In this document: positions 1 to 33,607 of the stretch, piece after piece | How positions within the stretch are numbered: position 1 is the first letter of the stretch | Layout of the letters: each line of letters begins with the position of its first letter | NCBI GenBank assembly: GCA_947601445.1 | Contig: CANQGD010000001.1 | Span: forward strand, 1-33,607 | DNA length: 33,607 bases | Reading direction: 5' to 3' | From: an uncultured Clostridia bacterium | Lineage (GTDB): Bacteria; Bacillota; Clostridia; Christensenellales; CAG-314 | Notes under the pieces: model-generated | Database searches by the model: none | What the model was told of the DNA's origin: nothing | Seen by the model: the letters and a program-made list of their open reading frames with translations, nothing else | Made by a program: the position numbers and the translations under genes

Positions 1-63
1 AAAGGATCAGCGCTGTCTTTCAGGAAGACAGATTGTGCGAATATCTGAGCGGAATTGATAATA

Positions 64-327
64 TCAGGATCGCCGCGGGCAGAGACGGGCTTCGGTGTGA
101 TCCGCAGGGATTGCTGTCTCTGTTTCTCCGATGATTTCCACATAGTATGATTTTTCCAGCGCGAAGCAACGTTGGGCGTCGCCTTCCGTGGAATACAGAT
201 AAACGCCATCCTCCAAAATTCTCGCCCACGCGGGAGTTTCCGCTATGGCAAGATGCTGTGCGCCGATCAGCGCGAAAAGCGCCAATGAAAGCGCCGATGC
301 AACGATTAAAATAATTTTTTTGAACAT
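64..327 (-). CDS. Short secreted protein, probably C-terminally truncated
   Basis: Encodes 87 residues. The first 29 or so form a clear Sec signal peptide: a basic MFKK start, a hydrophobic core, and a likely signal peptidase site after the AIA segment. The mature part is short and contains a YLYS...FALEKSYYVEIIGE stretch that reminds me of the start of SH3-like wall-associated domains in Clostridia, in which the sequence normally continues for another 50 or more residues. Here the frame runs into arginine/proline-rich residues and stops. That suggests a gene whose 3' end was lost or frameshifted next to the phage cassette. Function is unknown. It is transcribed away from the phage genes. The call of a coding gene rests on the signal peptide. 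The truncation is inference. Confidence 0.5.
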   Translation of the reverse strand: MFKKIILIVASALSLALFALIGAQHLAIAETPAWARILEDGVYLYSTEGDAQRCFALEKSYYVEIIGETETAIPADHTEARLCPRRS

Positions 328-572
328 ATTCCGCTCCGCATCAGAGTGTAAGCACAGTATAATCCCCTTCTTGCAGTACTTTTTGCCGAGTTATGTATCT
401 TTGAGGCGGTAAATGAAAAATGTGCATTTAAGAAAAATCGCGGAAAAACGTCTTGTACATTGTCGGCGAAAAAATCCGCAAGTCCCGCGACTATTGCAAT
501 ATTCGAAACGGTAACGGTACGGACAGGACGTCGAAACAGTCGTTTTGTGCAGGTGTATATCGGGAGATTTAC
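328..572. other. Divergent intergenic region upstream of the phage cassette
   Basis: This gap separates the minus-strand secreted-protein gene from the terminase gene. A TATAAT hexamer at 358-363 has no convincing -35 box at the right distance on the plus strand. A 33-codon ORF at 413-514 has a GAGGCGG-like ribosome binding site but no recognisable product. No small terminase subunit gene is visible here. Confidence 0.4.
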
Positions 573-1991
573 TTGAAAGAAATAATAGCGCGTATAAACT
601 TAATCGAACGGGAACAGCAACGGCGCAAAGACAGTCCGCTTGCCCGTTACAACAAAGACAAAATTCATGTCAAACAAATGGAATTTCATCGATGTCTCAA
701 ACGCAACCGATGGGTTTTTGGGGGCAACCGAAGCGGTAAAACCGAGTGCGGTGCCGTGGAAACCGTTTGGCTTGCACGGGGAATACATCCTTTTCGCGCC
801 AACCGTCCCAATATAAGCTGTTGGGTGGTATCACTAAGTCAGCAAGTACAGCGGGACGTGGCGCAACAAAAGATTTTGTACTATCTGGACAAAAGTTGTA
901 TTCGCGAAATCGTGATGATAAACGGTTCGAGGGCAAGTCCCGAGTTCGGGGTGATAGATTACATCGTGATAGACAACGTTTTCGGCGGCACGTCCCGAAT
1001 TGCTTTCAAAAGTTGCGAGGCGGGCAGAGAAAAATTTCAAGGTGCAAGCCTCGACTTTGTGTGGTTCGACGAGGAACCGCCGCGGGATATTTACGAAGAA
1101 TGTCGTATGCGTATTTTGGATCGTAACGGACATATATTCGGAACGATGACGCCATTAAAGGGACTCAGTTGGGTTTACGACGAGATTTATCTGAACTGTC
1201 ATCGATCCGAGCAAGTGTGGTATGAGTTTATGGAATGGAGCGACAATCCCTATCTCGACGCGGACGAAGTTCGGTCGATGTCGGAAGCGTTGTCCGCCGA
1301 TATGCTTGAAAGTCGCCGTTATGGACGGTTTACGCAGTCGTCAGGCTTGGTTTATCCGGAGTTTTCCGAGGCAAACGTAATTCCGCCGTTCGACGTGCCC
1401 GATTCGTGGCAGGATGAAATTTCCGTCGATCCGGGATTAAATAATCCATTGTCCTGTCATTGGTATGCGCAAGACGGCGACGGAAATATATACGTTGTTG
1501 CCGAACACTATGAAGCAAAGAAAGACGTGGCGTATCACGCGGCGAAAATCAAAGAAATCTCGGAACGTCTCGGTTGGAAACATGACCGTTACGGACGGTT
1601 GTCGGTGCTTATGGACAGCGCCGCAAATCAGCGCACTCTCAACGGACAAAAAAGCGTATCCGAGTTGTTTTGCGAACACGGCATTACCGTTAATACGCGT
1701 GTGGACAAGGGAGTTTATGCGGGAATCAACAGAGTGAAAGCATTGCTCAAACCTATTTCGGGTCCTCCGAAACTGTACATTTTCAGCAGCTGTGTAAATA
1801 TGCTCAGAGAAATAAAAGGTTATTTTTGGGGAAGCGGAGAAATCCCCGTAAAACGCGACGATCACGCAATGGACGAACTGCGTTATTATGTGAGCAATCT
1901 GGCGGAACGCGGGCAGGAAAAAGTTTCAAAAACCTTGATTCAGCGTGATATGGAAAGGTTGTTGCGCGGTTTGAGAGGGGGTAAATTATGA
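573..1991 (+). CDS. terL: Phage terminase large subunit
   Basis: Packaging motor that translocates viral DNA into the procapsid through the portal and cuts it. With the TTG start at 573 it has 472 residues. The Walker A motif GGNRSGKT is at about 50-57, the Walker B strand DFVWFDEE at about 161-168, and the coupling motif GTMTP near 190. The C-terminal RNase H-like nuclease keeps its acidic residues: Asp in VDPG near 286, Asp in LMDSA near 348, and the DDHAMDELRYYV segment near 429-440. Both ATPase and nuclease therefore look intact. I prefer the start at 573 because GGGAG lies six bases upstream. The frame is also open back to a TTG at 453, but that stretch does not look like terminase. Its stop overlaps the next start (ATGA). 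The length and motif set fit the Terminase_6/P22 gp2-like group. No small subunit is adjacent. Confidence 0.93.
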   Translation: MKEIIARINLIEREQQRRKDSPLARYNKDKIHVKQMEFHRCLKRNRWVFGGNRSGKTECGAVETVWLARGIHPFRANRPNISCWVVSLSQQVQRDVAQQKILYYLDKSCIREIVMINGSRASPEFGVIDYIVIDNVFGGTSRIAFKSCEAGREKFQGASLDFVWFDEEPPRDIYEECRMRILDRNGHIFGTMTPLKGLSWVYDEIYLNCHRSEQVWYEFMEWSDNPYLDADEVRSMSEALSADMLESRRYGRFTQSSGLVYPEFSEANVIPPFDVPDSWQDEISVDPGLNNPLSCHWYAQDGDGNIYVVAEHYEAKKDVAYHAAKIKEISERLGWKHDRYGRLSVLMDSAANQRTLNGQKSVSELFCEHGITVNTRVDKGVYAGINRVKALLKPISGPPKLYIFSSCVNMLREIKGYFWGSGEIPVKRDDHAMDELRYYVSNLAERGQEKVSKTLIQRDMERLLRGLRGGKL

Positions 1992-2293
1992 TTTCCAAGG
2001 AGCTTTTGACCAAAATTCTGCTGAAAAAAGCCAAGGGTTACCGTTACACCGAAAAAACCGACGAATATGTGTTTTCCGAGGGTAAAAAACAACTTGTCAA
2101 GAGTAAAACCGTTACAAAACATGTCCATCCCGACGCGCATGCGATAAGCGCATTGCTTACAATGGAAGAAAACTTCGATGTTAGCAAGATGACGGACGAA
2201 CAGTTGCAAGTGGAAAAATTGCGGCTCATTCGTCTGCTCAAATTGATGGAAGAACAAAACGCAGCTCCGATGGAATCGGAAGAGACAACTTAA
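1988..2293 (+). CDS. Small phage protein downstream of terL
   Basis: A 101-residue, mostly helical charged protein whose ATG overlaps the terL stop by four bases, so the two are probably translationally coupled. It holds a KKAKGYRYTEKTDEYVFSE segment and a TKHVHPDAHAISALL segment. I associate that pattern with small proteins encoded beside terminase genes in Clostridia phages; some of these are annotated as terminase small subunit-like, but I see no helix-turn-helix that would prove it. The middle (MEENFDVSKMTDEQLQVEKLRL) is predicted helical. Role is most likely in packaging or head assembly, by position only. Confidence 0.75.
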   Translation: MISKELLTKILLKKAKGYRYTEKTDEYVFSEGKKQLVKSKTVTKHVHPDAHAISALLTMEENFDVSKMTDEQLQVEKLRLIRLLKLMEEQNAAPMESEETT

Positions 2294-2307
2294 AAAGGAG
2301 AATAAAT

Positions 2308-2535
2308 ATGCTGAACAAAATTAACGCAAAAACCAAATGCGACGTGCGCGACTGCAAAAATAACGCCGAATTTCAATTCGATACAAAGGGCAGAAACGGT
2401 AAATGTTTTTTGTGCGCCGAATGTGTCGCCAATCTGTGTGCGGACGGCAGGGCGCGTCTCGTGCCCAAAAGCCCGCAGAATACGATCAAAAAACATATTG
2501 ACAAAAAGTTAAAGGAGATGGACATTGCAGACTAA
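2308..2535 (+). CDS. Small zinc-ribbon-like phage protein
   Basis: A 75-residue basic protein with a strong ribosome binding site (AAAAAGGAG, 7 bases before the ATG). It carries four well-placed cysteines as CDVRDC and, about 22 residues on, CFLCAEC, a spacing that suggests a zinc-binding knuckle or ribbon. The C-terminal third is lysine-rich. It lies between terL and the portal gene, and its last four codons overlap the portal start. A DNA- or RNA-binding role in packaging is possible but only inferred. No family name recognised. Confidence 0.7.
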   Translation: MLNKINAKTKCDVRDCKNNAEFQFDTKGRNGKCFLCAECVANLCADGRARLVPKSPQNTIKKHIDKKLKEMDIAD

Positions 2536-4396
2536 AACGGAAAGTTTTCATAAACAAATAGACAAGTCGCCCTTGCCGAAAGAAAATAAAAAAACAAATT
2601 GCGAATTTGCCGACGATATTGTGCGTCAAATAAAGAAGGATTTTGCCGAACGTCAGCAAATGCGCCGCCCATATGAACTGAGTTGGCAGCTCAATATGAA
2701 TTTCGTTATGGGCAATCAATATTGTGCCATTTCGCCGCGCGGAGCCATAGAACAGGAGGACAAATATTACTTTTGGCAGGAAAAACAGGTATTCAATCAC
2801 ATTGCAACTATTGTTGATACTCGCGTTTCCCGTCTTAACCGTGTGCGTCCGCAACCCGTTGTCCGACCCTTTTCAGACAGTGAAGCGGACGTGAACACAG
2901 CCAAACTTTCCACAAAAATTTTATCCGCATTATCACAAAAGTTATGTTTGAGCGAGGCTGTTTCTCGCGCGACCGCTTGGAGCGAAGTGTGCGGAACCGT
3001 GTTTTACAAGCTGAGTTGGGACAATGTCAAAGGAGAAGCGCAATTGTCCGTATGTTCTCCTTTTGAAATCTATCCAGACAGCAACGTAACGCCGTCGTTG
3101 GAAGAATGTGCCTCTTTGATACATGCCAAAGTGTATTCCTCAGAGGAAATAAAGGCAATATGGGGTGAAGAAATCAAGGGAGAAACCGTAAAAGTGTTTG
3201 CGATAGACGGCGCTCAGAGTATAGGCGGATTGGGTTACAATTCGGTTGTACCGAGTATCGTGCAGGAAGCGAAACACAACCAGGTATTGGTAATCGAGCG
3301 TTATACCAAACCCACAGCCGACCTTCCGTGCGGTAAGTTGGAAATAGTCGCGGGCGACAAGCTGCTGTACAGCGGTGAACTTCCCTACCGTTTGGGCGAG
3401 GACGGAGAGTATGCCTATCCGTTTGTGCGTCAGGTATGTATGGAACAGACCGGATGTTTTTGGGGAACGAGCATGGTGGAGCGTGTTATTCCCATTCAAC
3501 GCGCTTACAACGCCGTAAAAAATCGCAAACACGAGTTTTTGAATCGACTTGCCATGGGAGTCCTGACGGTAGAGGACGGATCGGTCGATGTGGATAATCT
3601 GGAAGAAGAAGGTCTTTCGCCGGGTAAAATACTTGTTTACAGACAAGGATCGGTCAAGCCGTCTTTGATGGATGGAGGCAACGTACCGAGCGACTTTAAG
3701 GAAGAAGAGGAACAATTGCTCAAAGAGTTCATCACCGTTTCGGGCGTATCGGAGTTTGCGCGCAACAGTACCACGCCTACGCAGGTGACCAGCGGCGTGG
3801 CTTTGCAACTCATCGCGGAGCAGGATGATATTCGCATCTTTTGCAGCGTGGACAGCTTGAAAAATTCCGTCAAGCGTATATCCCGATTTTTGCTCAGATT
3901 GTACAAGCAGTTTGTAAGCGGACAAAAACTTATGCGTTTTTGCGACGGACAAAACAGCGCCGAGGTATTTTATTTTTCCGGAAGCGACGTAAATTCGGAC
4001 GACATTGTATTCGAAACGGAAAACGAACTCAGCGACAGTCTTGCCACGCGCAGAAGCATGCTTTTCGATTTGCTCAATGCGGGAGTGCTGGCGGATTCGG
4101 AGGGTAAACTATCCTCCGCTACCAAGGCGAAAATACTTTCGTTGATGGGATTCGGCAATTGGGAAGCGGCGCAGGATATAACGCAGTTGCACATTGCTCG
4201 CGCCAATCGCGAAAATGTCGATATAGATCATGCCGAAGTTTTGTCCGTAGACGATCATGCCATTCACATCGAAGAACACACGAGACACATTATAGGGGTC
4301 GATATAGACAGTGCCGATAAAATAAATCGCGACAAACTTATTGCTCATATCGAAGAACACAAAAAAAGGCTTTCCGACGTTGGTTTTGCCGGATAA
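2525..4396 (+). CDS. Phage portal protein
   Basis: 623 residues from a TTG start, with AAAGGAG 6 bases upstream and an 11-base overlap with the preceding gene. The portal is the dodecameric ring at one capsid vertex through which terminase pumps DNA and onto which the neck is built. The size and several stretches fit P22-like portals: an N-terminal helical segment with QMRRPYELSWQLN, a wing region with CSPFEIYPDSNV, and the stem/clip-side segment around VIPIQRAYNAVKNRKHE at about 322-338. This is followed by FITVSGVSEFARNS and TSGVALQLIAEQDD, typical of portal proteins. The last 40 residues are rich in His and Glu (HIEEHTRHI, HIEEHKKRL), as in C-terminal barrel helices. Gene order (terL, portal, scaffold, capsid) supports the call. 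Confidence 0.9.
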   Translation: MQTKTESFHKQIDKSPLPKENKKTNCEFADDIVRQIKKDFAERQQMRRPYELSWQLNMNFVMGNQYCAISPRGAIEQEDKYYFWQEKQVFNHIATIVDTRVSRLNRVRPQPVVRPFSDSEADVNTAKLSTKILSALSQKLCLSEAVSRATAWSEVCGTVFYKLSWDNVKGEAQLSVCSPFEIYPDSNVTPSLEECASLIHAKVYSSEEIKAIWGEEIKGETVKVFAIDGAQSIGGLGYNSVVPSIVQEAKHNQVLVIERYTKPTADLPCGKLEIVAGDKLLYSGELPYRLGEDGEYAYPFVRQVCMEQTGCFWGTSMVERVIPIQRAYNAVKNRKHEFLNRLAMGVLTVEDGSVDVDNLEEEGLSPGKILVYRQGSVKPSLMDGGNVPSDFKEEEEQLLKEFITVSGVSEFARNSTTPTQVTSGVALQLIAEQDDIRIFCSVDSLKNSVKRISRFLLRLYKQFVSGQKLMRFCDGQNSAEVFYFSGSDVNSDDIVFETENELSDSLATRRSMLFDLLNAGVLADSEGKLSSATKAKILSLMGFGNWEAAQDITQLHIARANRENVDIDHAEVLSVDDHAIHIEEHTRHIIGVDIDSADKINRDKLIAHIEEHKKRLSDVGFAG

Positions 4397-4472
4397 CAGG
4401 CGCCTCACGTACGAACGCTTGCAAGTCGACATTATAAAAATTCAAAAGCGTCCGCAAAGACCTTGGCGCCTG
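4397..4472 (+). ncRNA. Structured intergenic RNA between portal and scaffold genes
   Basis: Two nested inverted repeats fold this gap. The outer arms CAGGCGCC (4397-4404) and GGCGCCTG (4465-4472) are perfect. The inner arms CGAACGCTT (4412-4420) and AAGCGTCCG (4445-4453) pair with one mismatch. No T-run follows, so it is not a standard terminator. It directly follows the portal stop and sits 39 bases before the scaffold ATG. It may be an mRNA processing or stability element that raises scaffold/capsid output (inference). Confidence 0.5.
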
Positions 4473-4511
4473 ACGGGAAGTCATTAAATTTATTGGATAT
4501 AGGAGAAGAAA

Positions 4512-5021
4512 ATGGAAAATTTCGGCAAATTTGCCTCCGTCGAAGAACTTGTAAAAGGCTACGGCGAATTGGAAAAAGTTTTTACTCAAAAATGCCAACA
4601 ATTATCGGCATTGCAAAAGCAAATGAAAAATCTCGTCGACGGCGGCGATTCTCAAATCGCACCGTTTTACGAAAAAGAAGACAATGCGGCGGCTCAACCC
4701 TCTGACGTGCAAAAGAAAGGCACGAATTTTGAGATAAGTCCCGAAGCCGCATTCGAAGCAACATCCTGCGGTACAAATGCCGCGTCCGATCAATCGGCGT
4801 CACCGCAAACAACAGAAGGCACAGCCGAGTCAGTTGCAAATGACAGCGAAGCGGCGACAGTCCCTTCCCGTTCGGAAAACGCTGCCGACGGGAGTCGCGT
4901 AGCAGCCGTGCCCGATCCGCCCAGAGTAATGACCGGCGGCGGAAACGTGTCTATGGCGTTGCCAAACCGTCCAAAGACACTTCGTGAAGCGTCCGATTTG
5001 GCAAAAAAATATTTTAATTAG
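4512..5021 (+). CDS. Probable phage scaffolding protein
   Basis: 169 residues, with a good ribosome binding site (TAGGAGAAG). The N-terminus (FASVEELVKGYGELEKVFTQ) predicts an amphipathic helix and coiled coil. The middle, about 55-130, is low complexity and rich in Ala, Ser, Glu and Asp. The C-terminus is proline-rich then helical (PKTLREASDLAKKYFN), the layout of scaffolding proteins, where the C-terminal helix contacts coat subunits. It lies directly upstream of the major capsid gene, which is the usual scaffold position. Scaffolds co-assemble with coat into the procapsid and are removed before DNA entry. There is little sequence conservation in such proteins, so the call rests on position and composition. 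No protease gene is present nearby. Confidence 0.75.
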   Translation: MENFGKFASVEELVKGYGELEKVFTQKCQQLSALQKQMKNLVDGGDSQIAPFYEKEDNAAAQPSDVQKKGTNFEISPEAAFEATSCGTNAASDQSASPQTTEGTAESVANDSEAATVPSRSENAADGSRVAAVPDPPRVMTGGGNVSMALPNRPKTLREASDLAKKYFN

Positions 5022-5032
5022 GAGAAAAAGCG

Positions 5033-6196
5033 ATGGTAACACTTACAAGTGCGGACAACGCACTGAAAACACTCTATCTCGGTGTGGTGGCAGAGCAACT
5101 AAACACCGCGGTCAATCCGTTGCTTGCCCGCATCGAACAGACAAGCAGCGACGTTTGGGGAAAGGAAATACGCAAGTTGGCGCCATTCGGTATAAACGGC
5201 GGAATCGGCGCCGGTACCGAGGACGGCGAATTGCCCGCTTCCGCAGGCAACAACTACGCGCAATTTGTACTTACGCTGAAAAATTTGTACGGAACGATAG
5301 AAATTTCCGACAAAGCCATTCGCGCAAGTTCCGACAACAGCGGCGCATTCGTAAACTTGTTGGAAGCGGAAATGGAAGGGCTTATTCGCGCGTCGAAGTT
5401 CAACTTCGGTCGTATGCTTTATGGCGACGGAAGCGGTGTCTTGTGTAAAATAGAATCCGTTTCCGGAAATGAAATCACCGTGGATTCGGTTTCCAATGTT
5501 ATGGAAGGAATGGTTGTGGACGTGATAGGCAACAGCGGAAAAACGGCTGTCGTATCCGCTCGCCGTATTGTCGATATTGACCGCGAAGGTAAAAAAATCA
5601 CACTCAACGGTTCGGCGCTGACGGGAACGGCGACAGCGGGAGACTTTCTCACCGTACAAGGCAGTTACAACAAGGAAATCACGGGTCTCGGCGCCATTTT
5701 CGGAGACACACAAACCCTCTATGGACTGACGCGTGCTTCCAACAAGTGGCTTATGCCTTACAAAAAGACCGCAGAAACCCTTTCCGACGTGACTATTCAA
5801 AAGGCAATCGACACATTGGAAGAAGCGGCGGGGTCCGTTGCGGACTTTATTGTTTGTTCCGGCGGAGTAAAGCGCGCTTATCAGGATTATCTCATCACCA
5901 ACCGTACCAATATCGACGTGATGAATTTGCAGGGCGGATACAAGGCGATTTCTTACAACGGAATACCCGTCGTATCCGACAGGTTTGTCCCGGCAGGTAC
6001 GATGTATATTCTCAATACCGCCGATTTCCATTTGCATCAATTGTGCGATTGGCGTTGGTTGGAAGGAGATGACGGACGTATAATCAAGCAGGTTCACAAC
6101 AAGCCCGTATACACGGCGACATTGGTAAAATACGCCGATCTCATCTGTGACAGACCGATAGGTCAGGCAATGATCAGCGGAATAACGGAAGCGTAA
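5033..6196 (+). CDS. Major capsid protein, HK97-like fold
   Basis: 387 residues with ribosome binding site TTAGGAG. The shell-forming coat protein. The N-terminal region has the helical arm, then a glycine-rich E-loop-like stretch (GINGGIGAGTEDGELPAS, about 53-70), followed by NLYGTIEISDKAI and a helix containing MEGLIRASKFNFGRMLYGDGSG (about 114-135), all typical of HK97-type coats. Residues about 137-208 form a beta-rich block (KIESVSGNEITVDSV, DIDREGKKITLNGSAL) that looks like an inserted domain. The C-terminal half has an A-domain-like part with IPVVSDRFVPAGTMYIL. There is no sign of an N-terminal protease cleavage site; a separate scaffold is encoded upstream, so maturation by a prohead protease is not required by what I see. 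Confidence 0.9.
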   Translation: MVTLTSADNALKTLYLGVVAEQLNTAVNPLLARIEQTSSDVWGKEIRKLAPFGINGGIGAGTEDGELPASAGNNYAQFVLTLKNLYGTIEISDKAIRASSDNSGAFVNLLEAEMEGLIRASKFNFGRMLYGDGSGVLCKIESVSGNEITVDSVSNVMEGMVVDVIGNSGKTAVVSARRIVDIDREGKKITLNGSALTGTATAGDFLTVQGSYNKEITGLGAIFGDTQTLYGLTRASNKWLMPYKKTAETLSDVTIQKAIDTLEEAAGSVADFIVCSGGVKRAYQDYLITNRTNIDVMNLQGGYKAISYNGIPVVSDRFVPAGTMYILNTADFHLHQLCDWRWLEGDDGRIIKQVHNKPVYTATLVKYADLICDRPIGQAMISGITEA

Positions 6197-6203
6197 TTTA
6201 TTT

Positions 6204-6247
6204 GGGGCAAGACTGCCGAAATACGTATCCGAACAGAGTCTTGCCCC
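6204..6247 (+). ncRNA. Perfect 11-bp hairpin downstream of the capsid gene
   Basis: Arms GGGGCAAGACT (6204-6214) and AGTCTTGCCCC (6237-6247) pair perfectly around a 22-base loop. The downstream bases (GATCGAGGCGG) are not a T-run but the ribosome binding site of the next gene. The hairpin therefore looks like an mRNA 3'-end stabiliser or a translation modulator rather than an intrinsic terminator. Confidence 0.6.
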
Positions 6248-6262
6248 GATCGAGGCGGCTAT

Positions 6263-6577
6263 ATGACACTTATTTCAATAACAAACGATTTGTTCGACAT
6301 CGCGTGGCGTCTGCGCGCAATAGACGACGACTATCGCATTATGTACAACACTGAAAAGAAACGTTACGAGGTACATAAAGCTTCTTGCGGAAGCATGCAA
6401 TTTGTAATTCCTTTTGACGAATTGGACGCTCGCGCCGTCGATTATGCCCGAAAAACGCGCGTGCAATATGCCGATATGATTTTTCGCGAAATAGAAGAAC
6501 ACAATGCTCGGTTGGAGCGTATGCAGACCGAAGCAAATATACGTGCCGCTATCGAAAACGTAAAGGAGGTCCGATGA
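6263..6577 (+). CDS. Small conserved-looking phage protein
   Basis: 104 residues. The start is preceded by GAGGCGG, a few bases after the large hairpin. The N-terminal half is beta-like (YRIMYNTEKKRYEVHKAS, MQFVIPFDELDARAVDYARKTRV) and the C-terminal third is a long charged helix (EIEEHNARLERMQTEANIRAAIENV). I recall similar small proteins after capsid genes in Clostridia prophages but know no function. The stop overlaps the next start (ATGA), so it is coupled to the adaptor-like gene. Confidence 0.75.
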   Translation: MTLISITNDLFDIAWRLRAIDDDYRIMYNTEKKRYEVHKASCGSMQFVIPFDELDARAVDYARKTRVQYADMIFREIEEHNARLERMQTEANIRAAIENVKEVR

Positions 6578-7119
6578 AACTTAAAGAATTGATAAAAATA
6601 TGTTGCGAAATGTTGTTTCTCGATGTGCCGTCGGAAATATTCGTCGATTCATCTTTTCCGCAAGACGCGATTGCAAACAGATTGGTGGGCTGTTACAAGT
6701 TGGTTCAGGACGAGCTGTTTTGCGACTATGCGACGGCGATACGCAAAACGGTGGTTGAGTGTCGGGACGGAGTGATAGACATAACGCCTTACAAACTGTG
6801 CAAGGTTATTTCCTTGGTGGACGGAGAGGGCAATGATATACCGTTTCGATATAGCGATGGTGCATTATATGCGGAAAAAAACGGAAAATTCAATCTTTGT
6901 TATGCGCGTTTACCCGATGAAACGGATTGGGACGGAGAAGTGATAACCCCTTCTCCGCGTATAACAGCGCGCACCGTAGCATACGGCGTTGTGAGAGAAT
7001 ATCTTACGCAGACCAACGATTGGGCGGCGGCAAAGCAGTGGGATATGCGTTTTAAGGACGCTTTGCAGGTCGCTCATAGCAAAGCCGTGACAAATCTGCC
7101 CGCACGGGGGTGGCTGTAA
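6574..7119 (+). CDS. Head-completion adaptor-like protein
   Basis: 181 residues with a textbook ribosome binding site (AAGGAGGT). The N-terminal 50 residues are helical (LKELIKICCEMLFL, DAIANRLVGCYKLVQDEL). The middle is beta-rich with RKTVVECRDGVIDITPYKLCKVISLVDGEGNDIPF. The C-terminal segment is helical (ARTVAYGVVREYLTQTNDWAAAKQWDMRFKDAL). The placement after the capsid gene and before a beta-rich protein matches the adaptor slot in short-tailed phages (gp4 of P22 or gp6-like connectors), which docks under the portal. I see no diagnostic motif, so the role is inferred from position and helical ends. The last bases overlap the start of the next gene (TAATG). Confidence 0.7.
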   Translation: MKLKELIKICCEMLFLDVPSEIFVDSSFPQDAIANRLVGCYKLVQDELFCDYATAIRKTVVECRDGVIDITPYKLCKVISLVDGEGNDIPFRYSDGALYAEKNGKFNLCYARLPDETDWDGEVITPSPRITARTVAYGVVREYLTQTNDWAAAKQWDMRFKDALQVAHSKAVTNLPARGWL

Positions 7120-8339
7120 TGTTTTATCGAAAAGATTTCAAACGCTATGTTTCCGAGCAGGTAACGGAAGACATCGATTTTCATTCGCAAAATAGCCTTT
7201 TGGAAAGCGACAATGTTTTTGTCACTTCCGCGGGTTTGCGTTCGTTGGGCTGTATGAAACAGATACCACTTAGCTGTCAACCTGTAAAAGTTTTGATGTG
7301 TGTAAACGAAACGCTGTATTTTATTGCCAAAGACGGGCTCTATTCTTTTCGTGAAAAAGAAAAGAAACTTCTGGACTCAGTAAACGAAGGCTGTTGCGTA
7401 ATGTTGGATAACGATGTGATTTTTTCCTCCGCTCAATCGGGTACCTATCGTTTGACGGAAGATAGCGCAACCGAATTGTTTTCTTCCGGACATTGTAGTA
7501 TGGATGTTGCGGGCGAACGGCTGTTGGCGTTAGACGGAGACGCATTGACGGTGTTGCCGGCGGGAAATGCCGAGGTGTACGAAGGAAGCATATCGATAAA
7601 TACTTCTCCCGCATGCCGTGCCGCCGTATCATTGGAAAACAAGTTGTACGCTTTGGGGGATACATGTTTTGTCCATGAACCGAAGGCGGAGCCGATAGAT
7701 TCTCGTTTCAGGGCAATGTACAAGAATATAGGCGTCGTCAGTCCGGAAAGCGTGGTGCCTATGGGTAAAGAAGTTATTTTTGCTTCCAACAGCGGACTTT
7801 ACAAACTTACCGTCGGAAATGTGCAAAAAATATGTTCGCAGTTGGACGGTACCGTATCTTTTGCGGACGCTGCGGCGTGCAAATTCAGAGGACGCTATCT
7901 TGTTTCCTGCAAACGCAACTTGTCGGGACCAAATGATATAACATTGCTTATTGATACGTCTCGGCAACAAATAGAAGGCGTATTTCAATGCGGCTTCGAC
8001 AGCCTGAGTTCTTCCGAAAACAGCGTTTACGCGATAAAAGACAACGTTTTGATCCGATTGGATGAGAACGGCGGTTTGAGTCGTTTCAAAATCAAAAATA
8101 TGGATATGGGGTCACAAAAAATAAAACATTTGGATAGAATTTTGTTGCTTTGTCCCACGTCGGCAGAGGTGCGCGTCAGCTCCGACTACGGACAGACAAA
8201 ATATTTATTCGAAGGCAGCGAAGCAATACAGTACAAACGTATAAACGGCAGAGGCAGACGATTTGCAATAGAGGTTTTATCGTCCAACGCGCATTTGCAA
8301 CTGTTGCAATTGCACGCTCATATTTCAAGTGAGGTGTAA
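7119..8339 (+). CDS. Beta-rich phage protein, possible tail nozzle/hub
   Basis: 406 residues from the ATG at 7119. A GTG at 7110 is in frame, but the ATG overlaps the preceding stop and has GGGGGTGG upstream. From about 40 on it is almost all short beta strands with repeated hydrophobic-aromatic motifs such as LYFIAKDGLYSF, VIFSSAQSGTYRL, KLYALGDTCFV and VIFASNSGLYKL. These look like the blades of a beta-propeller. Nozzle or hub proteins of short-tailed phages (P22 gp10, T7 gp12) contain such propellers and bind the adaptor, and the gene order fits. The family is not identified by sequence, so nozzle is an inference. No transmembrane segment or signal peptide. Confidence 0.7.
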   Translation: MFYRKDFKRYVSEQVTEDIDFHSQNSLLESDNVFVTSAGLRSLGCMKQIPLSCQPVKVLMCVNETLYFIAKDGLYSFREKEKKLLDSVNEGCCVMLDNDVIFSSAQSGTYRLTEDSATELFSSGHCSMDVAGERLLALDGDALTVLPAGNAEVYEGSISINTSPACRAAVSLENKLYALGDTCFVHEPKAEPIDSRFRAMYKNIGVVSPESVVPMGKEVIFASNSGLYKLTVGNVQKICSQLDGTVSFADAAACKFRGRYLVSCKRNLSGPNDITLLIDTSRQQIEGVFQCGFDSLSSSENSVYAIKDNVLIRLDENGGLSRFKIKNMDMGSQKIKHLDRILLLCPTSAEVRVSSDYGQTKYLFEGSEAIQYKRINGRGRRFAIEVLSSNAHLQLLQLHAHISSEV

Positions 8340-8341
8340 TT

Positions 8342-9274
8342 ATGGCTCTTAGTTCGCAAAGGCTTCTCGAATTGCAGCAACTTTATATGCAACTGAAAGA
8401 TCGCTGTCGGCTTGTTGACGACAAGTACAGTTTGACGACGTTGGAACCGAACCTCGATTTGCCTCCGACTCTCAATCTGGAAAAATTGGTTTATACGCCC
8501 AAGACTGAGGCGGAAATGACGGAGATCGCCGAAAGCGAGGTCGCCGCCGCCATGATTGCAAAAGAACGCAACGTAGAACAAAATTACTCGACAAAGCTCA
8601 AAAATATTTCCTTGCAAAAGGACAAGCTCAATTCACGTTTGACTGAGCAGACTCTTGAAGCGCAAAAAAAATTATCCGACGAACAGGCGGAAATACAGCG
8701 CAAAGTGGTGGATAACGGCTTGTATTTCTCTACCGTGGCGTACAGATACAACGAACTTGCTCAAAAGCGTTATGGCGACAAACTTACGGAAATCGGCAAA
8801 TCGGCATCGGAAACGCGTAATTTACTGACCAAACAGGAAACGGACGCGGAACAGCTTTACAACCTATCTCTTGCTTCCTTGGAAGAAGAGCGCCAAGCGC
8901 GCATACGTGTCGCATATCAAAAATTGTCGGAAAAAGAGGGAAAACTGCGTGTAAGCATTGAAAAATATAACAACGGTTTGGAAGAGAAAGAGCAAAAGTA
9001 TCAATATTCGAGAGCAAAGGCTTACGAATCGGCGTTACGCGCGCAGGAAAACAAAGCGTTGAAAAATGCGGAGTTATATGCACAATTGGGCGAATCCGAG
9101 TACAATCGGTTGATAGAAAAGGAAAAATACGCAATTTGCACCGACGTCTTTTCACCTTTGACGCGTAGCGAAGGACAAGCGATTTTGCAATTCGATTCAT
9201 TTCTCAAAAATAATTTAGGCAGTTACTATTCAACATTCGCCGAGTGGGTAAATTCCGTTTTGCCGGCGGGATAA
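8342..9274 (+). CDS. Long coiled-coil protein ending the phage cassette
   Basis: 310 residues, with an AGTGAGGTG ribosome binding site two bases after the previous stop. Apart from the first 60 and last 40 residues it is a continuous charged helix with heptad-like spacing (KLKNISLQKDKLNSRLTEQTL, QAEIQRKVVDNGLY, SLEEERQARIRVAYQKLSEKEG, YNNGLEEKEQKYQYSRAKA). It could be an internal core protein, a tail-needle-like trimer (P22 gp26 occupies this slot) or an assembly factor. No enzymatic motif is seen. It is the last gene before the terminator at 9340, so the cassette ends without tail-fibre or lysis genes. Composition is in keeping with the genes before it. Confidence 0.7.
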   Translation: MALSSQRLLELQQLYMQLKDRCRLVDDKYSLTTLEPNLDLPPTLNLEKLVYTPKTEAEMTEIAESEVAAAMIAKERNVEQNYSTKLKNISLQKDKLNSRLTEQTLEAQKKLSDEQAEIQRKVVDNGLYFSTVAYRYNELAQKRYGDKLTEIGKSASETRNLLTKQETDAEQLYNLSLASLEEERQARIRVAYQKLSEKEGKLRVSIEKYNNGLEEKEQKYQYSRAKAYESALRAQENKALKNAELYAQLGESEYNRLIEKEKYAICTDVFSPLTRSEGQAILQFDSFLKNNLGSYYSTFAEWVNSVLPAG

Positions 9275-9339
9275 TACTTTTCGACGCATTTGCGGGTCGA
9301 TAAACGCGGGATCGCAGCATAAATTCAATAAAAATCACG

Positions 9340-9370
9340 GCGCCTTGTCTTACGGACGAGGCGCTTTTTT
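9340..9370 (+). terminator. Intrinsic terminator of the phage cassette
   Basis: Arms GCGCCTTGTC (9340-9349) and GACGAGGCGC (9355-9364) pair over ten base pairs with one G-U, a five-base loop, followed by six T (9365-9370). It marks the 3' boundary of the phage transcription unit. Confidence 0.9.
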
Positions 9371-9385
9371 GTGGGCATAAAACAG

Positions 9386-9414
9386 TTGATAAATATTGGA
9401 AATTATTGTATACT
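9386..9414 (+). promoter_or_regulatory. Sigma-A-type promoter for the membrane protein pair
   Basis: A TTGATA box at 9386-9391 and a TATACT box at 9409-9414 are separated by exactly 17 bases. The next start codon is at 9455. It begins right after the phage terminator, so the host transcription unit restarts here. Confidence 0.75.
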
Positions 9415-9454
9415 AAAATAAAAGCGGCGATAGCCGCCGAGAGAATGGACGACA

Positions 9455-10285
9455 ATGAGGTATCAAAGGAAATCGTCAATTTCATATATGTTCCGCAATT
9501 TCTTCAAGTTGGTATACGTATCTTTACCGGCTGCGTTGATTATGGCTTTTGCAATGTATATTTACAAGCCGTCTGTGGAAATCGATTTGCTTTCCGCGCT
9601 TGTAAGGGGCGAAATGACGATGGAAAACTATTCGTCGCAGTTGCTTCAAAGTCTCACTCTCTTACGTTACGGAAAGTATTGGTGGATTTTCGCGATAGCG
9701 ATAGTTGTTTTGGCGTGCGCCGTCAGCATATCGGTGGTAAAAACAGACAGACACATGCGTACAGGTCAAATGCCCGTCCTGCCCATGAGACGAGCGTTAG
9801 GCGTGTTGCCGCTTATGTTGCCGTATATAGTATGCAGCGTACTTGTCGTGGAATTGGGTAATTTGTTGGCGGTCGGAATTTCCTATTTGATAAGATTTTT
9901 CGGTAACGCGACGGCGATTGTCTGCGTCGTGTTGGGATTGCTGTTTACAATCAGAGTAATGACAACCTATGTGTTCGGATTGCTTATTATGTCTTTCCCG
10001 TTGAGATACAGCGAAAATTACCGTTTCAACAGAGCAATGTCCTACTCGGCAAGAATGATGTTTCCCAAAAAAGCAACCATGTGGAGTATGGCTATACTTT
10101 ATCCGACGATCCGTCTTGCCACATTGAGTTTGGCGTATCTGCTTGTTCCGTATAATATGGATTGGCTGATATACACGGTAGCGCTGCTGTTTGCGATCAC
10201 CTATGTTCCATGTCTTTGCTACAAGCAATACTATGACGACGTCGGCGGAGAACGCCGCGATTTACAGCGAAAGCTGTTCGGTTGA
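9455..10285 (+). CDS. Six-helix integral membrane protein, unknown function
   Basis: 276 residues with about six hydrophobic segments (roughly 17-37, 76-95, 115-147, 152-179, 207-230 and 235-253). A short loop after segment 2 is basic (VKTDRHMRTGQ). No signal peptide, ATP-binding or catalytic motif is visible. The ribosome binding site is weak (GAGAG). It is followed 11 bases later by a second membrane protein with GAGGAGGT, so they form an operon from the promoter at 9386. A helix-loop pattern with RFNRAMSYSARMMF before segment 5 recalls the YesL/DUF624-type or glycerophosphoryl-type six-helix proteins, but I cannot assign it. The partner gene at 10297 and the gene at 17951 have the same architecture. 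Confidence 0.85.
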   Translation: MRYQRKSSISYMFRNFFKLVYVSLPAALIMAFAMYIYKPSVEIDLLSALVRGEMTMENYSSQLLQSLTLLRYGKYWWIFAIAIVVLACAVSISVVKTDRHMRTGQMPVLPMRRALGVLPLMLPYIVCSVLVVELGNLLAVGISYLIRFFGNATAIVCVVLGLLFTIRVMTTYVFGLLIMSFPLRYSENYRFNRAMSYSARMMFPKKATMWSMAILYPTIRLATLSLAYLLVPYNMDWLIYTVALLFAITYVPCLCYKQYYDDVGGERRDLQRKLFG

Positions 10286-10296
10286 GGAGGTAAATT

Positions 10297-11277
10297 ATGA
10301 TAAAACCGCTTGTACTTGCCTCTTACAATTGGAAGGTATTGCTCAAATCGATAGTGTACCAGTTGTTGCTGCTGGCGCTTATCGTCGCACTCGGTTATCT
10401 TATTTTCGGCAATCTAATAGACGACATAGTAAACGTATTCAATGACAACAACATAAGTAACCTTTTGTCGGAAACGATCAACTCTATTGCGGCGGGAGAT
10501 TTTGAAAGCGAGCAATTCGCCTCCGAATTGAGCGGTTTGATAAGCAACATTCAAAAGGCGATCGCGGCGGTCAAGCTGCCTTTCGGCGGTGTCACGATGT
10601 CCTATGTGATGTTTTGTGCGATTTATCTGCTGTACCGTCTGTTTGTATCGTTGACGGATGTCGCAGTCGCATGTCAGTTGGAAGAATTTATGACGAGCAA
10701 TGCAGAACGTCCGTTCAGTTGGTTCGTGATAAAAAAGCAAGGCGTTACATGGAAATTCGCTTTGTTGCAAATGGCGTTTGCCTTCCCCATGGATTTGCTT
10801 ATCGTACTCAGCTGCCTTGGATTTTTCTTGCTGTTTTTGGTTGCGTTCAGATGGTGGGCGATAATTCCCGCGGCAATCATCGCCGTGTTGTTTTACGTTG
10901 CAAGGTTGTCGCTGTTTGCCTACATTTTACCGAGCGTCGTATGCAAAAATTGTTCCGTACACATTGCATTCAGACAAGGATTGGCGCGCGCTCCTATCCG
11001 TTTTTGGCAAGTGTTTTGGAAAACTCTCGTCGTTGTAGCAATAATGATCGGCGTCAGTGTTTTGGTAATAATGTTTGTTCCCAATCCCATTGTCAAAACG
11101 TTATTGATTTCCGTGCCGAATTTTGTACTGTTTTTCTATCTGAAATGCGTCAATATGATAGAATACTTCCATTTCGACAACAGACCGTTTTTCTATAAAC
11201 GTGTGGAAATCGAGGGTACCGACCGTTACAATCGCAGACAGGAACGTATGGCAAAAAAAGCAAGCAAAGTCAAATAA
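10297..11277 (+). CDS. Six-helix integral membrane protein, unknown function
   Basis: 326 residues, strong ribosome binding site GAGGAGGT. Hydrophobic segments lie at about 17-37, 101-122, 153-180, 181-207, 241-262 and 265-283. Between segments 1 and 2 there is a soluble loop of about 60 residues (DDIVNVFNDNNISNLLSETINS and onward), probably extracytoplasmic. The C-terminus is basic and presumably cytoplasmic (RYNRRQERMAKKASKVK). Segment 5 is preceded by HIAFRQGLARAPIRFWQVFWK, analogous to an amphipathic stretch in the other two six-helix proteins of this window. This suggests a shared fold. No family recognised with confidence. Co-transcribed with the gene at 9455. Confidence 0.85.
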   Translation: MIKPLVLASYNWKVLLKSIVYQLLLLALIVALGYLIFGNLIDDIVNVFNDNNISNLLSETINSIAAGDFESEQFASELSGLISNIQKAIAAVKLPFGGVTMSYVMFCAIYLLYRLFVSLTDVAVACQLEEFMTSNAERPFSWFVIKKQGVTWKFALLQMAFAFPMDLLIVLSCLGFFLLFLVAFRWWAIIPAAIIAVLFYVARLSLFAYILPSVVCKNCSVHIAFRQGLARAPIRFWQVFWKTLVVVAIMIGVSVLVIMFVPNPIVKTLLISVPNFVLFFYLKCVNMIEYFHFDNRPFFYKRVEIEGTDRYNRRQERMAKKASKVK

Positions 11278-11302
11278 TCGAATACAAGTTATTCACTTCA
11301 TG

Positions 11303-11369
11303 GGCGACGAGGGGGAATTCTCTGTCGCCTTTTGCTCTTTGAAGGGAGTTTTTTGCCCTTCAAAGGGTA
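11303..11369 (+). terminator. Two hairpins downstream of the membrane protein operon
   Basis: GGCGAC (11303-11308) pairs with GTCGCC (11324-11329), followed by TTTTT. A second hairpin pairs CTTTGAAGGG (11337-11346) with CCCTTCAAAG (11356-11365) around a T-rich loop. The first is a plausible weak intrinsic terminator. The second has no T-run after it. Confidence 0.5.
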
Positions 11370-11413
11370 ACAATAAAGTGTCAAAAGACGCTTGAAAATT
11401 AAGTTTAAGTCAG

Positions 11414-11430
11414 GGCAGGCAATGCCTGCC
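11414..11430 (+). promoter_or_regulatory. Near-perfect palindrome in the RNase J leader
   Basis: Arms GGCAGGCA (11414-11421) and TGCCTGCC (11423-11430) flank a single central base, ending 14 bases before the rnj ATG and just before its GAGG ribosome binding site. It may be a protein-binding operator or an RNA hairpin that limits ribosome access. Function is inferred from position only. Confidence 0.45.
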
Positions 11431-11444
11431 GTATAGAGGTAATA

Positions 11445-13289
11445 ATGAAAACTAAAAAACCAAACGTTGCGATGCAAGAAGAGACCGTCAAGACGGCTAA
11501 AAATACTTCTGCAACTCGCAATACGGGGAGAAAGTTTGCGTCCGACTCCCCGCAAAAAACTTCCGCAAAAAATACAAATCAAAAACGGTTGCCTTCGCAT
11601 ACGAAGCAAAGCGTAAATCGTCGCGTAACAAAGCCTGTCGGGAAACTCAAAGTTATATTTCTCGGCGGAGTGGGCGAAATAGGAAAAAATATCACGGCGT
11701 TCGAATACGGCGACAGTATAGTAATCATCGACGCGGGAATGTCCTTCCCCGGAAACGATATGCCCGGCGTGGACGTGGTGATACCCGATGTCAGCTATCT
11801 TGTGGAAAACCGTGACAAAGTAAAGGGCATTTTGCTCACACACGGACACGAAGACCACATAGGAGCTTTGCCCTTTATTGTGGAAAAACTCGGCGGCAAA
11901 GTGGACGTTTACGGCACCAAACTCACCCTTGCGCTTGCGGAAAACAAACTGATCGAACGCAATGTTCTTAACAAAGTAAATCTTGTGCCCGTTTCCGACC
12001 GCAGCGTGGTCAGCGTCGGAGTTTTTACCGCGGAGTTCATTCATGTGTCCCATTCCGTTGCGGGCAGCGTGGCTATTTGTTTGCGCACGCCCGTGGGAAT
12101 AGTCTTTCATTCGGGCGATTTCAAGGTGGACTACACGCCGCTCGGCAATGAAATAATGAACCTGAACCGCATTGCGGAAATCGGCAGACAGGGCGTTTTG
12201 CTTATGATGAGCGAATCCACCAATGTGGAAAAACCCGGCTATACAATGAGCGAATCGGTGGTACAGGAAACCATAAACCAGATATTCCGCGATGCAAAGG
12301 GCAGACGCCTGATAATTGCCACGTTTGCGTCCAATGTCGATCGGCTCGGTATGATAATAGAACTTGCCAAAACCTATCGCCGCAAAATAGCTCTTTCCGG
12401 CAAATCGATGAACAAATACATCGAGACGGCGATCCGCGTGGGTATTTTGTCCGTGGATAAGGATATGTTTGTAGACATTGACAAGGTAAACAATATCGAG
12501 GACGGCAAAATCGTTATTTTGTCTACGGGTAGTCAGGGTGAACCGATGTCGGCGCTTACCCGTATGGCTTCGGGAGAGTTCAACAAGGTGCATATAGGTT
12601 CCAACGATACGATAGTTATTTCCGCAAGTCCGATCCCCGGCAACGAGCGTGATGTATACAATGTGGTAAACAAGCTGTACCGTTTGGGAGCAAATGTGGT
12701 GTATTCCGCGTTGCAAGCGGTGCATGTTTCGGGGCACGCCTGTCAAGAAGAACTCAAACTTATGTATACGCTGATAAAGCCCAAGTATTTTATTCCCATT
12801 CATGGAGAATACCGTCATCTCAAACAGCACGCCATGTTGGTGGAAAGTCTCAAACACAAAAAGTCCAATATCATCATACCCGAGTTGGGCGATTGCGTGG
12901 AAGTGGACAATTCTACTTTCCGTATTACGCATCAGGTACTGAGCGGCAGCGTTATGGTGGACGGATTGGGCGGCGGCGATGTCGGAAGCACGGTATTGAA
13001 GGACAGGTTGTCCTTGTCGCAGGACGGTATTATCGTGTGCGTGCTTAAAGTAAACCGAAACGGCAAGCTGCTGGCTGAACCGCAAATCGTCAGCCGCGGA
13101 TGCTTTTACGAAGAAGACGGCGCGCAGTCCATCGTTGACGAACTCAAAAAAGCTATCAAGCAGGATTTATCTCATCAAACGGGCGGCACGGCGTATATCA
13201 AAAATGCCGTACAAAAGACCGTCAAACATTATTTCCGCGTAAGTCTGAAACGCAGTCCGATAGTACTGCCGATAGTTGTGGAAATGTAA
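11445..13289 (+). CDS. rnj: Ribonuclease J
   Basis: 614 residues. RNase J is a metallo-beta-lactamase/beta-CASP nuclease with 5'-3' exonuclease and endonuclease activity in mRNA decay and rRNA 5' processing in Gram-positives. The metal motif H-G-H-E-D-H is at 133-138, preceded by FLGGVGEIGKN and IIDAGMSFP. The HSVAGS and FHSGDFKVDYTP segments carry further metal ligands. The beta-CASP part contains FASNVDRLGMII, STGSQGEPMSALTRMA and SASPIPGNE, and the later PIHGEYRH histidine motif is present. The C-terminal domain (from about 500) ends with the helical QTVKHYFRVSLKRSPIVLPIVVEM. Notable is a basic, probably disordered N-terminal extension of about 64 residues before the catalytic core; classical J1/J2 start almost at the core. 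The gene is followed by trmR and trhP, 47 bases after its stop. Confidence 0.97.
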   Translation: MKTKKPNVAMQEETVKTAKNTSATRNTGRKFASDSPQKTSAKNTNQKRLPSHTKQSVNRRVTKPVGKLKVIFLGGVGEIGKNITAFEYGDSIVIIDAGMSFPGNDMPGVDVVIPDVSYLVENRDKVKGILLTHGHEDHIGALPFIVEKLGGKVDVYGTKLTLALAENKLIERNVLNKVNLVPVSDRSVVSVGVFTAEFIHVSHSVAGSVAICLRTPVGIVFHSGDFKVDYTPLGNEIMNLNRIAEIGRQGVLLMMSESTNVEKPGYTMSESVVQETINQIFRDAKGRRLIIATFASNVDRLGMIIELAKTYRRKIALSGKSMNKYIETAIRVGILSVDKDMFVDIDKVNNIEDGKIVILSTGSQGEPMSALTRMASGEFNKVHIGSNDTIVISASPIPGNERDVYNVVNKLYRLGANVVYSALQAVHVSGHACQEELKLMYTLIKPKYFIPIHGEYRHLKQHAMLVESLKHKKSNIIIPELGDCVEVDNSTFRITHQVLSGSVMVDGLGGGDVGSTVLKDRLSLSQDGIIVCVLKVNRNGKLLAEPQIVSRGCFYEEDGAQSIVDELKKAIKQDLSHQTGGTAYIKNAVQKTVKHYFRVSLKRSPIVLPIVVEM

Positions 13290-13336
13290 ATTTTTGGTGA
13301 ATTTCGTTTGCAAGCGTGCAAAAGGAATATGACGTT

Positions 13337-13921
13337 ATGAACATCGAACAACTCAAACAATATGCACGCGAGCGTTATATACCCATAATGTTGGACGACG
13401 CAAAGGAGTTGCTGTACGAGACGGTGCAAAAATGCAAGCCGCGCCGCATTTTGGAAATAGGAACGGCCATCGGTTACAGCGGCATAATTATGCTTTCGGC
13501 ATGCGATGAGGCGAAATTGAACACTATCGAAGTAAGCGAAGCGTCTGCACGGCTTGCAAAAGCCAATTTCGAAGAGTGGGGTATGAGCGACCGCGTCAAC
13601 ATTTTTATAGGAGACGCAAGGGATATTGTGCCGCAGCTTACGGGCGAATATGACTTCGTTTTTATGGACGGACCAAAAGGACAGTATGAAACTTTTTTCC
13701 CGTATTTGACGGAATTGCTGTCTGTGGGCGGTACTTTGGTTTGCGACAACGTGCTGTACAAAGGATTGGTGGAACATGTACCCGACAACAAGCGTCACAA
13801 GCATATTACCGTCGCTCGAAATATGCGCGCCTTTCTCGACGACATCACGGCAAGTCCTCGTTACAGTACAAAATTGTATCGAATAGGCGACGGAGTGACG
13901 GTTTCCACAAAGTTGTATTGA
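13337..13921 (+). CDS. trmR: SAM-dependent O-methyltransferase, tRNA 5-hydroxyuridine methyltransferase (TrmR-like)
   Basis: 194 residues from the ATG at 13337, which has AAAGGA upstream; a GTG at 13316 is in frame but less likely. Class I methyltransferase of the COMT/YrrM family: the SAM motif ILEIGTAIGYSGI is at 38-50, an acidic residue at the end of strand 2 (NTIEVSE), the GDARDIV segment, and FMDGPKGQY with the metal-binding Asp. In Bacillus subtilis YrrM (TrmR) methylates 5-hydroxyuridine at tRNA position 34 to 5-methoxyuridine, and its gene lies next to the U32 proteins that make the hydroxyl group. The same pairing occurs here with the downstream U32 gene, which is why I prefer TrmR over a generic small-molecule O-methyltransferase. 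Confidence 0.85.
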   Translation: MNIEQLKQYARERYIPIMLDDAKELLYETVQKCKPRRILEIGTAIGYSGIIMLSACDEAKLNTIEVSEASARLAKANFEEWGMSDRVNIFIGDARDIVPQLTGEYDFVFMDGPKGQYETFFPYLTELLSVGGTLVCDNVLYKGLVEHVPDNKRHKHITVARNMRAFLDDITASPRYSTKLYRIGDGVTVSTKLY

Positions 13922-14036
13922 CTCGATTTATCAATATCGATACAGCACTGTTGTCAAAATATTGTAGTACTTTTGTAAACGTTTTAGAGCCGAAATTTAC
14001 TCAATAATAACAAATAATCCAAATTTATAAACTAAT

Positions 14037-15287
14037 ATGACAGACATAGTACTTGAAAATAAGCAAAAAGAAGCAAAAAATATACAAACAGAGCTTTTGG
14101 CACCGGCGGGAAATATGGAAAAACTGCTTACGGCGTTGCACTTCGGAGCGGACGCGGTATATCTTGCCGGTAAAAGGTACGGGCTGCGCGCTTTTGCGGA
14201 TAATTTTACGGACAGTGAAATTGCCGAAGCAGTGAAATTGGCGCATGCCGCAAATACAAAAGTGTACGTCACTCTTAACATATTTGCGGGAGAAGAGGAT
14301 TTTACCGGGTTGAGCGATTATTTGCGCGTTTTGGAAGATGCGCAAGCGGACGCGGTATTGGTGGCTGATCCCGGCATTTTCGATTTTGTTCGGAACAATT
14401 GCAATTTGCCCGTACATATTTCCACCCAAGCCAACGTAACCAACAAATATGCCGTCAGGCATTGGGCAAATCTCGGTGCGGAGAGAGTCGTCCTTGCAAG
14501 GGAAATCCCTTTACGTGAGATACGCGGCATTGCGGAATTTTGTCCCAATGTGCAGTTGGAAGCGTTTGTACACGGAGCGATGTGCGTCAGCTATTCCGGT
14601 CGGTGTCTGATGTCTAACTATCTCAGCTGTCGCAACAGCAACCGAGGCGAATGTGTGCAGGCATGCCGTTGGGAGTGGCAGGTGCGCGAGGTGAATCGCG
14701 ATGATTGGTTACCCGTCTACGAAGATGAGCGCGGCACTTATATTTTCAACTCCAAGGATATGAATATGCTCGCTCATCTACCCGAACTTATAGATGCCGG
14801 TATCACCTCATTCAAGATCGAGGGGCGAATGAAATCCTCGTTTTACGTAGCAACGGTGGTTGCGGCATACCGACGCGCATTGGATGCCATAAAGCGGGGT
14901 TGTTTTACTCCCGAGCTTGTCGCTCGTCTCGAAGAAGAACTTTGCAAGGCTTCTCATCGCGACTATACGACGGGATTTTACTTTGACGAAGAACAAACGC
15001 GTCAATTTTACGACAGCAGCAAGGCGCAGGAAAATTACAAATTCACTGCGGTGGTAAAACAAGTCGAGGACGGATATATCGTAGTCGAACAGCGCAACAA
15101 ATTTTGCGTCGGGGATACGTTGGAAGTATTAACTGCGTCCGACGACTGCGGCAAGTCTTTCGAAGTATCGTTTGCGCGTGACTGTGACGGCAACGATATT
15201 CAAGTGTGCAATCGCGTACAGCAGCTTGTTACCGTCAATTGTCCTTACCGTCTATCCGTCGGGGACATTTTGCGCAAACCCGTGTAA
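14037..15287 (+). CDS. trhP: U32 family protein, tRNA U34 hydroxylase (TrhP-like)
   Basis: 416 residues. Begins with the U32 signature TELLAPAGNMEKL; a GADAVYLAG segment follows. The diagnostic motif E-A-F-V-H-G-A-M-C is at 175-183, followed by cysteines 190, 198, 206 and 210 in SGRCLMSNYLSCRNSNRGECVQACRW; conserved cysteines in this region hold an iron-sulfur cluster in RlhA/TrhP proteins. A TIM-barrel-like region ends with FKIEGRMKSSFYV. Despite the old peptidase name, TrhP (YrrN/YrrO, YegQ) performs prephenate-dependent hydroxylation of U34 in tRNA, the step before TrmR. No clear ribosome binding site precedes the ATG at 14037; the start is supported by the TELLAPAG motif close behind it. 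Its 3' end overlaps the convergent dapB by 36 bases. Confidence 0.88.
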   Translation: MTDIVLENKQKEAKNIQTELLAPAGNMEKLLTALHFGADAVYLAGKRYGLRAFADNFTDSEIAEAVKLAHAANTKVYVTLNIFAGEEDFTGLSDYLRVLEDAQADAVLVADPGIFDFVRNNCNLPVHISTQANVTNKYAVRHWANLGAERVVLAREIPLREIRGIAEFCPNVQLEAFVHGAMCVSYSGRCLMSNYLSCRNSNRGECVQACRWEWQVREVNRDDWLPVYEDERGTYIFNSKDMNMLAHLPELIDAGITSFKIEGRMKSSFYVATVVAAYRRALDAIKRGCFTPELVARLEEELCKASHRDYTTGFYFDEEQTRQFYDSSKAQENYKFTAVVKQVEDGYIVVEQRNKFCVGDTLEVLTASDDCGKSFEVSFARDCDGNDIQVCNRVQQLVTVNCPYRLSVGDILRKPV

Positions 15288-15920
15288 TTTTTCCGCTTCT
15301 GCAATAGCGCCTTTTGCAAAGATTTCGGAATTTTCTGCCTGATGCGTCAGCGTCAGGCTTTCTCCTTGTGTGGCAAAAATCACACTGTGCCGTCCGAAAT
15401 TGCTCCCGCATCGCAGTGAGTGCACGGTTACGTCGGCAAAATTTTTGCGTTGAGCGACCGTCGCCGCCAAATCTCTTGCGGTGCCGCTTGGAGAGTCAAG
15501 TTTGTTTTTGCGATGAATTTCCACAATTTCGCAATCCCAATCGGCAAGAAGATTGCTCGCCAAAAGCGCAAGGCGGTGCAGCGCATCCACTCCCTGCGAA
15601 AAATTCGCTTTCGAAACAACCGCCACATATTTCGACAGTTCCTCAACAAGTTTTTGTTGTTCTTCATTTCTCCCAGTAACGCCCGTTACGAGAGGACAAC
15701 GGTGCCGCATGCAAAATTTAACGACGTCATTTGTGGCTTGCGGCACGGAAAAATCTATCGCGACGTCGATTTTTTTTGTGTTTTCCCACACATTTTCATA
15801 TTGCGTATTTGTACTTTGCATACGAATATCTATCGGAACTACGGTGTGCCCGCGCTTATGCGCTATCTCGCAAACTTTGCCGCCCACCCTTCCGAGTGCG
15901 CCGAAAACCGCGACAATCAT
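15252..15920 (-). CDS. dapB: 4-hydroxy-tetrahydrodipicolinate reductase
   Basis: 222 residues, short for DapB (usually 240-270). NAD(P)H-dependent reduction of hydroxy-tetrahydrodipicolinate in the diaminopimelate/lysine pathway. Nucleotide-binding GALGRVGG at 7-14. DFSVPQAT and PLVTGVTGR are the cofactor-side loops. The catalytic/substrate segment EIHRKNKLDSPSGTA has His136 and Lys140 where Escherichia coli has His159 and Lys163, though the second His of the usual HH pair is Arg. The C-terminal part has LRCGSNFGRHSVIFATQGESLTLTHQAENSEIFAKGA, matching the family R-x-G...G-x-H-x-V pattern. It overlaps dapA by four bases (ATGA), so it is the last gene of asd-dapA-dapB. Its 3' end lies inside the end of trhP on the other strand. 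Confidence 0.93.
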   Translation of the reverse strand: MIVAVFGALGRVGGKVCEIAHKRGHTVVPIDIRMQSTNTQYENVWENTKKIDVAIDFSVPQATNDVVKFCMRHRCPLVTGVTGRNEEQQKLVEELSKYVAVVSKANFSQGVDALHRLALLASNLLADWDCEIVEIHRKNKLDSPSGTARDLAATVAQRKNFADVTVHSLRCGSNFGRHSVIFATQGESLTLTHQAENSEIFAKGAIAEAEKLHGFAQNVPDG

Positions 15921-16738
15921 ACAAGTTCCCCCATTATGCGATCAATATGTTTTTGCGATTTTTTGCTTGCGTTCGTCAGCGGAAGCCGTACGTCGAAACT
16001 GTCGAATATGCCCGCTTTATACAACATATATTTGATGCAAATGGGGTTTATCTCCGACATCGATAGTTTTGCAAGTTTGTCGAACAGCGTTTTTTCTTTT
16101 TCGGTAGCAGTTGATTCAATCATCTTCCTTGTTAATTGCGGGGCTACGTTGCTGACAACGGATACTGCGCCTTTTGCGCCTCGTTCCAACATTTTGGAAA
16201 GCAACGGATCGTTACCGCACAGCACGGTCATTTTTTCAGCCGCCGATTGCGTGTAATCGAGGTCGCTTCCGGCATCTTTCAGACAACTCACAACGTCCGT
16301 CAATCGGTAAAGCGTTTTCAAATCCAGCGTATATCCGCACCGAGAAGGCGCATTATACAACATTATCGGCAGCGTTACCGCTTCGGCAACCGTCTTTACA
16401 TGAGAAAAAAAACCTTCGCAAGTGCATTTGACAAAGGCCGGCGGCGCAAGCAATATTCCGTCCGCACCGAGTTTTTGCGCCGTTTCCGCAAATTCCGCAG
16501 CACGGCGTGTATCGGCGATTTCCACGCCCACCCAAACGGGGTGTTTCGGCGCCATTCCTTTTGCAATGCGAAGGAGCAATTTTTTTTCGCAACCGTCAAG
16601 TAAAGACGCTTCGGCTGTGGTGCCCAAAGCAAGAAGAGCGTCAACGCCCTGTTTTAATTGAAAATCTATCAGCTTTTCATAACTGTAACAATCTATTTTG
16701 CCCTCTTTATAGGGCGTAGCAAGAGCGGTTACAAGCAC
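15917..16738 (-). CDS. dapA: 4-hydroxy-tetrahydrodipicolinate synthase
   Basis: 273 residues from a GTG with AAGGAGAG upstream. Condenses pyruvate with aspartate semialdehyde. It is a TIM barrel with the family motifs ALGTTAEAS (Thr40, Thr41), YNAPSR (Tyr128, Arg133) and LKDAG with the Schiff-base lysine at 154. The starting residues LVTALATPY match the usual ITALVTPF pattern. Length is slightly below the typical 290, the shortness falling at the very N-terminus and C-terminus. It overlaps the end of asd by ten bases and the start of dapB by four. The trio asd, dapA, dapB is the first part of lysine and peptidoglycan cross-link biosynthesis; the remaining dap genes are not in the window. Confidence 0.95.
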   Translation of the reverse strand: MLVTALATPYKEGKIDCYSYEKLIDFQLKQGVDALLALGTTAEASLLDGCEKKLLLRIAKGMAPKHPVWVGVEIADTRRAAEFAETAQKLGADGILLAPPAFVKCTCEGFFSHVKTVAEAVTLPIMLYNAPSRCGYTLDLKTLYRLTDVVSCLKDAGSDLDYTQSAAEKMTVLCGNDPLLSKMLERGAKGAVSVVSNVAPQLTRKMIESTATEKEKTLFDKLAKLSMSEINPICIKYMLYKAGIFDSFDVRLPLTNASKKSQKHIDRIMGELV

Positions 16739-17709
16739 GTTTCTCTCTCCTTGATTTTATATAAAAGTATTTCGTAGGCGTTGTATGCGGCGCCTCGGAG
16801 CAAGTTGTCTGCCACGCAGAAAAAATTTATCGCATTGGCGGTGGAGTCCTTCACCAACCGTCCCACCCCCACGTAGCCGGTGTTTCTGAATAGTATCGGC
16901 ATCGGGTACAGTCCGCATTCGGCGTCGTTAAGCAGAATTATGTTGGGTGCGGACTTCAACAAATCGGCTATATGCTCCAAATTTACCCTTTCTTTCAAAT
17001 GGAGGTTTACAAACACTCCGTGACATACCGAGATGGGAATTCGCGCGCAAAAAGCGTTTACGGCAAGTTTCGGCAAGTCGAGAATTTTTCTGCTTTCATC
17101 CGACAGCTTTCGTTCTTCGCTTGTAAATCCGTCCGGGCGTATCTGACCGATTGCGGGTATCAAGTTGTCGTATATCGGGTGGCGAAAAGCCGCAAGTTTG
17201 CCGTAGCAATGTTTTTCATTCAAATCCGATAGCGCCTCCGCCCCGGCTCCGCTTACCGATTGATAAGTTACGGCGACCATCTTTGTCGGGCAAAGACTTT
17301 TCAGCGCGTTTATTACGATAACCGTCTGAATGGTGGAGCAATTCGGATTTGCGATCAAATTGTGTCCTTTGGCGGTTTCTCCGTTTATGCAAGGTACAAC
17401 CAATGGCACGTCTTTGCGCAACCGAAAGTGAGAGCTGTTGTCTATGCAGACCACTCCCCTTTTGATTAGCGGCGGTACAAATTCCGCGGCTACTTCGTCC
17501 GGCGCCATAAACAATGCGTAGTCTATTTTGGCGGAAAGCAGGTTTTCGCACGGTTCCACTGTCGCCGTACGATTTTTCAAACGGATTTTTTTCCCAGCCG
17601 AACTGTTGGCGAACAGTCGCAATCTTACGTTGGGCAATCCGTCGGCAAGTGCGGTCATTTTTTCTCCGACAAGCCCCGTCGCGCCCACGATCGCAATGGA
17701 ATAAATCAT
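16729..17709 (-). CDS. asd: Aspartate-semialdehyde dehydrogenase
   Basis: 326 residues; AAAGGAG lies upstream of the ATG. NADPH-dependent reduction of aspartyl phosphate. Rossmann motif AIVGATGLVGEKM at 6-18. The segment CIDNSSHFRLRKDVPLVVPCIN is a strong family signature. The catalytic cysteine is Cys124 in NPNCSTIQ. YQSVSGAGAEAL follows, and the base-providing histidine is His230 in ARIPISVCHG (usually GHS). First gene of the minus-strand diaminopimelate operon, in the divergent gap with the membrane protein at 17951. No clear minus-strand promoter was found by eye; it must lie between 17710 and about 17880. Confidence 0.96.
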   Translation of the reverse strand: MIYSIAIVGATGLVGEKMTALADGLPNVRLRLFANSSAGKKIRLKNRTATVEPCENLLSAKIDYALFMAPDEVAAEFVPPLIKRGVVCIDNSSHFRLRKDVPLVVPCINGETAKGHNLIANPNCSTIQTVIVINALKSLCPTKMVAVTYQSVSGAGAEALSDLNEKHCYGKLAAFRHPIYDNLIPAIGQIRPDGFTSEERKLSDESRKILDLPKLAVNAFCARIPISVCHGVFVNLHLKERVNLEHIADLLKSAPNIILLNDAECGLYPMPILFRNTGYVGVGRLVKDSTANAINFFCVADNLLRGAAYNAYEILLYKIKERETCL

Positions 17710-17857
17710 TTTATCTCCTTTAACTACAATATGTTGAAAAATGTCAAAGATTGACGAAAATTATTTTCGATTGCTTGCCCGTATGTACGCGTTTACATTG
17801 TCCGAATGTACTTGCCGTATCGAAAAATACGGATATTTCTTTTTATTTGGAAATTAC

Positions 17858-17886
17858 TTGAAAAATCCGATTATATTTGATATAAT
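17858..17886 (+). promoter_or_regulatory. Near-consensus sigma-A promoter of the 17951 operon
   Basis: A TTGAAA box at 17858-17863 and a perfect TATAAT at 17881-17886 are separated by 17 bases. The first start codon of the operon follows at 17951 with an AAGGAAA ribosome binding site. Confidence 0.85.
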
Positions 17887-17950
17887 ATAAAATATTGCTT
17901 TACCGCGTCGGTTTTTACCCGAGCGGACGGCTTAAATCAAGGAAACAGAT

Positions 17951-19072
17951 ATGGATTATAGCAAAATCAAACTTGCAAACGAGCGTAATTCTCATGTTAC
18001 AAAGCGACTCAACCGATTGTCCACTTGGAAATTTTTCAAAGTGATCTATCGCGAAAATATCTGGCGCATGTTCGGCTACAATTTTTTGATGATATTGTGC
18101 CTGCTGCCGATTTTCGTTGTGTTGATGCTTTGCAGTATGCGTCTGTCGGAAATCGAACACACAATGTCTCTTTTCAACGGCTTGGGATTTTCCACGGGCG
18201 CCTGGTTCGGTTCTAATGGCTTGTACGGCACGGTTGACGATTATTTGGCGTATCTAACAGGTCAAACCAATCTTTTCTACGGCGGTATGACCGTAATCGC
18301 ATCATTGGCGGCGACGTTTATCTTTTCCGGCGGCTTTGCGGTTATTCGCGACGCTTTCTGGACCGGTAAACTGTCAACGGTGGGCGTGTTCAAAAGTATG
18401 TGGAAAGGAATCAAGGCAAACATTTTGTACGCCTTTGTTTCCACGGGCATTATTGCTCTGTTGATATTCGGTATCTACAACTTTTATGTGTGGTTTAGCG
18501 GTATAATATTTTGGTTGGCGATAGTGTTGACTGTACTGTTGGCTATTTTGGGTTTGTTTGTTGCAATATACCTGATGATACTTTGTTCGGTAACAGTCAC
18601 ATACAAGCAAAGTTTGGCGGACAGTCTCGACGACGCATGGCGTTTGATGTGGCTCAACATTTTGCCCAATCTGATACACATGCTTGTGGCGTTGATCCCC
18701 ATTGCATTGTACTTCGTATTTGCCAACAGTCTGTTGCAACAGATATACCTTATCGTGTTACTTATGTTCGGCGGACTGTACTTCCCGCTCGTGTGGCAAA
18801 CGCATATGATGAAAACATTTGCGCTGTTCCATCCCGTGGAAATAAGAAAGAAAAAGAAAGCGGCAGCGGAATCCGTCAAGACCGTTGCGGATAAAACTTC
18901 CGACGACACCGATTCCGACGAACGCAAACCGAAATCCAAAAAGAAATCCGTTGCCGAGCAGCCGTCGGCTGAACAAACGGCAGACGAGCCGATACCCGAG
19001 GAGCCGCAAGAGACCGACGACGGTTCAACGGAACAACTCACAGAGGAAGCTGCCCAAGACAGCGGAGAATAG
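17951..19072 (+). CDS. Six-helix membrane protein with acidic/lysine-rich tail
   Basis: 373 residues. About six hydrophobic segments at 41-62, 108-131, 156-181, 184-213, 232-258 and 261-282. The stretch before segment 5 (YKQSLADSLDDAWRLMWLNILPNL) resembles the YesL/DUF624-type six-helix family, whose role is unclear. From about 297 onward comes a cytoplasmic, low-complexity tail: first a lysine run (RKKKKAAAE), then a Lys/Ser stretch (KPKSKKKS), then a strongly acidic Glu/Asp/Thr/Pro end. Such a tail may be disordered and charge-segregated. First gene of an operon with a methyltransferase, hslO and an alpha-repeat protein. No catalytic motif. Confidence 0.85.
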   Translation: MDYSKIKLANERNSHVTKRLNRLSTWKFFKVIYRENIWRMFGYNFLMILCLLPIFVVLMLCSMRLSEIEHTMSLFNGLGFSTGAWFGSNGLYGTVDDYLAYLTGQTNLFYGGMTVIASLAATFIFSGGFAVIRDAFWTGKLSTVGVFKSMWKGIKANILYAFVSTGIIALLIFGIYNFYVWFSGIIFWLAIVLTVLLAILGLFVAIYLMILCSVTVTYKQSLADSLDDAWRLMWLNILPNLIHMLVALIPIALYFVFANSLLQQIYLIVLLMFGGLYFPLVWQTHMMKTFALFHPVEIRKKKKAAAESVKTVADKTSDDTDSDERKPKSKKKSVAEQPSAEQTADEPIPEEPQETDDGSTEQLTEEAAQDSGE

Positions 19073-19075
19073 TAT

Positions 19076-19792
19076 ATGCTTGCGTATTCCGTTTTGGCAA
19101 AATATTATGATAAATTTATTGACAAAGATTGCGACTACATCGGTTGGTCGCAATATTTGTATGAGGTGGCAGAGTTACACGGCGTAAAAGAAATTGCGGA
19201 TTTGGCTTGCGGTACGGGGAAAATGACACGTCTGCTTGCGGCAAAAGGCTATCGCATGACGGGAGTGGACGTAAGCGCCGAGATGCTGAACGTTGCGCGG
19301 CAGCAATGCAAAGCCACGTTTGTGTTGCAGGATATGAAAAAACTTCGGCTTGCTCATCCTGCGGATATGGCGATATGCGTCAACGACGGAGTAAATTATA
19401 TCGCTCCGACGCAGCTTACGTCGTTTTTCAAGCGAGTTGCCGCCAATTTAAGCGAAGGCGCGCCCTTTGTATTCGATATTTCCGGCGAGTACAAGTTAGC
19501 GCATCAAATAGGAAATAATGTATTTTATATTGACGGCGACGACGAAACTTTATTGTGGAACAATCGGTTTGACGGAAAAAGCGTAACGATGGAGTTGACG
19601 TTATTCGTAAAAAGGGGCGACGGCGCCTATGATCGTTTCGATGAGACGCATCTGCAATATTTGTACACGCAAGAACAAATAAAAGATTCTCTTGCTCAGG
19701 CGAATTTTAGCTTGAAAGAAATAAGCGACGGCTACGGCAATAAGCCGTACAAAGAAAGTTTGCGTTTGACTTTTTACGCAATCAAGAGGTGA
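19076..19792 (+). CDS. Class I SAM-dependent methyltransferase
   Basis: 238 residues, start three bases after the previous stop. SAM-binding motif I IADLACGTGKMTRLL at 40-54, the acidic residue closing strand 2 in GVDVSAEML (Asp near 64), FVLQDMKKL, and the motif IV-like MAICVNDGVNYI. The C-terminal half is beta-rich (DDETLLWNNRFDGKSVTMELTLFV) with HLQYLYTQEQIKDSLAQANFSL, typical of Methyltransf_11/25 proteins of Clostridia. Substrate is unknown: the family includes rRNA, tRNA, quinone and small-molecule methyltransferases. Located in an operon directly upstream of hslO. Confidence 0.9.
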   Translation: MLAYSVLAKYYDKFIDKDCDYIGWSQYLYEVAELHGVKEIADLACGTGKMTRLLAAKGYRMTGVDVSAEMLNVARQQCKATFVLQDMKKLRLAHPADMAICVNDGVNYIAPTQLTSFFKRVAANLSEGAPFVFDISGEYKLAHQIGNNVFYIDGDDETLLWNNRFDGKSVTMELTLFVKRGDGAYDRFDETHLQYLYTQEQIKDSLAQANFSLKEISDGYGNKPYKESLRLTFYAIKR

Positions 19793-19795
19793 AAT

Positions 19796-20656
19796 ATGTC
19801 TGTACTTACCAAAGCAATAGTGGAAAATTCCGTTGTGGTCTCGGCAATAGAAAGCAAAGATATTGTCAATCGTGCCATAAAGGTACATTCTCTTTCGCCG
19901 GTAGCGGCGGCGGCAATGGGCAGAGCGCTTACCATGGCTGCGCTTATGGGAAAAGAATTTAAAAACAAAAACGATTACCTCACCGTTATTATCGACGGCA
20001 ACGGACCTCTCGGCAAAATTACCGTATGTGCCGACGGAGCGGGACACGTAAAGGGGGATATTGTCAATCCCGTTGCGGAAACCGTTGTCAAACCGGACGG
20101 ACATTTGGATGTCGGGGGTGCAGTGGGAAAGGACGGAACGCTCACTGTAATCAAAGATATAGGACTGAAACAACCCTATGTCGGTACTTCCCGTTTGGTA
20201 AGCGGCGAAATCGCGCAGGATTTTGCATATTATTTTGCCGACAGCGAACAGCAACCTTGCGGCGTAACGTTGGGCGTCGGTCTAAATCGAAAACGGTGCA
20301 AGTCGGCGGGCGGCGTTTGGGTGCAAATTTTGCCCAATTGTCCCGAAGATATTCTGAACCGCGTTGAAACGATAATGTACGCTATGGATGAAATGAGTTA
20401 TCAATTTGACGGAAGCACGGCGGAACAGGTTATAAGACGGTTTTTCGGAGAATTTGATCTGAATTTTACCGAGAGTGTAGATGTAAGCTACAAATGCAAC
20501 TGCAATAAGCGTAAAATAAACAGAATTGTCCGCAGTCTCGGCAAAGAGGAAGCAATGTCAATCGTGGAAGAAATGGGGCAAATAGAAGTTTGTTGTCATT
20601 TTTGCGGGAAAAAATATATTTACGATCGCGAGGAAACGGAAAAACTGTTCAGATGA
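19796..20656 (+). CDS. hslO: Hsp33 redox-regulated chaperonin
   Basis: 286 residues with AAGAGGTG upstream. Holdase chaperone activated by oxidation of a zinc-coordinating cysteine centre. The cysteines are present at 234 and 236 (CNC) and at 267 and 270 (CHFC), the classical C-x-C then C-x2-C layout separated by 30 residues. The N-terminal domain has HSLSPVAAAAMGRALTMAALMG and IIDGNGPLGKITVCADGAGHVKG, and GLKQPYVGTSRLVSGEIAQDFAYYFADSEQQP, all family hallmarks. Length is normal. Its stop overlaps the start of the next gene (ATGA). Confidence 0.97.
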   Translation: MSVLTKAIVENSVVVSAIESKDIVNRAIKVHSLSPVAAAAMGRALTMAALMGKEFKNKNDYLTVIIDGNGPLGKITVCADGAGHVKGDIVNPVAETVVKPDGHLDVGGAVGKDGTLTVIKDIGLKQPYVGTSRLVSGEIAQDFAYYFADSEQQPCGVTLGVGLNRKRCKSAGGVWVQILPNCPEDILNRVETIMYAMDEMSYQFDGSTAEQVIRRFFGEFDLNFTESVDVSYKCNCNKRKINRIVRSLGKEEAMSIVEEMGQIEVCCHFCGKKYIYDREETEKLFR

Positions 20657-22377
20657 AAATAGAAATTACAGACAAAACCATAATGACGGCTGCTCTCAAA
20701 AAGACGGAGGAAGAGGATTTTTTTGAAGCTCTCTGTCTTTTCGGCAGGGTTGACAGCTACGAAAGTATGCTCAATCAGATAGGCTGTTTGTGTATGATGG
20801 AAGATTACGGTTATTCTGTCGAACTGTACCGCAAATTGATTGCCCGTTTCGGCGGCACGCACAATTGCGTTGCCGACGTGCGGCGTTTGGGAGATTCTAC
20901 CGAAAATTTGATAAATTATTACGGCAACGGACTGAAAGGAATCTATGCTCGCCGTGACGAAAACAAAATATCCGCCGACGAAAAACTTCTGGGGTCATAC
21001 AATTGGAATAATGACGACGACTCGGATTTTTTCGATCAATATACCGAACCGGAAGAAATAAATTTTGCCGCGCTGTTGGGTGAGGATTCCGCTCACAACA
21101 GTCGCTTTTTCGAAGTGGGCTCCGATGACTATTGTCGCAATTTGGGATCGCGCATGCTTTCCGCTTATATAAAAGGAAACGCAAAGGAAGCCTACAATTT
21201 GCACAAGGAACTTTTGTCCGTAGAGTCGTACAGCGCCGACGTGCTCGAAATGCAAATTTTGCTTTGTTTTACGCTTCGGCAATGGGAAAGGGGAACGGAA
21301 TTATCGGTGCGCGTGGCAGATTGTCCCGATGTTTCCTATCGCTGTCTGGAAATGGCGATACAAATTTTGGGATTTCAAAACGTGCATACCGATATTTTGG
21401 AAAAACTCATGCTGCGCATTTTGGAAAAGGAAGACGAAATTTCCGGCAGCATGCTGATGAATTTTATTCGCATTGCGGCGGTGTGTTTGGGCTACGGCGA
21501 AATCACTCTCGCTTTCACCGACATTTTGTACTCGCGTTGCGATGAGGCGGGTGCGTCTGCAATCAATTTGTGCGCGCGTGTATATTACAATTGCAAGCAA
21601 CGGCAATCGGCTCGCGAGGCGGCGCTCTTACTCACGCAAATGGCTCCTTGGGACGGGATTGCCAAGTGTCTGCTTGATTATTTCGACAGCGGCAACTACA
21701 TTCCGCTTTCCGATCCGTTACCCTTTACGGATATGTTGCTCCGTTATGATATACCCACGGAATTGTGTACCGTTGCGGAAACGAAATTGCATTATTTGCT
21801 TAAAGAAAACGACGGGCTGTTGCCGTCGGAGAACATTCCTTTTTTGGATTGTATCGCCAAAGTTTGCGATACCTATGTAATCAAAGGAGAAGTAAAAAAA
21901 TTTTCGATACATTGTAACGAACTCGATTCTCTTCTGAAAAAATTGAAACCGCAGGATCCGGATGTCTTTTTTAATTTTGTAAAAGACAGATTGTGCAACA
22001 TTTTACCGAATGTAACGCTGAACGCGCAATTCCTCGCAACCCTTTTGCGCCTCGGGTTCAGAAAATCGGTCTTTATCGCGCTACCTTCCGAAGAATTTTA
22101 TCTGCTGGATTTAAGCGGCTTACCCGCGGAAGCGGAGGACGGATTCGACGAGTGTTTCGGTATTTGCGCCACGTTACGCAAAGTGAGCGCCAACAGAATG
22201 TTGTCCGTATATCGCAAAATAATCTCGCGTACAGCCGAAGCGAAAAACGCAACCGCGCGTCAGATAGCTTTTGCTATGCTTGCCGTCAACTATAAGGATT
22301 TTGTCGCAAGTGACAAAAACGGTTATTTTGACGATACTGACCGTGAGTTTTACAACAATTTTTTTGCCGAATTTTAA
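20653..22377 (+). CDS. Large helical-repeat (TPR-like) protein, unknown function
   Basis: 574 residues from the ATG overlapping the hslO stop; longer in-frame extension into hslO is a shadow. Nearly all alpha-helical with helix pairs of about 34-40 residues: EEDFFEALCLFGRVDSYESMLNQIGCLCMMEDYGYSVELYRKLI, AKEAYNLHKELLSVESYSADVLEMQILLCFTLRQWERGTELSVRV, and ASAINLCARVYYNCKQRQSAREAALLLTQMAPWDGIAKCLLDYF look like tetratricopeptide-type units. No signal peptide or membrane segment, so probably a cytoplasmic scaffold. An acidic stretch (NNDDDSDFFDQYTEPEEINF) lies at about 118-137. Co-transcription with the chaperone gene hslO is certain from the overlap, but a functional link is inference. Confidence 0.85.
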   Translation: MKIEITDKTIMTAALKKTEEEDFFEALCLFGRVDSYESMLNQIGCLCMMEDYGYSVELYRKLIARFGGTHNCVADVRRLGDSTENLINYYGNGLKGIYARRDENKISADEKLLGSYNWNNDDDSDFFDQYTEPEEINFAALLGEDSAHNSRFFEVGSDDYCRNLGSRMLSAYIKGNAKEAYNLHKELLSVESYSADVLEMQILLCFTLRQWERGTELSVRVADCPDVSYRCLEMAIQILGFQNVHTDILEKLMLRILEKEDEISGSMLMNFIRIAAVCLGYGEITLAFTDILYSRCDEAGASAINLCARVYYNCKQRQSAREAALLLTQMAPWDGIAKCLLDYFDSGNYIPLSDPLPFTDMLLRYDIPTELCTVAETKLHYLLKENDGLLPSENIPFLDCIAKVCDTYVIKGEVKKFSIHCNELDSLLKKLKPQDPDVFFNFVKDRLCNILPNVTLNAQFLATLLRLGFRKSVFIALPSEEFYLLDLSGLPAEAEDGFDECFGICATLRKVSANRMLSVYRKIISRTAEAKNATARQIAFAMLAVNYKDFVASDKNGYFDDTDREFYNNFFAEF

Positions 22378-22394
22378 CAAATCCCTTTTGGTAC

Positions 22395-23369
22395 TTATGC
22401 TCGTCGCCTGCTTGCGACGAGTTTTTTTGTTGCCATTGCCACTACAAAAGCGCCCACAAAAGCCACTGTTATATATCCGAGACGCAGTGCGAAGTCAAAT
22501 CCGAACATCGAAAGCGCCAGTGCCGAGCCGAAAACAATCATCGCGCTCAAAACGTCGTCTCCGATCAGAGGATGCACAAATTCGACTACGGGCAAAGCGT
22601 TTGCTGCAAGTCCGGTTACGGAGGCAAGCAAAAGCACAACCGACGCAAATATTTTGGCGGAAAAGTCGAGGTCGTACAATGTCGGCAACGTTTTATCGAA
22701 ATCGCACAGAGACATTACCGCCACCATAAGCATTGCCGTGATAGCAGCCGTGGCAAATGAAATAATCGCATTTTCTTTTTGAGTACAATTTGTGCCGAGC
22801 CGTGCGGTTATGCCGAGAGACATAGTGACGGAAAACAGGGCGTATGCAACGGGTTGAAAAGCAGACACTTCGCGGCGGGGCAGTTTGCCTCTCCGTATTG
22901 CGGGCAAAAGCAACCAAACGACACAAAGTAACAGCAATAGTGCGTTTACCCATTTTACGACATTGACCTTCGCTTTGCACAATACCGCAGCCGCAACAGC
23001 AGCCGCAAAAGCGAAAACGGGCAACGGCAGTGCAATGTCAAGCAATTGAGATAAGCATTGTTCCGCACCCGCAAGTACTGTCACTGTACAAACATAAGAA
23101 CAAAATACGATCGCCGTATTTACGGCGTTGGCGCCTTTGGACATCAACTTGCAGCTCAATTGTCCGACGGACGCACACTGCTTTATACGGCAAAATTCTC
23201 TTACCGCAAAGGAAGAAATCCCGAATATGACGGCAAATATTATCACATTACGTCCGTTTCCGAAAAAAATTTGCGCCTCTTTCCCACTCAAAAATCCTAC
23301 GCCGATGCAGCAGCCCACCGAAACGGCAATATCTCCGACCGCTTTTAACAATCTTTTCATATAGTACAT
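22395..23369 (-). CDS. YkvI-like membrane transporter
   Basis: 324 residues with about ten hydrophobic segments. The N-terminal part contains GVGFLSGKEAQIFFG, the signature of the YkvI group, distant relatives of the amino acid-polyamine (LeuT-fold) transporters. NCTQKENAIISFATAAITAM in the second half fits too. A substrate is not known for this group. A second ATG at 23360 is an alternative start; neither has a clear ribosome binding site. The last residues (ASRRRA) are encoded by the complement of the neighbouring terminator hairpin. Stands alone, convergent with the hslO operon. Confidence 0.85.
   Translation of the reverse strand: MYYMKRLLKAVGDIAVSVGCCIGVGFLSGKEAQIFFGNGRNVIIFAVIFGISSFAVREFCRIKQCASVGQLSCKLMSKGANAVNTAIVFCSYVCTVTVLAGAEQCLSQLLDIALPLPVFAFAAAVAAAVLCKAKVNVVKWVNALLLLLCVVWLLLPAIRRGKLPRREVSAFQPVAYALFSVTMSLGITARLGTNCTQKENAIISFATAAITAMLMVAVMSLCDFDKTLPTLYDLDFSAKIFASVVLLLASVTGLAANALPVVEFVHPLIGDDVLSAMIVFGSALALSMFGFDFALRLGYITVAFVGAFVVAMATKKLVASRRRA
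22400..22428 (+). terminator. Intrinsic terminator of the 17951-22377 operon
   Basis: Arms CTCGTCGC (22400-22407) and GCGACGAG (22414-22421) with a six-base loop are followed by seven T (22422-22428). The hairpin lies inside the last codons of the convergent gene on the minus strand, where the Arg-rich C-terminus is encoded. Confidence 0.9.
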
Positions 23370-23733
23370 TACATTTTAACAAAACAAATTTTATTACTTA
23401 TATTTTTGCTCGGATTTCCTGCTTTTGATTGGCGACGATAATGCAAATTTTCTTATGAAATTCGTCACAAGCGGTGTTACGGTAAAAGTAGATGATTTTG
23501 AATTTTGTTTGCCGATCATTCGCAAAACTTGTACGGTTGCAGAGGCTTTGCAGAAAATTTTATGCACAAAACGCTCAAAGTACAATGGAATTTGCGGAAA
23601 TATAATATACTATGTTAGTCATAGTATTTTTATTTTGCTTAAAATCAGGCGATTTCGGGTCAAAAACAGAAAAGCCCGCCCCGCAAACTAAAAATACGAG
23701 TCGGCGGAGGCGGGTAATTTTTCCGTAAAATTT
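23370..23733. other. Intergenic region with a dyad and an ABC-operon terminator
   Basis: No credible gene is seen. An 88-codon plus-strand ORF at 23425-23691 has no ribosome binding site and runs into the terminator of the opposite operon. The region holds an AT-rich inverted repeat, ATACTATG (23607-23614) and CATAGTAT (23620-23627), followed by T-rich sequence. Confidence 0.5.
23656..23716 (-). terminator. Terminator of the ABC importer operon
   Basis: Read on the minus strand, CCCGCCTCCGC (complement of 23704-23714) pairs with GCGGGGCGGG (complement of 23675-23684) with a one-base bulge. It is followed by a run of pyrimidines rich in T (complement of 23656-23673). It lies about 20 bases after the permease stop. 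Confidence 0.8.
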
Positions 23734-24534
23734 TCAGTAGCGTTTGATTACGATTTTTTCCAGTAGTGCGACAACGGCGTACATTACGCCTGCCAGAGCG
23801 CAAAGTACGACTGTGCATGTCATCACGAGATCGAGACGGAACACTTGTTTTCCGTATACGAGCAAGTATCCCAAACCTTCCTTGGATACGAGATATTCGC
23901 CCATTATGGAACCTATCCAAGCCATGCCGACGTTAATTTTGAGCGTCGCCATCAGCGTCGGAACGTTTGCGGGAGCTACCAATTTAGTAAAAATCTGAAA
24001 TCGGTTTGCACCCATTGAGCGTAGTAACAACGCCTTTTCTTTGTCCGTCTCCACAAAGCCGTTCAGTATGGTAATGGCGGTAATAACCACCGAGATCAAC
24101 ACAGCCATGGTGATAATCGAAGCTTTGTCTGTCCCTACCAAAATTATAATCACGGGACCGAGCGCAATTTTCGGCAGACTGTTGAGTACTACGACATAGG
24201 GTTCGAAAACATCTTTCAAAAAAGCGTTCCACCACAGTATAACAGCTATCGCATATCCCAACGCCGTGCCTATTGCAAAGCCTACGATGGTTTCCCAAGT
24301 GGACGCCCACAGGTGTTTCCACAGTGCGCCGCTTACAACAAGCTCTTTTAGAGTGTTCCATATACGCGACGGGCTGCTTGTAATAAAGCTGTCCGTCCAA
24401 CCCAATTGCGCCGACAGTTCCCAGAAACCGAGCAACAGCAGCAGCAAACCTATTTGCGCCGCTAAGACAAGCGTTTTTCTTATTTTTTGTTTTCTCAGGT
24501 ACAGCAAATGCTCTCTCGTAAAAGAACTCTTCAT
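23734..24534 (-). CDS. ABC transporter permease, SsuC/TauC-type
   Basis: 266 residues. Membrane subunit of an importer: a basic N-terminus, a first hydrophobic segment at about 23-45, and five further segments. The EAA-loop, which contacts the ATPase, is ALLLRSMGANRFQIFTKLVAPANVPTLM near 165-192, matching the BPD_transp_1 pattern of SsuC/TauC/ThiX permeases. The region DSFITSSPSRIWNTLKEL after segment 1 is also typical of this group. The start overlaps the ATPase stop by four bases. Substrate cannot be read from the permease; relatives carry sulfonates, nitrate/bicarbonate or thiamine pyrimidine precursors. Confidence 0.93.
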   Translation of the reverse strand: MKSSFTREHLLYLRKQKIRKTLVLAAQIGLLLLLLGFWELSAQLGWTDSFITSSPSRIWNTLKELVVSGALWKHLWASTWETIVGFAIGTALGYAIAVILWWNAFLKDVFEPYVVVLNSLPKIALGPVIIILVGTDKASIITMAVLISVVITAITILNGFVETDKEKALLLRSMGANRFQIFTKLVAPANVPTLMATLKINVGMAWIGSIMGEYLVSKEGLGYLLVYGKQVFRLDLVMTCTVVLCALAGVMYAVVALLEKIVIKRY

Positions 24535-25274
24535 GTTTTGTCTCCGTGTAAATATCTGTGCAGCAGTTCAAACTGTTTGGAAAAGTCGGGGCTTTCCCGT
24601 CTTTTCAAAGGCGTAGGAGCAGTCAATGCGGGAGTGTGTATCGTCAAAACGGTTGCCGGTCGCGCCGTAAGCACGACAATTCTGTCGGATAGCGAAATCG
24701 CTTCGGATATATCGTGCGTAACAAGCAAAGCCGTTTTCTTTTCGCTTTTGATTATTGCATACACGTCGTCGCACACTTCGAGTCGCGTTTGAAAGTCCAA
24801 AGCCGAAAAGGGTTCGTCCAATAGCAGCAAATCGGGATTTGTCGCAAGCGTTCTAATCAGCGCCGCCCGTTGTCTCATTCCGCCGGAAATTTCGCTCGGA
24901 TAGTGTTTTCTGAACTCCCACAGTCCGTATTTTTTGAGCAGTCCTTCCGCATAAATTTTATTTTCGGGCGTCAGCTTGTGCTGAATTTCCAATCCGAGGT
25001 ACACATTTTTTTCGATAGTGCGCCATTCAAACAATTGATCTCGCTGCAACATATAACCTACGTGATTGTTGCCGAAAAGGGATACCGTGCCGCTTGTCGG
25101 TGCAATCAGTTTGCTGATGAGAGACAGAACGGTGGTTTTGCCGCACCCCGATGGACCGATTATTGAAACAAACTCACCTTCGTCGACATCGAACGTCATT
25201 CGGTCTATCGCTCGGGTCTCCTGTGTTTTGGAATAAAAAACTTTGCTGACGTCTTTTAATTGAAGTACTTTCAT
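24531..25274 (-). CDS. ABC transporter ATP-binding protein, SsuB/TauB-type
   Basis: 247 residues from the ATG at 25274 (MKVLQLKDV), with AAAGGATC about seven bases upstream. An in-frame ATG eight codons earlier lacks this. Walker A GPSGCGKTT at 40-48, Q-loop MLQRDQLFEW, signature ISGGMRQRAALIR, Walker B LLLLDEPFSALD and H-loop LLVTHDISEAI are all present. Energy module of the importer, partner of the permease at 23734 and lipoprotein at 25350. The order lipoprotein, ATPase, permease with small gaps marks one operon. Confidence 0.95.
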   Translation of the reverse strand: MKVLQLKDVSKVFYSKTQETRAIDRMTFDVDEGEFVSIIGPSGCGKTTVLSLISKLIAPTSGTVSLFGNNHVGYMLQRDQLFEWRTIEKNVYLGLEIQHKLTPENKIYAEGLLKKYGLWEFRKHYPSEISGGMRQRAALIRTLATNPDLLLLDEPFSALDFQTRLEVCDDVYAIIKSEKKTALLVTHDISEAISLSDRIVVLTARPATVLTIHTPALTAPTPLKRRESPDFSKQFELLHRYLHGDKT

Positions 25275-25349
25275 TGAGTTGATCCTTTGTGGTTGCATTT
25301 TGAAAAGCCTTTAATTTTTTGCCGCGCGTCGCAATTTGCTTCGCAAGAG

Positions 25350-26339
25350 TTACTTTATTTTGTTAGCAACGGTATTGTCCACGATCACGTCGTAGCTGAC
25401 TCTTTCACTGAGTTCGCCCGCATTTTCCATAATGTCCTGTATACGTTCGAACGCCTTTTTATCGGTTATCGGCGTAGACATCCACACATCGTACTCTTGA
25501 TAGTTTTTGACGGCAGCGACAAGCAAATCAAGGTCCGTTCCCTCAAAGTAGGGCGCAACTTTTTCCGCTATATCTTCGGGCGAATGAGTCAAAGCATATT
25601 CCGTTCCTTTCCAAACCGCGCGCAAAAATTTTTCCGCCTTGTCGGGGTGTTTTTCAAGAAACTCCGCCGTCGCCGAGTAGCATGTGTAAGGAATTTCTCC
25701 GCTGTCCTGACCGATTGCCGATACAATATAACCACGGCCTTCCTTTACGATTTTGCTTGCAGCCGGTTCAAACAGCGGAACAAAGTCTCCCGTACCGCCG
25801 GTAAAAGCCGGACCCAACGCACCGAATTCAATCGAGTAGTCCATAGTTATATTTTTACCGTCGGTATATCCCTTGTTGTTTAGCACGTATTGCAAAATCA
25901 TAGCCGGCATACCGCCTTTTCTTCCCATCAAAACAGTGGTGTTTTCTATCCCGCCGTAATCGAACTCGGGCATATCGTTGCGTGCCACAAGAAAACTTCC
26001 GTCTCTTTTTGTAAGCTGTCCTATCACGCGCGGATAATCCTTTTTGCCTTGCAGATACACATATATATTTGCCTCGCAACCCATCAAACCTATGTCAGCC
26101 GCGTCCGTAAGCAGCGCCGTCATAACGTTATCCGCGCCGCTGCCGTTGGTGATTTCCACTGTCAAGCCTTCGTCCTCAAAATATCCGAGCGCCATGGCAA
26201 GATATTGCGGCGTGTAAAAAAGGCTGTGCGTTACTTCGTTGAGCCGAATAACGTTTTCATCTTTTTTGCATGAGGCAAAGCCGATTGCGGCTGTTGCCAA
26301 CAGTAAGCAAACAAGCAATATTGTTACAAATTTTTTCAA
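25350..26339 (-). CDS. ABC transporter substrate-binding lipoprotein, NMT1/SsuA-type
   Basis: 329 residues from a TTG at 26339 that has GGAGG seven bases upstream; an ATG ten codons earlier is in frame but would place the ribosome binding site inside the gene. The N-terminus is a lipoprotein signal (KKFVTILLV core) with lipobox GFASC, lipidated Cys at 24. The mature part starts with RLNEVTHSLFYTPQYLAMALGYFEDEGL, a hallmark of NMT1/SsuA/THI5-like binding proteins. DAADIGLMGCEANIYVYLQGK follows, and PDKAEKFLRAVWKGTEYAL marks the second lobe. First gene of the importer operon. I found no TPP or other known riboswitch upstream, so the substrate stays open. Confidence 0.93.
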   Translation of the reverse strand: MKKFVTILLVCLLLATAAIGFASCKKDENVIRLNEVTHSLFYTPQYLAMALGYFEDEGLTVEITNGSGADNVMTALLTDAADIGLMGCEANIYVYLQGKKDYPRVIGQLTKRDGSFLVARNDMPEFDYGGIENTTVLMGRKGGMPAMILQYVLNNKGYTDGKNITMDYSIEFGALGPAFTGGTGDFVPLFEPAASKIVKEGRGYIVSAIGQDSGEIPYTCYSATAEFLEKHPDKAEKFLRAVWKGTEYALTHSPEDIAEKVAPYFEGTDLDLLVAAVKNYQEYDVWMSTPITDKKAFERIQDIMENAGELSERVSYDVIVDNTVANKIK

Positions 26340-26758
26340 GTCAATTCCTCCATTGGTTACATATTGCATACTATTTATTTTGCAAAATTTTTGTTACTGC
26401 CGCGGCGCGATTGTACGCCGGGATATTTTTATATAACAAGTAAAAAAGATTTCGATTATAATGTAAATTTTAATAATTCCGTTTATATACGCGGCGATGA
26501 TTTTTTCGTTTCGTCCGATATTATTTGCGCGACATTTTTGTATCGGGCTTGCGACCCTGAAACAATTTTATTACGCACCGAGCGCCGCAAAAGGAAGTTC
26601 CCGTCGATAGATAACCAATCCGCGAAAACGAACTGTTTGAAAGGTTTTTTGCCCCAAATCTTGACATAAATTTTCGATTGGTATTTGCAACTGCCGCGAT
26701 CTATGTGAAAAGATTTCTTCGCTTTGACCGTTCCTCCGATATTTTTTCAATCATTTGC
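26340..26758. other. Divergent leader region of the ABC operon
   Basis: No credible gene. On the minus strand a TATAAT (complement of 26455-26460) could be the -10 box of the importer operon but its -35 is weak. A GC-rich inverted repeat (CGGCG/CGCCG on the minus strand, near 26400-26420) lies in the leader. An 8-base motif CATACTAT at 26367-26374 recurs elsewhere in the window. Confidence 0.4.
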
Positions 26759-26787
26759 TTGCCAAATGCGGCTTGCGGTGTTAAAAT
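26759..26787 (+). promoter_or_regulatory. Probable promoter of the valS T-box leader
   Basis: TTGCCA at 26759-26764 and TAAAAT at 26782-26787 are spaced by 17 bases. This would start transcription near 26794, shortly before the first paired strand of T-box Stem I at 26809. Confidence 0.6.
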
Positions 26788-26793
26788 TTGTAA

Positions 26794-27050
26794 TATAAAA
26801 ACGTTTGAGGCGCAAGGCTTTGTCAAACTGCCTTTTCAGAGAGCGAACTGGGGTGAGAATTTCGCAAGGCGGGAGACAACGGTGTAGTGCGCCGAGTTGA
26901 CAGTGCAAAACGGTGTCCGAGGACAAAAGTAGTGCTGTTCGGGTCGCTCCGTTAACGGCGATAACGAGGACTTGTTTGCAATTGCCGCAAGTCGAAACAA
27001 GGTGGTACCGCGAGTATTTTCGCCCTTGGCAAATGCCAAGGGCTTTTTGT
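26794..27050 (+). promoter_or_regulatory. Valine T-box leader of valS
   Basis: A tRNA-sensing riboswitch: uncharged tRNA-Val pairs with the specifier and with the T-box and lets transcription pass. Stem I base GGCGCA (26809-26814) pairs with TGCGCC (26888-26893). Inside it CTGCCTT pairs with AAGGCGG, and GCGAA with TTCGC closes the top, with the usual AGAGAGC and GGTGAGAA conserved bits. The specifier loop 3' side GGTGTAG (26881-26887) holds two valine codons in alternative frames, GTG and GTA; I favour GTA (26884-26886), as a purine follows. The T-box motif AAGGTGGTACCGCG is at 26999-27012; TGGT fits a tRNA ending ACCA. It ends in a strong terminator, 27022-27048. Confidence 0.93.
27022..27048 (+). 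terminator. T-box terminator hairpin
   Basis: Arms GCCCTTGGCA (27022-27031) and TGCCAAGGGC (27034-27043) with a two-base loop, followed by five T. It is the off-state of the valS leader. Confidence 0.93.
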
Positions 27051-27059
27051 AAGTCGCTT

Positions 27060-27788
27060 GCCTTCGTCGGCGCAACGCGCCCGCAGGGTCATGATCGAGA
27101 GTGCGAAAAGGAAATAAAAAAAATAATAAAAGTCCAATATCGCCGAGTCGATTTGACCGACGAACATTCGGGCAAGTGTTTAAAATGTTCGGAATTTGAG
27201 TGAGCGAAAACGCGCGGAGCAAGCGTTGTAGCGGAGAGGACTCAAATTTCGTTGCAAGCGGCGACCGGTGCGGCGCTTGCAGTCCAAGCGGGGGATGGCG
27301 GGGAAAGCGACTCCCCGCCGAAAGTACAAAAAAACAAGCCAACGTGTCATTGGCTTCCGTAACGCTCGCCTTCGTCGGCGCAACGCGCCCGCAGGGTCGT
27401 GATCGCGAGAGCGAGAAGAAAATGAAAAAAAATAAAAGTCCAATATCGCCGAGTCGATCGGATCGACGAACATTCGGGCAAGTGTTTAAAATGTTCGGAA
27501 TTTGAGTGAGCGGAAACGCGCGGAGCAAGCGTTGTAGCGGAGAGGATTCAAATTTCGTTGCAAGCGGCGACCGGTGCGGCGCTTGCAGTCCAAGCGGGGG
27601 ATGGCGGGGAAAGCGACTCCCCGACGAAAGTACAAAAAAACAAGCCAATGTGTCGTTGGCTTCCGTAACGTTCGCCTTCGTCGGCGCAACTCGCCCGCAG
27701 AGTCGTGATCGCGAGAGCGAGAAGAAAATGAAAAAAATAATAAAAGCCTCAATATCGCCGAGTCGATCGGACCGACGAACATTCGGGC
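27060..27788 (+). repeat. Tandem array of a 307-bp hairpin-rich element (two full units and a partial third)
   Basis: Unit one spans 27060-27367, unit two 27368-27673, and a third stops after 115 bases at 27788, just before the valS ribosome binding site. Units one and two differ at only about twenty positions. Each full unit folds into several perfect or near-perfect hairpins; in unit one: AATTTGAGT (27193-27201) with ACTCAAATT (27240-27248), TGCAAGCG (27253-27260) with CGCTTGCA (27274-27281), GGCGGGGA (27297-27304) with TCCCCGCC (27312-27319), and AAGCCAA (27336-27342) with TTGGCTT (27350-27356). Units two and three add a TCGC-GAGA-GCGA tetraloop hairpin (27403-27414 in unit two). Open frames of 101 codons on the plus strand and 270 on the minus strand merely follow the repeat. 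Possibly a dispersed or mobile non-coding element; unknown to me. Confidence 0.85.
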
Positions 27789-27804
27789 GAATAAAAGGAG
27801 TTAT

Positions 27805-30417
27805 ATGTTAGAAAAAACCTACAATCCAACCCAGTTTGAACACAAACTTTACGATTTTTGGATGCAGCAAGGCTATTTTACGCCTAAGGCGGAGATAGGC
27901 AAACCGTATTTTTCAATAGTTTCGCCTCCCCCGAACATTACGGGACAGTTGCATATCGGACACGGCTTGGATAATGCTATTATGGATACGATAGTACGTT
28001 TCAAACGTATGCAAGGCTACAATACATTGTGGTTACCCGGAACCGATCATGCAAGTATCGCTACGGAGGTAAAAATTGTCGAAACATTAAAGGCGCAAGG
28101 TATCGACAAACACGACCTCGGTCGCGAAAAATTTCTTGAACGCGCATGGCAGTGGAAGGAGCAGTACGGCGGACGCATTGTCGAACAGCTAAAAAAACTG
28201 AGCAGCAGCTGCGATTGGAGCCGTCTTGCATTCACTATGGACGAAAAATGCAGCGAGGCGGTTCGCAAGCAATTTGTATCGATGTATAAAAAAGGCTTGA
28301 TTTATCGCGGCAACCGCATTATCAATTGGTGCCCCGTTTGTAAAACGGCGCTGAGCGATGCGGAAGTGGAATATTCCGAGCAAGACGGGCATTTTTGGCA
28401 TTACGGCTACACGACGCCGGACGGAAAAACGACCGTTACTTTTGCTACGACGCGCCCCGAGACAATGCTCGGCGACACTGCTGTTGCAGTCAACCCCAAC
28501 GATCCGCGCTACACCCATTTGATCGGCAAAACGGTAATCGTGCCCTTTGTAAACCGTGAAATTCCCGTCATTGCGGACGAATACGTCGATATGGAGTTCG
28601 GTACAGGCGTTGTAAAAATCACTCCCGCCCACGATCCCAACGACTTTGAAGTGGGAGTAAGGCACAATCTGCCCGTTATTCGCGTGATGAACGACGACGG
28701 CACTATGAACGAAAACGCGGGCGAGTTTGCCGGTTTGGATAGATATGAAGCGCGCAAACGCATTGTGGCTCGCCTTAAAGAAATGGGCATTTTGCAAAAG
28801 GTGGAGCCGCACAAACACAATGTGGGCAGTTGTTATCGTTGTCATACAACCGTAGAGCCGATCGTATCCAAGCAATGGTTTGTTAAAATGCAACCTCTTG
28901 CCGAACCGGCTATCGAAGCGGTAAAAGAGGGCAAAATAACGTTTCATCCCGAGCGTTTTGCCAAAACTTACTTCAATTGGATGGAGAATATCAAGGATTG
29001 GTGTATATCCCGTCAATTGTGGTGGGGGCATCGTATACCCGTATGGTACTGCGATGATTGCGGCGCGGAAATCTGCGAAGAGGCCGATCCTTCCGTATGT
29101 CCGAAATGCGGCGGTCATCATCTTCATCAGGATGAGGATGTGCTTGACACCTGGTTCAGCAGTGCGCTGTGGCCGTTCTCCACTCTCGGATTTTACAAAA
29201 ACAGCGACGATTTCCGTGCATTTTTCCCGACGAGCGTGCTTTCTTGCGGCTACGACATAATATTCTTTTGGGTAGCTCGCATGATTTTCAGTTCGCTCTA
29301 CGCAACGGGTCAAGTTCCTTTCAGACACGTGCTTATGCACGGTATCGTGCGGGACGAGCAGGGACGCAAAATGAGCAAATCTCTCGGTAACGGTGTGGAC
29401 CCCGTAGATTTTATCGACAAATACGGCGCGGACACATTGCGTTTTGCGCTTATAAACGGCGTCGCAAACGGTTCGGATATACGTTTTGCACCGGACAAGA
29501 TCGACGGTACTCGCAATTTTATGAACAAAGTGTGGAATGCAAGTCGGTTTGTGTTGATGAACGCGGAGGGAAAAACTCTGGTTTCTCTGGAAGAGTGTTC
29601 TTTGAATCTTGCGGATAAATGGATTTTGACAAGACTTAACGACGTTATAAAACAAGTTACGGAGTTGCTGGAAAAATTTGAGTTGGGCATGGCGGCGCAA
29701 ACTCTATATGACTTTGTTTGGAGCGAGTTCTGCGATTGGTATATCGAGTTTACCAAACCCGTTTTGTACGGCACGGACGAAATTGCCCGTCGCGATACTT
29801 TGTCGGTGTTGTGCTATGTGTTGGACGCTATTCTCAAATTGCTGCATCCGTTCGCTCCCTGCATAACGGAAGAAATATATCAGTCTACTCCGAATCACGG
29901 CGAAAGCATAATGATCCAACGTTTCCCCGAGTTTGAAGAAAAGTATTATTTCGCCGCCGACCGTGATATTGTCGAGGAACTCAAAGAGATTGTCACAAAA
30001 ATCCGCAATATTCGCAGCGAATATGCAGTAGCGCCGAGCAAACGTATACGTCTGTATGTTACGGCGACGGACAAGCGTATCGAAAGCTGCGATTTGTATC
30101 TTGTAAAGCTGTGCGGTCTTGAAGAAGTCGTATTTTCTTCTGCGCCGACTTCGGAAAAAAGCGTAAAAACGGTCAGCGCGGCGGCGGTGTGCGAAGTGCC
30201 GTTGGGTGATCTTGTAGATAAGGACAAGGAAATCGAACGCTTGACAAAAGAATTGGAAAATATCGTGGGTGAAATTGCCCGCGCGGAAGCAAAACTTAAC
30301 AATGCTGGCTTCCTTGCCAAGGCGCCGGCTCATCTTGTGGAAAACGAAAAATCCAAGTTGACAAAGTACCGCGAACTTCAAGCGCAGTATAATGCTCGCC
30401 TTGCGGAGTTGAAATAA
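27805..30417 (+). CDS. valS: Valyl-tRNA synthetase
   Basis: 870 residues with AAAAGGAG upstream. Class I synthetase charging tRNA-Val, with an editing domain that clears Thr. HIGH motif at 50-53 in PPNITGQLHIGHG, KMSKS at 522-526 in GRKMSKSLGNGVDP. The editing (CP1) domain contains FATTRPETMLGDTAVAVNP and TPAHDPNDFEVG. A zinc-like cluster CDDCGAEICEEADPSVCPKCGG is near 417-438, and DEDVLDTWFSSALWPFSTLGF follows. The C-terminal arm (VDKDKEIERLTKELENIVGEI to the end) is the coiled coil that contacts tRNA in ValRS. Complete and of normal length. Controlled by the T-box at 26794, from which it is separated by the repeat array. Confidence 0.98.
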   Translation: MLEKTYNPTQFEHKLYDFWMQQGYFTPKAEIGKPYFSIVSPPPNITGQLHIGHGLDNAIMDTIVRFKRMQGYNTLWLPGTDHASIATEVKIVETLKAQGIDKHDLGREKFLERAWQWKEQYGGRIVEQLKKLSSSCDWSRLAFTMDEKCSEAVRKQFVSMYKKGLIYRGNRIINWCPVCKTALSDAEVEYSEQDGHFWHYGYTTPDGKTTVTFATTRPETMLGDTAVAVNPNDPRYTHLIGKTVIVPFVNREIPVIADEYVDMEFGTGVVKITPAHDPNDFEVGVRHNLPVIRVMNDDGTMNENAGEFAGLDRYEARKRIVARLKEMGILQKVEPHKHNVGSCYRCHTTVEPIVSKQWFVKMQPLAEPAIEAVKEGKITFHPERFAKTYFNWMENIKDWCISRQLWWGHRIPVWYCDDCGAEICEEADPSVCPKCGGHHLHQDEDVLDTWFSSALWPFSTLGFYKNSDDFRAFFPTSVLSCGYDIIFFWVARMIFSSLYATGQVPFRHVLMHGIVRDEQGRKMSKSLGNGVDPVDFIDKYGADTLRFALINGVANGSDIRFAPDKIDGTRNFMNKVWNASRFVLMNAEGKTLVSLEECSLNLADKWILTRLNDVIKQVTELLEKFELGMAAQTLYDFVWSEFCDWYIEFTKPVLYGTDEIARRDTLSVLCYVLDAILKLLHPFAPCITEEIYQSTPNHGESIMIQRFPEFEEKYYFAADRDIVEELKEIVTKIRNIRSEYAVAPSKRIRLYVTATDKRIESCDLYLVKLCGLEEVVFSSAPTSEKSVKTVSAAAVCEVPLGDLVDKDKEIERLTKELENIVGEIARAEAKLNNAGFLAKAPAHLVENEKSKLTKYRELQAQYNARLAELK

Positions 30418-30626
30418 GCCGTATCGACAAGTAGACGGATTGCGTTTTGCGAAAGAAAGAATCCCGATCGAAATTTGTTTTGACGAATGAACTCGGCGAG
30501 CTATCCTATACGTAAAATGCAAATCGACGAAACGGTGTGTTACAGAAGTTAAAAACAGATGTTTACAGCAATTTGCTGTTGCGCAAACATTTTTGTCAAT
30601 GTATTTTTCAATAAATTGCAAATATA
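30418..30626. other. Intergenic region after valS
   Basis: No gene or clear terminator seen directly after valS in this stretch. The first intrinsic terminator on the plus strand is at 30711, so valS transcripts may end there. Confidence 0.4.
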
Positions 30627-30655
30627 TTGACGCGGTAGTATAACCATATTTAAAT
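30627..30655 (+). promoter_or_regulatory. Possible promoter of a small RNA
   Basis: TTGACG (30627-30632) and TTAAAT (30650-30655) are spaced by 17 bases; an overlapping TATAAT lies at 30655-30660 without a matching -35. A start near 30666 would give a transcript of about 80 bases ending at the terminator at 30747. Confidence 0.4.
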
Positions 30656-30665
30656 ATAATTTTCG

Positions 30666-30747
30666 TTTGATTGTAAAACAAAACTTGTCGGTATAAAACA
30701 AACGATTTCGGCGCACACTTGTAAACGCAAACAGGTGTGCGCTTTTT
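30666..30747 (+). ncRNA. Candidate small RNA ending in a terminator
   Basis: The stretch between the promoter-like sequence and the terminator has no ORF. It contains GTTTG (30665-30669) and CAAAC (30699-30703) that can pair, followed by the strong 3' hairpin. Alternatively it is simply the 3' untranslated region of valS. No known small-RNA family is recognised. Confidence 0.3.
30711..30747 (+). terminator. Intrinsic terminator downstream of valS
   Basis: GCGCACACTT (30711-30720) pairs with AGGTGTGCGC (30733-30742) with one G-U pair around a 12-base loop, and five T follow (30743-30747). Confidence 0.85.
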
Positions 30748-30918
30748 AGAATGTGCGTCGGGTTCCGTATAAAGATTTCGCGGAAAATATTATTTTTCGG
30801 TTTGCCGCACAAAAATTTGTAACCGTAAATGACGGTTGTTACATAGTATGACAATAGAGCAGGTTGATATCTGCCGTCACTTCGGGAAGAAAGCGCGCGT
30901 ACACACAAGGAGCGCGAA

Positions 30919-31263
30919 ATGATCAGACGAGGAGAAATCTATTACGCCGACCTCAACCCCGTTGTGGGAAGCGAGCAGGGCGGCATACGACCGATAGTAG
31001 TGCTGCAAAACGATGTGGGAAACAAATTCAGTCCGACTGTTATTGCCGCGGCAACTACGTCACGCCTAACAAAAGCCAAATTGCCAACACACATCGAGCT
31101 GAGTCACGACTCGACGCCCATGCCGAAGGATTCGGTAGTGCTGTTGGAACAAATACGCACAATAGACAAAAGCAGAATAAAAGAAAAAATCGGCGAGCTT
31201 TCTCCCGACGTAATGCAACAGATAAATGACGCTTTGCTTGTTAGCCTGGGATTTTTTGCCTGA
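30919..31263 (+). CDS. mazF: MazF/EndoA-type mRNA interferase toxin
   Basis: 114 residues with ribosome binding site CAAGGAGCG. A ribonuclease of the PemK/MazF family that cuts mRNA at specific short sequences. Family hallmarks: [30 protein letters not shown] at the N-terminus (with the GSEQGG-x-RP loop), the [14 protein letters not shown] strand containing the catalytic Thr, and [17 protein letters not shown]. The length is that of Bacillus subtilis EndoA (NdoA). Normally a MazE/EndoAI antitoxin gene precedes it. Upstream here there is only a 24-codon ORF (30848-30922) that overlaps the ATG by four bases; it has no ribosome binding site and no ribbon-helix-helix look. The antitoxin is therefore missing from this locus or encoded elsewhere. 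Terminator overlaps the stop. Confidence 0.93.
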
Positions 31264-31283
31264 ACGAAAATCCCGGGCTTTTT
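31243..31283 (+). terminator. Intrinsic terminator overlapping the mazF stop
   Basis: AGCCTGGGATTTT (31243-31255) pairs with AAAATCCCGGGCT (31267-31279) over 13 base pairs with one G-U, followed by T-rich sequence. The mazF stop codon lies in the loop. Confidence 0.88.
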
Positions 31284-31657
31284 GTCTTTCTTTTTTACGA
31301 ATAAGTGGACGCCCGACGCGGTGCATTGTTAAATACGGATCAGACGAAATACAGCCGTAATTTTGTAAAAATATTGTTTTTTACATCATTACCACAGCAA
31401 AAAATGGCAAAATGCAACATACTATTGCACGCATAGTATGTAAATTTATTCGAAATCGGCAATTTCGATCTTTTTTGTCGGCAGTCAAATTGTATTTGTA
31501 ACTACTTGCGGTATTCTCGGATAGGGCGGCGTCTTGATTTTGCCGCAACGAAATTTTTCAAGTGTTCGAGTATATTCGGCTTTGACAGGTCGTTTTTGTT
31601 ATCGTTTGTCCCCGATAAATAAGAGGTGAAAACTCTGTTTGCAAGGGTATATTTTAT
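31284..31657. other. Intergenic region between mazF and lgt
   Basis: No ORF that looks like a gene on either strand. The only structure seen is the inverted repeat at 31417-31441. The promoter of lgt follows at 31658. Confidence 0.5.
31417..31441. promoter_or_regulatory. Operator-like inverted repeat
   Basis: Perfect 9-base arms, ACATACTAT (31417-31425) and ATAGTATGT (31433-31441), flank a 7-base spacer. The arm recurs as a half-site before mazF (30843-30850), in the ABC operon leader (26367-26374), and in a related dyad at 23607-23627. It lies in the long gap between mazF and lgt. It looks like a binding site for a dimeric regulator. Confidence 0.5.
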
Positions 31658-31686
31658 TTGACAGTAATCTTGGAAAATACTATAAT
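31658..31686 (+). promoter_or_regulatory. Consensus sigma-A promoter of lgt
   Basis: Perfect TTGACA at 31658-31663 and perfect TATAAT at 31681-31686 with a 17-base spacer. The start codon at 31774 leaves a leader of about 80 bases. Confidence 0.92.
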
Positions 31687-31773
31687 TAAATAAAATTATT
31701 ATATTGGGGAATATCGCTATTTCATTATGATAAGCGTTTTCTCAAACAACTCCACTCATAAAGGAGAGGCAAT

Positions 31774-33378
31774 TTGACAAATTTACTTTCTGTGGTCACT
31801 TGGAGAGAAATGAAATTCGGTTTCGGACCCGGCGACAACGGCAATCCCGCGTTGTGGCTGTTCAACTTTCCGATATATGTTTATGCGCTGTGTATAGTCG
31901 CCGGAATGTGCGTAGCCATCGGCGTCGCGGCATATTATTTCAAAAAGCGCGGCTACGACCCGTATGACGTGACAATTTATGCATTGGTCTTGATACCGTT
32001 CGGCGTTATCGGCGCGCGTTTGTATGTGTACATATTCCCGTGGGAAGGTCGTCTGTTGGATTGGTCTACGATTTTGGATATTCGCGACGGCGGTTTGGGC
32101 ATTTACGGCGGCGTTATTATGGGCTATGTATCCGCTTGGGTGCTATCCAAAATAAAAAAACAGGATTTTCGTATAGTTACGGACAGTATTCTTCCCGGCG
32201 TTATGATCGCGCAAAGCATGGGACGTTGGGGAAACTTTGCCAATCAGGAAGCATACGGCAATTTGATTACTCGCGTTTATGACGATTTACCGCACGCCGC
32301 AAGCGGAATGTTTTCCCGTTTTAACGGATATGCGGTTTGGATCGATAACAGTTGGTTTCACGATGTAAATCCAAATTCGGGCGGATGGTATCAAGCAACG
32401 TTTTTTTACGAATCGATGTGTACGTTGTTGGGATTTCTGATCTGCGTTTTGGTGCTGACTCGCAGCAAGCATTACAAGTTGGGATGGTGTACCGCATTTT
32501 ACGGAATTTACTACGGTATCGTACGTCTCATTATCGAAGGATTGCGTACCGATAGTCTGTATTTGTACATCGGCGAAACGCAAACCAACATAAAGATAAG
32601 TCAGCTTGTTTCCATATTTACGATAGTGTTGGGAATACTCTTGCTTTCGCGTATTTACCGCAAACAGTTGCACGGCTTGTACAAAAGAATGTTCAAATCG
32701 GATTATGACGAAATTTCCAAATCTCGTTGGATACTTCTTGCCCTGTCCGCGGTGCTGTTGGGCGTCGGTATCGCCATGTTTGTACTGAGCGCCCGTGCCG
32801 AACACGGTCAAGCGGAATTTATATTGGGATTCTTTGCCGTTGTTGCGGCTGTTTACAGCGCTCTCGGAGTTTGGTCCTGTTGGGACAGACTCAAAGCGTA
32901 TTGTCCCGAATGTCGCGAATGTCGCATTTCGACAGATCAATGGCAGACTCCTCGCGATCAACATTTTGTGGCGGAAATTTGTTATGCGGTAGTAGTGGCA
33001 TTTTTGCTCGGGTTCGGCTTGTTCAGTCTTATAAAATGGGGTATAGTGGACGGCATTGCAAACGGCATAGTTCTGTTTGTGGTTTGCATTGCAACGGCGG
33101 TTGCGTTTTTGGTTCTGAAACTTTTGCCCGAATTAAAGGCTCTTGCCGCTTGCAAAGAAGAAAAGCGCGGCTCCGAAAATGTCGAGTGCGGTTGCGGTGC
33201 AAAATATGCCTTCAACCTCAACAAATTTCTTTTGTTTGTATTTCCTCCCAAGGTGTATTTGGATTACGGCGTGGAGAATCTCAAACCTTGGGTAGACCCC
33301 GAAAAAGAAAAACGCAAGGCAAAGCGCGCTGCGAAAAACGCAAACAACACCGAGGATGAGGCGACGCTCGAACAATAA
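31774..33378 (+). CDS. lgt: Prolipoprotein diacylglyceryl transferase with C-terminal membrane extension
   Basis: 534 residues from a TTG with AAAGGAGAGG upstream. Lgt moves diacylglyceryl from phosphatidylglycerol to the lipobox cysteine of prolipoproteins. The N-terminal 300 residues are a full Lgt: FNFPIYVYALCIVAGMCVAIG, PFGVIGARLYVYIF, the IRDGGLGIYGGVIMG stretch, the signature GRWGNFANQEAYG at 150-162 and RLIIEGLRTDSLYL. Typical Lgt ends there (280-300 residues). Here about 230 more follow: four hydrophobic segments (near 317-337, 345-368, 399-420, 425-448), a cysteine cluster CPECREC at 377-383, a second ECGCG with Cys472 and Cys474, and a basic Lys/Ala tail. The five cysteines could bind a metal. 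The extension's function is unknown. The adjacent lipoprotein operon needs Lgt. Confidence 0.93.
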   Translation: MTNLLSVVTWREMKFGFGPGDNGNPALWLFNFPIYVYALCIVAGMCVAIGVAAYYFKKRGYDPYDVTIYALVLIPFGVIGARLYVYIFPWEGRLLDWSTILDIRDGGLGIYGGVIMGYVSAWVLSKIKKQDFRIVTDSILPGVMIAQSMGRWGNFANQEAYGNLITRVYDDLPHAASGMFSRFNGYAVWIDNSWFHDVNPNSGGWYQATFFYESMCTLLGFLICVLVLTRSKHYKLGWCTAFYGIYYGIVRLIIEGLRTDSLYLYIGETQTNIKISQLVSIFTIVLGILLLSRIYRKQLHGLYKRMFKSDYDEISKSRWILLALSAVLLGVGIAMFVLSARAEHGQAEFILGFFAVVAAVYSALGVWSCWDRLKAYCPECRECRISTDQWQTPRDQHFVAEICYAVVVAFLLGFGLFSLIKWGIVDGIANGIVLFVVCIATAVAFLVLKLLPELKALAACKEEKRGSENVECGCGAKYAFNLNKFLLFVFPPKVYLDYGVENLKPWVDPEKEKRKAKRAAKNANNTEDEATLEQ

Positions 33379-33402
33379 AACAAACGGTAAAAGAGGAAAA
33401 TT

Positions 33403-33607
33403 ATGCGCAATCTCACACTTTTAACGGATTTTTACGAATTGACAATGATGTACGGCTATTTTCGTCAAAACAAAACGGACGAAATTGCCACATTCGACTT
33501 GTTTTTTCGCCCCTTTGACGAAAGCAACTTTTGCATAGCGGCAGGGTTGGAACAGGCTATCGAATATGTGGAAAATCTGCATTTCGACCAAACAGACATT
33601 GACTATC
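33403..33607 (+). CDS. pncB: Nicotinate phosphoribosyltransferase, 5' part
   Basis: The gene starts at 33403 with AAGAGGAAA upstream, 24 bases after lgt, and runs off the window after 68 codons. The translated start MRNLTLLTDFYELTMMYGYF is the hallmark of the nicotinate phosphoribosyltransferase family (NAD salvage from nicotinic acid). The later ATFDLFFRPF and FCIAAGLEQAIEYV also fit. No active-site His is reached. Likely co-transcribed with lgt. Confidence 0.9.
   Translation, partial: MRNLTLLTDFYELTMMYGYFRQNKTDEIATFDLFFRPFDESNFCIAAGLEQAIEYVENLHFDQTDIDY

What the first reader, a model, noticed from the sequence alone, without database searches (positions are those of the whole stretch)
27060..27788. 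Hairpin-rich 307-bp tandem repeats lodged between a T-box terminator and valS
Aminoacyl-tRNA synthetase leaders normally pass from the T-box terminator to the start codon within about a hundred bases. Here about 730 bases of two near-identical units and a partial third intervene. Each unit has four or more perfect stems. Differences between units mostly keep pairing: in the AATTTGAGT/ACTCAAATT stem C becomes T (G-C to G-U), and in the AAGCCAA/TTGGCTT hairpin both sides of one inner position changed (C/A to T/G). All of it would be made only after antitermination. It could be a new structured RNA, a mobile non-coding element, or a processing or stability element.
Basis: partly seen in the sequence, partly recalled or inferred. 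Interest (0 to 1): 0.75.

Follow-up and report, generated by a model that had tools for sequence, protein, structure and literature searches.

The report
Mobile multi-hairpin repeat in valS leader
The repeats before the valyl-tRNA synthetase gene belong to a scattered family of mobile non-coding DNA elements of gut Clostridia, built from strictly conserved hairpins, that often sit right at the ends of genes, where they may act as transcription stop signals.

Summary
The array is real: window 27055-27788, period 306, 2.4 copies, between a valS T-box terminator and the valS ribosome-binding site. It is not just a local duplication. Its hairpin core occurs in 18 of 25 genomes of the genus, up to 46 copies in one, with strong covariation (0.384; shuffled 0.124). 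The layout is hairpins H1-H4, then a branched hairpin, module A. Of 88 distinct copies, 15 have ISL3-type inverted ends on both sides; 7 of these 15 have 7-8 of 8 matching flanking bases (control 1.9%), and ISL3 transposase genes of the genus bear matching ends. In copies without the ISL3 tail, 56 of 78 face a converging gene, and 32 of 56 end 0-5 nt from its stop codon (30 protein families). H4 with its A-rich linker reads as an intrinsic terminator towards that gene (62 of 114 cores; 10 of 114 the other way; 5.7% shuffled). I read it as a mobile, self-terminating 3'-UTR element that works like pneumococcal BOX/SPRITE repeats. In the window valS is read in the non-terminating direction, so the array probably only lengthens the leader. 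What moves copies without ISL3 ends is unknown.

The parts
26795..27043 (+). T-box leader of valS with its intrinsic terminator hairpin (27022-27043)
   Evidence: Rfam RF00230 79.8 bits; terminator scan
27055..27173 (+). module A, copy 1 (its own B part is missing)
   Evidence: TRF and repeats; 89% identical to copy 2
27174..27189 (+). 16-nt spacer AAGTGTTTAAAATGTT, repeated at 27480-27495
   Evidence: sequence
27190..27251 (+). B1 hairpin H1: arms 27190-27201 and 27240-27251
   Evidence: inverted repeat I2, 92%
27254..27280 (+). B1 hairpin H2: GCAAGCG 27254-27260 with CGCTTGC 27274-27280
   Evidence: covarying helix 1 of model R1
27297..27319 (+). B1 hairpin H3: GGCGGGG with CCCCGCC
   Evidence: covarying helix 3 of model R1
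27320..27356 (-). H4 plus A-rich linker: on the minus strand terminator-like (stem 27356-27336, then GTTTTTTTGT)
   Evidence: terminator scan; family statistic
27363..27479 (+). module A, copy 2
27496..27664 (+). B2: H1 27496-27507/27546-27557, H2 27560-27586, H3 27603-27625 (one pair broken by C>A at 27624), H4 27642-27662
   Evidence: model R1 hit 27555-27667, 113.9 bits; differences
27626..27662 (-). second minus-strand terminator-like site (H4 of unit 2)
27669..27788 (+). module A, copy 3; TCGCC + TTCGTCGG pairs with CCGACGAA + CATTC bulge + GGGCGA
   Evidence: model R2 hit 27666-27792, 26.5 bits, E 8e-4; fold
27795..27807 (+). valS ribosome-binding site AAAGGAG and start codon ATG 27805

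Best explanation
The array is a tandemly duplicated, ISL3-end-less copy of a mobile non-coding element family that lives in this genus of gut Clostridia. Shown: the element is an optional hairpin H1, then H2, H3, H4 and a 3' branched hairpin (module A) with a foot CCGACC/GGTCGG, a one-sided bulge mostly GCGTTT and a diverging but nearly always paired inner stem (the window carries the foot variant TCGCC/GGGCGA). In two species (G002, G012) copies lie between ISL3-type inverted repeats, part of them flanked by 8-bp duplications; many other copies end with module A, a few bases from the stop codon of a gene running towards it. Inferred: ISL3 transposases move the ISL3-ended form in trans; something still unidentified moved the other form. 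Inferred: once in place, a transcript that leaves the adjoining gene folds module A just behind its stop codon and terminates at H4, whose A-rich linker becomes a U-tract in that direction, so the element brings its own 3' end and costs its neighbour little. In the window the element lies the other way: RNA polymerase that has passed the T-box reads it in the direction in which H4 is not a terminator, so valS is still made, with about 735 extra leader nucleotides. The A-spacer-B-A-spacer-B-A order would follow from unequal exchange between flanking A modules (inferred).
For: Dispersed copies: 18 of 25 genus genomes at E<=1e-3, up to 46 copies in G002 (at most 150 candidates per genome scored, so lower bounds). 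Structure: 84 distinct rows, 96.4% of cells paired, covariation 0.384 against 0.124 in shuffles and at most 0.076 when slid; module A 0.277 against 0.089, at most 0.068 slid. ISL3 ends: 15 of 88 distinct copies have both ends, 7 of 15 have 7-8 of 8 matching flanking bases against 1.9% of 210 mismatched pairs; such ends were found in 4 of 7 ISL3 loci examined (in G012, G019 twice, G002), and the G012 one is an ISL3 transposase by Pfam. Mobility: of 24 valS upstream stretches read, G000 and G002 carry the element between terminator and gene; the obg-yhbY gap carries it in G011 and G023 and is 7 nt in G015 and 33 nt in G020. Stop codons: 56 of 78 usable copies without ISL3 tail have a converging right-hand ORF; 32 of 56 end 0-5 nt from its stop; of the 51 with both neighbours called, 30 observed against 1.8-6.5 expected; the 32 genes fall into 30 protein families. 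Terminator: 62 of 114 antisense, 10 of 114 sense, 5.7% shuffled.
Against: The window copies have no ISL3 ends, and the own genome has no ISL3 match. Only 15 of 88 copies have both ISL3 ends, 58 have neither, and 8 of the 15 lack a good target duplication; 3 of 7 ISL3 loci examined showed no such end. 52 of 114 cores do not pass the terminator rule. In the window alone the terminator scan is no better than shuffles (3 found, mean 2.2). In the obg-yhbY operon a terminator facing obg should cut off yhbY, which is awkward. 22 of 78 tail-less copies do not face a converging gene, and 24 of 56 that do are more than 5 nt away. Nothing shows transcription or termination experimentally. Conserved H2 and H3 are not needed for the terminator reading.
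Confidence: 0.68

Rival explanations
1. A REP-like element: module A is a GTAG-tagged palindrome moved by a Y1 (IS200-like/RAYT) transposase that recognises the folded single strand; H1-H4 are passengers.
For: The hairpin foot is preceded by AG(T/C), A and G in 47 of 47 tail-less copies taken by pattern, with T at -4 in 29 and G at -5 in 26 of 47; position close to gene 3' ends as published for GTAG REPs (PMC3733652, passages); strict Watson-Crick covariation.
Against: No module A match by pattern in the 24 fetched Y1 loci or L060/L061, whose flanks reach at most 1.5 kb; element-rich genomes G010, G011, G022, G023 and G024 have no Y1 match; the element is several times longer than a REP.
Confidence: 0.15
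2. A structured leader RNA of valS that works in cis, for example a second regulatory or stability domain after the T-box.
For: The valS leader carries it in two species, G000 and G002, each with A on both sides of B; G021 has a copy whose end lies about 520 nt before valS.
Against: The other 22 valS upstream stretches read show none between terminator and gene; for 13 of them only the last 340 nt were printed. The family sits beside at least 30 unrelated genes, mostly at gene ends, not in leaders.
Confidence: 0.06
3. Selfish DNA with no activity beyond transposition; closeness to stop codons only shows where insertion is tolerated, and terminator likeness is a side effect of hairpins beside A-runs.
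For: Convergent gaps also collect pneumococcal BOX, RUP and SPRITE, read there as parasites (PMC3049150, passages).
Against: Tolerance predicts a spread of distances, yet 32 of 56 are 0-5 nt from the stop; the terminator likeness is one-sided (62 against 10 of 114).
Confidence: 0.25
4. The array encodes short proteins (101 aa on +, 270 aa on -).
For: Long open frames exist; the unit is GC-rich and 306 is a multiple of three.
Against: No Pfam match; family members differ in length out of frame; compensatory changes follow stems.
Confidence: 0.02

Closest known systems
BOX elements of Streptococcus pneumoniae (boxA-boxB(n)-boxC)
   Same: Modular hairpin-forming interspersed repeats with variable tandem modules, IS-like ends proposed as the basis of movement, enriched between converging genes; one lies between T-boxes upstream of the trp operon (PMC3049150, abstract and passages)
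   Different: Unrelated host, other hairpin set, conserved 3' branched hairpin, end often at a stop codon; no BOX model was available to test sequence relatedness
SPRITE repeats of S. pneumoniae
   Same: Interspersed repeat that resembles a Rho-independent terminator and prefers convergent gaps (PMC3049150, passages)
   Different: Here the terminator-like part is one of five hairpins and is one-sided
GTAG-tagged REPs / BIMEs with RAYT
   Same: Unpaired tag at one foot, palindrome with compensatory stems, position just behind coding regions (PMC3733652, passages and section 16)
   Different: REPs are 20-40 bp with RAYT genes nearby; here a unit of 306 nt and no Y1 gene associated; the passages read name no Firmicutes host of GTAG repeats
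ISL3-derived MITEs
   Same: Inverted ends of ISL3 type, 8-bp duplications, no transposase inside, ISL3 genes in the same genomes
   Different: Only a minority of copies; window copies lack the ends
Mobile attenuators (terminators spread by IS), PMC2965389
   Same: Terminators dispersed by transposable elements and possibly exapted (passages)
   Different: Those lie upstream of genes; this family lies mainly behind stop codons

Membership tests
ISL3-type MITE | terminal inverted repeats shared with an autonomous IS of the genome | tested here: inconclusive
   Both ends in 15 of 88 copies, from G002 and G012, matching ISL3 loci of G012, G019 and G002; not seen in the window copies, and G000 has no ISL3 match
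ISL3-type MITE | 8-bp target-site duplication | tested here: inconclusive
   7 of 15 two-ended copies with 7-8 of 8 matching bases, control 1.9%; 8 of 15 fail; window copies have no ends to test
GTAG-REP | unpaired GTAG tag at one foot of a palindrome | tested here: inconclusive
   A and G in 47 of 47, T at -4 in 29, G at -5 in 26; window copies have GTAAC before the hairpin
GTAG-REP | association with a RAYT gene | tested here: not met
   Y1 matches in 12 of 25 genomes, none with module A by pattern in the held flanks
GTAG-REP | size 20-40 bp | tested here: not met
   unit 306 nt here, two-ended elements 343-588 nt
BOX element | boxA, boxB, boxC sequences | not tested
   no BOX models at hand
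BOX element | modular, structured, dispersed intergenic repeat with IS-like ends in some copies | tested here: met
   works like one, not shown to be one
Rfam RNA family | match to a known family | tested here: not met
   26750-27830: only the T-box at E<=1; no match in the window at gathering score
T-box leader | Rfam RF00230 model over its full length | tested here: met
   79.8-bit match, model positions 1-219 of 219, below gathering 93
integron attC | paired core sites RYYYAAC / GTTRRRY (recalled) | tested here: not met
   module A foot is CCGACC/GGTCGG in 30 of 30 aligned rows, with a one-sided bulge

The most novel reading that the evidence does not exclude
Module A is the recognition end of an undescribed class of mobile element in an order of uncultured Clostridia: an enzyme reads the folded single strand by its conserved foot and bulge, ignores the inner stem (which therefore diverges freely while staying paired), and inserts the element directly behind stop codons, where its built-in one-way terminator replaces the gene's own 3' end. 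The same foot and bulge around unrelated stems in two other families of the order, with a possible converging stop within about 6 nt in three of the six stretches I read (by eye), would make this an order-wide system.
Probability: 0.25. Interest if true: 0.82.

Novelty: new variant of a known kind. Interest (0 to 1): 0.55.

Why it matters
A covariation-supported mobile element whose end often lies within a few bases of stop codons, and which carries a one-way terminator-like hairpin, would be a clear case of a transposable element that supplies 3' ends to host genes. It gives a large natural series (114 distinct cores in hand, many species) to test whether such elements are tolerated or used, and whether pairing is kept at the DNA or RNA level. 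It also explains an otherwise odd array in a T-box leader.

Tried and rejected
Local duplication only: rejected by copies in 18 of 25 genomes. Coding: rejected. Phage or plasmid origin: no match in the phage and plasmid collections by distant blastn; no viral contig with the module A frame in two exact-pattern scans. RAYT mobilisation: Y1 loci lack module A by pattern. attC: foot and bulge do not fit. The weak R1 hits in G057 of another family (6 listed) look like a different GC-rich hairpin repeat in the one I read (L187). A tRNA control for wobble needed three scripts (the first two gave no count). First gene-context counts with all ORFs were spoiled by frames running across the GC-rich element (25 of 60 counted as inside an ORF) and were redone with other rules, on fewer copies, gave 43 of 60 converging and 21 of 43 at 0-5 nt, and 17 of 22 converging for copies with the ISL3 tail. 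Pairs dropped before the wobble count: three of 20 (columns 14-56, 67-77, 80-200); they hold 101 G.T cells, 75 of them one near-constant T.G at the foot of H3, and columns 14-56 are unpaired in 31 of 82 rows; with all 20 pairs wobble is 108 of 1662 cells. The module A count drops none. By their listings, hold no paper on this family; two searches returned none; one search was a look for the source of the rabbit MAGs and did not find it.

Full report
The array spans 27055-27788 with period 306, 2.4 copies and 94% matches, directly after a T-box leader (Rfam RF00230, 26795-27030, 79.8 bits) whose terminator hairpin is 27022-27043, and it ends 16 nt before the valS start codon at 27805. It is best described as A-spacer-B-A-spacer-B-A, where B holds hairpins H1 to H4 and A is a larger branched hairpin.

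Copies occur elsewhere. In the own genome blastn finds only the array, while a covariance model of H2-H4 (R1) adds one diverged copy, C25:252-362, 55.5 bits. Across the genus the model finds matches in 18 of 25 genomes (own included) at E<=1e-3: G002 46, G004 28, G019 25, G012 24, G006 21, G021 16, G005 14, G024 13, G011 12, G022 11 and fewer in others; 7 have none (at most 150 candidates per genome were scored). In a draw of 396 genomes of the order, 18 are positive, 17 of them of this genus. A pattern scan of named genome contigs gave 45 stretches, all from MAGs titled uncultured Clostridia bacterium Lapin or Clostridiales bacterium HAN102/HAN104; contig lengths equal those of G002, G004 and G011 contigs, so these are probably the same genomes (inference; 'Lapin' suggests rabbit, recalled).

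The structure is under constraint. On 106 matches, 84 distinct rows, 96.4% of cells pair, 13 of 20 pairs show changes on both sides, and the covariation score is 0.384 against 0.124 in shuffles and at most 0.076 for slid structures. The alignment was fitted to the model, which leans towards it. Module A, aligned by MAFFT from 30 of 42 distinct copies I had extracted, has a six-pair foot that never varies, a one-sided bulge mostly GCGTTT, and a seven-pair inner stem in which all seven pairs vary on both sides; score 0.277 against 0.089, though the number of further pair types is reached by 17 of 500 shuffles. The 30 were chosen by a pattern containing the foot, so its invariance is partly built in. 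Window copy A3 matches that model weakly (26.5 bits, E 8e-4) and has another foot.

Wobble pairs are scarce. Module A has 6 G.T and 7 A.C cells of 750. In the B core, 17 of 20 pairs hold 7 G.T and 4 A.C of 1413 cells with letters; the three pairs left out hold 101 G.T cells, mostly one near-constant T.G at a stem foot. Nineteen tRNAs in the held loci have 25 G.T of 401 (ARAGORN reported no A.C). This leans to pairing kept at DNA level, but shared ancestry of copies makes it weak.

Mobility. In G002 the core lies within elements with ends like GGTTCTGTGAGAAATGTTGGGG and CCCCAACATTTGCCATAGAGCC. Such ends were found in 4 of 7 ISL3 loci examined: before the transposase in G012 and in two G019 loci, and beside a fragment in G002 (Pfam PF01610, PF14690 and PF13542 for the G012 protein). 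ISL3 matches occur in 5 of 25 genomes and not in G000. Of the 24 valS upstream stretches read, G000 and G002 carry the element between terminator and gene; of the other 22, 13 were printed only for 340 nt. G021 has a copy ending about 520 nt before valS. Between obg and yhbY, G011 and G023 carry the element one base behind the obg stop codon; G015 has a gap of 7 nt and G020 of 33 nt, while some others have longer gaps, and G022 has an R1 hit some 330 nt behind obg in the other orientation.

Position. Without the ISL3 tail, the element's 3' end is the module A foot GGTCGG. Of 110 distinct module A copies, 78 lacked the tail and had a callable right neighbour; 56 of 78 face a converging ORF of at least 100 aa (binomial p 1.5e-4), and in 32 of 56 the stop codon is 0-5 nt away. 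For the 51 with both neighbours called, 30 were observed where uniform insertion predicts 1.8, or 6.5 if H1 is always counted as element. The 32 genes form 30 protein families by blastp at 1e-10. ORFs were called by length, not by a gene finder. The other 22 of 78 have a gene reading away, 8 of them within 14 nt of the called start. The window is of that rarer kind.

A one-way terminator. H4 follows an A-rich linker. Read from the module A side, it is a stem followed by a U-tract: 62 of 114 distinct cores meet a simple terminator rule in that direction, 10 of 114 in the other, 5.7% of shuffles. In the window both H4 copies do so on the minus strand, but that region as a whole is no richer in terminator-like sites than shuffles; it does hold more promoter-like sites (4, mean 0.6), one of them on the + strand inside the array. 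Hence the model: a transcript leaving the adjoining gene folds module A and ends at H4. valS is read in the silent direction.

Wider frame. A search of 396 genomes with the module A model found it in 15 genomes of this genus and in five of two other families (G162, G186, G208, G285, G299). In the six stretches I fetched, the frame GTCCGACC...GCGTTT-GGTCGG holds simple perfect stems of unrelated sequence, and in L307, L309 and L312 a TTA that could be a converging stop follows within about 6 nt (by eye).

What is known. Pneumococcal BOX elements are the nearest analogue: modular, with IS-like ends, over-represented between converging genes, and one lies between T-boxes of the trp operon, where the authors judge the riboswitch still functional (PMC3049150; abstract and passages). 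SPRITE repeats resemble terminators (same paper). GTAG REPs lie close behind coding regions (PMC3733652; abstract, passages and section 16); the REP passages I read name no Firmicutes host. Mobile attenuators are described by PMC2965389 (passages). The MITE review PMC10969869 was read in passages. By their listings, hold no paper on this family; subscription papers are not held.

Verdict. That the array belongs to a dispersed, structured, mobile family is well supported; that it acts as a self-terminating 3'-UTR element elsewhere and as a bystander at valS is the best reading but untested; the enzyme for the ISL3-less form is unknown.

Noticed in passing
window 453-6196: Left end of the window looks like prophage structural genes: terminase large subunit (Pfam Terminase_6N/6C) and a weak SU10-type major capsid match below its cut-off.
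   Followed up: partly
L046 (G018), valS leader: A module-A-like hairpin (GTCCGACTGCGACGG ... CCGTCGCACGTTTGGTCGG) lies just upstream of GGTGGTACAGCG in the valS leader of G018; a different meeting of this family with a valS T-box. Seen by eye; not among the R2 hits listed.
   Followed up: no
L246 (G021), 764-955: A complete copy lies about 520 nt upstream of valS in G021 (R1 and R2 hits; valS place).
   Followed up: no
L052 (G008), 973-1500: The valS leader of G008 is also long (518 nt from GGTACCG to ATG), but with a different, C-rich degenerate repeat.
   Followed up: no
L098, L099, L106, L107, L110 (G002): A further hairpin cassette (GGGTACCCGCACAAGTTGAG ... GTTGTGACGA) sits between H4 and module A in some copies: the element takes up extra modules (by eye).
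   Followed up: no
L007, L126, L127, L132, L145, L159 and 5' flanks: Short repeats of the module A 3' end (GCGTTTGGTCGG or near) stand alone or in tandem beside complete elements, as if earlier insertions had left only their 3' ends.
   Followed up: partly
L187 (G057): Another family of the order carries its own GC-rich hairpin repeat (CCCGGGGGAGGGAAACC...GGTTTCCCTCCCCCGC), twice in 500 nt.
   Followed up: no
L053/L055 (G022): valS of G022 appears split in two matches, one with an in-frame TGA.
   Followed up: no
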